From Nitzschia sp. DOCU1 (Eukaryota; Bacillariophyta; Bacillariophyceae; Bacillariales; Bacillariaceae): a stretch of 64,000 nucleotides of DNA. Below are positions 1 through 64,000 of the stretch, piece by piece; position 1 is the stretch's first letter; each line of letters begins with the position of its first letter. The notes beneath the pieces were generated by a model. That model did not search any database. It saw only the letters and a list, made by a program, of their open reading frames with translations, and was not told where the DNA came from. The position numbers and the translations under genes were made by a program. The stretch covers positions 3,410,001-3,474,000 of the forward strand of contig OX595985.1 in NCBI GenBank assembly GCA_951394045.1. The letters run 5' to 3'.

Positions 1-2
1 AC

Positions 3-1761
3 GATATTATACTCGGTAAGGACATACAACAATACATGGGCTTAGATATACTAAATAGTAGCCTCACCCTCAAATGGGATGGAATAGAAGTACCCATGCG
101 AGAGTTCGGAGCGCTACGCAACCGTAGCAGAGCTATGGAAGTATACAACCTCTCACAAGAGGCGGAGTCTACCGCCGAATTAGCCAAGCGCACCACCGAG
201 ATTTTAGACGCGCACTATGAAAAAGCTAACCTAGAACAACTGTGCAAGGAGCAGTCACACTTGTCAGAGACAGAACAAGGCGACTTGCTACGACTACTTT
301 GCAAATATGAAACACTATTTGACGGTACACTCGGCGAGTGGAAGGGAACCGACATTGAGTTAGAACTAAAAGATGATGCAAAACCATATCATGCACGTCC
401 ATTTCCCATACCGCAAGTACATGAAGGCGCTATGAGACGCGAGGTTGAACGACTCTGCGCGTTAGGCGTCTTGGAAGAAGATAATGATAGTGAATGGGGG
501 GCACCCTCGTTTATTATCCCCAAAAAGAATGGAACCGTACGATTCATAAGCGACTTCAGAAAGTTAAACACGATGCTCAAGCGTAAGCCGTATCCTATCC
601 CTAAGATTCAGGACATGCTACTGAAGCTGCAAGGCTTCCAATATGCGAGTTCTTTAGATCTGAACATGGGGTACTATACCATACGTTTAAGCCCTGCGGC
701 GTCAAAGCTATGTACTATCGTGCTGCCCTTCGGCAAGTACAAGTATAAACGCTTACCCATGGGAGTGGCTGGTTCGCCAGATATCTTTCAAGCAAAAATG
801 TCCTCCCTCATGGCAGGACTCGAATTCGTGCGAACCTATCTCGATGACGTACTCATAGTCAGTTCAAGTACCTTTAATGATCACCTCACCAAGCTAGAGA
901 AAGCCCTAGCACGTATAGCCAAAGCCGGGCTCAAGGTCAATGCGCAGAAATCCTTCTTTGGACGAGGCGAGATCGAGTATCTTGGATACTGGGTAACTAG
1001 GGAAGGTGTCCAACCTCTCCCCAAAAAGGTTGACAGCATCTTGGCAATGAAAGCGCCAAAGAACAGGAAGGAGCTTCGCGGCTTTATTGGTCTCGTCAAC
1101 TATTATCGCGACATGTGGAGACGTCGTTCACACGTGCTCGCACCATTAACGTCTATGACATCCAAAAACGTCCCTTGGTGATGGGGCGACGAACAGCAAA
1201 AGGCCTTCGATGAGGCGAAACGTATAATTAGTAAGGAAGCTATACTGGCATTCCCAAACTTCTTAAAACGGTTCGTTATCTACACGGACGCTTCTAAGTA
1301 CCAGCTAGGTGGCGTCATCACGCAGGACGGACGTCCGTTAGCGTTCTACAGCAGGAAACTGACCGACGCGCAGACGCGCTACACGACAACAGAGCGTGAA
1401 CTGCTCTCAATTGTCGAGACTCTGAAGGAGTTCCGTACTATTCTTCTCGGACAGAAGATAACGATCTATACAGATCACAAGAATTTACTATTTAATGATC
1501 TCAAGACGGATCGCGTGTTACGCTGGCGTCTACTAATTGAAGAATATGGTGCAAACATTGAGTACATCAAAGGCGTCAACAACGTCGTCGCTGACGTGCT
1601 CAGTCGCTATCCTTGTTCTGATACTCCAGTCATTCCGGTCATTGCGCCGACGCGAGCACAAGCGCACGAGCTCTTCGCGGGAGATAGGCTTCCAGCCGAC
1701 CTCTTCCCGTTGAGCTTTCGCGTCATTGCTGAGTATCAACAACGGGATGTGCAAATGCAAC
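3..1761 (+). pseudogene. pol: Gy1 Ty3/gypsy pol, 5' portion (protease end, RT, RNase H)
   Basis: Partial polyprotein of a retrotransposon that starts before the window. The first codons (DIILGKD) are the end of an aspartic protease. Reverse transcriptase follows, with the active-site box YLDD near 838-849, then RNase H with TDAS near 1287. A TGA stop near 1179-1181 breaks the frame between RT and RNase H, where related elements have a charged residue between two tryptophans (WEW, WKW). The frame then continues to 1761, where Gy2 is inserted. Removing Gy2 and one CAAC copy restores the reading frame into 7495-8570, so the two pieces are one gene. Confidence 0.9.
1758..1761. repeat. Target site duplication CAAC of Gy2, left copy
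   Basis: CAAC directly before the 5' LTR matches CAAC at 7491-7494 after the 3' LTR. Dropping one copy rejoins the Gy1 integrase frame without a shift. Confidence 0.9.
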
Positions 1762-2294
1762 TGCAGTACACTGCTTTACACGTCGACTCCTTCGAATGAT
1801 TGTAGTCCAATAATATTAGTCTGTTTAGTCATGTGCGACATCATGTGTGATGACGTAGCATGACGATAGCGTTGCACGCGGACGCGGACGCTAGGCCGGT
1901 CTCGGACATCGTCGGACAAGGCCCATAATCTATTGACGTCACCGTCGGTGTGACGTTGCATGACGCAGGCATCGCGCATGACTCCAGCTAGTCGAATGCC
2001 GATGAGATCCTAGTGTCAATGCCACCTAAGATCTGGCACCTCGATGACATCGAGGTAGCTATACTTTATTCCAGAGTAGCTGACGACGTCCAAAGAACCC
2101 TAGTACAACGTCGTAGCTAGTCTACTACAAGATGCATCAACCTCCTGTTCGGGTTGTTGTCGATGCATGTCAAAGGTCTCGACTCTACTAGAACTACGAG
2201 AGCCTACGAGACAACTTGCATGAGAAATACATCTAGTTTTTAACCTAGCCATAATTTTTCGCAACCTTTTCGATCCTACAAACGACGTAGTGCA
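1762..2294 (+). repeat. Gy2 5' LTR
   Basis: 533 bp from TGCAGTACAC to GACGTAGTGCA; it matches 6958-7490 at every position I compared. It contains three TGACGT cores (1851, 1934 as the full palindrome TGACGTCA, and 1951), plausible bZIP/CREB-type sites that could drive the element. Small antisense open frames across it are present in both LTRs and show no sign of being genes. Confidence 0.95.
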
Positions 2295-2295
2295 T

Positions 2296-2307
2296 AGTGT
2301 TAACACT
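2296..2307. promoter_or_regulatory. 12-bp palindrome at the expected primer-binding site of Gy2
   Basis: AGTGTTAACACT, a perfect palindrome one base after the 5' LTR and followed by CC. A standard PBS here would begin with TGG, the complement of a tRNA CCA end; none is seen. GyC has AGTTTTAAAACT plus CC at the same place. Confidence 0.6.
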
Positions 2308-2346
2308 CCACGACAATCGTCGTGATCAAGATCAATTTTACTCAAG

Positions 2347-3522
2347 ATGAAGCTCTCTAACGCAACCGTTGCCGCCGCCGCGGCTATTCCTCGCCATGAC
2401 ATGTCGAGAAAGGGTTTTCAACGAGCCCCGATCCCTATTCAACGTGAACCTGAAGTTGCAGTGAACAAGGAAAAGCTGGTTACTTTCAAGTGTCGCAATG
2501 TTCCTGAAGATCCAACCTCCACTCAGTTCGAACTGTCGATTCTTCCGTTCAACGGCGACGAGTCGCCTGAAACTTGGTTTCGCCTCCAAGAAAAGGCCAA
2601 AAAGGTGATCAACGGGCAGCACCTGACTACCGGTCCGCAAAAGTATGAGTTTTACCGCCGTATCCTCACCGGAAAGGCCCTCGCCAAGTTCGAGGAAACC
2701 GCAGCGACCGCTGGGAACGAAACAAGTGCAAATTTGAAAATCGTCCTCCAAGGAGTGACTAACTACGTTCTCCCGGCTCGCGCACTTCAGACCCAGAAAC
2801 GTTACATGCGCCGTTTGTGTCGCAAGCCTCCTGAGATGTCGATGAAGGAATATATCAGCCGCTTCCAGCAACTCAACAGCTACTTGGCGATGTTTGACAG
2901 CACTCGTGGAGCAGCCAACAAGCTCCCCAACGACGAGATCATTGAGCATGCAGAATTCGCCATTCCCGCCAGTTGGCGTCAACAGATGATCCTGCAGGGT
3001 TTCGAGCCGATTGACCACACTTTGGACGAGTTTACGCAGTTCTGCGAGCGCCTCGAATTCACCGAAAAATTGCACGAGACTCATCACGTCCGTAAGCAGA
3101 AGCCAGATGGCAACCATCCTCCGAAGGGGAAGCGAGACCCGCGAATGGATCACTCGAAGGCCGCTATTAAGCGCGGCCCTAATGACAAGACTCCTCCCTT
3201 TAAATGTGCCTACCATGGCCCCAACTGGTCCCACAACACTGGGGACTGCAAGATGGTGGTGGCGCAGGCCCAGAAGATGGCTGCCGCCCATGGAAACTTC
3301 ATCAAGAATGGCGATAAAAAGCCTCGTTACGGTAACCGCACTTGGGTTCGTGACGATGGCGGCGCCAACAAGAAAGAAGAACTACATGCCATGATCCAGA
3401 ACATGGTCAAGGACGCGGTCAAGGGCGAACGCAAGCGCAAGGCGATTGATCCACCCGACGAGGAAAACTTCAATGTGGACGAACTCTTGGCTAACCTTGT
3501 CGCTAGCGACGATGAAAACTGA
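2347..3522 (+). CDS. gag: Gy2 Gag, nucleocapsid/capsid-like protein
   Basis: 391 aa from ATG at 2347. The middle is a capsid-like helical region rich in charged residues. Near residue 287 lies a variant zinc knuckle, CAYHGPNWSHNTGDC (CX2HX5HX4C), which would bind RNA in the virus-like particle. The acidic tail ends with ASDDEN and a TGA. Gag and pol share one frame, separated only by this TGA and 12 codons. That arrangement would allow stop readthrough to make Gag-Pol; separate initiation at the ATG at 3559 is the alternative. Confidence 0.9.
   Translation: MKLSNATVAAAAAIPRHDMSRKGFQRAPIPIQREPEVAVNKEKLVTFKCRNVPEDPTSTQFELSILPFNGDESPETWFRLQEKAKKVINGQHLTTGPQKYEFYRRILTGKALAKFEETAATAGNETSANLKIVLQGVTNYVLPARALQTQKRYMRRLCRKPPEMSMKEYISRFQQLNSYLAMFDSTRGAANKLPNDEIIEHAEFAIPASWRQQMILQGFEPIDHTLDEFTQFCERLEFTEKLHETHHVRKQKPDGNHPPKGKRDPRMDHSKAAIKRGPNDKTPPFKCAYHGPNWSHNTGDCKMVVAQAQKMAAAHGNFIKNGDKKPRYGNRTWVRDDGGANKKEELHAMIQNMVKDAVKGERKRKAIDPPDEENFNVDELLANLVASDDEN
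3520..3522 (+). promoter_or_regulatory. In-frame TGA between Gy2 gag and pol (candidate readthrough stop)
   Basis: AAC TGA AGG; 2347 and 3559 are in the same frame and no other stop lies between them. The element is otherwise undamaged, so the stop is more likely a designed gag/pol boundary than decay. Only a weak GTGT/ACAC pairing is visible downstream. Confidence 0.5.
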
Positions 3523-3558
3523 AGGTGTGAGCGAGTTGTACACGAAAAAACTAGTTTA

Positions 3559-6500
3559 ATGCATAACCAGAAGGACGAGTTATCCTATTACAAAGTCTCT
3601 GAAAGAGTAGGTGGGAAACGCAAAAATTGTGGATGTGACGAAGTTTTCGTTTTCCACGAGCAACGCGATGGGGCACGACATGCGCGCCCATCCGTCTATA
3701 TACCGTCCGAGCCGGGCGAGGTCTTCCCCTCATTGGACCAATGCATTAATTACCGTATCGCGGCGGAATCGCACGCGATAACACGACTGTACAACCGGAG
3801 CTCACCAAAACGCCAGAAAACCGCGCCAGACGAAATTCCGTACTGTTTCGCGCAAATTAACATGCGCCTAGGCAAGGCCAAGGCGGCAGCGTTGACGACG
3901 CTACTAGACACCGGAGCATCACGAGGACTGATCTCCGAGAAACATGTCAAGAAACTACGTGTCAGGACGACACCATCGAGAACCACCTTCACGACAGCTG
4001 GGGGTGTCGTCGAGACACACCGCGAAGTAAAAATCCAGTTTAAACTTCCGGAATTTCATGCCAATAGGGTGATTGAATGGGTCTTCCAGGTGACATCCGA
4101 CCTTGGCAACTACGACATGATCATTGGCAGAGATCTTCTGCGAGAACTAGGTGTCAAGTTCGACTTCAAGACAAGGGAAGTCGAATGGGACTCAGCTGCT
4201 ATAGCAATGAAGATATATGGCGAGACGCCCGACGAAGACGCCTGGCAGGCCGACGCAGATGGTGGTGCCAGGTCTATTAAACAAATCTTAGACGCTAAAT
4301 ATGCCCCAGCGGACATTCCGCAGAAAATCTCCGAGATGGACCATCTGTCGGAAGAAGATAAATCCGCCCTCAAGACGCTTCTTCAGAAACATGAGACGCT
4401 CTTTGACGGCACGCTCGGCACTTGGAAAGGCGAGCCCTATGATATCGAGCTAAAGCCTAATGTCACGCCATATCATGCGAGGCCATATCCAGTGCCGAAG
4501 GCATATGAACAGACGCTACGCGACGAGGTTGATCGCCTCTGCGCAGTCGGCGTACTAAAGAAAGTTAACCGCTCTGAATGGGCGGCACCGTCGTTCATCA
4601 TACCAAAGAAGGACAAGACGGTACGATTCATAAACGACTTTCGCGAGCTCAACAAGCGAATCAAGCGGAAGCCATTCCCGCTACCAAAGATACAAGAGCT
4701 ACTGTTAAAACTAGAGGGTTTTCAGTACGCTACTAGTTTAGACCTAAACATGGGCTACTACCATGTGGAACTTAGTCCGAACGCAAAGAAACTTTGCACT
4801 CTCGTCTTCCCATGGGGAAAATATGAGATGCAGCGACTACCTATGGGACTCAGCAATAGCCCCGATATCTTCCAGGAAAAGATGTCGTCGCTGTTCGCAG
4901 ACCTTGAGTACATACGTACGTACATAGACGATCTTCTAGTACTTACTAAGGGTAGTTACCTAGACCACCTAGAGAAACTCGACGTGGTACTACAACGTCT
5001 GAAAGACACGGGACTCAAGGTGAACATCAAGAAGTCCTTCTTCGCGAAAGCGGAGCTCGAATACCTTGGCTACTGGATTACCCGCGACGGCATCCAACCA
5101 GTAGCAACCAAAGTGCAAGCAATCCAAGCCATGCTCGCACCGCGCAATAAAAAGGAACTACGCGCTTTCATCGGTATCATGAATTATTATCGCGACATGT
5201 GGGTGCGCCGTTCGCACATCCTCGCCCCGCTCGCATCACTTACGTTGAAAACAGCTAAGTGGGAGTGGACCGGCGCGCACCAAGAGGCATTTGACACGAT
5301 GAAGAAAATAATAAGTAAGGAGGTTCTCCTAACTTACCCGAACTTTCATCTACCGTTTGATATACATACTGACGCGAGCGACACGCAGCTTGGCGCGGTC
5401 ATCTCGCAGAACGGTAAGCCTATCGCGTTCTATAGTCGCAAACTCAATCCCGCACAGACACGGTATACTACTACCGAGCGGGAACTACTAGCTATTGTAG
5501 AGACACTCAAGGAGTTCCGTACGATTCTCCTAGGTCAACAGATTCGCGTCTACACCGACCACAAGAATCTAACCTATAAAAACTTCAATACCGAACGCGT
5601 TATGCGCTGGCGACTCATCCTCGAAGAGTATGGTCCCGAACTCGTCTACGTTCGGGGTGAGACGAATGTAGTAGCGGACGCTCTTAGTCGACTTGGTAAG
5701 GACGAAAAGCCCTTTACCGAGGCCAATTTCGCAGAGTACTTTGGGGGCGACGAACTACCTGAAAGCGTCTTCCCCCTTACCTACAAGTACATTATGCGAC
5801 ATCAGCGAAAAGATACCGCGCTGCTCCAAAAGACAGCGTCGGACAGTAGATATAGTGTAAAGGTTTTTCGTGGGGGCGGTAAGAAACGTCCTCTAGTAGT
5901 TAGAGATGGTAAGATAGTCATTCCGCAGTCACTCCAACGCCGATGCGTTGAGTGGTACCACGAGACACTGTGTCACCCGGGCGAGACCCGGACGGAGCAC
6001 ACGATTCGGCAGCACTTCTACTGGAAAGGACTGCGAACCGACGTCGTCGATATCTGCAAGAAATGCAGGTTGTGCCAATTAACAAAACGCAAGACCCTTA
6101 AATATGGGCACCTGCCAATTAAGGAACCCGAGAGCGAACCCTGGGAAATCCTATGTGTCGATCTCATAGGCCCCTACTCGATTAACCAGGGTAAACGAAA
6201 TAAGGGTAAACAGAAACAACTCGAGCTTTGGTGCCTTACCATGATTGATCCGGCAACTGGCTGGTTTGAGATGGTTCGCGTACCCAATAAAGAGGCTTTT
6301 AGTATCGCCGAATTAGCCGAAAAGACGTGGTTCACAAGATACCCGTGGCCACAACAAGTTATTTATGACCGCGGCACGGAGTTCATGGGCGAATTCCGGC
6401 GAATGGTCAAGGAAGACTACGGCGTGCTTGCGCGCCCAATCACTGCGAGAAACCCGCAGGCGAATGCAATACTCGAACGAGTACACCAAACTATCGGGAA

Positions 6501-6930
6501 TATGATTCGTACGTTTGAACTGCAGCACTCAGACGATACAGTCGGACTCGATGGAATCCTGGCAGCCCTGATGTTCGCCGTGCGCGCGACATATCACACG
6601 ACGCTACAGGCTACTCCGATGCAACTAGTTTTCGGTAGAGATGCCATTCTCAACACCCGCTTCGAAGCTAATTGGAAGCTCATCCGTGAGCGCAAGATGC
6701 AACGCATTGCGAAGAACAATGCGGCAGAAAACAAAACGCGATTACCGTATGAGTATCACGTAGGCCAACAGATCATGATCAAGCAGGACCAACAACGTAA
6801 GTTTGGTGCTAACCCTTACGATGGTCCGTATCCAATAGTCGCCGTGAATGACAACGGTACAGTACGTATCCAGAAGGGTGCAGTTACTCAGACTTGGAAC
6901 ATTCGTAACATACATCCCTATCATAGTTAA
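3559..6930 (+). CDS. pol: Gy2 Pol polyprotein (protease, RT, RNase H, integrase)
   Basis: 1123 aa. The aspartic protease has LLDTGAS with the catalytic Asp near residue 117. RT has YIDD near 455. RNase H has HTDAS near 605, with the Glu in TTERE and the later YTDH. Integrase has the HHCC zinc domain (H..HPGETR..C..C) and catalytic D868, D937 and E973, which gives the canonical 35-residue spacing of the D,D35E core. The C-terminus has a GPY/F-type module (DGPYPI). No chromodomain is seen. All catalytic residues are present. The Met at 3559 is the first after the gag stop. Confidence 0.95.
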   Translation: MHNQKDELSYYKVSERVGGKRKNCGCDEVFVFHEQRDGARHARPSVYIPSEPGEVFPSLDQCINYRIAAESHAITRLYNRSSPKRQKTAPDEIPYCFAQINMRLGKAKAAALTTLLDTGASRGLISEKHVKKLRVRTTPSRTTFTTAGGVVETHREVKIQFKLPEFHANRVIEWVFQVTSDLGNYDMIIGRDLLRELGVKFDFKTREVEWDSAAIAMKIYGETPDEDAWQADADGGARSIKQILDAKYAPADIPQKISEMDHLSEEDKSALKTLLQKHETLFDGTLGTWKGEPYDIELKPNVTPYHARPYPVPKAYEQTLRDEVDRLCAVGVLKKVNRSEWAAPSFIIPKKDKTVRFINDFRELNKRIKRKPFPLPKIQELLLKLEGFQYATSLDLNMGYYHVELSPNAKKLCTLVFPWGKYEMQRLPMGLSNSPDIFQEKMSSLFADLEYIRTYIDDLLVLTKGSYLDHLEKLDVVLQRLKDTGLKVNIKKSFFAKAELEYLGYWITRDGIQPVATKVQAIQAMLAPRNKKELRAFIGIMNYYRDMWVRRSHILAPLASLTLKTAKWEWTGAHQEAFDTMKKIISKEVLLTYPNFHLPFDIHTDASDTQLGAVISQNGKPIAFYSRKLNPAQTRYTTTERELLAIVETLKEFRTILLGQQIRVYTDHKNLTYKNFNTERVMRWRLILEEYGPELVYVRGETNVVADALSRLGKDEKPFTEANFAEYFGGDELPESVFPLTYKYIMRHQRKDTALLQKTASDSRYSVKVFRGGGKKRPLVVRDGKIVIPQSLQRRCVEWYHETLCHPGETRTEHTIRQHFYWKGLRTDVVDICKKCRLCQLTKRKTLKYGHLPIKEPESEPWEILCVDLIGPYSINQGKRNKGKQKQLELWCLTMIDPATGWFEMVRVPNKEAFSIAELAEKTWFTRYPWPQQVIYDRGTEFMGEFRRMVKEDYGVLARPITARNPQANAILERVHQTIGNMIRTFELQHSDDTVGLDGILAALMFAVRATYHTTLQATPMQLVFGRDAILNTRFEANWKLIRERKMQRIAKNNAAENKTRLPYEYHVGQQIMIKQDQQRKFGANPYDGPYPIVAVNDNGTVRIQKGAVTQTWNIRNIHPYHS

Positions 6931-6948
6931 GTCCTGTCCCTCCGTCAT

Positions 6949-6957
6949 GGGGGCGGG
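6949..6957 (+). other. Gy2 polypurine tract
   Basis: GGGGGCGGG immediately before the 3' LTR, the usual priming site for plus-strand DNA synthesis. Gy1 (GGGGGGCGAG) and GyC (AGGGAAGCGGG) have tracts at the same place. Confidence 0.7.
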
Positions 6958-7490
6958 TGCAGTACACTGCTTTACACGTCGACTCCTTCGAATGATTGTA
7001 GTCCAATAATATTAGTCTGTTTAGTCATGTGCGACATCATGTGTGATGACGTAGCATGACGATAGCGTTGCACGCGGACGCGGACGCTAGGCCGGTCTCG
7101 GACATCGTCGGACAAGGCCCATAATCTATTGACGTCACCGTCGGTGTGACGTTGCATGACGCAGGCATCGCGCATGACTCCAGCTAGTCGAATGCCGATG
7201 AGATCCTAGTGTCAATGCCACCTAAGATCTGGCACCTCGATGACATCGAGGTAGCTATACTTTATTCCAGAGTAGCTGACGACGTCCAAAGAACCCTAGT
7301 ACAACGTCGTAGCTAGTCTACTACAAGATGCATCAACCTCCTGTTCGGGTTGTTGTCGATGCATGTCAAAGGTCTCGACTCTACTAGAACTACGAGAGCC
7401 TACGAGACAACTTGCATGAGAAATACATCTAGTTTTTAACCTAGCCATAATTTTTCGCAACCTTTTCGATCCTACAAACGACGTAGTGCA
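6958..7490 (+). repeat. Gy2 3' LTR
   Basis: 533 bp, same as the 5' LTR by eye, followed by the CAAC duplication (7491-7494) and resumption of Gy1 integrase. Confidence 0.95.
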
Positions 7491-7494
7491 CAAC

Positions 7495-8570
7495 AGCTCA
7501 CGGAATCTCACCCGGACGTCACACGGAAGATATTCCGTGGGGGCGAACAGCTGATTTGCTACAAAGATAAGATTTACATTCCGCGTATACTACGGAACCA
7601 TGTCATCAATTGGTACCACGAATACTTACTGCACCCAGGAGAATTGCGAACGGCAGAAACAATTGCCCAGCATCTCTATTGGCCAGGCATTAAAGCCGAC
7701 GTTAAGAAAGTAGTTCAACGTTGCGTCCCATGTCAAAAGGGAAAAACGAAAAGGCTTAAGTACGGGAAGCTTCCAGAGAAGCTCGCAGAGGCCCAACCAT
7801 GGGAACATTTGTGTGTCGACACGATTGGACCCTATAAGATCAGACGAAAAGGAAAGAAGCCGCTAGAATTCATGGCACTAACGTTTATTGATCCTGTGAC
7901 AGGATGGTTCGAGATGACAGAAATCAAGAACAAACAAGCCGACAACATCGCGAACATGGTAGAAAAGCAATGGCTCTCGCGATACCCTTGGCCGGAGCTC
8001 ATCACATATGATGCAGGCCCCGAGTTCAAGGCCGAATTCCAAGAGTTAATTAAGAAAGAATACGCGATCAAGGCGAAGCCTTCATCAAAGCGAAATCCCC
8101 AGTCGAACGCCATTCTCGAGAGAGTACATGGCACTATTGGGAACATGATTCGCACCTTCAATTTCGACAACGTCGACGCCGACGAACCGTTCGCCGGACT
8201 GGTGAGCGCCATATGCTTCGGGATTCGAAGTACTTATCACACGACACTCAAGGCGACACCAGGACAATTGGTGTTCGGCCGAGACATGATCGTTCCAATC
8301 CAACATCAAGCGGATTGGCAGATGATCGAGGAACAAAAGCAGCGACGAATTGCTGAAAACAACAAAAGAGAAAATGAATGACGCGTCGAACATGACTATG
8401 CAGTGGGCGACCGCGTGCTGAAGCTAGTAGCTGACCCAAACAAGGTGGAACCCAAACGTGAGGGTCCTTGTACTATTGAACGAGTACATGCAAATGGCAC
8501 GGTCACACTACGCTTCGGTAACATTATCGAGAGACTTAACATAAGACAGATCGTCCCGTATAAGTCGTAG
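7495..8570 (+). pseudogene. pol: Gy1 pol, 3' portion (integrase)
   Basis: Continuation of the Gy1 frame. Integrase has the zinc domain (H...HPGELR...C..C near 7610-7740), then the core with CVDTIGPY, TYDAGPEF and NAILERVH, so all three acidic residues are kept. A TGA near 8379-8381 (REN-E-stop-RVEHDY) interrupts the C-terminal module. The reading then continues to a natural TAG at 8568-8570. With the stop in the 5' portion this gives two premature TGA codons, so Gy1 is dead. Confidence 0.9.
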
Positions 8571-8598
8571 GATTAACGGCTTCGATCAGGGGGGCGAG

Positions 8599-9108
8599 TG
8601 CATAATGCCTGAAACGGCATGACAGGACTAACAGGACTAACGTAGACTAACAGGACTGGCTATAACGCATAGCCTATAACCTAACATATGTACGTACAAA
8701 TATATACTGCCGACGGACGGACACAGAGGCCACGTGACGTCGTCGAGCATGCCGGATGGCGCGCTTGCGCACAGAAAGTGCGACACACATATATAGTCGG
8801 AGCGAGGCGACGACTATGTCTATCTTGATGCTAGTCTTGACGCTAGGCGTCAGGACCTAGGGTCATGCTATAGGTGTTAGAAGGTCATAGGATGCTAGGC
8901 GTCAATAACTAGAGCAGTCACGCAGAAACACAACACTGCCAGTTAGGGACGGGCATGTCTTACTTTCTTGACAACTATCTTGTCTACTAAGATATATAGT
9001 CGTGATCACGATCAGATGGGAAGATGGAGTCGATGCAACGATAGATCTAACTTTAAAATAGTCTCACAATTTCCAAAAACAATCTACTGCAGTTTCTAGC
9101 CTAGTGCA
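8599..9108 (+). repeat. Gy1 3' LTR
   Basis: About 510 bp from TGCATAATGCC, after a GGGGGGCGAG purine tract, to CCTAGTGCA. It contains CACGTGACGTCG near 8731, an overlapping CACGTG and TGACGT site. The 5' LTR lies outside the window, so the boundary rests on TG/CA ends and tract position only. Confidence 0.7.
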
Positions 9109-9602
9109 CATGGACACGAACAAACGGTGACATCGTCGCTGACGGCACACCGACGCAGCAATCAAAGGAGTATCAGCGTTACACATGGAAGCGCTCTGTA
9201 GCATATTGCATAGTAACATTCGACTAACCCATAGAGTCCCTTGCCAACGGCATGCCTACAATCTAAGTAGTAAATATTCATCGCCTAATAGAGGGGATGT
9301 AGTTAGAGCAAGGAAATAATTCAGACCATGGGTGACGAGGAGTCGTAGCTAGCCAAGACTTGGGACGCCTAGTTACAGGCGACGCTATCGGCAAATCGAC
9401 ATATTCGAATAAATAAATATATGCCGTTATTTACGCGGGGGGAAAGTCGTTCACAAAATGAACGACCGGTTGCAAATATTTGAAAGACAAAAATCTTTCC
9501 TCTCATCAATCTTGTTGTTGGAAGTCAAGCTAATAGAAGTAACATAGGTCTCACAATTATCATCGTCTTTATTTTCTTTATCTTCACCCCCGGGATAGGG
9601 CA
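9109..9602 (+). repeat. GyC-family LTR fragment (truncated solo LTR)
   Basis: Matches the GyC LTR (for example 36620-37236 read in reverse) from about 120 bp inside its start to its GGGATAGGGCA end. The first part is missing, cut exactly where the Gy1 LTR stops. No internal GyC sequence or target duplication follows. Confidence 0.85.
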
Positions 9603-9835
9603 CATACCCGCGGAATCCATTCCGTACCCGTTTCCGAGGCGATTTTGACACCCCTGACAGAGGAACGAACAGGTCGTTGACCTAATATCAGAATTTTTTA
9701 TTTCACATGATCGAATATCAACATACACCCTAATTGAATTGTCACCCTGTGATTCTAAAATAGAACTATTATGCCTCTTCCTTTGCCGAACGGGCATCCA
9801 GCCATAAGCCCCATTCAAAGTTTTGACGCGCATGC

Positions 9836-9920
9836 ACTTCCAGACAAGGACGCGTTTGCACTTCTAAAATAATTAATTCTGATTGGCTAATTTAGAAGTG
9901 CAAACTCGTCTGGAAGCGCA
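9836..9920. repeat. Foldback repeat (MITE-like inverted arms)
   Basis: Left arm (about 9836-9869, CTTCCAGACAAGGACGCG, then TTTGCACTTCTAAA) pairs with the right arm (about 9890-9920, TTTAGAAGTGCAAA, then CTCGTCTGGAAGCG), with a few unpaired bases. The AT-rich loop reads AATAATTAATTCTGATTGG. Confidence 0.55.
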
Positions 9921-9925
9921 AGCTT

Positions 9926-9973
9926 GTCCTGCAAACTGGGGGGAGCTTTTTTTGGACCCCAGGAATGCAGGAC
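9926..9973. repeat. Second hairpin next to the foldback repeat
   Basis: GTCCTGCA (9926-9933) pairs with TGCAGGAC (9966-9973), and CTGGGG pairs with CCCCAG inside it. The 3' side runs into another inverted copy of the TGCAAACTCGTC motif. Confidence 0.5.
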
Positions 9974-10865
9974 GAGTTTGCACTTCCAAACTCGACTGCT
10001 TCGAATTCTATCTCTTGCTATTTTAACGTGACGGAACCCAAAACCAATGCTGTTCAACAGCAACAACAACTACTCAATGGGAACACTCCGCTGCACCTCT
10101 TCTCATCACACTTCTTCAACTTCAGAAATAATGGAATGGTCATACGTTTGCTTGAGTCTTCAACAATGACAGCAAGCGAAGAATTTGGTATTTTCTTGCC
10201 GGTTTGTTCCCAGGGTCTGCCCACGACAATCAATTGTTTGCAGCACAACCAATACCGGGATTCTTGCAACCTCTTCAACCAAAATGTCGCATATAGTTTC
10301 CCCTGTGGCATCTCCTGCTTTAGTTTGGGCGCTCATGGTTGATTGTTGTGCAATGAGTGTACATGGGGGATGATGACAATGCTGTGCTGCCAACGTTGGA
10401 GCACCTTCACGTGGCCTAACTTTAACATGGCCACTGAACGGTCATCACCCGGCATCAAAGCAGATCAAAAGAAGAGCACTTTGTATCATGCTGGAATAGA
10501 ACATGTTCCTTTCGATGGCTTACCACCGCCAGTAGTTGCTTTAATACAAGCACAGAGTGAAGTGGTGCAAACTCGTCGGGGGCGCAAACTCGTCCGGGGT
10601 GCGCTCAATGTTTTATGGGTTATGAGTCCTGCAAACTCGTCTGGAAGTGCAAACTCGGGAAAAACTTTGAATGAGCCTATCCCTTATTCCCACTTGGAGT
10701 TGGAAACAAAGAGGAGGCTTCGCTTCTCGCCTCGTTGTTGTTCGCGCCATGTTCAGCGATCAGAGCTCAAAGGGCGTCTGTCATCCATCCGGGATGGCAA
10801 ACCACGGACGCTCCTTGAAACCATGTCAGCATCATCAGGCAAGGTTGAGAGAGTGGATCCGCCCA

Positions 10866-11235
10866 GGGACACCAACGAAAATATCGCACGATGCCAATTT
10901 TGGCGATACGTGGCGATGGACAGACCTCCTCGGGGTTAGGCCGAGGAGCAATGGCGCGGGAAGGCGCGCCATCCGAATTTTCGAGTACCACAACGGATAC
11001 AAAAGCAGTTTTGGTTGGTTAAATTCTTTTTATATTGATATACTTTCCTTAGGGTCTTGTAATATTTTTGTATGTGCTTCAATGATTCAAAGGACACGTC
11101 GGTCGTTTAATGAATCATCGCCAGATCACCCCTTACTTATCGAATGACTCGTAAGCGACATTCGAAGACTTATTGTCTCCGTGTTTCCCCGACTGTCTCC
11201 CGAGTGTCGCCGGCTTATCGCCCAGCGACAAAGGA
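10866..11235 (+). repeat. TIR1 left terminal inverted repeat
   Basis: Pairs with 13640-14012. Differences over the outer 300 bp are scattered single bases (for example GTTAGGCCGAGG against GTTACGCCAAGG). The inner 70 bp are only loosely similar. Confidence 0.8.
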
Positions 11236-11580
11236 GTGTCGCCCGAGTGTCGCCAACATCGCCGAGTATCGCCGAGTTTCGCCACGTGTCGCCGGAGAGT
11301 GTGGAAACTCCACGGAGGAAAAGAAAGAAGATTCTCCGGCGACACGTGGCGAAACTCGGCGATACTTAGAGACATAGTGTCGCCGAGTATGGGCGACACT
11401 CGGAGACATTTTGTTCTCTCTCGTCGCCTGGCATCGCAGGGTAACACCCAATGTCGCCGCTTCTTTGGATTCGTTGGGATTCGCCGCGATTCCGTGACAC
11501 TTTTGCGATATTTGGCGACACTTGCGACACTCGGGGACATAGTGTCTCCGAATGTCGCCAAGGTCCCACTCCGGCGAGTC
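11145..11580. repeat. Subterminal GTCGCC/GGCGAC repeat field
   Basis: Many short copies of GTCGCC and GGCGAC spaced about 8-12 bp apart in both orientations (TGTCGCCGAGTATCGCCGAG and the like). Similar motifs occur at the other end (13640-13730). Subterminal motif clusters in DNA transposons often bind transposase. This is not a CRISPR array: there are no equal spacers. Confidence 0.6.
11265..11366. repeat. Perfect 34-bp inverted repeat (hairpin or cruciform)
   Basis: Arms 11265-11298 and 11333-11366 are exact reverse complements. The 34-base loop itself holds a small GTGG/CCAC hairpin. Confidence 0.85.
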
Positions 11581-11630
11581 GAATTCAATTTAAGCGCTCC
11601 GACGTGTCAGATTCCTTTAACTCCAATTAT

Positions 11631-11683
11631 AAGTTTTGACACAATAGTGTCAAAACTTTAAGATTTGACACTATAGTGTCAAA
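11631..11683. promoter_or_regulatory. Two palindromes upstream of the 198-aa gene
   Basis: A 28-bp near-palindrome (11631-11658, mismatch only at the centre) is followed by the perfect 20-bp palindrome TTTGACACTATAGTGTCAAA (11664-11683). The perfect copy lies about 190 bp before the ATG at 11875. The same 20-mer recurs at 13159-13178, upstream of the opposite gene. Confidence 0.7.
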
Positions 11684-11874
11684 ACTTTTTAACCTCTTTA
11701 TTTGACCAGGTTAACTCAGTCCCCACTTACTAAACTTTATACCGTTGAAAAGCTCGTGAAATTCTGATATGGCAAGGTCACAGTGACTCCTGACGGATCT
11801 TCAGCATTTGTCTCCATTTTTCGCCTCAAAGTTGCCTGTCGGCACGATAATTACAAAATCTCGCCACACCCAAC

Positions 11875-12471
11875 ATGTCGGCTCCTTCTTCCCCCCAAGA
11901 ACCTGTGCAACGGTCTCGTTCTGTGTCTCCCTTCACCAAGGAGATAGTTAGGAACCTATTTGACGCATCGCAGATCCCCAACGACGAAATTCGGCGGGCC
12001 GTTACTACAGACGCAACAATGGTCTCGAATTCGGTCGATCCAGCGCAAGACGCCCCACCCGCCGACGACGCACCTCCTTCACCTAGAAACCAAGCGGTAA
12101 ATGGTGACGATGAGAGTCAACGGGAACAATGCCGCCTGTCGGAAGCAAAGAACCGACAGTCGCGATGCGCTGTCTGCCAGACCGACTGTCAGGTTGGCAG
12201 GACACCAAGTGAGGGAAGTCGGAAGAGAGTGTTCTACTGTGAGAAATGCAAACTGCACGTCCATGAACACGTACTCGAGAAGAAAAGGAAGATTCACTTG
12301 CTATTCCCAGCTTCTATGACGTGCCATGACATAGTGAAGACAGTAGATGGGAAAGATATATGGGGTAAGGGTACAAAAAAGACGATGACTAAGTTTGCAA
12401 ACTCAAAGTTACTTGAACTGAGGGAGATGCATAAGAGACAACGAACGGAGTCAAACAAGGATAGTGAATAA
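11875..12471 (+). CDS. Hypothetical 198-aa protein with Cys/His zinc-ribbon-like motif
   Basis: ATG at 11875, TAA at 12469-12471. Residues 1-95 are polar, Pro/Ser/Asp-rich and probably disordered. The middle has CAVCQTDC, then FYCEKCKLHVHEH about 20 residues later, a plausible metal-binding ribbon that loosely recalls the C-terminal finger of PiggyBac-type transposases. The C-terminus is basic (EMHKRQRTES). No DDE catalytic core is present. It converges on the 12536-12991 gene with 64 bp between them. A DNA-binding or accessory role for TIR1 is inference; function is unknown. Confidence 0.55.
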   Translation: MSAPSSPQEPVQRSRSVSPFTKEIVRNLFDASQIPNDEIRRAVTTDATMVSNSVDPAQDAPPADDAPPSPRNQAVNGDDESQREQCRLSEAKNRQSRCAVCQTDCQVGRTPSEGSRKRVFYCEKCKLHVHEHVLEKKRKIHLLFPASMTCHDIVKTVDGKDIWGKGTKKTMTKFANSKLLELREMHKRQRTESNKDSE

Positions 12472-12535
12472 AAAAAAGATACTAGTACCTATTACATGTT
12501 ATAATAATGTAGTAAATGTTATATGTTATAATAAA
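12472..12535. terminator. AT-rich gap between convergent genes
   Basis: 64 bp with two copies of ATGTTATAATAA and A/T runs between two facing stop codons. It could serve as a shared 3'-end region for both genes; no experimental signal is visible. Confidence 0.35.
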
Positions 12536-12991
12536 CTACGCTTCCTTGAATCCAGTGTAGACCTCACCTTGGTGCGCTGGGTAGCAGTCGCGTATCTCGG
12601 TTTCAACGCACTTGGGCAGGGGCTTGCGATTGCCTTTGCCGAGGGTTCCGTGTACAAAGCGGGATGCAACGCTGTAGAGTGCAAAGCGGATGGCCTTGTT
12701 ATCCGACCCGCTCTCCTTCATCTCGTCTCCCATCGTTGCCATGTACTCGCAGAGGGTTGGCCGGTGGTGGTCGGGATCCTCGATGTTGACCTCATAGTCG
12801 AGCATGTCCAGGTCCACCCACTGGTCGAGCACACAGGGATACTCCCCACACAATTCGCAGGGGGGCATGGCAGCACGAAACTGCGCCTCCACGTAGGCTT
12901 CAATCTCCTCAGCAGTTGCGCCGGGCTGTGGGACACAGACGATGCTGATGTCGCGGTCGAAGGTTGACTTGCGCTTTGGCTTCTCGCTCAT
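12536..12991 (-). CDS. Hypothetical 151-aa Cys-rich protein in TIR1
   Basis: ATG at 12989-12991, TAG at 12536-12538. The basic N-terminus (SEKPKRKSTFDRD) is followed by an acidic helix (AEEIEAYVEAQF), the Cys pair motif CELCGEYPC, an acidic stretch, and a C-terminal block RFALYSVASRFVHGTLGKGNR ending in CVETEIRDCYP. It looks like a compact folded domain rather than a random frame. I recall similar short Cys-containing proteins in stramenopile repeats but cannot name a family. The 20-bp palindrome lies about 170 bp upstream of its start. Confidence 0.6.
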   Translation of the reverse strand: MSEKPKRKSTFDRDISIVCVPQPGATAEEIEAYVEAQFRAAMPPCELCGEYPCVLDQWVDLDMLDYEVNIEDPDHHRPTLCEYMATMGDEMKESGSDNKAIRFALYSVASRFVHGTLGKGNRKPLPKCVETEIRDCYPAHQGEVYTGFKEA

Positions 12992-13076
12992 GGTTGTAGA
13001 GTGGATTTTATGTCGTCATTGGCACCAAATTTTGGCATTGGAGGGAGTGCCCGGTTAAGCCGGGTTAAGGCAAAGT

Positions 13077-13121
13077 GTCAAAACTTTCCTTAACCGGAGG
13101 GGCGGTTAAGAAAGTTTTGAC
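13077..13121. repeat. Inverted repeat upstream of the 151-aa gene
   Basis: GTCAAAACTTTCCTTAACCG (13077-13096) pairs with CGGTTAAGAAAGTTTTGAC (13103-13121) with one bulge. The GTCAAAACTTT part also follows the palindromes on the other side (11651-11688). Confidence 0.7.
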
Positions 13122-13158
13122 AAAAAAAATGTCAAAAGTTGGAGCGCGCCGGGCCTCC

Positions 13159-13178
13159 TTTGACACTATAGTGTCAAA
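13159..13178. promoter_or_regulatory. 20-bp perfect palindrome, second copy
   Basis: TTTGACACTATAGTGTCAAA, identical to 11664-11683. The two copies bracket the gene pair at similar distances from each start codon, which fits a shared regulator or the ends of an inner 1.5-kb module. Confidence 0.75.
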
Positions 13179-13290
13179 TCTCTGGCCGCCTTACAATTGA
13201 GTTAATTGGCTCTTTGTGGGAATGAATTGGCGGGAATTGGGAGTTGTGTTGGCGGCAATTGGCAGGGTTTCATCCGTTGTGGATTGTTGT

Positions 13291-13539
13291 TTAGGCGATT
13301 GGGTGTATCACATGGAAGCTACCGGTAGGCGTCCTGTCGATCCTGGATACTCTTCCGTTGGTGGACCAAGAGCAAGTGGGACGCGGCGCCTTGGCGGTGG
13401 CGTTTGGAGTAGCACGTTCTTTGCGCTTTTTCGTGGGGTTGGCAGTGGTGGCATCAATTGCCATGGGGACTGAGGCCCCGAAGTTACGGGTATTGTCCTC
13501 CTTCTTTCTCCTTTTGTTCTTGTTGTTGGTTGTCGACAT
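13291..13539 (-). CDS. Possible small basic protein (82 aa)
   Basis: From the Met at 13539 (MSTTNNKNKRRKKED) the frame is rich in Lys/Arg/Thr and has two nuclear-localisation-like clusters (KNKRRKKED, KKRKERA). The frame extends upstream through the terminal repeat without a stop. It has no known domain and may be chance coding in low-complexity sequence. Confidence 0.25.
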   Translation of the reverse strand: MSTTNNKNKRRKKEDNTRNFGASVPMAIDATTANPTKKRKERATPNATAKAPRPTCSWSTNGRVSRIDRTPTGSFHVIHPIA

Positions 13540-13639
13540 GCTGGTTTTGTGATCCCTTTTCACAACAAAACCTCGAGATTGTGGCGGTTGCTTTTCACGA
13601 ATGAAGCGGACTGACTGATTATAGCCCCTAGTGGAAGGT

Positions 13640-14012
13640 GACACTCGGGCGATAGTCGGTGACACTCGCGACAGTCGGGGATACAAGGCGACGAAATGTC
13701 GCCGAAGGACGCCCAAATGTCGCTTGCGAGTCATTCGATAATTAAGGGGTGATCTGGCTATGATTCGTTGGACGACCGACATGTCCTTTGAATCATTGAA
13801 GCACATACAAAAATATTAAAAGACCCTAAGGAAAGTATATCAATATAAAAAGAAATTAACCAACCAAAACTGCTTTTGTATCCGTTGGGGTACTCGAAAA
13901 TTCGGATGGCGCGCCTTCCCGCGCCATTGCTCCTTGGCGTAACCCCGAGGAGGTCTGTCCATCGCCACGTATCGCCAAAATTGGCATCGTGCGATATTTT
14001 CGTTGGTGTCCC
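13640..14012 (-). repeat. TIR1 right terminal inverted repeat
   Basis: Reverse complement of 10866-11235, with the outer 300 bp best conserved. Confidence 0.8.
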
Positions 14013-14799
14013 AGGAAGATGCCCGAACCGTAATCCTTGCGCGATCGCGCTCAATCTTGTGGGACTGGGCGCTTTTACAAGGAATTTTTTTACGACCGTT
14101 TGAATTGAGTTTTGTTTTCGACACATGGAAGGCCTTGCGCGCGCGCCGTCCAGAAATGATGGAACTGAAGGAACTGCAGTAACTGCAGTTCCTGCCGAGC
14201 CCGTCAAACCATTTAAAGATATGTATTGCGAGCCCGTCAAACCTCTGTCGCATTATTGTTTTGGATCTTTCTTTTGGATCTCTCATTCACTCGGGCCGAT
14301 AGCGCCGGACTCCATTCATTGCAATCAAAGCTCCCAAGCGGCAAAAGAAGACTTCAGATTGTTTCCTGGTCTTGCTGACGAGAATACAACATTCGTGTTG
14401 CCGTGTGGGACTCTGTCCATGTGACGCAACAAATCCCACGTTTCCAGTCCCTCGGAGGAACCAAAAAATGTTCCCAGGAAAGCGACAGAAACTCTGTCGT
14501 TGCGAGGCAAAGAATGAGATTCTGCTTATTGCATATTCGATCATTTCAACAGACGGTTGGGAGGAGAAGAAATTCGGCGTTGTATTCCGAAATTGAAAGC
14601 TTTGACGACTGGAAAGTTCCGCGTTTGGCTCCGTGCTGGGCTTTAAAGACTTCGACGACTCGGCGCTTGGCTCGTCAGACGGCTGTCTAGCAGGCTTGCT
14701 GAATGGCTATTGGCTAGGTGGGAGAGGAGGTGGTCGGAGCAAAAGCCGCACAGGTCGATTTTATGTTGTCTACATGTTAGGTACTACAAGATGTAAATC
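14013..14799. other. No recognisable gene; GGAACTGCAG microrepeat
   Basis: Near 14151-14195 the sequence AATGATGGAACTGAAGGAAC is followed by further GGAACTGCAG units. A longer inverted version occurs at about 23430-23477 ahead of the TPR gene. The rest holds only short unconvincing frames. Confidence 0.5.
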
Positions 14800-15537
14800 T
14801 CAAGACATCTTCCGGCCGCGCCCTATAAAATCATCAAGAAAGCCGGGCATTGCAATGATGGCACCACATACTCCAAGCGATAAGCTGTGAGTGGTGCGAT
14901 CAACTTGATCGGTTTGAGCTTCTTCAGGCAAAAAGGCAAAAGCAGTACAATCTTCTACTGCTTCTACAAAATAGTCGCTTCTTGGACAAGACGACAACAC
15001 CGAATCAACAATCCACCATGTTCCTGCCAAAGTGATTGAATACTTGAAAAGGAATCGCTTGAATAGAAAAAGTTGCTGTCGACGCCGGAGGCAATACAAG
15101 CATTTCCATTGATATCTACGGACAACAACAGTGGTAGCGTTTGGGCGAAGAGCTGATGGTGTATTGGTGGTGGATACCCCCAACCCTGGCTCGCGTTTCC
15201 TTTTCTCTTGCCGCAGTCTTGGCAATTCGATTGCCATACCACGGGCACGGGCACGTCGCCATTCAATTGCAAGGCGCCAATACCGCTGAATGCAGAGGAT
15301 CGCATTTATTCGGTGAGTGCCTTGGATCTCATCACCACGATGCCCGACTCGATGGCGAAAGCGAAAGAAGGATCGAAGAAAGCGTCGGATGCGGATCCTG
15401 GCAAAGATTTTTGCCTGGGCTGCAGTAGTAGATCTAATCTCAAGGGCTCGGGCATGATGATAATTCCGGAGAGTCTTTACTCCCGTTTCAGAAAGGGTTC
15501 TTCTTGTTCCTTGGCGTGCACGGCGGGGTGCTCCCAC
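14800..15537 (-). pseudogene. Open frame with IQ-like motif, possible host exon or gene remnant
   Basis: A 245-aa frame with no ATG at its upstream end, very basic in its first half. INAILCIQRYWRLAIEWRRA resembles a calmodulin-binding IQ motif, and QAKIFARIRIRRFLRSFFR may be a second one. The C-terminal part (AGTWWIVDSVLSS...) is unrecognised. It could be an internal exon, a gene remnant or chance; the upstream frame closes at once. Confidence 0.3.
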
Positions 15538-15614
15538 TAACGTTTGGTGGGCGACGGGGTACTATAGTCGGACTGCGGTCTGGCAAAGCATAATGTAAAA
15601 CATATAGTTAGAGG

Positions 15615-16845
15615 TTATTTTATAAATGTACTTATAGCTGGTGTCGGCATACAACAATTGCATATAAAGTTGACAAACTTTAACCCAAACGCGGCATACA
15701 AGCAAATCATTCCGTAGCCCACGGACCAGTCAAATTCCACTTGGACTGCTTCATTGATCGAATCCGTCTCTGTTACCTTCCCACTTCGAGCGTAACTGAC
15801 ATTTTCATCAAAAAAGACATCACCAATACAACTGAAGGTGAATTGATAATACGTCAAGACGAACCCAGCCAGCGAAAGACACTGGACAAACGCCGCATAC
15901 ACTTTGGTACACTTCAAATCGGAAGGTCGATACATACGGGAGCAATTCAGTACCATGGATGGAAGTATACAAACTACTGCCACAATCAGTCCAATCACCG
16001 TCTGTAATCGGACATCGTCGCACCTTTTGCAGCTTTCATCCGCCGGATTTTGAATGAATTTTTCAATGCCGTTCCCAACATTGGCACAAAATTGATCAAA
16101 TCTCACCACCTCTTGCAAACCCGTATTCGGATTGTCGATTGTCACAGCCTGAAGTCCCACATTCAAGGTAACGACCGAAAAGAAATTGGCAGGCGTTGGC
16201 TTCAATTCCGCTTTTGCAAAAGACGCGTATTGCAGCAAGTCATAGTTGGAATCGGTAATCAAAAGGCATGCAAAATCCCCAAGAGCATGCAGATTTGATT
16301 CAAAAACAAGGCATATCGCATCACTGCATTCCGTGCCCAGGGCTCGTCGGAGGAACACAAGCCGATACGCCCCACTGTCGTGCACACCACATTTTCTTCC
16401 ATCAACCACGGACAACATTCAATAACTGCTGGCGGCAGACAAAGGCAGGATGGTGGGTAGCGCTCGGGAGTTTCATTTTTGTTTGTGCGGGGTAGCGGAA
16501 TCCCATGAATAGCATCTTTCATCCACTGTCGGTAACGAACATTGACAAACTTCTTGCGTTCGTCCTGTTCGTCGTCGTCTTTTTTCTTGGACGATGCCTT
16601 GCTCTCGCCTTGCTCTCGCCTTTCTTTAGCTTCTTCTTGTTCGAATCGTCAGACTCATCATTGGCAGTCTGGTCTCTTCGAAACAATGAAAGCATTGTCC
16701 GACTGTTACATTTGAGTTGAACTACATTGTATCCCTTGTGGTCTTTGGCAACTTTGATCCAATTTGTCATCCTCCTATTACTCTGGATTTGCTTGGCGTC
16801 ACTCGTCAGCAGCAATCGCTTGTGTCGAACCGTTTGCGACATCAT
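15615..16845 (-). pseudogene. Degenerate multi-pass membrane protein gene
   Basis: Read on the minus strand, the coding signal moves through three frames. A basic, charged N-terminus comes first (16845 to about 16560). Frame two (about 16580-16259) then runs DEQDERKKFVNVRYRQW into the first hydrophobic segment (YALFLNQICMLLGIL). Frame three (to 15615) holds at least three further hydrophobic segments (VIGLIVAVVCILPSMVL, AFVQCLSLAGFVLTYY, GYGMICLYAAFGLKFVNFI). The changes fit single-base indels, one near 16270 and one in a GCGAGAGCAAG direct repeat. Introns or sequence error are the alternatives. It looks like a four-span protein of unknown family. Confidence 0.45.
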
Positions 16846-17453
16846 GCATCAATATGGCTTATGTCCGGTCACGTAGGTAGCTAAGATTTTATGAAGAAAA
16901 AAGGGGGGAAAAGAAGGAAAAGAATTCGAAACCAAATGACCGCCTTTAAACGAGCATAATTACTACCAAACAATTTACTTTAACGACCAATTTTGAAAGG
17001 CAAAAAATGGCGTGCCAGCATGCGCGCATTCATGCCATTTTGGCCTGCCGCCGTACAGTATGAGTGCGGATCTTTCGGCCACAAAAACACAATGACGGCG
17101 TCGACGATTGTGAGTGCTGTAGTAAGTATTTCTTACCCCCGTTTATTGCAATCGATCAACAACTTATCGAATCCTATTCGAGCCGCTTCTCTGGTTATTA
17201 AAGCTAGTTTTGGCGGAGAATGGTTCTAATTTCACGAGGCAAGGATTTGATGAAAATTCCTTGTCGACCGACGAGGTTGTTGAAGCGGCTATTGCTCGTT
17301 AGAGGACGATTCAGAAGGAACAAACCAGGTAAGCTGTCGTTCGTGTTACTCTAGAGACGTCTATTGTTTTGGATCTTTTGTAAAGCGCTCATTCGTGACG
17401 CTAATGCCGCCTTTATTTTTATTGCATCTTTGTTTTCTGGCTCCTATTATCAT
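16846..17453. other. Intergenic, nothing recognised
   Basis: AT-rich sequence between the membrane-protein remnant and the Gy3 insertion site; no convincing frame, repeat or RNA gene seen. Confidence 0.5.
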
Positions 17454-17458
17454 CTTTG

Positions 17459-17641
17459 TGCAATACGCCCGCTGTCCCCTCGGGACTGGACGCACGATTC
17501 AACATTCGTCGCCCCTGACGTGGCGACCCAATGCCGATATCTATAGAAAGATCCGTCCGGCTAGAAGAGCTTGATAGATCTACTTTTACAATAGACTTAT
17601 TATTTTCACCTACATCTACTTTTCATCGCTAGCGTAGTGCA
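17459..17641 (+). repeat. Gy3 5' LTR
   Basis: 183 bp, TGCAATACGCCC to GCGTAGTGCA, with one TGACGTGG at 17516. Confidence 0.95.
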
Positions 17642-17645
17642 CGAC

Positions 17646-17657
17646 CGTGAATTCACG
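17646..17657. promoter_or_regulatory. 12-bp palindrome at the expected primer-binding site of Gy3
   Basis: CGTGAATTCACG, four bases after the LTR. As in Gy2 and GyC, no TGG-type tRNA complement is visible. Confidence 0.5.
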
Positions 17658-17693
17658 CACGGATTTCTTTCGAAACCTTCTTTGTTGCCCACC

Positions 17694-20600
17694 ATGGCCC
17701 CCAACCAACTTTCGATCCCAAGCATAGTGATGCGCACCGACTTCAACGGCAAGCGCAAGACTCTGAAAGGTCCTACGGTCAAGTTCGAGTTGAGGGACGA
17801 GCCAGCCAACCCGAACGGAGGGACCCATGAGAAAAAAGTCACCGTATACGATGGCGAGTACGGCGACGACAACGCCCGCTTCTGGTGCCAATTCGAGGCC
17901 CGATTGCGAGATGTTTTCCTTCGCAAGCCATGTGGTAATGGCCCGAGCAAGTTCGGAGTGACCGCCAGTTGCTTGTCGGGAAAGGCACTGGACGACTTCG
18001 AGCGGTACAAAGATGAGTACGTCTACGACGATGACGCCGCCTTCGAGGCAACACTAGCGGACCTCAAGGCCGATATCTTTAAGGGCGACACCCCAAGGTC
18101 CGACCAAGTGGATTACCTCGAGACCCTGAGGAAGCCGGCAAGCGCGACCTTCAACCAATTCATCTCGGAAATTGACCGGATGATTGCCGACTTGAAATAT
18201 TTCCCCCTTGATCTGGACGCCGAAGGAAACCAGATCGCCGAAAACGACCAACCCACGCTCTCCGAGGAGGCGTACCGCAAACTGATTCTTCGTTCAGCAC
18301 CCCAAGCGTGGTACGACAAGTTGACCTCCAATGGGGCGGACCCGAAGCAAATCCCGGTCAACGACCTGAAGAAACGGTTCCGACGCATGGAACAAAAAGA
18401 GCGACGCGATCGAAACAGATTTCCGTCGCGACCCAAGGATTCTGGAAGCGGCCACCCGGAAAAGAAGAGAACCCGGCAGGACCGCGACTCTGACAAGGGT
18501 CGCAAAGGTAAATGGTGTCACATCTGCAAGATGGACAACCATAATACCTCTGACTGTGGTTATAATGCCCGACGCGAAAAGAAGCAGCGCATTGAGGGCG
18601 GAAACAAATATAATAATAAAGACGGAAAAATTCAACGTGACCGTGGCAGGCACAGGCACGACATCGAGGAAAAGGATCACGAAGACGACGAGGTAAGCGA
18701 GAGTTCGAACTCGACTCGTTCGTCCAACCACAAACGATCGGCGGGACGCGCTAAGAAACGCCGTAACCCAGCCCACAAGAGAAACCGTACTAGCGACTCA
18801 AATAGTGAGTCTAACTATTCTAGTGACGATTCTGAATCCTCGTACTATAAGTATTTCAGCGCCCTAAAAGAAAGATTTTTACCCCAAGTCTTGGAACGTG
18901 AGCGCTGTTACGCCATAAGCCGACGGCACACACGATACGCCAACCCGATCCAACCAGGACGGATAAAAACGACGAAGAGGCGCAGAAAAGCGGCCCTCAC
19001 AGTCAGCACACTACCGGAAGACCACAGGATGGACCCAGCTAGTGCCAATGCATTACTAGACTCGGGCTCATCGAGTAGCTTTATCAATGCCTCTCTTGTC
19101 CCGAGACGGTACTGGAGAAAATGCAGACCCGTCGCCTTCGACACCAAACAAGGCACATTCACATCGAATCATCTGGTAGCAGTTGACATAATGTTACCAG
19201 AACTCTCGACTGCCAAGACCGCCCGATGGACGTTCTACATAGACGACTCGGAGCTGGACTCGACATACCAGGTGCTCATCGGTGCCGACTTTCTCGAGGA
19301 GATGGGCATCGACATCAAGTACTCAAACAAAACGATCGAATGGGACGATGCTGTTGCACCTATGATGACGGTGGAAGAGCTCGGAGAACCCAAAGACATC
19401 AACCACGTCCACGTGATGAACTATACGGACGATAAAGAAGCAAGCAAGCCAGCGAGAGAGACGGCTAAGCGCGCTCAAAAGATTCTGGACGCCAAGTACG
19501 AAAAGGCGGACCTAGACGACATAGTATCTAAGATAAAAACCTTGGATGCTAAACAGAAGAAAGCTCTACTGAAACTACTGAAGAAGTATGAGCCATTGTT
19601 CGACGGAACACTTGGCGACTTCGAATGTGACCCGGCTGACTTCCTAGTGAAGCCCGGACACGACGAACCTTACCACGCGAAATCGGCTTTCGCCGTACCC
19701 CACACTCATCGAGCGACTCTCAAAAAGGAGATCGATCGCCTCGAAGAACTAGGCGTTCTAAGACGCGCCGAAAATAGCCGGCACGCCTACCCAACGTTCA
19801 TCATACCTAAAAAGAATGGAACAGTACGCTTCGTGAGTGATTTATGCAAACTCAACGAGAAACTCTTGCGAAAGCATACACCTCCACCGACGATCGCCGA
19901 CATCCTCCACAATTTGGAAGGATTCCAATTTGCGACGTCGCTAGATCTCAACATGGGCTACTACACAGTCCGACTTACCCCGAAAGCACAAGAAATGTGC
20001 ACTATCATCATGCCATGGGGCAAGTATGCCTACCAACGGCTACCCATGGGCGTCTCATCATCATCCGATATCTTTCAATCTAAAATGATGCAATTGATGC
20101 AAGGGTTAGAACACTTTGTTCGCACCTACCTCGACGATCTATTGCTGATCGGACGAGACACGTTCGAAGCCCACTTACGAGATTTGGAGACCGTGTTGAG
20201 ACGGCTCGAAAAGGCAGGACTGAAAGTCAATGCCGCAAAGAGTACCTTCTTCGCGGACCAGATCGAATACCTAGGCATCACGCCAGTCAAAAAGAAAATA
20301 CAAGGAATAATGGACATCGCTGTGCCGGAGAACAGAAAACAGTTGAGACGGTTCATCGGCATGGTGAATTTTTATCGCGACATGTGGCGCCATCGGTCGC
20401 ACATTCTTGCGCCATTGGCCGAACTTACCTCAAGTAAATCTAAAAAGTTTGAATGGCTGCCAAAACATACAGCTGCCTTCAACGCCATGAAAGAAGCGAT
20501 CGCGCGAGACGTGATCTTAGCCTATCCTGACTTCTCGAATAAGTTCGTGGTCTATACCGACGCGAGCGACTATCAGCTCGGCGCGGTGATCATGCAGGAC

Positions 20601-22277
20601 GGCAAACCAATCGCCTTCTACAGCAGAAAGCTCACGGAAGCGCAGCAAAAATACACAACAACCGAGCGGGAGCTGCTCAGCATCGTCGAAACCCTTCGGG
20701 AGTTTAGAAGCATCCTGTTAGGATACGAAATCGAAATTTACACCGACCACAAAAACCTTACCTTTGAAAGTTTCACTTCCGACCGCGTTCATCGCTGGCG
20801 GATGTACGTCGAAGAGTTTGGACCCGCCATCCACTATATCAAAGGGAAGGCGAATATCGTCGCCGATGCACTGAGTCGGATGACGCTGATACCGGCTAAG
20901 GATGCCGAAGGCCGAGGAGGCAACGCGCGCGATAACACCAATTCGTCGGACGAGCCCGAGGTCTCCGTGGCTGCGCCGACCTTACATGCTATCCAAACTC
21001 GACGAGAAAGAAAGCTTACGGAGAAAGCCAGGACCTTTTTCGAGCAATTGAAAGAAAAAGAAAAAGATAGGCCGAGTAAGCGACAGAAGACAAAGCAAGC
21101 ATCGGCAGAAGTCACCTTGGAACAAGTGGTGCCCATCCGTTACGACGTCATCGCCGCTCACCAATGGAAAGACGCCGAGTTGCTGCAAAAACTAGAAACG
21201 AAGAGCAATTACACGGTGAGAAGCAAGGGAAAGCACCGTATCATCTTCAAAGACGACGAAATTCCCGTACCTGAAACACTGCGGCGACCACTAATTGAAT
21301 GGTACCACACAAACCTATGCCATCCGGGGACGGACCGGACAGAGCAAACAATTCGCCGCAGCTTCACATGGAAAAACGTTCGTCGGGACGTCCGCCGACA
21401 CACAAAGAATTGTGAGGAATGCCAACGTTTAAAAACAAAAACGACAAAGTATGGCCACTTACCCGCAAAAAAAGCAGAGTACGTGCCATGGAGAAAATTA
21501 TGTGTCGACCTCATCGGTCCTTACAAAGTTCAAGACGGCAAGGGACACGTCCACGAACTATTGGCTCTGACCATGATCGACCCCGCGACATCATGGTTCG
21601 AGATATGTGAAATACCAAACAAAGAAAGTGAGACAGTTGCGTTGGCTCTCGACAGGCAATGGCTATGTCGATACCCTCGACCTACGTACATTACCTTCAA
21701 TCAAGGCGGAGAATTCACTGGGAAAGAATTCCAGGAACTGCTTGACAGCTACGGAATAAAGGCAAAGCCAGCGACAAGCAGAAACCCTCAGTCAAACAGT
21801 GTCGTCGAACGTGTTCACCTCACACTGCATAACATGTTACGCACCTTCGACCTCCAAGTCCGCGATATGGACCCCCTTGATCCCTGGTCTGGCTACCTCG
21901 CCGCCGTTGCGTTCGCCATTCGCAGCACATACCACACCACTACTAAAGCCACGCCGGCTGAACTCGTTTTTGGGCGCGATATGATCATGGAAAGATCATT
22001 CGAAGCCAATTGGGACGACATCAGACGACAAAAGCAAAAATTAATTAATGACAACAACACACGAGAAAACAAAAAACGAAAATACCACAACTACCGCGTC
22101 GGTGACCAAGTACTGTACCGACGACGCAAAACAGCGAAGCACAATCGCCCATATGATGGCCCATTTACAATCACCCACGTGCATTCCAATGGCAACGTAA
22201 CCATTGCTCGTGACAGCCGCGTTAAGCAACGCGTCAATATTCGACTCCTTCACCCATTTTCCCCTCGCACATCGTGA
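17694..22277 (+). CDS. pol: Gy3 Gag-Pol fusion polyprotein
   Basis: 1527 aa from the ATG at 17694 in a good context (CCCACCATGG). The Gag part ends with a classical zinc knuckle CHICKMDNHNTSDC near residue 275 and a Ser/Asp-rich linker. The protease has LLDSGSS (Asp near 456). RT has YLDD near 812. RNase H has TDAS near 956. Integrase has an HHCC domain, then D1272, N1336 and E1372, and a GPF module (YDGPFTI). At 1336 Asn replaces the second catalytic Asp of the DDE core. In RT, SDLCKLN stands where relatives have SDFRKLN. Both suggest loss of function despite an open frame. Gag and Pol need no recoding here, unlike Gy2. Confidence 0.95.
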   Translation: MAPNQLSIPSIVMRTDFNGKRKTLKGPTVKFELRDEPANPNGGTHEKKVTVYDGEYGDDNARFWCQFEARLRDVFLRKPCGNGPSKFGVTASCLSGKALDDFERYKDEYVYDDDAAFEATLADLKADIFKGDTPRSDQVDYLETLRKPASATFNQFISEIDRMIADLKYFPLDLDAEGNQIAENDQPTLSEEAYRKLILRSAPQAWYDKLTSNGADPKQIPVNDLKKRFRRMEQKERRDRNRFPSRPKDSGSGHPEKKRTRQDRDSDKGRKGKWCHICKMDNHNTSDCGYNARREKKQRIEGGNKYNNKDGKIQRDRGRHRHDIEEKDHEDDEVSESSNSTRSSNHKRSAGRAKKRRNPAHKRNRTSDSNSESNYSSDDSESSYYKYFSALKERFLPQVLERERCYAISRRHTRYANPIQPGRIKTTKRRRKAALTVSTLPEDHRMDPASANALLDSGSSSSFINASLVPRRYWRKCRPVAFDTKQGTFTSNHLVAVDIMLPELSTAKTARWTFYIDDSELDSTYQVLIGADFLEEMGIDIKYSNKTIEWDDAVAPMMTVEELGEPKDINHVHVMNYTDDKEASKPARETAKRAQKILDAKYEKADLDDIVSKIKTLDAKQKKALLKLLKKYEPLFDGTLGDFECDPADFLVKPGHDEPYHAKSAFAVPHTHRATLKKEIDRLEELGVLRRAENSRHAYPTFIIPKKNGTVRFVSDLCKLNEKLLRKHTPPPTIADILHNLEGFQFATSLDLNMGYYTVRLTPKAQEMCTIIMPWGKYAYQRLPMGVSSSSDIFQSKMMQLMQGLEHFVRTYLDDLLLIGRDTFEAHLRDLETVLRRLEKAGLKVNAAKSTFFADQIEYLGITPVKKKIQGIMDIAVPENRKQLRRFIGMVNFYRDMWRHRSHILAPLAELTSSKSKKFEWLPKHTAAFNAMKEAIARDVILAYPDFSNKFVVYTDASDYQLGAVIMQDGKPIAFYSRKLTEAQQKYTTTERELLSIVETLREFRSILLGYEIEIYTDHKNLTFESFTSDRVHRWRMYVEEFGPAIHYIKGKANIVADALSRMTLIPAKDAEGRGGNARDNTNSSDEPEVSVAAPTLHAIQTRRERKLTEKARTFFEQLKEKEKDRPSKRQKTKQASAEVTLEQVVPIRYDVIAAHQWKDAELLQKLETKSNYTVRSKGKHRIIFKDDEIPVPETLRRPLIEWYHTNLCHPGTDRTEQTIRRSFTWKNVRRDVRRHTKNCEECQRLKTKTTKYGHLPAKKAEYVPWRKLCVDLIGPYKVQDGKGHVHELLALTMIDPATSWFEICEIPNKESETVALALDRQWLCRYPRPTYITFNQGGEFTGKEFQELLDSYGIKAKPATSRNPQSNSVVERVHLTLHNMLRTFDLQVRDMDPLDPWSGYLAAVAFAIRSTYHTTTKATPAELVFGRDMIMERSFEANWDDIRRQKQKLINDNNTRENKKRKYHNYRVGDQVLYRRRKTAKHNRPYDGPFTITHVHSNGNVTIARDSRVKQRVNIRLLHPFSPRTS

Positions 22278-22299
22278 CGTGCCCTTGGAAGGAAGCGAG

Positions 22300-22482
22300 T
22301 GCAATACGCCCGCTGTCCCCTTGGGACTGGACGCACGATTCAACATTCGTCGCCCCTGACGTGGCGACCCAATGCCGATATCTATAGAAAGATCCGTCCG
22401 GCTAGAAGAGCTTGATAGATCTACTTTTACAATAGACTTATTATTTTCACCTACATCTACTTTTCATCGCTAGCGTAGTGCA
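22300..22482 (+). repeat. Gy3 3' LTR
   Basis: 183 bp after GGAAGCGAG; differs from the 5' copy by one base as far as I can see. Confidence 0.95.
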
Positions 22483-22487
22483 CTTTG

Positions 22488-23618
22488 GATGCCATCACAA
22501 CGCTGCCTTTGGTTTGCCGATTGATTTCAAAGACACTGGAGATGATGGAAAGGTCATGGGACTCTACAATCAACCATCTTGGTGGTACCATCGTCGGGAT
22601 GTTCTTGAACGCCTGCGACTGTGTTGTTAGACGATGGTCAATTTTCGAAAAAGAATGTTCTACAATCATTCCGGCGGGGTTTTCGAGGTTTCTAGGGTAG
22701 TGGTAGTCTTCCACTATTCCTCTGTCGCGGGTACTGCAAGTGGTATGAATAGTACATCCCGCTTTTGATGTAGAACGACTCGTATTGGGGCAGTCAGAGA
22801 GCCTCAGCTGAGGGAAAAAAGACTTTGAGAACCCAATAGCGGACAAATTATATTCAAAGAGCTATTATTTGTAGACCTCTAAACGTAGGAACATCTTGGA
22901 AAAGGAATAGCTAGATGAAGTGTGGTGTGATATGGATTTTGACCGTATCATACAGTGCACTTAGCACACGACAATTGCTAATATTACGAGATTACTAAGT
23001 AGCCGAGATTGATTGCTACGAACCTATAAACCTGGCAGCGCTGGGCTATGGTAGTGAACTATATATCCTCACAATCGCAGCACCGTAGTCATTCTATAGC
23101 CAAATCTAGTTGCGAAATGCTCAACCCCCTCGTTGACTCGTATGACTATGAATCCGACCGCGGCATTGGGTTCAATGACGTCAAGAACCGAACATAATGA
23201 CTTTCTAATTGATGTTTTACACTTTTTGGAGCAATCCTATTGGTGGCCTGTTGGTGGCTTACACTTTTCTGACGGGTTAGAATCGGCCAAAATAGCTTGT
23301 TTATGATAATTCTGAGGCCTTTTCGTCAAAGGCTTACACTTGAGCTACCTACGTGGCCGGACACTCGCCATCAATATATACACTTATGTAATTAAATAAA
23401 AACGGAATGCGCGCGCGTCAATGTGCTGGAGAACTGCAGTTCCTGCAGTTCCTTCAGTTCCTGCAGTTCCATCATTTTACCAAGGCTTTATATTTACCGC
23501 ACGCTAAAATGCAAAGCCGTTTCGAGCCTGCGCAGCTTGTTGTGGCGAACGGGTGGCGAGCAGGTTATGAGTCGAGTTTCGGGCATCTTCCAGAAGTCAA
23601 AAATCCAGACTTACCGCC
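22488..23618. other. Intergenic, upstream of the TPR gene
   Basis: A 129-codon minus-strand frame (22457-22846) lacks any recognisable domain and its C-terminal end reads into the Gy3 LTR; I do not call it. GGAACTGCAG-type repeats lie at 23430-23477, about 150 bp before the next gene. Core promoter elements are not evident. Confidence 0.5.
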
Positions 23619-24680
23619 ATGAGGTTCTGTGGTTGTAATTCTACTAATATTTCAGCTGTTGGGCTGCTGTTATTGGCATCTTCCGTTGCGGTCGTCGCCT
23701 TTGTGGCCCCGCTCCTTCATCGAAGGAATGTGCAGTCCTCCCCACTCTACAATGACATTAATCCGTCGCTAGAAGGAGGTGAGGGATCATTTGATGTGGA
23801 TTCGGTGCGCAAACAATTGCAGTCGCTCTTTCAAAGCGGCGGCGATGAGACGACGGAGGATTCAACGTCATCATCGTCGAGTGGCACAAAGGCATCTGGC
23901 AAGGATGATTTCAGTATACGGAAATTCCTAAAGGAAGCAGCCAACGACTGGAGAAAACAACAGGAAACAGTCAAGACAGGAACACCCGTTCCGCTCGATG
24001 ATTCCGTATTGCCCCCACTGCCACCTTTGTCGACAATCGAACGAGATCGACGACAAGCGGAAATTCATCTCTTGGGCCAACTGCAAAATGCTGCCACTGT
24101 CGAGGACGCCATGAAAGGACTATGGGAGTTGTGGTATTCGGAACGCGGGGGATTGGCACTGGCTAGATTGCAACAAGCTGATCAACTCATGGGGGATCCA
24201 ACGTCGTGGCAAGATTGTGAAACGAGTTTGTTGCAATTGATTGATGAATATGGAATCTATTTTGTCGAACCCCTCAATCGACTGGCAACTCTTTATTATT
24301 TGCAAGGCAAATATGAAGATTCATATCAATTATGCAGACTCATTCTCTTGAAACTCAAGCCCTGGCATGTGGGGGCATTGGCTGGCATCGTGCAAGTGTG
24401 CATCAACAGAGGAGACCGAGACGAAGCAAGGTATTGGGCGGCCAAGCGCCTCCCCAGTAGTGTGGCTGGGTCCAGCTTCCCACCATTTCTAGATGCCTCT
24501 AATGGGCCGGAAAATCCAAGACGAGCCGAATGGGTCAACGAAATGGTACAGAATGCAAAGAAGATGCTGAAACAAGCCGAACGAACTACCAAGAAACAGT
24601 TCGGGGAACCGGAGAGATACTACGAGAAGGGCATGCCCTCGGAAACAGACTGGGAGAACGGATTCGGAAGTCAAGCATGA
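23619..24680 (+). CDS. Plastid-targeted TPR-like protein (host gene)
   Basis: 353 aa, ATG in the context CCGCCATGA. Residues 13-27 form a signal-peptide core (VGLLLLASSVAVVA), followed by A27|F28-VAP. This is the ASAFAP-like motif that, in diatoms, marks proteins crossing the four plastid membranes. A Ser-rich, transit-peptide-like linker follows. Residues about 220-290 (EPLNRLATLYYLQGKYEDSY...RGDRDEARYWAAKR) form helical tandem units of TPR type. The basic tail has RAEWVNEMVQNAKKMLKQAER. It probably acts as a scaffold or assembly factor in the plastid; the exact role is unknown. The frame is intact and intronless. Confidence 0.85.
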   Translation: MRFCGCNSTNISAVGLLLLASSVAVVAFVAPLLHRRNVQSSPLYNDINPSLEGGEGSFDVDSVRKQLQSLFQSGGDETTEDSTSSSSSGTKASGKDDFSIRKFLKEAANDWRKQQETVKTGTPVPLDDSVLPPLPPLSTIERDRRQAEIHLLGQLQNAATVEDAMKGLWELWYSERGGLALARLQQADQLMGDPTSWQDCETSLLQLIDEYGIYFVEPLNRLATLYYLQGKYEDSYQLCRLILLKLKPWHVGALAGIVQVCINRGDRDEARYWAAKRLPSSVAGSSFPPFLDASNGPENPRRAEWVNEMVQNAKKMLKQAERTTKKQFGEPERYYEKGMPSETDWENGFGSQA

Positions 24681-25624
24681 CAATAGGACGACACATACAT
24701 GCACCCATGTCGTCTCGAGAAAGATCGTCATGGACACACAGTTTCTCTCCCTCATTGCGCCATCGTCGACCATTGCGAAGACCAAGTCACACAACCAAGA
24801 AGAACTAGGGAGAACAACGAGTAGCATGAACGTATGTCCAGGGGGCGAGAAGACTTGGGCAAATCTCGCCGTTTTTGAAGGATCACAACAATCACTCCTG
24901 CCACTTGCCGCCACGACCTCTTTTGGTGTACATCAGCAAGCCAATATTAGAACAATGAAATAAGAACATTCCGGCTGTACCAGGTACATAACCCAAAAAT
25001 CAAACCATAATGCATGTAGTCTACTTTTAGAGGTCGAGGTCGATTGTTGTAAATAATAATTGCTTCAAAGGGGGTTCCGGTGATAGAATAGGATAGGAAG
25101 CGTACGAATGCAAGACTACGCAGGTATGCACAGATGATGGAAAGGTAATACTTCCGAAGGGAGTAGATGTCGGAGGATACGAGATCTTTGGATACTCGAC
25201 TCGACGAGAACAAACCCAGCAGACGAAACACTCACAAATAATAAATCATTGTCAACAGCAACAGCTTAGCACTCTTTGAAGGGATACGTTCCTTGGGAGA
25301 GATTGTTTGTCACACATCGTTTTAGTACTTCATCCTGCTGGCTTGCCGCAGTTGATTCAATCGAATCCACCAGTGTTGTGATGGTACGATACCTACGAAC
25401 CCGAACCCCTTGGACCCTGCATACGTCAGTTGACCAACTAAAGCAAATAGCCCTTGGGGTTGCTGGCTGCCAAAGCACACCCACCACTCCTGCTGCCCCT
25501 GTATGGCTGTCTGTTACGCTGCTCTCTACCACAAATAGAAACACTTTCTGGCTGGTATTCCTGGGGCCAGGCTACATACTTGATGACAAACAACTTTTAT
25601 TTGTTGGGCTGTTGCTAAACAAGA
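24681..25624. other. Intergenic, nothing recognised
   Basis: Spacer between the TPR gene and the glycosyltransferase gene. Short frames on both strands show no domains or repeats. The last 200 bp presumably hold the promoter of the downstream gene. Confidence 0.5.
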
Positions 25625-25932
25625 ATGAAGGTTAAACAAAAGAAACTTCATTGTGGTCTCCTCCTTTTGGTTGCCATTACAGCCATTGTGATTGGCATCA
25701 TTGGCATTTGGAGATCCAATACATTTTTCCGAGGCTTTTTGTTATCCACTACTATCCTTGTGGACTCAGATAATCAGGCTGTGGATTCTGCCATTGATGG
25801 AAGCAAGGGCCAAGGCAGTGGCCAGCAGCTAGATGATGAATTTACAGGAAAGGCTCTTCGGAAATACATGGGGGCACTCCATTTTGCCAGCAGTCCAGAA
25901 GCTTTGACCAGGGACAACAGCTGGTTTCCTCG
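25625..25932 (+). pseudogene. STELLO/DUF288-like glycosyltransferase gene, 5' segment
   Basis: First 102 codons plus two bases. A short basic cytosolic tail (MKVKQKKLHCG) and one hydrophobic span at residues 11-28 (LLLLVAITAIVIGIIGIW) give a type II signal anchor, usual for Golgi enzymes. A luminal stem follows, ending at SWFPR. The reading is cut by CoDi-1 and stops nine bases into its LTR (ATC GAC TAG). Removing CoDi-1 and one CCTCG copy joins it in frame to 27451. Confidence 0.85.
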
Positions 25933-25933
25933 T

Positions 25934-26072
25934 GTCAGGATCGACTAGCTCGACCAGGTAGTCGGCTGACGTGGCCTCAGAGGCACCAGGACCATCCAAT
26001 CTGGTCGATGCCGATGAGCCTCCGATGTCGTAGTTAGTACCCTAACACTAGAGCTCACTCTTATCTCCTGAC
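25934..26072 (+). repeat. CoDi-1 5' LTR
   Basis: 139 bp from GTCAGGATCG to TCTCCTGAC, with TGACGTGG at 25967. It is followed by GATTAACAGT, whose complement ACTGTTAATC resembles a tRNA-Asn anticodon arm. Confidence 0.85.
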
Positions 26073-26170
26073 GATTAACAGTATCGCTTTACCTTTGCTG
26101 TTGTTTGGGTGTGAGAGTCTGAACAGTACGTCCTTGCAATACTTATTTATTAATTCCAATCAACAACACG

Positions 26171-26383
26171 ATGAGTGAAACCGCAGATTCCACTGGATTG
26201 CCTCTGGTCACACCGAAGAAAGGTGCGGGCAATGGCAATGTGTCAACTGCGGGAGAGAATGCAGGTAAAACGCATGATGTTGATGCTACTCCTCCATTCT
26301 CCCATGCGGACATGGACACCATTGTTGATGCTTTGGTCCCGGGTTTATCTAATGATATCCGGAAGCCAACCAGAATTGGATGA
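26171..26383 (+). pseudogene. gag: CoDi-1 gag remnant
   Basis: About 65 codons beginning MSETADSTGLPLVTPKK, a typical acidic CoDi Gag start after the LTR. Frame and homology end near DALVPGLSNDIRK, where the internal deletion joins late RT sequence. Confidence 0.6.
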
Positions 26384-27185
26384 CACCCCCCTCCTAGACG
26401 ATGCAGGTGTTAAGACATACCAGCAGTTGATTGGTATGGCGCAGTGGGCAGCATCGATTGGCCGATTGGATATTGCCTTCGCGATTTCCTCGCTCAGTCG
26501 TTTCTCTGCCAACCCACGTCAAGGTCACTTGGAGCTGGCGTTCAATCTCTTTGGCTACCTCAAGCGGTTCCCGAACAAACGGCTAGTTTTGGAATCCCGT
26601 CCCCTCGTGATCGATCCGGAACTTCTTCGCCAAGAATCATTTCATCCAGATTTTTTGGATGACTACCCAGATGCTCGAGAGGAGTTGGATCCCAATTTCC
26701 CTGCCGCCTTCGGTCCCGAACTTGAATCCTCTGTTTTCTTTGATGCGGACCATGCACATGACCAGAAGACCCGCCGATCCATCACTGGAATCATTGTCAT
26801 GGTTGGGTGTACTCCGGTCGCTGTCATCAGTAAGCGACAAGGTTGCATTGCCACCTCCACTTACTGTGCAGAATTTGTCGCCATGCGTTCTGCCGTCGAA
26901 GAGGCCATTTCCATTCGGTACATGTTGCGATGCCTGGGGATCCCTGTCACTAAGCCCACGAATTTGTACGGTGATAACAAAGGATCCATTCAGTCGGCCA
27001 ACATTCCCGATGGCGTTTTAAAGAAGAAAGCCATTGCCATCGCATACCACTATGTCCGCGAAGCCGTGACGGCCAAGATTGTCAATGTCATCCACGTTTT
27101 CTCTCACGAGAATTTTGCAGACATTTGCACGAAACCATTGACTAAGCACGTGTTCCACCAATTAGTGGACGGATTGATGGCATAA
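26382..27185 (+). pseudogene. pol: CoDi-1 RT tail and RNase H
   Basis: The remaining pol runs from a linker (DDTPLLDDAGVKTYQQLIGM) through copia-type RNase H: FFDADHAHD, SRRSIT-like KTRRSITG, TYCAEFVAMRSAVEE, LYGDNKGSI and the terminal HENFADICTKPL, ending TAA at 27185. No RT active site, integrase or protease remains. Confidence 0.9.
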
Positions 27186-27305
27186 GTATGATGGCTGATT
27201 GTTGGACAATGTTTGGACTCACTCTTGGTTACCACTCTTGCTCCTGGCTTGAGAGGAGGCTTGGAGGTCCTGTCCCCCTTCGCTTACTACGTAGCCGAAG
27301 AGGAG

Positions 27306-27444
27306 GTCAGGATCGACTAGCTCGACCAGGTAGTCGGCTGACGTGGCCTCAGAGGCACCAGGACCATCCAATCTGGTCGATGCCGATGAGCCTCCGATGT
27401 CGTAGTTAGTACCCTAACACTAGAGCTCACTCTTATCTCCTGAC
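27306..27444 (+). repeat. CoDi-1 3' LTR
   Basis: 139 bp, no difference from the 5' LTR seen; preceded by the purine-rich GAAGAGGAG. Confidence 0.85.
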
Positions 27445-27445
27445 A

Positions 27446-29935
27446 CCTCGCATGGCTAAGGACTGTCAAGCCTGGGTGGTGGCACTTGTGGATGACAGCA
27501 CAAGCAACGATAGCTCCAAGGCATCTATTGCTCTTGCCACCAGGTTGAAGGAATATTGCATGGTGATTGTTGGAAGGAGGACCCGTAAGCCTCCTGCCAA
27601 CTGGCAGTTACTAAAGGACCAAATTGTTTACCTGTCTCTGACCACGCAAAAGAAAATCAAGCATGGACTTGTCAACAAGATTGCACATTCCAGCTTGGCA
27701 CTAAAAAATATTGGATACCTCTTTGCAATACGACATGGTGCCAAGGTCATTTTTGACTATGACCCAGAGTCCAACATTCTAATGCAAGCTCCTCCCTTCT
27801 ATATTAACACTGGGGAGAACCCCATGCCAGTTTCTCCATTTTCACTCAAGACACTTGACCTAAACCAGATCCTTGTGCGGCATTTACCTGATGTGGACAA
27901 AGAGCTGGTAGGGAAAGTGTTCAACCCCTATCCTCTGATGAACCCATCCAAACCAAATGTGTGGCCTAGAGGCTTCCCTATCACAAATGCAGATCTGAAG
28001 AATGCTCGTCAAGATGGAACACCAGCAGGTCAAGAGGTTGCTGGTGCCAGTATCAAAACCTCAGCAATTGGTGTCATTCAGTCACTCTGTGATGTTTATC
28101 CTGACGTGGATGCCATCTACCACATACTATCCAAGCATGGTTCTGTGACCTTTGACACTTCCAGTGCTGCAACAAAACTCCTGGTTCCACCACAATCATT
28201 TGCACCATATAATGCTCAGGCATCTGTGCACATGTACAATGCTTTTTGGGCACTCCTGCTACCTTCCACTGTTTCAAGTCGGGTGTCAGATATTTGGCGT
28301 TCCTATGTGGCACAACGAATCTTTCAAGATCTGAATTTGGTGGTTTTGTATGCTCCTCCTGTGGTGACTGGCCTGAAAGACTACAGTATGGATTTTGATT
28401 TGGAGAAAGATTTGTTTGAACAAACATCCCATCTCTTAAAATTTCTAACATCTTGGGAAGCAAAACAGGATTCCCTTCCTGCCTATCTGGAGCAAATGTA
28501 CATTGCACTTTATGAGCGATACTACATTGATCTTGCAGATGTTGAAATGATGCAGGAGTGGCTGGATGCTCTGCTCTGTGTTGGGTACAAGTTTCCAACC
28601 ATAATATCTGGGGAGGAGAAGGAAAAGAGGATGATCCCAATAATCAATCAGCCTATGCTCCATGGCCAACCTTTCCAGGCATATCCATATTTCAACACGG
28701 GAGGGCCAAGTGGGGATCTTACATACCCCCAATATCTGTCATCCAAGGGTTTAAATCAGCATGGCTCTACAGAGTCCACATGGCAAGAATGGCTGGGTGG
28801 AGTGGACCGTTCCAAAGGACCCAAACAGGGCGTACTCAAGCTTGTCATGATGACCAAAGACGAGTGGCCTATACTCAAGAAATGGGTGGTTTATCATGGA
28901 GCTTTGATTGGCTTTGAGAACTTGTATATCATAGATGGTAGCAAAGACCTGAAATGCATTTGGTTTCTCAAGCAGATGCGTGATGCATTTGGAGTACAAG
29001 TCATCTTTTCCCCTGCAAATCTCAATGAGTTGACAAATGAATTGACTTACATTGGAAATTGGATACGTGGATCCTCTGACATTACAATGAAAGTGGATAC
29101 TGATGAATTTTTGGTGGTCAAGACAAACAGTACAACCTGTATCAATCAAGAACAAGGTGACTGTACACTGTCCCCACATGCTGTTCCGAGTTACCTTGCA
29201 AGTTGGGAAAACCTTGTGGCAGCTGATGGCAGGCGGCTTCATGTTGGACATCTCCAGGTTTCAATTGCATCTCAAGAGCTGTGTGGTCCACAAAGGACTG
29301 ATGATGATTTGGGAGAATATGGATTATCACCCATTGAGGGGGGTGCCGGATATAAAGCTGTCATGGATTCCAGAAGCATCCACAGTTATGACCTTGGAGG
29401 CCATGCTGGCCAAAATTATCCACCTATGCAAAACCTACAACCCCAGTATACAGACATCTCAATTCTGCACTTCCACACCAGATGTCTTGAGACAGAAATT
29501 GAGAACTCCTTGAAAGCCTGCATTAGTCATAACTATATCACTATGCAAGATGTTAAGGCAGGGGAGGAGGGGATTCTGGCACACCTACAACAATTTACTA
29601 GGCCCTCCCCAGACCCTGCCATGTGCTTGCAAGGCCGAGGAATGGCTTCCTATCACAAGATTGCCCATGTGGCATCATATCTTGCTTGCCGAGAGAACTA
29701 TACTAGGGGTTTCTATGAAGGACGACACTTTGTTTCTGGCGCCCTTGCACCCAGCAGAAGCCAATTTGGACGGCCAACAAACCCTGACTTCAAACAGTTC
29801 CTTGGATTAGCCATGGATGCATACACCATCGTTTCAGACATGGTGATGCCCAACTTTGTGAATCAGCAAGCTGGTGACTTTGACATAATCCAGACAGCCT
29901 TGCAATTTCTCCCACCAGGGCTGGATTCTTTTTGA
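27446..29935 (+). pseudogene. STELLO/DUF288-like glycosyltransferase gene, main 3' segment
   Basis: 827 codons remain from the internal Met at 27452. Part one is a DUF288/STELLO domain: AWVVALVDD, VIVGRRTRKPPANW, then LKNIGYLFAIRHGAKVIFDYD with a DxD metal site. Part two is a GT-A/GT92-like domain: LVMMTKDEWPILKKWVVYH, LYIIDGSKD and KVDTDEF, a second DxD. It ends at a natural TGA. In plants STELLO proteins sit in the Golgi and affect cellulose synthase delivery; here a Golgi glycan role is inferred. The body is undamaged, but it has lost its membrane anchor through the CoDi-1 insertion. A truncated soluble protein from 27452 is possible. Confidence 0.85.
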
Positions 29936-30150
29936 AAATAACAACTTGGTTGCAAACCTGGAATTATAATGCCAGCTTGTCTTAGTAAATCATAGAGAAC
30001 TCTGGAAAGAATGCTCCCCTTGTCAAAGGATTTTGTAGCACCACAAACCATTCTGGTTTTTTGACCATAACGAACTGACCCCAGAAAACAGTGGCAGTAC
30101 ATTTCCCTATCAAAGTGGATGGAGGCCCTTGTTTCGAATGTGGGGGCTAT

Positions 30151-30320
30151 TGCCCTATCCCGGGGGTAACGATATAGAAATAAAGACGATTGTGATAATG
30201 TGAGACCTAGATTACTTCTATTAGAGATTGTTTCCAACAAGATTGAGGAGAGGAAAGATTTTTGTCTTTCAAATATAGGGTATGACAAAGCCGTAGCTAG
30301 CCAAGACTGGGGACGCCTAG
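30151..30320. repeat. Rearranged GyC LTR fragments in opposite orientations
   Basis: 30151-30276 is the GyC LTR end in minus orientation (TGCCCTATCCCGGGGG onward). After a dozen bases, 30290-30320 (CGTAGCTAGCCAAGACTGGG) is another part of the same LTR in plus orientation. Confidence 0.7.
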
Positions 30321-30774
30321 TTGTTTCGATACTACTTGTTGATATAAACGTAACCTATGTCATGTAATAAACAAATATATGCAGAACGTGCAAACACATG
30401 GTGGTCGCAGCGCTGATCCACAGGCAGAAACTGTTGGTCTCACGATGACTATGACTTCACCCCGCCACGTTGGCCTGGCGTCCAGCATCGCGTGGTCATA
30501 TCATAGGCCCATCATATGCCCTTTTAACGTTAAGAATGTTCACACAATGAGACACTCTAGCAGCCCGTCAAATCACTCCTCTCAAGTAGTTCATACACCC
30601 TAGTATGAGCAACTTGTCCGCCATCAGTCACTTGCCTAACCCATATCAAAAAAGAAAAAAAGGCACCAGGTGGTGGTCGTCCACCTGCCTCACTTACTTG
30701 CACCAAACATTACGAGGCTCACAAGTCCATCGGAAGGCCTCGAAAGTCCGTAGGAGGGCTTCCAATTTCCGAGT
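30321..30774. other. Probable 3' flank of CoDi-2, nothing clear
   Basis: It follows the end of CoDi-2 RNase H on the minus strand, so an LTR would be expected here. I find no matching second copy and cannot define one. Confidence 0.4.
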
Positions 30775-31426
30775 GAAGGCTCCTCGCCATCAAGCCATAG
30801 ATGTGGTGCAAGGATCTTCTCACAAAATTGTGCCGTTTGTCACCCACGGGCAAGAGCTTAGTCAACAGGTCGGCTTCATTTTCATGCGTGTTGACATAGC
30901 TGGTTCGCCATTCATCGCGGGCAACTCCCTCTCACACAAAGTGGTAACATATACTTTGACTTTTCTTCTTGAGAGTCAACTGGTTATCCCCTTGGATGTA
31001 TACAGGTCCAAGAACAGGGATTCCCATCATTCGCAACTTGTACCTCAGTCCCCTCAAATACTCGCATAACTGTTTCATCGCAACGAATTCAGATCCAAAA
31101 CTGCTGGATTCAACACTAGTCTGTTTCTTCGACGTCCAGTAAATTAGTGCACTGTTCAGATACACAACAAAACCAGTTCTGGAACGTCGAGACGTAGTAT
31201 CCGCAGCATGATCAGCATCCACTTTTGCATGCTGGACAAACCCAAAACCTCTGGGCTCTGGCATGTTCGGTGGAAGCTCCTCTCCTTCGTCAAGATGTCC
31301 GAACTCACTCGTAGACCAGTCCCTTTGGCATGGTGGGATCATACACCATCTCAGTGTTGTGGTACTTTTGTAGGTGGGCAAAGATATGCAATACCTGGTG
31401 CAAATGTCCTTCTCTCGGTAACGCAA
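30775..31426 (-). pseudogene. pol: CoDi-2 RNase H
   Basis: Shows VDADHAADTTSRRSRTGFVV, SSFGSEFVAMKQ and IQGDNQ, typical copia RNase H. A TGA in HFV-stop-EGVARDEW near 30943 replaces the Arg seen in CoDi-1 and its relatives (YVREAV); the frame then continues through HENEADLLTKLLP to about 30775. Confidence 0.85.
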
Positions 31427-31523
31427 GATGGGACGACATCAGCGAGCATTCCAGACAAATATCAACACGTCCCAACTCAACTATCCACCATAAGATCCCA
31501 ATCAGCGACTGATAGTACGCAGA

Positions 31524-32219
31524 CTAAGTCGCATCCAATTCCGGGGAGATATCCAGCTCAGGTCGATACGACGTGGTCATTGGCGTCTCGGCCTTCGCTG
31601 GCAGCTTGTACTTCATGTCATTTATGGCATGCCGTCCGGCCAAGTATTCCTCAACATTTTTCACAGCAGCTTGCACATACTGAGAGGAACTAAAGGCCCA
31701 GAATTCAACACCATTCTCCAAAACAACTTTTTGTACGTGTCCCCCAATGTTGATTTTAGGAGGTCCTATGCTTTCCTCCTTCAATTCGAAATATCTTCCA
31801 AGCTCCTGACGCAAACACTTTTCCGGATGCTCGGATACACATAGTGTGTCGTCAGTATACAGCAAGATATATTCATAGTATTGGTGGCCGTCAGCTTTCA
31901 TAGCCGGTCTCATCCAGACGTCTGGGTCGGCCGGACACGATGCAAATCCAAGATGTCGCATGCACGAGCGGAAGTGGTTCCTGAAATCAGCGCCAGCACT
32001 TTTTCCACCATAGAGCGCACGGTGAATCAATGCGACACGTCCAGCATTCTCAAGACCAAACTCTGCTCCACAAATAACATAGTCCTTTGCTGATGATGGC
32101 GCTTGCAGGTAAGCATTCCTGATATCTGCTGCACAGATGTCAGGCCCATTCAATGCAGCATAGGTGAATGCGATCCTTACACTTTCCCTTGATACGACTC
32201 CAGCATAAGTCGAGTACAT
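31524..32219 (-). pseudogene. pol: CoDi-2 reverse transcriptase
   Basis: RT palm with DIRNAYLQAP, ALYGGKSAGADFR and the active-site box YTDDTL (copia elements usually have YVDD). Flanked by shifts on both sides. Confidence 0.85.
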
Positions 32220-32261
32220 AGGGTCTGGTGTCTTATGGCCATCAAGGACCTATCTAGCCTT

Positions 32262-32702
32262 TCACGTGAAGTCCATCTTCACATCCCAGATAAGATGGCC
32301 CGTGGCAGCCCTCCATCCTGGAGGTGCACTCCGGCCTTCCTGCAAGATCTCAAATGCAGTCCCAACATTCGTCATTTGCTTGGCAAGTGCATCACGCCAC
32401 ATAGTATCGCCATTCATGGGATCCAAACTCATTGCATGCTCTACACTTGTAGGAATCTCAATGCCATACTTCCGATTGGTCTTACGGATTCTGGACTTTA
32501 TCTTGGCAAGTATGACGTCCCTCTTTCTTAGGGTAAAAGGAACCCACCATGCAAAAGCTGGCTCCTCTGCAATGTCACGTGCTCTGGCAAATTCCACTGT
32601 CTCCACAGGGTGTGACTCCTTCATGTCCTTGAGTGGTATCCATGACTCAGATTCATCCACCCAACGAACTAGAAGTTTCCATCCCTGGGTTGTCTTGCGC
32701 AT
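32262..32702 (-). pseudogene. pol: CoDi-2 chromodomain-like block and RT start
   Basis: GWKLLVRWVDESESWIPLKD reads like a chromo/SH3-type module between integrase and RT, a feature of diatom CoDi elements. It is followed by AFAWWVPFTLRKRD and the RT N-terminus. Confidence 0.75.
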
Positions 32703-32714
32703 TCGCTTCTGACC

Positions 32715-33818
32715 TCAGCGGGTAATGATATACATGTCCTTCTTAGACACAGCAACATCATCATCTCGCTTGTAGTCCACAATGCCCTTGACCATTGTCA
32801 CGGAGTATCCGTCAGAGTTGACTTGAGTGAGCATATTTTCAGCAATAATGTTGGCAGCATACTCCTTTATTTGTCCATCTTGGAACTCGACCTCGTACAC
32901 CATGGAGTTCAGGTAAGGGTTTTCATCATATCGTCCGACAGTGTCGCCATCGATATTAGTTGCCCTTCGTTTGACCATTCCAAGTGAGTGTCCCTGTTCC
33001 AGTTGCATTGCCACTTCAGCATTAAGTAGTCTATCGTAGGCCGGCTGGAGGTTGGTACTCCGACCATTCATGTCGAAAGCTTCCTCAATATCCGGGATGC
33101 GACGTGGTGACTCATGCAAGTCACCATACTCAACGAACCCACTGTCGACATCATCATCATCCCCATTTTCATTCGGATCTGGGGGCTTTGGTCCATTTAT
33201 CGATGTGCCCCATCTCCTCTCGATAAGTGCATCAAAGACTTCTCGTTTCTTTTTCTCCACTTCACAACGCACTTCATCAGCCTGAAGAGGCCGATGGGAT
33301 CGTCGGGCGACAACTTGTCCATTCGACTTCAAGATCCATTGCGACATTTCGTTACCCTGCCCTCGCGAAGGACCCAAGACACGTCCAAGCCGTTCCTGCA
33401 TGAAGGGGAACTTTTGTCCTTGATCTCGATAATAACACCAGTCATACCAATCATACTGGCAAAAGTTTGAGATATCCCCCTCCTGACCCATGACATCGGC
33501 ATAGGGGGTAGCACCACGAAGCTTGAATGTATCCTTCGAGACAAGGTTGTGGATGTGCGCTCTCCGCTCCACACAATAATCCCAGAAAGCAAGGGGGCAG
33601 TTGGAGCTTTTCATATCTTTGTGTACTGCTTCCTTGAGCAATCCTATATAGAGTTCGGCTTGATTTGACCACGGCGTGTCTCGTTCTAGTAAACGCAGGG
33701 TTGTACCGATATCTCCCAAAAACTTCCTGTGATCTTTCGACTTCTGTTCTGAAGCCGCATCACTGATGATTGCATCGGGGGCTCCAACCTCCTTTGCGAA
33801 CTGCTTGACAGCTTGCAT
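32715..33818 (-). pseudogene. pol: CoDi-2 integrase (C-terminal core)
   Basis: Keeps IISDAASEQKSKDH (second catalytic Asp), PWSNQAELYIGLLKEAV (Glu region) and the long C-terminal tail. The HHCC domain and first Asp are deleted at the junction near 33818. Confidence 0.8.
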
Positions 33819-34260
33819 TACTTCGACAGGTGGGAGGCATCGACACCCATAGGCTTCCTCGCATGAGCAGCACTTGCAACAAATTCATCAAAGTCAATCT
33901 CACCCTTGATAACACCATCATAAAGGCCGTCAAACAAAGAGCATTCGTTCAACTCAGAGCCGGAGTCATCACTAAAAGTGCATGGATCACAATCATCAGT
34001 ATCCTCCTCTTGAAGATACAGGCTGGTATTTGCATCGGTTGAGCCAATCCACATGCAAAAGTCAGCTATATTGGACCTGGCAGCTAATCGATTGTACAAC
34101 GTGCCATCATCCAGAAGAGGTGACACGGAACGTAGTACAATCGAAACTTGGTCTGCTGCACCCGGAATGGATTGGAAATGCTTCTCTTGGATCCATTCCT
34201 CTTCAATTTCATGTTGCGATATTCTGTCATACGTAGCTTGAGCTTCAGCAGATGAGACTT
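33818..34260 (-). pseudogene. pol: CoDi-2 region upstream of integrase
   Basis: Open from the LTR junction (HEIEEEWIQEKHFQSIPG...) through an acidic linker to GVDASHLSK-stop, a motif that usually starts the CoDi integrase zinc region. The stop marks a deletion point. Confidence 0.6.
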
Positions 34261-34600
34261 TGCCCTATCCCGGGGGTGACGAAATAAAAGTAGAAGACTA
34301 TTGTAATTGTGAGACCTATGTTACACCTATTTGCATTCATTCCAACAACAAGATTGACAAGACGAAAGATTTTCGTCTTTCAAATATTTGCGACCGATCG
34401 TTCATTTTGTGAACGTCTTTCCCCGTGCGTAAATAACACGCATATATTCTATTCATTCGGATATGTCGATTCCTCGTATCGTCGCCTTCTAACTAGGTGT
34501 CCCTAGTCTTGGCTAGCTACGACTCCTCGTCGCCCATGGTCTGCATTATTTCCTTGCTCTAAATACATCTCCTCTATTAGGCGATGAATATTTACTACTT
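34261..34600 (-). repeat. GyC-1 LTR, truncated
   Basis: GyC LTR from TGCCCTATCCCGGG to TTTACTACTT; its remaining 280 bp or so are replaced by gag sequence. Confidence 0.85.
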
Positions 34601-35314
34601 CATAGCGCAAGGGTCGATATTAGAGGTGAGTAGGTCTCTCTGCCACTCAATCCTCTTCTCCCGATCGAGTATCTCCACGAGTTCGTCGTCGTCGAACGGC
34701 TCGCATGTGGTCTTGTCCTCAGGGATTGGAAAGTGGGCCAACATCCTGTTTTGACGTAGGAGCTCAGCGCGGAAGTCGGCTAGGGACATCTCCATCATGA
34801 AGACATGGTAGCGGAGGTACTGCTTTTGGCGCCGGTAGGCGTTCTCCGACCCGAAGTAGTCTCTTGACATTGTTTGGATCGTTTCGTTGAATTTGTCTTC
34901 AGCTTTCTCGTTCAGGTCCTTGAATCGCAGGTCCGCAACCTTGTTTGTGAACTTCTCCCTCGCCGTTCCACCCAATAGCATCTGGGCGTACTTGATCTTC
35001 TTCTCGCCGGTGTCTAGGGGGACATCACGAACGAGTTCTTCAAACTGCATCCTCCACTTGGCCCATCGCTCCGTGTCGCCGCTTTCGAAGATGAAGCAGC
35101 GGCTCTTGAACTCTTCCGAATCCTTGTCCTTGGGGTCAAGTTTGATCTTGATCTTCTTGATCTTCTTGACCTTCTCGTCTTCTCCAACGATCTCGTCGTC
35201 CTCTTTTGGTTTCTCACGACGGAACGGAATCGGAGGAGGGTTAACATGCGCTGCTTGCGTCAACAAGAACGCAACCTTCTTGGCGTACTCGTGGTTGCTG
35301 TAGGCCGTCTTCAT
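34595..35314 (-). pseudogene. gag: GyC-1 gag, N-terminal 239 codons
   Basis: Starts MKTAYSNHEYAKK, like the other GyC copies. The capsid-like region is intact (FESGDTERWAKWRMQFEELVRDVP). It ends at NIDPCAMK-stop, formed by fusion to the LTR at about 34600. The leader with AGTTTTAAAACT lies upstream to 35335. Confidence 0.85.
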
Positions 35315-35335
35315 AACCTAGCGGGAGTTTTAAAA

Positions 35336-36619
35336 CTGTGCCGACCGCGTTGAGTACCTGGGCTACGAGATTTCCCGTAATGGTATCCATCCACAACCTA
35401 AGAAAGTGGAAGCGATACTAAAGATGCAGCCGCCGCAAACGAAGCAACAACTAAGACGTTTCTTAGGCATGGTAAATTACTACTGTGATATGTGGCGGAA
35501 GCGATCGCACATACTGGCACCGCTAATTTCCGTTATGTTCCAAGTCAGTCCCGTGGAAATGGACTCCCGAATGCAATGAATCATTCGAATCGATTAAGCA
35601 AGCAGTAGCGCGAGAGACGCTGTTGAACTTCGACTTCAACAAAGAATTCCACATATATACGGATGCTAGCGATTATCAATTGGGCGCCATAATTATGCAA
35701 GATGGAAAGCCATTGGCGTTCTATAGTCGGAAGTTGAACTCCGCACAAAAGAATTATACGACAGGCGAACAAGAACTGCTAAATAGTTGAGACGCTTAAG
35801 GAATTTAGGAATATTCTCCTTGGTCAGAAGCTGGTAGTACACACGGACCACCTGAACATTCTGTACAACAAGATGCCGAGTTCCCGAGTGGTTCGCTGGC
35901 GTCTTCTGTTGGAAGAGTATGGTGCTAAGTTCGTGCATGTCAAAGGCGAAGACAACGTAGTCGCGGACACACTGTCGCAACATCCGAATAGTGACCCAGA
36001 TGACGAGTCGGCAGAGGAGGTTCCCATTGGGAAACAAATGTCATATTGTATGTCGCATCACCCAAGAGATGACGACGACTACGAGATCTCCTATGCCGAC
36101 CTCGTGACCGCGGAGGATATTGCGGCAGAAGAAGGATTCGCACTGAGTCCAAAGGTAGTAGCATACTACCAAAACAAAGACCTCGATCTAATGCGAAAAG
36201 CCAGACGAGCTCCCTCTAAATACACTAAGATCAAACTAGAAGGTGTAGATGTTATAGCTAAGTACGGAAAGGTAGTAGTACCGGCTGCACTACAAGATAG
36301 GATAGTCAAAAGCTACCACGACTTGCTACAACACCCAGGCATGACACGAATGGAAGCGACAATACGCCACGTATTCGATTGGCGAGGATTGCGAGAGAAA
36401 GTCGAGCAACATTGTCGCACGTGCAAGATATGTCAGTTGACGAAGAAGCAACGGAAAGAATATGGCCATCTGCCACCAAAAGAGGCGGAGACAATACCAT
36501 TGAAGCGCGTGAACGTAGACATGGTAGGACCATACACCGTGCGAACTCCGAAAGGAGTACGCGAGCTCTTAGCGATGACCATGATCAACCCAGTCACGGG
36601 TTGGTTCGAAATAGCACCA
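35336..36619 (+). pseudogene. pol: GyC-2 pol (RT thumb, RNase H, integrase start), plus strand
   Basis: Begins abruptly in RT (DRVEYLGYEI), joined head-to-head to the GyC-1 leader through a shared TGCC. RNase H has YTDAS. A 2-bp deletion near 35781 (CTGCTAAATAGTTGAG) shifts the frame. A good frame then runs from 35873 through the integrase zinc domain to GWFEIAP, where GyC-3 is inserted at CACCA (36615-36619). The gene resumes at 39773-39800 and 46209-46837. Confidence 0.85.
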
Positions 36620-39000
<2,381 letters not shown>

Positions 39001-39540
39001 GAACATAACGGAAATTAGCGGTGCCAGTATGTGCGATCGCTTCCGCCACATATCACAGTAGTAATTTACCATGCCTAAGAAACGTCTTAGTTGTTGCTTC
39101 GTTTGCGGCGGCTGCATCTTTAGTTCAGCTAGTAGCTCGTCCCGCTGCTCCTTAGTTAAGTAGTCGAGTGAGTCCACAAACTCTTCCAATTCGACCTTGG
39201 AGTAGTCGGCGTCGAGGATCTTAGCTTGTCGTTCTTCTGCCGCTTTGATAACGGGGGCGTCTTGAGACATCTCGTACAGAAGCTGTAGAGCCTCTGGATC
39301 CGTCACCACACCACTTTCCTTCATCTCGACTTCGCTATTGCCCCACCGAATCGTTCGTTTCTCAAAATCGAGTACAAACTTCAATTCGGCTAATAGGTCA
39401 AGTCCTAGAATCAGGTCGTAGGGTGAGCTTTCGCGATCTGTGTGCTCGTCGACGTGACATGGCCAGTGTATTTCTTTACTAGACGAGAGTTCGGGGATCC
39501 TGAAGCGAATCATTCCGACCTTGTCCATCTTGAATTTGCG
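39001..39540 (-). pseudogene. pol: GyC-3 protease/RT linker with internal deletion
   Basis: Reads [16 protein letters not shown]...[15 protein letters not shown] (protease C-terminus) to LLAELK. It then jumps straight to [20 protein letters not shown] (RT thumb), so the RT palm is deleted near 39125. Confidence 0.85.
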
Positions 39541-39767
39541 AACAAACGGTGACGTCGTCACTGACGGCGCACTGACGCAGCGATCAAAGGAGTCGCAGCG
39601 TTGGTGCGCCATCAGCGACGACGTCACCGTTCGTTCGTGTCCGTGTCAGTTAGCCGTCTGTACGTCGTCCGTCCGGCAGACGACTCCCTTCGTCTACGAC
39701 TACTAAGACTACCAGCATGTAGGAATAAGATGACTAAACTATTTATGCGTCTCTGTGGGGTATGGCA
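39539..39767. repeat. Palindromic GyC LTR fusion
   Basis: 39539-39600 is a GyC LTR segment in sense-plus orientation. At CGCAGCGTT|GGTGCGCC it turns into the same segment in minus orientation, continuing to the LTR edge at 39767. The fold spans about 60 bp per arm. Confidence 0.8.
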
Positions 39768-39800
39768 CACCACTGCCTTCACCTGATAGTTACGAGTGCC
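39768..39800 (+). pseudogene. 33-bp island of GyC-2 integrase
   Basis: CACCACTGCCTTCACC followed by TGATAGTTACGAGTGCC, coding [10 protein letters not shown] in frame with GyC-2 integrase on both sides. It starts with the CACCA duplication of GyC-3 and ends with the GTGCC duplication of GyC-4. Confidence 0.85.
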
Positions 39801-40418
39801 TGCCCTATCCCGGGGGTGACAAAATAAAAGTAGAAGACTATTGTAATTGTGAGACCTATGTTACATCTATTTGCATTCATTCCAACAACAAGATTGACAA
39901 GACGAAAGATTTTCGTCTTTCAAATATTTGCGACCGATCGTTCATTTTGTGAACGTCTTTCCCCGCGCGTAAATAACGCGCATATATTCTATTCATTCGG
40001 ATATGTCGATTCCTCGTATCGTCGCCTTGCAACTAGGCGTCCCTAGTCTTGGCTAGCTACGACTCCTCGTCGCCCATGGTCTGAATTATTTCCTTGCTCT
40101 AATTACATCTCCTCTATTAGGCGATGGATATTTACTACTTAGATTGTAGGCATGCCGTTGGCAAGGGACTCTATGGGCTAGTCGAATGTTACTATGCATT
40201 ATGCTACAGAGCGCTTCCATGTGTAACGCTGCGACTCCTTTGATCGCTGCGTTGGTGCGCCATCAGCGACGACGTCACCGTTCGTTCGTGTCCGTGTCAG
40301 TTAGCCGTCTGTACGTCGTCCGTCCGGCAGACGACTCCCTTCGTCTACGACTACTAAGACTACCAGCATGTAGGAATAAGATGACTAAACTATTTATGCG
40401 TCTCTGTGGGGTATGGCA
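39801..40418 (-). repeat. Extra GyC LTR in a tandem LTR array
   Basis: Complete 618-bp LTR, followed by a second copy of the 33-bp integrase island (40419-40451) and then the GyC-4 LTR. Unequal exchange between neighbouring LTRs explains the LTR-33-LTR-33-LTR order. Confidence 0.85.
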
Positions 40419-40451
40419 CACCACTGCCTTCACCTGATAGTTACGAGTGCC

Positions 40452-42501
<2,050 letters not shown>

Positions 42502-42583
42502 CTTGTTGTACAGAATGTTCAGGTGGTCCGTGTGTACTACCAGCTTCTGACCAAGGAGAATATTCCTAAATTCCTTAAGCGTC

Positions 42584-44932
42584 TCAACTACTTAGCAGTT
42601 CTTGTTCGCCTGTTGTATAATTCTTTTGGGCGGAGTTCAACTTCCGACTATAGAACGCCAATGGCTTTCCATCTTGCATAATTACGGCGCCCAATTGATA
42701 ATCGCTAGCATCCGTATATATGTGGAATTCTTTGTTGAAGTCGGGGAAGTTCAACAGCGTCTCTCGCGCTACTGCTTGCTTGATCGATTCGAATGATTCA
42801 TTGCAATCGGGAGTCCATTTCCACGGGACTGACTTGGAACATAACGCCGTTAGCGGCGCCAGTATGTGCGATCGCTTCTGCCACATATCACGGTAGTAAT
42901 TTACCATGCCTAAGAAACGTCTCAGTTGTCGCTTCGTTTGCGGCAGCTGCATCTTTAGTATCGCTTCCACTTTCTTAGGTTGGGGATTGATACCGTTACG
43001 GGAAATCTCGTAGCCTAGGTACTCAACGCGGTCGGCAGCAAATTTGCATTTGCGTACATTAGCGCGGAACCCAGCTTGTTCGAGTCGTGCGAGAACCTCT
43101 TTGAGCTTTGTGACATGGTCACTAAATGTGCCTTTGCTCGTTATCAAAATATCATCCATATATACCTGTACGTACTCCAGGTCACCAAGGAGACGCATCA
43201 TGATACTTTGGAAAATATCAGGGGCATTGGATATACCCATCGGCAGCACCTGGTACTGATATAAGCCCCACGGCATTACAGTACCAAGGAGGCCTTGGCT
43301 GTACTTATCCATTGGAATGTGATAATAGCCCATGCTGAGGTCAATAGCCGTTGCCCATTTAAAGCCCTGGAGTTTTTGCAATAACTCGTTGATCTTTGGC
43401 AGTGGGTGTGGCTTGCGCACAAGATATTCGTTGAGTTTCCGAAAATCTGTAAGTACGCGCACATCGCCCATTTTCTTCGGTTGAATGAACGTGCCGGCCG
43501 TCCATGTGGATTGGTTGACACGCTTCCAGATTCCAAGTTTTTCGAATTGTTCGATCTCTTTTCGCGTCGTTTGCTCGTACGCATGAGGAATGCCGAATGG
43601 CTTAGCATGATACGGCTTTGCTCCTTCTTTTAACTCTAGACAAATAGGATCTATTTTAAGTTTACCTAATCCGCCTCCGAATAGTGTAGGGTGCTGCTTC
43701 AGTTCAGCTAGTAGCTCGTCTCGTTGCTCCTTAGTTAAGTAGTCGAGTGAGTCCACAAACTCTTCCATTTCGACCTTGGAGTAGTCGGCGTCGAGGATCT
43801 TAGCTTGTCGTTCTTCCGCCGCTTGAATAACGGGGGCATCTTGAGACATCTCGTACAGAAGCTGTAAAGCCTCTGGATCCGTCACAACACCACTTTCCTT
43901 CATCTCGGCTTCGCTATCACCCCATCGAATCGTTCGTTTCTCGAAATCGAGTACAAACTTCAATTCGGCTAATAGGTCAAGTCCTAGAATCAGGTCGTAG
44001 GGTGAGCTTTCGCGATCTGTGTGCTCGTTGACCTGACATGGCCAGTGTATCTCTTTACTAGACGAGAGTTCGGGGATCCTGAAGCGAATCATTCCGACTT
44101 TGTCCATCTTGAATTTGCCGCCCATTGTAGTCCAAGTAGTAACTCGTTTTCCAGTGGGAACAAGCTGGCTAAGCGTCACAAAGTTCTTAAGAACGATGGA
44201 ACGACTAGTACCCGTATCTAGTAGAGTTCTAAGGACATAGGATTCACCTCTAGGATTTACCGCTTCGACGACTATTTCTGTAGTTAGCCGCCCGGCCATT
44301 TTCCTATTCGGCTCTATTCCAGGGCGCAACGTTCGAATGGCAAAACTATGCTCATTTTCGCTATTGTAGGCGATGTAGTCGCTCTCGGATTCACTACTCT
44401 CGTTACTGCTACTGTCCGAATGATTATTCAGCTGGAAACTGACCTGCCTTTTGGCTTTGGTCTTCCCTTTCTCTTTTTTACTTTTTTTCTTAGCGAGGGC
44501 TTTCACGACAGTCTCCATCTGGAGTGCCGAGAACATGTTCTCACGGGCTCCGCGCGGACGCTTGTTTGGGCGATCCTTGGCATTGCCAGGAAGGCTCCAA
44601 CACTTGTAGTCGGGGGCCGGATGGAACTTGCCGCAGTGCTCGCAGGGTTTCTTCCTGTCCCCCTTTTCGGCTTTCTTGCGGTCTTTGCCTCTCTTTCTTT
44701 TCTTACCGCCGTCTTTGCTTTCGCTTTCGGATCGGTCGGCGTTTTTCTTTTCTTTGTTCTTTTTGTCTGCTCGGACCGCATCGTCGAAGACGTGCTTGGC
44801 CTCGAGCTTTTCCAAGTATTTGTAGTACTCGTCGAGCGTCATCGAGAAGGGATCGATGTTCGAGGTGAGCAGGTCTTGCTGCCACTCGATCCTTTTTTGC
44901 TCGGTCGAGGATCTCCACGAGCTCATCGTCAT
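42584..44932 (-). pseudogene. pol: GyC-4 gag C-terminus, protease, RT, RNase H start
   Basis: One open 782-codon stretch: Gag zinc knuckle CEHCGKFHPAPDYKC (CX2CX3HX6C), protease LLDTGTSRS, RT with VYMDDILI, and RNase H YTDAS up to GEQELLS-stop. So this family fuses Gag and Pol in one frame. The frame should continue into 42501; a missing TA near 42590 causes the stop. Confidence 0.9.
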
Positions 44933-45560
44933 CGAACATCTCGCAGCTCGTTTTGTCTTCGGGGATTGGGAAGTAAGGTAGCATGTTGTTTTGACGGAGT
45001 AGTTCGGCCTTGAAGTCGGCCAACGACATCTCCATCATGAACACGTGATAGCGTAGATAGTTTCGCTGGCGGCGGTAGGCGTGTTCGGTGCCAAAGTAGT
45101 ACTGCCCCATTCGTTGCATCGCCTCGTTAAAGGTGTCGTCCGGGGTCTCTTCTTCTTCTTCGTCCAACTCGTCAATGTTGTGACGTAGGTTGGCAACGAT
45201 GTCTGCGAACCTTTGCCTTGCCTCTCCAGCCAACAACGCCTTCGCATACTTGATTTTCTTCTCCCCATCGTCCAAGGGGACGTCCCGAATCAACTTGTCC
45301 ATCTGCATCCGCCACTTGACCCATCGCTCGGCGTCGCCTTGTTCGAAGATGAAGCAACGCGTTTCGAACTCGTCCGAATCCTCATCGGTTGGGTCTAACT
45401 TGATCTTGACCTTCTTGGACTTCTCATCGTCTTGGAGAATCTCTTCGTCCTTGGGTTTCTCGCGACGGAAGGGGATCAACGGAGGGTTGACGTGAGCGGC
45501 TTGAGTCAGAAGCAACGCAACTTTCTTCGCGTACTCGTGGTTAGAGTAGGAGGTCTTCAT
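44703..45560 (-). pseudogene. gag: GyC-4 gag, N-terminal part
   Basis: Begins MKTSYSNHEYAKK at 45560. The capsid-like region runs to EILDRAKK; an extra A in an A-run near 44900 shifts it out of the main frame, and the last 60 or so residues to 44703 are out of frame. Confidence 0.85.
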
Positions 45561-45572
45561 CCTTCAAATGGG

Positions 45573-45584
45573 AGTTTTAAAACT
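45573..45584. promoter_or_regulatory. 12-bp palindrome at the expected primer-binding site of GyC
   Basis: AGTTTTAAAACT, one base inside the 5' LTR and followed by CC in element sense. The same sequence is kept in GyC-1 (35324-35335 region) and GyC-5 (63029-63040 region). Confidence 0.6.
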
Positions 45585-45585
45585 G

Positions 45586-47082
<1,497 letters not shown>

Positions 47083-47148
47083 CAATATCAATTTTATATC
47101 TTTTTATAGTGGTGTGCCTAATGCACAGCCACGTCGGAGCTACGGTAG

Positions 47149-49797
47149 CTAGCCGCAACACCTGGGGGGAGGGGTTTGGGGTGCGGAGGGGGGGGGGGAG
47201 GTTTGTCGGATTGGTGGAAAAGAGGGAGAGTTATTTTGGGGGGGCTGGAAAGAAGTCGCGGATAGATCTTTGTTGGGGCCTGAGGAGCGCCAGCGGGAAT
47301 GTTTGTGATGAGGACTTGGCCCCCTAGCCAAGTCGTTGTCGGAAGGTTCAGATAACTGGAGTCGTCGAGGATTGCGTGTGAAGCCAAGGACCGCAGTGAG
47401 TAGCAATTGGCCTGTGTTGGCCCTCTTGCTGGCAGATCGGATGCTAGCGGCAATGACTGGTTGGTATTGCCGTAAGTACAGGGTGAGTTGGGCAGTGGTC
47501 GCGGTTTCAAGTTTTGCATCGAGATCATGAAAGAAGTATTGTTCTCGGTGTTCGGGGAGGACGAGGTGGCGTTGTTGATGCGGCATTCGGGTTCGAGTGA
47601 TGAGTTCTTGGTGCTTGTCGGGAGAGTTTGCGGACTTAGCATGGGCATGTAATTCGTCTAGATGGAGTTGCCAAAAGATCGTCATTTCCTGCCACACTAT
47701 CTTGACGAGACCGACCATGAAAGCACGCGGATCCGATGTTGCTGTTGTAAATTGTGGTGTGTGATCGGTGTCAATGCATTCGATAAAAAATTCGAGTTCG
47801 CTGTCATCCGAGGAATTGCCCGAATCGTGGAAATATCGATCATCCGCCTCTTGGTTCAATCGGGAAATGGCTTGTTGGTGAGTCAAATTCTCCAATGTAT
47901 GACGCCACTCGATAGCAAGAAATCCACGTGGAAATAATCGCCAGCCAATTGCCTGCTGGGCTGGGCCGATAATTGGGTGTTGGGCAGTGGGATTGCCTCC
48001 TTCGAGCCAGATGGCCATGGTGTCTCGGTACAACTTCGAGAATGCTGAAGGTGCTTGGCGATCTGTGCAGTATGTAGAAATGGCCTGGTCCAAGTGGGTG
48101 CGGAAATTGGCGGACACTTGATTGGGGCACTTCATGAGATGGTCGAAGGTCTCGGGCGTCCCCGTGCAGTGGGGGCAATTGGGAGAGGTCCATGACTCCA
48201 TCTTGGCTTTGAAAGATTTAGTGGGCAGTTTGTCGTGGATCAGCTTTAGGCAGTGGACGTCGGAGGTGGGATAATTTCGGGTGGCGGAGCGGAATGTTGC
48301 CCAATCGATTGTTTGCCTGATCGCAGGTGTCCAACCGTGGCGGTTTTCGAGGTATGCAAAATACGAAGGTTCGGAAGCAGCGCGGCGGATTGCTGTCACG
48401 TAGTGACCGTGAACGGATCGACCATGTAAATCGAATATGCATTTGGTGCGGGGATATAGTGGGGTAATACGCGGATTGAGGGGATGGCCGACCATGGCTT
48501 GGGTCGCGAGTTCATCTGCTCGAATGTTGTAGCGAGCAGCGACGGTAAGTCCGGTGCGGTTGGATCGATCCTGGTGGCCTTTTACCCATTGGTATGACAT
48601 TTTGCCGTGATGTAGGTCGTCGAATGTGGAGTGTATGGCTTCTGTTAAATCCCAATCGGACGCGATAGTGGCGTTGGGGTAAATGACGGTGTATTGTGTG
48701 CGAGCGGTGTCTCGCTTGATTAATCCGGCATTGTCGCTGATAGCTTGGATCCAAAGGGTATCGGGAAAGGATAGGCCGGTGTACTTTTTCAGATGAAGAA
48801 GAAGTCGGAGGCCTGAGAGCTGGCCTGTGCCTTCAGACCTGAAAGAGGACGGTTCCCCAAAAGCAATACCGCTGTTCTCGATGAAGATGTCGCCTTGATC
48901 TGTTCCAAGAACGACACCGAAGCTCATGGTGACGTCTGGTATGGATCCACCATCCGAGACGAGTAGTAAGGCGTCAGCGGGGTCCATTGATTGAATCGTG
49001 GCCATGATTTCATGGGGCTCCAAGACGAAGTTTAAGTCGGCCAAAAGCGCTTGCTCCCATGATGGAAGAAGGCGAACATAATTGTCAAAGTCGCGTGACA
49101 AGGGGGTCGGTTGTGGGTTTGTTGCCGTGGACGGATGGTCGAGGAGACTGAGGAAACCTGACGGCAGACAATGGACATCGACTGGTGTAGATGCATGTGT
49201 TGGTGTCCAAATGGAGGATTGATGGCGAGCAAAATCATTGGAGGACGGCATGGGACGATATTCCCAATAACAGTTGCCGGACCAGTGATAGAGCAATGGA
49301 TATGGTCCACGGGTCATGTATGTTTCGCGGCGCAAGTGGAGCTGGTCCCCTGGATGGAGCCATCGGCCGAAGTTGATATTTTCCCCGGAGTGTCGATCGT
49401 CGAAGCACCATTTGCGAAGGAGTCGATGCCACCGATGGCGGATCTGATGGAGGCTGGGGCGTCGTTGCAATGTGACAATTTGCTGGGGATCAAACCAAAG
49501 TGGCCTTTCACAATTCCAAATGTGAGGCATAATCTGGGTGCCGGTGGCATTAAAAAGATCGGAGACGGTGACCACATGAAGATAGAGGCGGCAGTAATTC
49601 AAAATGCGGAGGTCCTTATCGTCGAAGTCGCCGGAATCGATGGCAGCTGACATGATGTGGAAGTCCCCAAGACGCTGGACTGGAGCAACAAAGGTTTCGT
49701 CGACGCGTAGCTTTCCTCCGATGTGGGACAGAAAGTCTCGAAGGCTGGGGAGCCATCGACCCTCAAGGTACGTAAGCGGTGTCATGACGTCGTCCAA
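47149..49797 (-). pseudogene. Lin1 ORF2, C-terminal part (RNase H, CCHC)
   Basis: 882 codons. RNase H has LLVSDGGSIPD, FRSEGTGQLSG, ISDNAGLI and WVKGHQD. A zinc motif, CPHCTGTPETFDHLMKC, is typical of LINE ORF2 tails. A Pro-rich end (PPPSAPQTPPP) follows. It is out of frame with the RT part because of a 4-bp tandem duplication (GGCAGGCAGG near 49815); without it the two would form one ORF of about 2050 codons. Confidence 0.85.
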
Positions 49798-49807
49798 AAT
49801 CGATTCG

Positions 49808-52800
49808 CTAATACCTGCCTGCCATTGATGCGATGCGGAGGACGTCGGAAATCATAGTTCCCGTGCGCCAATGCTTGATAAATAGAGTAATCTGTCCCTC
49901 GCCCTGCAAGGTGTACCACCAGACGAATCCGCCACCTGCATACTCTGTTGGACAGAAAATCAACGCTGAGGGAGTCGTGCGAGCGAGACCGCATTTGGCG
50001 ATGATAGCTCCCATGGATTGTTTTTGGGCTTTATCGAGGGATTGTTTCGAGAAAAAAGATTGTGGAAGTGCATATTTTATGCTCGCCACGTACATGGCGT
50101 GGTAGACCAGGAAAGCGCCATACCGCTGGATGGGACTCATGCTGATTTTGGTGCTGAGCATTTTTGCTTTCTTGACGAGTGTCTGGAGTTGGTTTGGAGG
50201 TCGTGGCTTGGAGGGGTCGGTGGGGATGCGGGTCTTTTGGGGCGACAAGGGGGATTTCAAGTGGCCCAGGGTCTGATGAGGGTCGTGGGGCCCTTTCGCT
50301 TCGATGGGCAATGGCTGACCGGAGAGGGAGTCGGTGATATGGATTCGATTGTCCAACGCGTCAAGTAATGGAACGGGAGTACCATCGGGTTGGAAAGTGA
50401 AGTTCAAGACGTGGAACGAGCATTTCTTTAATTCCAGGCGACCGCCGGAACAAAAGAGAAGGTCGTTCCAGACCTGTGCATCGTGTTGCATCCGGTTAAT
50501 TAAATCGTCGAGGGATGTTTCGGCCTGTGGTTGGAAGTCATTGCATGTGCCTGTTGAATCGTCGACAAAACCCACCATAGTTAACCTAGTTGTGTATTTG
50601 CCATCGGGAGTCATGAATGTAGCTCCATGTGCCTGCTTCGCGTGCGCGTCGAACAAAGTTGACGATATAAATAGCCAAATGCACGGAGAATTGCCGGAGC
50701 CTTGACCGGTACCATGCAAGGGAAAACTCTCGCAGTGAGAATATTCCAAGTCAGATATGCCGATTACTGTGCGAAGTTTGTACTTGGCTTCCTTGAGGGT
50801 TTTTGCGTGAACTGCCACAATGCTGCGATGTTGGCCATATTTCCGGTTGATTAGCGAGGCTAGAGCAACGATGATGCGGTCGTAGCAACTCATGGCGTCG
50901 TTATCGAAGTTGAAAAGTGTACGTCGGGAGACGAATGATATATCGTACTTGAGTTCCTCCAGGAATGTAAGGGATTGGGCTTCGCAGCCAGGTCGGCCTC
51001 CATATTGGCCATCGTTGATTATGCCATTCTCGTCGGCATGGGAAAGAAGTTGTCGCCACTTAACGGCTAGGAGTAAGTTGAAGTCAGCTTCATAGATGTG
51101 AATGACCCGCAAACGGTGGATCTTATATTCCCCAACATCTTTGAAGATCATGGTATTGACGATCGACTTCCAGCGTCTAAGTACGTAATTATTACGAATA
51201 CAATAGTTGATGAGGGATATAATGATCCCAGCAATGGCTAATTGTTTTGATTCGAAGGCTTGGGCGGCTTCAGGGTCGGTATTAGGATCGTATCGTCCAG
51301 GCTTGAATAGAGCTTTGTATCTGCCGAGATGGCGGCCTGAGGGAGATGTGGTGGTTGACTCCCTCCATTTCTTGATCTTGCCAGCGAAGTCGTCTAGGGT
51401 AATTGTGGCAGAGACTGCGTCGAGTTCGGAAGTAGCTTTGCATTCTTGAAGTAGGTGGGCGCATTGGGCGGTGGGAACCGCTGTGGAATATTCGCCAGTC
51501 AACACGTCTTCGGCGAAAATGGAACTGGCCTCCCAATCCAAATGGTCCGATAATGGAGGGGTCGTGAAAGGCGTTCCTTGAGCCTGTCCAAAATGAAGGC
51601 GATTTTGCAGCATCAAATAGTATTCGATGTGGATGGGTTCGGTGATCATCTGCCAGTCCGTGCAGGTGCTTGGATTTTCCAACGTTGTCACTGTATCTGG
51701 TGGTGTGTCGGGAGTGGGCCATGAGGTCGGAACTTCAAGTCGATCCAGGCGTTGAACACTTCCTTGGGAATTAGTGATTTTGGACATTATCTGCCATGTC
51801 TTCCTGCCGGATTCAAACTTGTTAATTAACTTGAGGATGCGTGCTTTGGCGCTGTCGCGGGTGTTTGTAGCTGATTCTGCCCGGAGATTGAGCTCAGCGC
51901 GGCGTAATTTTTCGCTGGTGGATTGTTTCCGAACGACTCGTTTTTCGGCGGCGGCAAGGGCAATGCGAGCGGCTGGTAGAAGAACCGGGATGTCAAAGTC
52001 CATGCCGACTGAGCACATCCTTTCTTGGAGAGCTGGGAGGCGACCCTTGCCCCGCTTTAAAGCCGACAATTGACTCCGCAAAATCTGTACTTGAAAGCGA
52101 GCTTGGACGAGTTCCTGAGAATACCACTCGGAGCGTCGGCGTTTGCAATGCGATTCGCCGCTCTGTCCAGCGTCGCCGATGAGGGCGTCCATTCGTTCCA
52201 CTGTGGAGGAATCCAGCTGATCTGAGTCAAGTGCGCCTCGTTTATCAAATGCAGAGTTGGCTGCAAGGTGGTCGTACATGGCCTCGACGTAGGTTGTAAC
52301 CGATTGTTTGTCGGATGAATTGACTGAGCGATAAGCAAGAGCGGGGAGTGCATCTGATTGCTGCCCAAGGAGTTGTTGCGTGTCGAATTCAATATACAGG
52401 CCGCGATGGTCGCTGTACAAAAAGCGGTGGAAGGGGGAGTATCCAAGTTTGGTAACGCTCGAGACTAGACCGGCTGAAAGGAAGATGGAATCGATGCGTT
52501 TAGATCCTTTCTCGTGGGTGCGAAACGTGGGGCTGTCTGGATTCCGTAAGTACCATGGGTCGCATAAATTGGTATCGGTCATCATACGAAGAATGCCAGA
52601 CCGTGCTTCCTCAATTGTCTCGTTGAAATCGCCCCCGACAATTATTTCGTGGCCTTTGGTCTGAAACTCCTTGATTTGACTGGTCAAATCTTTGATGAAT
52701 GCGTCCCGTGGTCGCTCAGATTCTCGGCCTTCAAGATCTAGCACGCGCCGTTGTTGATGCCAGGCAGTGTGTCCAATCTCGTTAGTGGCACCAGAGCAGA

Positions 52801-53320
52801 CTTGATAGACGGAGAAGACTGTGATTGGTGGTGCCGCTTTACGCCGGATGTGTACATAACTCCATCGCCCCATTGGATCGCCGCCGCGCCCGTTTGCTTC
52901 AAGTTTGGGAACGAGAGAGCCGATCATGGTAATACCTGTGCCTCCACATTGGTTGCCGGACAGGGATGATTCTTGGCAAGAGTCGAATTGACAGGCAGCC
53001 TGGCCTGGGGCACTCCGATGGACAGTGTCGCTGAGGCGTAGTCGTCGAGTAACCATGGTGGTATCTTGATGGTGTTCAGATATACCAAGAAGATCGATGC
53101 CATGGAGTTGTTGCAGCTGGACCAGATCTTCCAAGGTGTCCTCGTCTTTAGTCTTTTTCAGGCCGCGAACATTGTGGAATAAAAACCGGGTGGCGCCTTC
53201 AGGTTTGTCTGGGAGCATCGCGTCGCCTTGCCATAAAGAATCGGACGGTAGGTGGACAGGTGTCGTCTCGTGTCGAGTTTGATACATTCGGGGTGCCGGA
53301 GGGTTGCTCGGGGTAGACAT
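49808..53320 (-). pseudogene. Lin1 ORF2, endonuclease and reverse transcriptase
   Basis: 1170 codons. The APE-type endonuclease has HNVRGLKK, GISEHHQD, VGGDFNE, RIDSIFLS and YSDHRGL, so its catalytic set is complete. RT follows with GRPGCEAQS, GTGQGSGNSPCIW and the active site GFVDDSTG. It ends at MAGRY-stop because of the downstream 4-bp duplication. Its ATG overlaps the ORF1 stop as TAATG (53322-53318), the arrangement known to couple ORF2 to ORF1 in SART1-type LINEs. Confidence 0.85.
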
Positions 53321-53644
53321 TATTTTGGTTCGCCCGCTGCTTCCTCAGAAGTAGCTGGGCGATCAATTTCCATTCCAGTGTCGTTAATGTTGCTCCGCTT
53401 TCGTGGCGGGGACATGGTGTCTGTAGCGTCGATGGACGAGGCAGAGTGTCGACTGAGCGAGGCTACCAGAGCGTCAAGAGTGGACTGGAGACGTTCAACC
53501 GAGGCGTTCAGAGTGATGTGATCTGCTTTGGTGGCAAACGGAGACGAATTCGAATTGCCGAGGCCGGCAATAGTTTTATCGATGATCGTGTTGATTGTGG
53601 CGTCCAGTTTTGCATTAAGAGCAAGGAGCTCCTTTTTGAACTGA
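53320..53644 (-). pseudogene. Lin1 ORF1, 3' fragment
   Basis: About 107 codons with coiled-coil character (FKKELLALNAKLDATINTII, ITLNASVERLQSTLDALVASL) and an acidic end GEPK. Its start is lost; an ATG in the flanking GyC LTR (MQYATD) happens to be in frame. Confidence 0.75.
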
Positions 53645-53676
53645 TCTGTAGCATATTGCATAGTGATATTCGACTA

Positions 53677-54076
53677 ATGTTGAACCATTATCTACGCCCA
53701 CTTGTTGAGGTCTCGGGTACCTCGCCAACCAATAAGCGTCAAATACCTTCTGGCACTCGTAGCTATCAGGTTTATGCAGTGGTGCTATTTCGAACCAACC
53801 CGTGACTGGGTCGATCATGGTCATCGCTAAGAGCTCGCGTACTCCTTTCGGAGTTCGCACGGTGTATGGTCCTACCATGTCTACGTTCACGGGCTTCCAT
53901 GGTATTGTCTCCGCCTCTTTCGGTGGCAGATGGCCATATTCTTTCCGTTGCTTCTTCGTCAACTGACATATCTTGCACGTGTGACAGTGTTGCTCGACTT
54001 TCTCTCGCAATCCTCGCCAATCGAATACATGGCGTATTGTCGCTTCCATTCGTGTCATGCCTAGGTGCTGTAGCAA
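53677..54076 (-). pseudogene. pol: GyC-5 integrase fragment
   Basis: Zinc-domain end to GVDNGST, then cut by the junction with the GyC-2 LTR. Another deletion near 54080-54090 joins it to the RNase H tail (LVTAE...). Confidence 0.85.
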
Positions 54077-55203
54077 GTTGTGGTAGCTTCCGCGGTCACG
54101 AGGTCGGCATCGGAGATCTCGTAGTCGTCGTCATTTCTTGGGTGATGCGACATGCAATACGACATTTGTTTCCCAATGGGAACCTCCTCCGTCGACTCGT
54201 CGTCTGGGTCACTATTCGGGTGTCGCGACAGTGTGTCCGTGACTACATTGTCTTCGCCTTTGACATGCACGAACTTTGCACCGTACTCTTCCAACAGAAG
54301 ACGCCAGCGAACCACTCGGGAACTCGGCATCTTGTTGTACAGAATATTCAGGTGGTCCGTGTGTACTACCAGCTTCTGACCAAGGAGAATATTCCTAAAT
54401 TCCTTAAGCGTCTCAACTATACTTAGCAGTTCTTGTTCGCCTGTCGTATAATTCTTTTGGGTGGAGTTCAACTTCCGACTATAGAGCGCCAATGGCTTTC
54501 CATCTTGCATAATTACGGCGCCCAATTCATAATCGCTAGCATCCGTATATATGTGGAATTCTTTGTTGAAGTCGGGGAAGTTCAACAGCGTCTCTCGCGC
54601 TACTGCTCGCTTGATCGATTCGAATGATTCATTGCATTCGGGAGTCCATTTCCACAGGACTGACTTGGAACATAACGCCGTTAGCGGCGCCAGTATGTGC
54701 GATCGCTTCCGCCACATATCACGGTAGTAATTTACCATGCCTAAGAAACGTCTCAGTTGTCGCTTCGTTTGCGGCGGCTGCATCTTTAGTATCACTTCCA
54801 CTTTCTTAGGTTGGGGATGGATACCATTACGGGAAATCTCGTAGCCTAGGTACTCAACGCGGTCGGCAGCAAATTTGCAGTTGCGGACATTAGCGCGAAA
54901 CCCGGCTTGTTCGAGTCGTGCGAGAACCTCTTTAAGCTTCGCGACATGGTCACTAAATGTGCCTTTGCTCGTTATCAAAATATCATCCATGTATACCTGT
55001 ACGTACTCCAGGTCACCAAGGAGACGCATCATGATACTTTGGAAAATATCAGGGGCATTGGATATACCCATTGGCAGCACCTGGTACTGATATAAGCCCC
55101 ATGGCATTACAGTACCAAGGAGGCCTTGGCTGTACTTATCCATTGGAATGTGATAATAGCCCATGCTGAGGTCAATAGCCGTTGCCCATTTAAAGCCCTG
55201 GAG
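54077..55203 (-). pseudogene. pol: GyC-5 RT and RNase H
   Basis: Open 367 codons from MGYYHIPMD through VYMDDILI, RNase H (YTDAS, TGEQELLSIVE intact, TDHLN) to LSRHPNSDPDD. It keeps the TA missing in GyC-2, -3 and -4. Interrupted upstream at LQGF by YR1. Confidence 0.9.
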
Positions 55204-55240
55204 CGAGCCGCCTCCATTTTTTCCGGCAGCTCGCTCTAGG
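55204..55240. repeat. YR1 terminal hairpin
   Basis: CGAGCCGCC pairs with GGCAGCTCG (one bulge) around a TCCATTTTTTCC loop. With two flanking bases the stem becomes GAGCGAGC/GCTCGCTC. Confidence 0.6.
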
Positions 55241-55369
55241 AACCGCTACGAGTCTATTGTCTGTCTGTTGGTAATTGACGTGTTTACTAGAAGTGGGTTT
55301 CCACGCGCGGTTCGACCCCTTCGAGTGAATATTTCTCCATCAAGGCCATAGGCAGGGCGGTGGTTGGGG

Positions 55370-56438
55370 TTAGTGGAGGTGTGCGAGAATTGCAGGGGCA
55401 AGTGGATCCGTAGTGTCCGCTTGTGTGTGGAAGTAGCGCATGACTTCGTCAGAGCGCCATCGACCTACTAGTTTGATCAAGGTTACGTCGACTTGAGCGT
55501 TGAGTAGGGCGGTGGCAGCAGTAGCGCGGATGGCGCCAATGGAGACGTCCACGTCGAGGCCTGCGCGTAAATGCGGAGCAGGGCGGTCATTTGTGCGTCG
55601 GTGATCGAGCGGGCCCGGCCCGAGGGATCAAAGAAATGATGCAACGGTGTGTCGGCCTCCGCATTTTTGGATCGCAAATGTTGCACTCTTCGGACAAGAG
55701 CTTGGACTGGGCAACGTTGGACTGGGCAACGTTTGGGGTCATTTGTTGTGGACGCCCAGATGCCATTACTCCATTCTTCTGGAGTTCGAAGTGAAGGTTG
55801 GCTTTTTCGGCGTGCGGGAGTTCGTCCAGCGGGATGGTGGTCGCAGGCTTCGTTCTTCCGCCTGGGATTTTGAAGGCGACGTCGCGGAGGCGAAAGGGGC
55901 GTTGATCCTTGTGGGTCGTCCGGAGGTACTCGCTGGGCCGAAGCAACCAGTGGATGCCGATCCAGAGGAGGTCAGCGCCCACTTGGTGGTGCAGTCGTTG
56001 GGAGGCCCAGGCTGCGTCTGTGAGGTCATCCAGGACGACTCTTGGAACTGGCTTTTTTCTACGCGATGGTGGGTCCAGTTTTTTCCAGGAGGCGAGTTGT
56101 TGGGTGATTCGGTGGTCGATGCGGCCAGCAGTGTTCTTCCTTGGGTCCGGGGACCCCAGTATGGCCATCGTCTGTGCCACCTGACGTAGGGCATCTTCCG
56201 CTGTTCGAGCGCGGACCGGCTGCCCAGAGGGTGCAGTTCTACCGTCTCGGAAGCGGCGCATGAAGACTTGGAGGATTGGGACCGGGTCATTTCTGTCGGC
56301 CAGCATGTGGTCGAGGCCGTGCCGGTCACAAAATTCCGTCCATTGTTCCCAGTGGGTCCGCTGCGCCTGGGAACGTCTAGTAGTGACGCCTCGTTGCACC
56401 TCTTCTGCAACAATGCGGATATCAGCCTCGAGTTCCAT
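55370..56438 (-). pseudogene. YR1 tyrosine recombinase
   Basis: Starts MELEADIRIVAEEVQRG at 56438, overlapping the end of the RT-RNase H frame. The core has LLRPSEYLR (first catalytic Arg region), GAIRATAATALL, LVGRWRSDEVMRYFHTQ (Trp and catalytic Tyr). Canonical HxxR would put His where Gly stands in GAIR. Two single-base shifts near 55680 and 55565 split the C-terminal half over three frames. A tandem duplication (TTGGACTGGGCAACG twice, 55707-55742) precedes the first. Confidence 0.8.
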
Positions 56439-58465
56439 TCTTTCAGGACCGGGTAAAGTTTCCAGGAGGTCGCCTGGGGATAGATAGAATTAAAATAGGT
56501 TAGTAATGCCTCGTCATTGTACTCCCATAGGCGGCTGGCATCGTCGGCCATGCGATTATCGTCTCCAGCGATGTGGTTCCAAGTGAAGACGGTGCGGTGC
56601 TGTCTAGTTAGTAGAGCAGCTTGCCGTAACAGATAGGCGGCTGGTTTTGTAGTCGTGGTCGACCCCTTTACCCTCCAGACAACTGCGTTAGTGTTGTCTG
56701 CTAGGCTGTGCAGTGTTTCGCCATAGACATCGCTCTCTTGCGCCCGAACGGCTTGGTGCGCGATCGTGGCGGCAGTTTCAAGGTCGGATATGGATATCGA
56801 ACCTCTAGGGTTCTTGCTAGATACCAATCGTGTTTGAACCGCGAGTGGAAAAGGTTGTCTCCACAACAGGGGCTTTCCGTCGGCGGTGAACCATACGCCT
56901 CCCATGCCTGCCTTTGCGGCATCACTCGCGCCAATGTCCCTTGGTACTCCAGGGACTAGTTCTTCGAGTAGCGTGGGTTCGGGATCGAAGAGAAGGTCTC
57001 GGAAGGTTCGTAGTTGTTCCTTCACTGATTCTGTCACTCGAACGCGGTGGTCGTCACCGTGGTGCCGCGCTGCTCTTAGAAGCGAAAACTGTCCAAGCGC
57101 CCCGGGCATGCCTGGGACCAAGCTTTGGAGTTGGCCAGTGAGGCTATCCCATTTCTTGTGACTAACCCGCTTGGAAATGATGGCTTCGTCGAGGGCGGCT
57201 AGCGCCTTCTCTCGTCGGTGCTTTGCCTTCTGCAGAGTCTTGGATTTAGTCCCAAAATCCCACCCCAAAAACCGCTTCTTTGTTTGCGTTGCCGCGTCTC
57301 CCTTGTCTAGCTTACTTTGGGAGATCGGCTCCTTCCGAAAGGGTGGGTCCCGATCGTCGTTTGGCCTGAATATTTTATCGATACAATGTAGTACCGTGCG
57401 ACGTTGATTTTGGACCGGGTTGCTAGGGTGGTCCTGACCTACACCGCAAAAATCGTCCACGAAAACGTCCACTGTAGCTAGCGGTCTCTTTCGAAGAAGA
57501 GGTCGGTGCGACCTCGAGACCTTCCGTTGGGGGTAATCGTCTTCTCCGAGCTCGTCATTCGATTGGAAGTCCTCCTTTCCCGCTTGGTCCTCCAATGGGT
57601 GTGACGGGTAGCGTTTCCTGTTTCTCAATTCGTAATTTGCCAGATCGCATGCTGTTTCGGTGAAAGAGCTGAACCACGGTGGTGATTCGGTCCATCCCAT
57701 AGGTAGTGTTAAGGGAAACGCGACCATCGGCTCATCTCCAATTACGCCGGGGGGCAATGACATGCCCAATTTGATAGAGCCGGTGTTAGCCACCGGTATA
57801 CGGTAGAAACCATCCGATATGTCGATTTTGTAGCCAAACACTGGGCCAAAGGCCGGGTCGGCGAACGCGACGTGCTCGGTGAGTCTCTCCTGTGCCTTAC
57901 CGAATTGCATCGCCTCTTGTGGCGACTGCTTTAGGGTCTCGTCGTTGAGACCGTAGTAACTGTAGTCTACTATGATGCGGGGTCTCCGCTCTCGTTGCGG
58001 TACGACTCCAAGCGGTGATAATCGTAGACCCGGCTCATTCTTGACCAACCTGTACGGTAGAATCATCCAGAAACCTTTTTTGCAGAAGTCTGTGAATTCT
58101 TCCCGCAAGAAGTCGGTGTGGTCTAGAGCGGACCGATGTGGCCCCCGTAGTAAGCGGGAGTCAAGTGTGTCGAGACTCCACGGTGCCGTCTGTACTGTGA
58201 CGGGTACGCCGTTTCGTCGGATTCTTTCGAGCAGCGGTGCTGCCGGATGTGGGAGCGTCTTGACCGTACTTTGAATGTCCGACCGACCGCGCATTGCGTT
58301 GCATGCCCGATGCCAGCCATGTTCGGTATACAATAGTGTAGCCCGATCAACATACTCACCTAGTTCATTTACATAGCTACTAATGATAGCTGTGTTTGTG
58401 GAGTTAGTGCTTGTATGTTGATTGGGCGGTCTGCAAGCGGCGGTACCTACGATCGTAGGTGCCAC
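56439..58465 (-). CDS. YR1 reverse transcriptase and RNase H
   Basis: Open from the codon after the gag stop to the recombinase start and beyond (to 55766 out of phase with the recombinase). RT has GVVPQRERRPRIIVDYS, DISDGFYRIPV, PMGWTESPPWF and VFVDDFCGVG. RNase H has ASDAAKAGMGGVW, LADNTNAVVW and AGDDNRMADDASRLW. It has no ATG before about residue 65, which supports synthesis by readthrough from gag. Confidence 0.85.
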
Positions 58466-58483
58466 CGTTCGACCGCCTTCTCA
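58445..58483 (-). promoter_or_regulatory. In-frame TGA and downstream stem-loop between YR1 gag and RT
   Basis: GCT TGA GAA (58483-58481) lies in the gag zinc-finger frame; RT continues in the same frame. About 20 bases downstream is ACCTACGATCGTAGGT (58460-58445), a perfect 16-bp palindrome that extends to about 22 bp with one mismatch and can fold with a GATC loop. Confidence 0.55.
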
Positions 58484-60600
58484 AGCACTAGCTCCAGTAG
58501 TAGCTGTTCCTCTACTTTCTTCTCTCGCGGCGCGCAGAGCCAGGCCGGCTTCGATCCAGCTCTTGAGAGTAGCCTTGTCTCCAGCTGAGAGGGGTGTGTG
58601 GCTTGCCGCACGTCGGCAGCCAGTGAAACACTGCCCCCTTACATGCCACGAGAGACAGGCGACCTTGCCGTTGGACAATCGCGGGGGCTCCGCCTCGGCC
58701 GCGCCCGCCGGGGCGATGGCTTGGAGAAACTTCTTGATGGTTCCAAACGTGTCGCCGAGCGCCTTTACTTCTGGGTCAGTGGCGGTGTTCTTCGCCTCAG
58801 CTTGAGTGTTAGGCGAAGGTGGAACCGAGATCACACTGTTGGCCGGCAAGGTGGCCACCGATACGGGATTGGAACGCGTCCCTCCCGCGCGGCTCGAGGC
58901 CGGGGTTCCTGGGCCTGGGGCCAGGCCAGAACCGGCTGGGCGATAAGCAAGAGGCAACGTAGGAGGCGTCCATGCCAAGCGACGTATGTTGCTCTGGAGG
59001 TCGAAGAATCTTGGGACGTCGACGTGGCCTCTAGGGGTTGCAGCACAGCGCTCCCAGTTCGCTGCGGATGGCGCAGAGGTACTTGATATAAATCAAGCCC
59101 TTACCGCCGTGATCCCCATCCAGGTCTCCTAGACGATTTTCCACGCCTCTCCATCCCTCCACAATCTCGCGATTGAAGGTTTGGAAGATGGCGGAATTTC
59201 TCCCCGCCACCACGGCTAGAAGAACCGCGAAGGCTTCGAGTGTCTTGTGTGCAGCTCTCTTGCTGGTGGGGAAGAGGATGGTCTTGGCCCTCTGTAGCTC
59301 CCTTACGTCGCTGAGCTGGGCAGCGTTGGCGCCGCCTTCAAGCAACATCTGTTCCGCGTTCGTCACCCGCCAAGACGAGGAAGGGGTTGATACCACGCTC
59401 GGGCACGTAGTCCGTGGGGGCGCGAAACTCGAGGCGTTCCAGAGTGCCCCAAATCTCGGTGGTTGCCAGCGGTGTCTCGTAGTGCAGTTCGTTGGCCGTG
59501 GTGTCAAGGAGCGCTTGGAGAACGGCTAGCTTCTCGCTTTTGCCAGCGTTCGCCATTGCCCCGTAGAGGCTTGGCAGCTGCTCTTCTGTCTCGCAGCGGG
59601 TCAAACGCAAGAGCGTTTTGTGGGTGAGCTTCCACTTGGAGCTTGGCTTCTTCGCATTGTCGCCTTCTTCGGTGCGTCCTTGAGGTTGCTGTGCGGCCAT
59701 GATCTCGGCCCAGATGCGCATCATCTCGAGGCTGGTGTCATTTCCAGCGGTGGGGCCACGTTCTCCAGTACTGAGCGCAGGCGCGACTGCGGGTTGGTTC
59801 CACGCGGGAAGGTCCGCTTTTACGACACCAACCAGCCGATTCATGAGCTCGGCGTCCATGTTCACTGGCGAGGGTAGCGTGGAGCGTTCTACCCTGGCTC
59901 GGCCGCCGAAGGTTCCCACAACACGTAACCAGTTCTTGATGGGCTCAAAGTCTTCGCGCTGGGCTTCGCTCAAGGTCTGGAGATAGGCCTCTAGTTTGAC
60001 AATCAGCTGGCCCACCTTGACGTCAGAGTGGCAGAAAAGCGCCGCGACTTGGGGTGGCAGGTACATTCCGTGACGAACCCTCACCGTGTCGAAGACACCG
60101 GCAGGGGCGTCGTTGGGGACACTTTCCAATGGGTCATCCGCACCATCGTTACTGGTGTAATGCAGCACGTAGTTCGCCCACGGGTGGACTTTGACGTCAC
60201 CGGGGAGAACGTCGAAGATCTTCGCTGGCAAGTACACTGCTTGGGGGACTTGGGCACCAACGACGTCCATCTTGAACATGACGACCTTGTCGTGCCATTC
60301 GCGTGTGTTTGGGTTTCCGAGTGCTTGGGGAAAGACCATGGCGCGGTGATAGAACACGACAGGTGCGGTGTCCTTCGAGACGGATACGTACACGTGAGGC
60401 ATCTCGTCCCAAGTTCGCTTGACTTCATCGTACAGGGCGGCGCCGGTTTTCCAAGTAGTCTCGTCCGCGGTAGCGAACAACTTGTACACTTCGGCTTGAT
60501 CCCCAAAACGAGCGTGACGCCAGTCGACGTTCTCGTAGAGGGAATGGTAAGTGGCGGGAGCCTCGGCAAGCGGGGCAGCGGCTTCAGCAAAACGGACCAT
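58481..60600 (-). pseudogene. YR1 Gag
   Basis: ATG at 60600 in the context GCAATGG. The first 420 codons run to 59338 with no known fold (VDWRHARFGDQAEVYKLF, VYVSVSKDTAPVVFYH). Single-base shifts near 59360 and 59035 move it through two more frames. The last part carries a CCCH finger, CLSWHVRGQCFTGCRRAASH (CX8CX3CX5H), and ends at the in-frame TGA at 58481. Confidence 0.7.
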
Positions 60601-60668
60601 TGCTAGGTTAATCAATCGTAAACTATCTCTCTGCTAGGGTCAGCTTGAAAGCAAGCCTCTCTTCTCAG

Positions 60669-60690
60669 TTCTTGCTATCGATAGCAAGAA
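60669..60690. repeat. 22-bp perfect palindrome in the YR1 leader
   Basis: Centred on CTATCGATAG, with arms TTCTTG/CAAGAA, upstream of YR1 gag and about 155 bp from the element edge. Confidence 0.8.
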
Positions 60691-60845
60691 GAAAAAGTTT
60701 ATGGCTGTTGTCGTTCAACACGTAGTATCGTAGTTTTTCTTCTCCTACCCTTCTTCCTTTTAGTAGGGCGGTAGAAGGGTGGTTCGAAATTTGATCCGGG
60801 TTCCCCGGTCCCTTCGCCGTCCGTTCTCTCCGCGGTTACTAGTAG

Positions 60846-62457
60846 TTTTTGCAATAACTCGTTGATCTTTGGCAGTGGGTGCGGCTTGCGCACAAGATAT
60901 TCGTTGAGTTTCCGAAAATCTGTAAGTACCCGCACATCGCCCGTTTTTTTCGGTTGAATGAACGTGCCGGCCGTCCATGTGGATTGGTTGACACGCTTCC
61001 AGATTCCAAGTTTTTCGAATCGTTCGATCTCTTTGCGTCGTTTGCTCGTACGCATGAGGAATGCCGAATGGCTTAGCATGATACGGCTTTGCTCCTTCTT
61101 TTAACTCTAGACAAATAGGATCGATTTTCAGTTTACCTAATCCGCCTCCGAATAGTGTAGGGTGCTGCTTCAGTTCAGCTAGTAGCTCGTCCCGCTGCTC
61201 CTTAGTCAAGTAGTCGAGTGAGTCCACAAACTCTTCCATTTCGACCTTGGAGTAGTCGGCGTCGAGGATCTTAGCTTGTCGTTCTTCCGCCGCTTTGATA
61301 ACGGGGGCGTCTTGAGACATCTCGTACAGAAGCTGTAGAGCCTCTGGATCCGTCACCACACCACTTTCCTTCATCTCGACTTCGCTATCGCCCCATCGAA
61401 TCGTTCGTTTCTCGAAATCGAGTACAAACTTCAGTTCGGCTAATAGGTCAAGTCCTAGAATCAGGTCGTAGGGTGAGCTTTCGCGATCTGTGTGCTCGTC
61501 GACGTGACATGGCCAGTGTATCTCTTTACTAGACGAGAGTTCGGGGATCCTGAAGCGAATCATCCCGACTTTGTCCGTCTTGAATTTGCCGCCCATTGTA
61601 GTCCAAGTAGTAACTCGTTTTCCAGTGGGAACGAGCTGGCTAAGCGTCACAAAGTTCTTAAGAACGATGGAACGACTAGTACCCGTATCTAGAAGAGTTC
61701 TAAGGACATAGGATTCACCTCTAGGATTTACCGCTTCAACGACTATTTCTGTAGTTAGCCGCCCGGCAATTCTCCTATTCGTCTCTATTCCAGGGCGTGA
61801 CGCTCGAATGGCAAAACTATGTTCATTTTCGCTATTGTAGTCGATGTAGTCGCTCTCTGATTCGCTACTTTCGTTACTACTACTGTCTGCCTGATTGTTC
61901 AGCTGGAAGCTGACCTGCCTTTTGGCTTTGGTCTTCCCTTTTTCTTTCTTACTTTGTTTCTTAGCGAGGGCTTTAACGACAGTATCCATTTGGAGTGCCG
62001 AGAACATGTTCTCACCGTTGCCTCTTGGACGCTTGTTCGGACGATCTTTGGCATTGCCAGGGAGATTCCAACACTTGTCGTCAGGGGCCGGATGGAACCT
62101 GCCGCAATGCTTACAGGGTTCCTTTCGGTCCCCCTTCTCGCTCTTTTTGCGGTCTTTGCCTCGCTTCCTTTTCCTGCCGCCGTCCTTGCTTTCGCCTTCG
62201 GACTTGCCGGCTTCTTTTTTCTTTTCTTTGTTCTTTTTCTCTTGCCGCATCGCATCGTCGAAGACGTGCTTGGCTTCGAGCTTCTCGAGATACTTGTAGT
62301 ACTCATCGAGGCTCATAGCGAAAGGGTCGATGTTAGAGGTGAGTAGGTCTCTCTGCCACTCAATCCTCTTCGCCCGATCGAGTATCTCCACGAGTTCGTC
62401 GTCGTCAAACGGCTCGCATGTAGTCTTGTCCTCAGGGATTGGAAAGTGGGCCAACAT
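60846..62457 (-). pseudogene. pol: GyC-5 gag C-terminus, protease and RT start
   Basis: From MLAHFPIPEDK: Gag tail, zinc knuckle CKHCGRFHPAPDDKC, protease LLDTGTSRS, linker, RT start to AYEQTT. A 2-bp loss near 61036 then shifts the frame, and RT continues as ERFEKLGIWKRVNQSTWTAG to LLQKL, where YR1 cuts in. Confidence 0.9.
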
Positions 62458-63017
62458 CCTGTTTGCCGTAGGAGCTCAGCGCGGAAGTCGGCTAGGGACA
62501 TCTCCATCATGAAGACATGGTAGCGGAGGTACTGCTTTTGGCGCCGGTAGGCGTGCTCCGAACCGAAGTAATCTCTCGACATCGCTTGGATGGTTTCGTT
62601 GAATGTGTCTTCGGGCGTCTCGTCCGGGTCCTTGAATCGCAGGTCCGCAACCTTGTTGGTGAATTTCTCCCTTGCCGTTCCACCCAACAACATCTGGGCG
62701 TACTTGATTTTCTTCTCGCCGGTGTCTAGGGGGACATCACGAACGAGTTCTTCAAACTGCATCCTCCACTTGGCCCATCGCTCCGCGTCGCCGCTTTCGA
62801 AGATGAAGCAGCGGCTCTCGAACTCTTCCGAATCCTTGTCCTTGGGGTCGAGTTTGATCTTGATCTTCTTGACCTTCTCGTCTTCTCCAACGATCTCGTC
62901 GTCCTCTTTTGGTTTCTCACGATGGAACGGAATCAGAGGAGGGTTAACATGCGCCGCTTGCGTCAACAAGAACGCAACCTTCTTGGCGTACTCGTGGTTG
63001 CTGTAGGCCGTTTTCAT
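62313..63017 (-). pseudogene. gag: GyC-5 gag, N-terminal part
   Basis: MKTAYSNHEYAKK start at 63017; about 83 percent of the frame is normal. A change near 62465 (CTGTTTGCC against CTGTTTTGAC in GyC-1) shifts it into the other frame. Leader palindrome AGTTTTAAAACT lies upstream. Confidence 0.85.
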
Positions 63018-63041
63018 AACCTAGCGGGAGTTTTAAAACTG

Positions 63042-63317
63042 TGCCCTATCCCGGGGGTGACGATAAAGAAATAAAGACGATGATAATTGTGAGACCTATG
63101 TTATCAGCGAATCGAAATATTGAATAAATAAATATATGCACATTATTTACGTGTGGGGAAAGTCGTTCACAAAATGAACGACCGGTTGCAAATATTTGAA
63201 CGACAAAAATCTTTCCTCTCGTCAATCTTGTTGTTGGAAGTCAATCTAATAGAAGTAACATAGGTCTCACAATTATCATCGTCTTTATTTCTTTATCATC
63301 ACCCCCGGGATAGGGCA
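63042..63317. repeat. GyC LTR fragments fused in inverted orientation
   Basis: 63042-63103 is the GyC LTR edge in minus orientation. From about 63103 to 63317 the same LTR runs in plus orientation to GGGATAGGGCA. Its last 60 bp are therefore the inverse of the first 60. Confidence 0.85.
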
Positions 63318-64000
63318 CACTAAATGTGCCTTTGCTCGTTATCAGAATATCATCCATGTATACTTGTACGTACTCCAGGTCACCAAGGAGACGCATCATG
63401 ATACTTTGGAAAATATCAGGGGCATTGGATATACCCATCGGCAGCACCTGGTACTGATATAAGCCTCACGGCATTACAGTACCAAGGAGGCCTTGGCTGT
63501 ACTTATCCATTGGAATGTGATAATAGCCCATGCTGAGGTCAATAGCCGTTGCCCATTTAAAGCCTGGAGTTTTTGCAATAACTCGTTGATCTTTGGCAGT
63601 GGGTGCGGCTTGCGCACAAGGTATTCGTTGAGTTTCCGAAAATCCGTAAGTACGCGCACATCGCCCGTTTTCTTCGGCTGAATGAACGTGCCGGCCGTCC
63701 ATGTGGATTGGTTGACACGCTTCCAGATTCCAAGTTTTTCGAATCGTTCGATCTCTTTGCGTCGTTTGCTCGTACGCATGAGGAATGCCGAATGGCTTAG
63801 CATGATACGGCTTTGCTCCTTCTTTTAACTCTAGACGAATAGGATCTATTTTCAGTTTACCTAATCTGCCACCGAATAGTGTAGGGTGCTGCTTCAGTTC
63901 AGCTAGTAGCTCGTCTCGTTGCTCCTTAGTTAAGTAGTCGAGTGCGTCAACAAACTCTTCCATCTCGACCTTGGAGTAGTCGGCGTCGAGGATCTTAACT
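63318..64000 (-). pseudogene. pol: GyC-6 RT, partial (runs off the window)
   Basis: RT pieces in three frames: VYMDDILI and LPMGISNAPD (63447-63318), then AIDLSMGYYHIP, RVNQSTWTAGTF, and upstream LLAELKQHPTLFGG to the edge. A TGG-to-TGA change near 63466, a 1-bp loss near 63567, and the same 2-bp loss as GyC-5 near 63757 inactivate it. Confidence 0.85.

What the first reader, a model, noticed from the sequence alone, without database searches (positions are those of the whole stretch)
10866..14012. TIR1: long-TIR element with two convergent small genes and no transposase
Inverted repeats of about 370 bp enclose two compact unknown genes (198 and 151 aa), palindromes, a hairpin and subterminal motif fields. 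It resembles a mobile unit that carries its own DNA-binding or accessory proteins and relies on a transposase elsewhere. I cannot match it to a named superfamily.
Basis: partly seen in the sequence, partly recalled or inferred. Interest (0 to 1): 0.75.

Follow-up and report, generated by a model that had tools for sequence, protein, structure and literature searches.

The report
piggyBac copy inside a Harbinger copy
What looked like one unknown mobile element is two known kinds of jumping gene, one sitting inside the other; the inner one carries a small extra gene that seems related to part of an animal cell-surface receptor.

Summary
The inverted repeats and both small genes are real, but TIR1 is not one element. 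It is a nest. The outer unit (10867-14011) is a defective Harbinger-type (PHIS) transposon: CWG target duplication, TIRs of about 370 bp, and longer relatives holding DDE_Tnp_4. Into it jumped a piggyBac-type transposon (11621-13201, TTAA on both sides). Two outer copies elsewhere lack the insert and read through a single TTAA. The 198-aa protein is the N-terminus of a ~950-985 aa piggyBac transposase joined in frame to its C-terminal cysteine-rich domain, the catalytic core being deleted. The 151-aa convergent gene is intact and is a usual part of this piggyBac lineage: 49 of 52 places matching the transposase C-terminus have it nearby. By sequence profile, and more weakly by predicted fold, it resembles the P2X7 'ballast' domain, that is, the KolX accessory protein of Kolobok transposons. 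A 2022 paper already mentions KolX-like proteins in a few piggyBac families, so the pairing is not new. The interesting residue is the accessory gene itself: open in most places found, and apparently swapped between diverged piggyBac subfamilies. Its function is untested.

The parts
10864..10866 (.). CAG, left copy of the 3-bp target duplication of the outer element (in CCAGG)
10867..11235 (+). left TIR arm of the outer Harbinger-type element (GGACACCAACGAAAAT...), with GTCGCC-type repeats towards its inner side
11265..11366 (.). 34-nt perfect hairpin (arms 11265-11298 / 11333-11366) in the outer element; the region lies within stretches matched in the two empty outer copies
11617..11620 (.). 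TTAA, left copy of the piggyBac target duplication
11621..13201 (+). inner piggyBac-type element, internally deleted (ends CTCCAATTATAAG / CTCAATTGTAAG)
11637..11652 (.). subterminal palindrome TGACACAATAGTGTCA (one mismatch)
11666..11681 (.). subterminal palindrome TGACACTATAGTGTCA; 13 exact places found in the 52-Mb genome, 13 of 13 inside copies of this piggyBac subfamily
11875..12471 (+). [quoted passage not shown] join near 12098-12102; catalytic core missing
12536..12991 (-). 151-aa accessory gene, P2RX7_C / KolX-like domain, open reading frame intact
13161..13176 (.). right-end palindrome TGACACTATAGTGTCA
13202..13205 (.). TTAA, right copy of the piggyBac target duplication
13382..13553 (-). 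remnant of the start of the outer family's second ORF (277-aa open frame, 263 aa from its first Met, in longer copies)
13643..14011 (-). right TIR arm of the outer element
14012..14014 (.). CAG, right copy of the outer target duplication

Best explanation
A non-autonomous Harbinger-type (PHIS, CWG target) element inserted first. A piggyBac-type transposon of a different family then inserted into it at a TTAA. SHOWN by sequence: both pairs of target duplications, two empty outer copies, full-length piggyBac relatives with a transposase, longer outer relatives with DDE_Tnp_4. The piggyBac copy lost its catalytic core by an internal deletion with about 2 bp of microhomology, leaving one reading frame that joins the N-terminus to the CRD. 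INFERRED: each layer can move only if a transposase is supplied by a relative (outer: Harbinger-type; inner: piggyBac-type). If made, the 198-aa protein could at most bind the subterminal palindromes and compete with full transposase. The intact 151-aa KolX-like protein is a conserved second gene of this piggyBac lineage that most likely assists or regulates the transposase.
For: Window 10862-11620 and 13202-14012 are contiguous, sharing one TTAA, in two outer copies (C10:2313633-2315265, C4:479840-481444). Of 17 piggyBac ends held and printed, 15 read TTAACTC and 14 of these TTAACTCCAAT. The 198-aa protein matches N-terminal (1 to about 72) and C-terminal (about 73-198) parts of open frames of up to 985 aa; one such transposase gives DDE_Tnp_1_7 E 5.4e-39 and matches solved piggyBat transposase at E 7e-10 and piggyBac at 4e-4. 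20 of 20 outer ends in the 10 pairs examined sit at CWG and 8 of 10 pairs match. DDE_Tnp_4 lies inside longer outer copies. 52 of 63 accessory places lie near piggyBac CRD/DDE, 51 of those 52 convergent; 49 of 52 CRD places have an accessory. dN/dS of the accessory gene against the 8 closer relatives is 0.14-0.40; most of the 9 distant ones were saturated.
Against: Two of 10 outer end pairs do not match in TSD: C10:2313634/2315265, which is also one of the two empty-site copies, and C9:57385/60861, with inverted-repeat flanks. The DDE_Tnp_4 matches in the outer family are modest (about 31 bits against a cut-off of 24.8), and only 4 of the genome's 33 DDE_Tnp_4 matches lie in or near outer copies. 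One other pair of outer ends, 21 kb apart (C1:5315798 and C1:5336648), also encloses piggyBac and accessory matches; I did not examine it, and think it is another nest. No expression data. The joined 198-aa frame was seen in one place only.
Confidence: 0.95

Rival explanations
1. One composite element: the long TIRs and both genes form a single mobile unit of a new kind, with its own DNA-binding protein.
For: The long TIRs flank the genes and are 96% alike over 300 bp. A second pair of outer ends (C1:5315798/5336648) also encloses piggyBac matches, not examined.
Against: The relatives of the genes whose ends I could read are bounded by TTAA and CTCC ends, not by these TIRs. Two relatives of the TIR element lack the genes and show an uninterrupted TTAA.
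Confidence: 0.03
2. The 198-aa CRD-only protein is a working repressor or competitor of full-length piggyBac transposase, kept by selection (as with truncated P-element repressors, recalled).
For: The frame is kept across the deletion, the left end and palindromes are intact, and the CRD is the likely palindrome-binding part (piggyBac and piggyBat CRDs bind palindromes: PMC7351741, PMC11707139, passages read). dN/dS of its CRD against the three nearest relatives is 0.24-0.44, which may reflect time before the deletion.
Against: Single copy of this joined form; one in three deletions keeps frame by chance; a search of 5.8 billion proteins, limited to similar length, gave one hit, an N-terminal fragment, so no stand-alone CRD relative.
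Confidence: 0.15
3. The 151-aa protein is a host gene hitch-hiking in the element.
For: Ballast domains also exist in animal P2X7 receptors (PMC7016195, passages read), and other outer-family copies do hold host-like frames.
Against: 52 of 63 places in the genome lie near piggyBac transposase parts, 51 of the 52 convergent.
Confidence: 0.03

Closest known systems
piggyBac superfamily (piggyBat-type transposase)
   Same: TTAA target duplication, DDE_Tnp_1_7 in full relatives, C-terminal cysteine-rich domain with weak Pfam C1 similarity (the piggyBat CRD has C1-like topology, PMC11707139), palindromes near the ends.
   Different: This copy lacks the catalytic core; the lineage carries a second, convergent gene.
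PHIS superfamily, NuwaI group (CWG target; PMC4482050)
   Same: CWG target duplications, TIR starting GG(G), DDE_Tnp_4-type transposase in longer copies.
   Different: TIRs of about 370 bp (NuwaI: 12-61 bp); the second ORF gives no Pfam Myb/SANT match; NuwaI was reported only from animals. No tree was made here.
KolX accessory protein of Kolobok transposons / P2X7 ballast domain (PMC9587614, PMC7016195)
   Same: Sequence profile over the C-terminal third and, moderately, predicted fold; carried by a TTAA transposon. [quoted passage not shown]
   Different: Four invariant cysteines (C45, C48, C53, C128) instead of seven, and it sits in piggyBac, not Kolobok.

Membership tests
piggyBac superfamily (inner element) | TTAA target duplication with precise empty site | tested here: met
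piggyBac superfamily (inner element) | DDE_Tnp_1_7 transposase | tested here: met
   Met in full-length relatives; not found in the window copy itself, which is therefore non-autonomous
piggyBac superfamily (inner element) | C-terminal zinc CRD that binds end palindromes | tested here: inconclusive
   Cys/His-rich C-terminus, C1_1 E 0.0068, 16.6 bits, below the 26.5 cut-off; exact palindromes found only in these elements; binding not testable; single-sequence model too weak (mean pLDDT 47.5)
PHIS / Harbinger, NuwaI-like (outer element) | CWG 3-bp target duplication | tested here: met
   20 of 20 ends in 10 pairs at CWG, 8 of 10 pairs match
PHIS / Harbinger, NuwaI-like (outer element) | DDE_Tnp_4 transposase inside longer copies | tested here: met
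   C1:5474969, C8:1220231 and C9:59048 lie between paired ends (the C9 pair has mismatched TSD); C15:146120 is near a single found end; 30.7 bits over the 24.8 cut-off for C9
PHIS / Harbinger, NuwaI-like (outer element) | second ORF with Myb/SANT domain | tested here: inconclusive
   a 263-aa second ORF exists but has no Pfam match at E <= 0.1
PHIS / Harbinger, NuwaI-like (outer element) | TIR of 12-61 bp (as reported for NuwaI) | tested here: not met
   about 370 bp; so filed only at superfamily level
KolX / P2X7 ballast domain (151-aa protein) | profile match to P2RX7_C | tested here: met
   17 genomic relatives over the cut-off, of 49 candidates scored, over model positions 127-192 only; the window copy itself 17.6 bits against 23.5
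KolX / P2X7 ballast domain (151-aa protein) | ballast fold | tested here: inconclusive
KolX / P2X7 ballast domain (151-aa protein) | seven zinc-binding cysteines | tested here: not met
   four invariant cysteines in 12 of 12 aligned genomic relatives
KolX proper | encoded by a Kolobok (Kol0) transposon | tested here: not met
   encoded by piggyBac; hence 'KolX-like'

The most novel reading that the evidence does not exclude
The ballast/KolX-like protein is a working partner of TTAA-specific transposases in general (Kolobok and piggyBac), and in this genome it travels as an exchangeable cassette between piggyBac subfamilies. Copies C8 and C15 have synonymous divergence of about 0.06 in the accessory gene against about 2.5 in the adjacent CRD. 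A defective piggyBac such as this one would then persist as a provider of accessory protein and of a core-less DNA-binding fragment.
Probability: 0.3. Interest if true: 0.65.

Novelty: new member of a known kind. Interest (0 to 1): 0.38.

Why it matters
It clears up an apparent new element class as nested insertions. It also gives a genome with 51 convergent pairings of piggyBac transposase parts and a KolX-like gene, a set on which the role of this accessory protein could be tested in a transposition assay with and without the gene. The authors of PMC9587614 hold that a KolX protein gave rise to the P2X7 ballast domain.

Tried and rejected
A single new element with captured genes: rejected by the empty sites. 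A 5-bp CCWGG duplication for the outer element: rejected, since the outer bases differ between the two ends in several pairs, so 3-bp CWG. A viral or prokaryotic source of the accessory gene: no relative confirmed in viral contigs (3 pattern matches) or in bacterial/archaeal genomes (16 pattern matches), by degenerate-pattern scans that find only fairly close relatives. Fold searches gave nothing at E <= 0.001, neither in BFVD nor in the PDB. A search for stand-alone CRD proteins gave one N-terminal fragment. Single-sequence model of the 198-aa protein: too poor to search with. No tRNA in the window. Paper searches for piggyBac with accessory protein and second ORF, for truncated piggyBac repressors and for Harbinger with CWG and piggyBac returned none; KolX appears in one held paper.

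Full report
OBSERVATION. The arms 10863-11162 and 13716-14015 are 96% complementary. Aligned over 370 bp, 328 of 381 columns agree. The ORFs of 198 aa (11875-12471, +) and 151 aa (12536-12991, -) are as described, as are a 34-nt perfect hairpin (11265-11298/11333-11366) and palindromes. The window is G000:C1:3410001-3474000 of a 52-Mb genome in 63 contigs. Many long ORFs of the window look like retrotransposon polyproteins (my reading, not scanned). I think from recall that the organism is a diatom, which no call establishes.

TWO SETS OF ENDS. Searching the TIR in the whole genome gave 42 matches; searching the 198-aa protein gave 66. Comparing the tables, the two sets meet at the window copy and at one more place: TIR matches at C1:5315798 and C1:5336648, 21 kb apart, enclose piggyBac and accessory matches. 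I did not examine that place. Aligning the window to the fetched loci shows the structure. Window 11617-13205 matches one set of loci and the rest matches another. In two outer copies, C10:2313633-2315265 and C4:479840-481444, the stretches left of 11620 and right of 13202 are contiguous and share one TTAA. They read ...GATTCCTTTAATTGGCTC... where the window has ...GATTCCTTTAACTCCAATT [1.6 kb] CAATTGAGTTAATTGGCTC.... The inner piece is flanked by TTAA and starts CTCCAATTATAAG. Of 18 piggyBac ends asked for, one (C14 left) was not held. Of the other 17, 15 read TTAACTC and 14 TTAACTCCAAT; the two exceptions are the left ends of the two C16 copies. The window's right tip is one C shorter than in the relatives.

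OUTER ELEMENT. Of 30 ends printed, 28 read CWG|GGACACC; the other two belong to one scrambled copy (C1:4815972-4816259). For the 10 end pairs that I could pair, 20 of 20 ends sit at CWG and in 8 of 10 pairs the two CWG agree as a duplication. The C10 pair and the C9 pair do not, and the C9 pair has inverted flanks. DDE_Tnp_4 gave 33 matches in the genome. Four concern this family: C1:5474969, C8:1220231 and C9:59048 between paired ends, C15:146120 near one single end. The C9 frame scores 30.7 bits against a 24.8 cut-off. Longer copies carry a second ORF of 277 aa (263 aa from its first Met) without a Pfam match; the window keeps a remnant of its start. CWG duplications and GGG-starting TIRs are marks of NuwaI in the PHIS superfamily (PMC4482050, abstract and passages read). 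NuwaI TIRs are 12-61 bp and the group was reported from animals, so I file the outer element under PHIS/Harbinger, not under NuwaI.

INNER ELEMENT. The 198-aa protein matches N-termini (residues 1 to about 72) and C-termini (73-198) of open frames of up to 985 aa. One such transposase (C15) gives DDE_Tnp_1_7 at 5.4e-39 and matches solved piggyBat transposase at 7e-10 and piggyBac at 4.3e-4. The join in the window reads AAGCGGTAA/ATGGTG, with about 2 bp shared between the two parents. The C-terminal part gives a weak, below-cut-off Pfam C1 match. This fits the report that the piggyBat CRD has C1-like topology and binds an imperfect palindrome (PMC11707139, passages read); the piggyBac CRD also binds a palindrome (PMC7351741, passages read). 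The exact palindrome TGACACTATAGTGTCA was found at 13 places in the genome (0 for the reversed control), 13 of 13 inside copies of this subfamily. The single-sequence model of the 198-aa protein is too weak to use (mean pLDDT 47.5).

ACCESSORY GENE. The 151-aa gene gave 65 matches in the genome. After joining split matches that is 63 places: 52 lie near a piggyBac CRD or DDE match, 51 of these convergent with it, and 11 do not. Of 52 CRD places (66 rows less 14 rows that match only the N-terminus), 49 have it. Of 57 DDE_Tnp_1_7 places (61 rows joined), 38 have it and 19 do not, among them the five strongest, whose frames are shorter (713-758 aa). Sixty of the 65 matched stretches have no stop inside; some are only partial. 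dN/dS against the 8 closer relatives is 0.14-0.40; against 9 distant ones synonymous sites were mostly saturated. Invariant in 12 aligned relatives are, among others, C45, C48, C53, C128 and much of LGKG.RK.LP.CV..EI.D..P...G..YTGF.

EXCHANGE OF THE ACCESSORY GENE. Along the element, C8 and C15 are 70-78% identical through the CRD, 95-99% in the accessory gene, and 72-86% beyond. Synonymous divergence for that pair is 0.06 in the accessory gene against 2.46 in the CRD; for window and C15, 0.24 against 2.55; for window and C8 the sign is reversed, 0.20 against 0.06. Of the 15 pairs of six copies, the 11 with a diverged CRD have the lower value in the accessory gene and the 4 with a close CRD have the higher value there, so the two genes do not share one history. 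Fisher tests on rounded counts for 6 of the 15 pairs gave 1e-21 (C8-C15), 2e-12, 7e-11, 1e-7, 0.01 and 0.06 (synonymous sites approximated as 22% of bases). The transposase N-terminus is also less diverged than its middle (C12-C15: 0.59 against 0.8-1.9 and saturation). Gene conversion or recombination between copies would explain this; I did not test breakpoints formally.

CONCLUSION. A nest of two defective transposons of named superfamilies. Mechanism: cut-and-paste in trans for both, shown only by their footprints. The role of the accessory protein and of the core-less transposase fragment is inferred and untested.

Noticed in passing
12536-12991 and relatives (G000 C8:1440395, C15:1361918, C12:1499092, C7:1422553, C1:5191298): The accessory gene behaves as an exchange island between piggyBac subfamilies: nearly identical in C8 and C15, whose transposase C-termini are near saturation at synonymous sites. 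Two versions of its middle segment cut across the lineages.
   Followed up: partly
G000 C1:5461812-5464605 and C12:70646-73637: Two copies with the outer family's ends and matching CWG duplications enclose host-like frames: a 441-aa MFS transporter frame (Pfam 58.2 bits) and a 321-aa cupin/JmjC-type frame (64.9 bits). The outer family may pick up host gene pieces, as Pack-type elements do (recalled).
   Followed up: partly
G000 C1:5315798-5336917: A second pair of outer-family ends, 21 kb apart, encloses piggyBac transposase, CRD and accessory matches: perhaps another nest.
   Followed up: no
G000 C3:2882535, C7:2036114, C4:1971700, C8:926258 (L091), C1:2687076, C5:2805047, C1:2744265: Seven distant relatives (33-34% identity) of the accessory protein, in 315-316-aa open frames, not near any piggyBac match; in L091 the ORF is convergent with a 144-aa ORF of unknown kind. 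Possibly another transposon class with a KolX-like gene.
   Followed up: partly
C15, C7 and C4 piggyBac copies: Their end palindromes read TGTGACAC..GTGTCAC instead of TTTGACAC..GTGTCAAA. These copies also have a CRD only 66-72% identical to the window's: possible co-change of binding domain and site.
   Followed up: no
10000-10679: The DNA just left of the outer element is itself a repeat, 96% identical to C1:4814824-4815499, next to another scrambled outer copy.
   Followed up: no
35339-47082: Long inverted repeats (arms up to 996 nt, 98% complementary) in what looks like Gypsy-type retrotransposon sequence (my reading of the ORFs).
   Followed up: no
G000 C9:57385-60861: A pair of outer ends whose 25-bp flanks are identical in inverted orientation, so the ends seem to lie in a larger inverted repeat and not in a simple insertion.
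   Followed up: no
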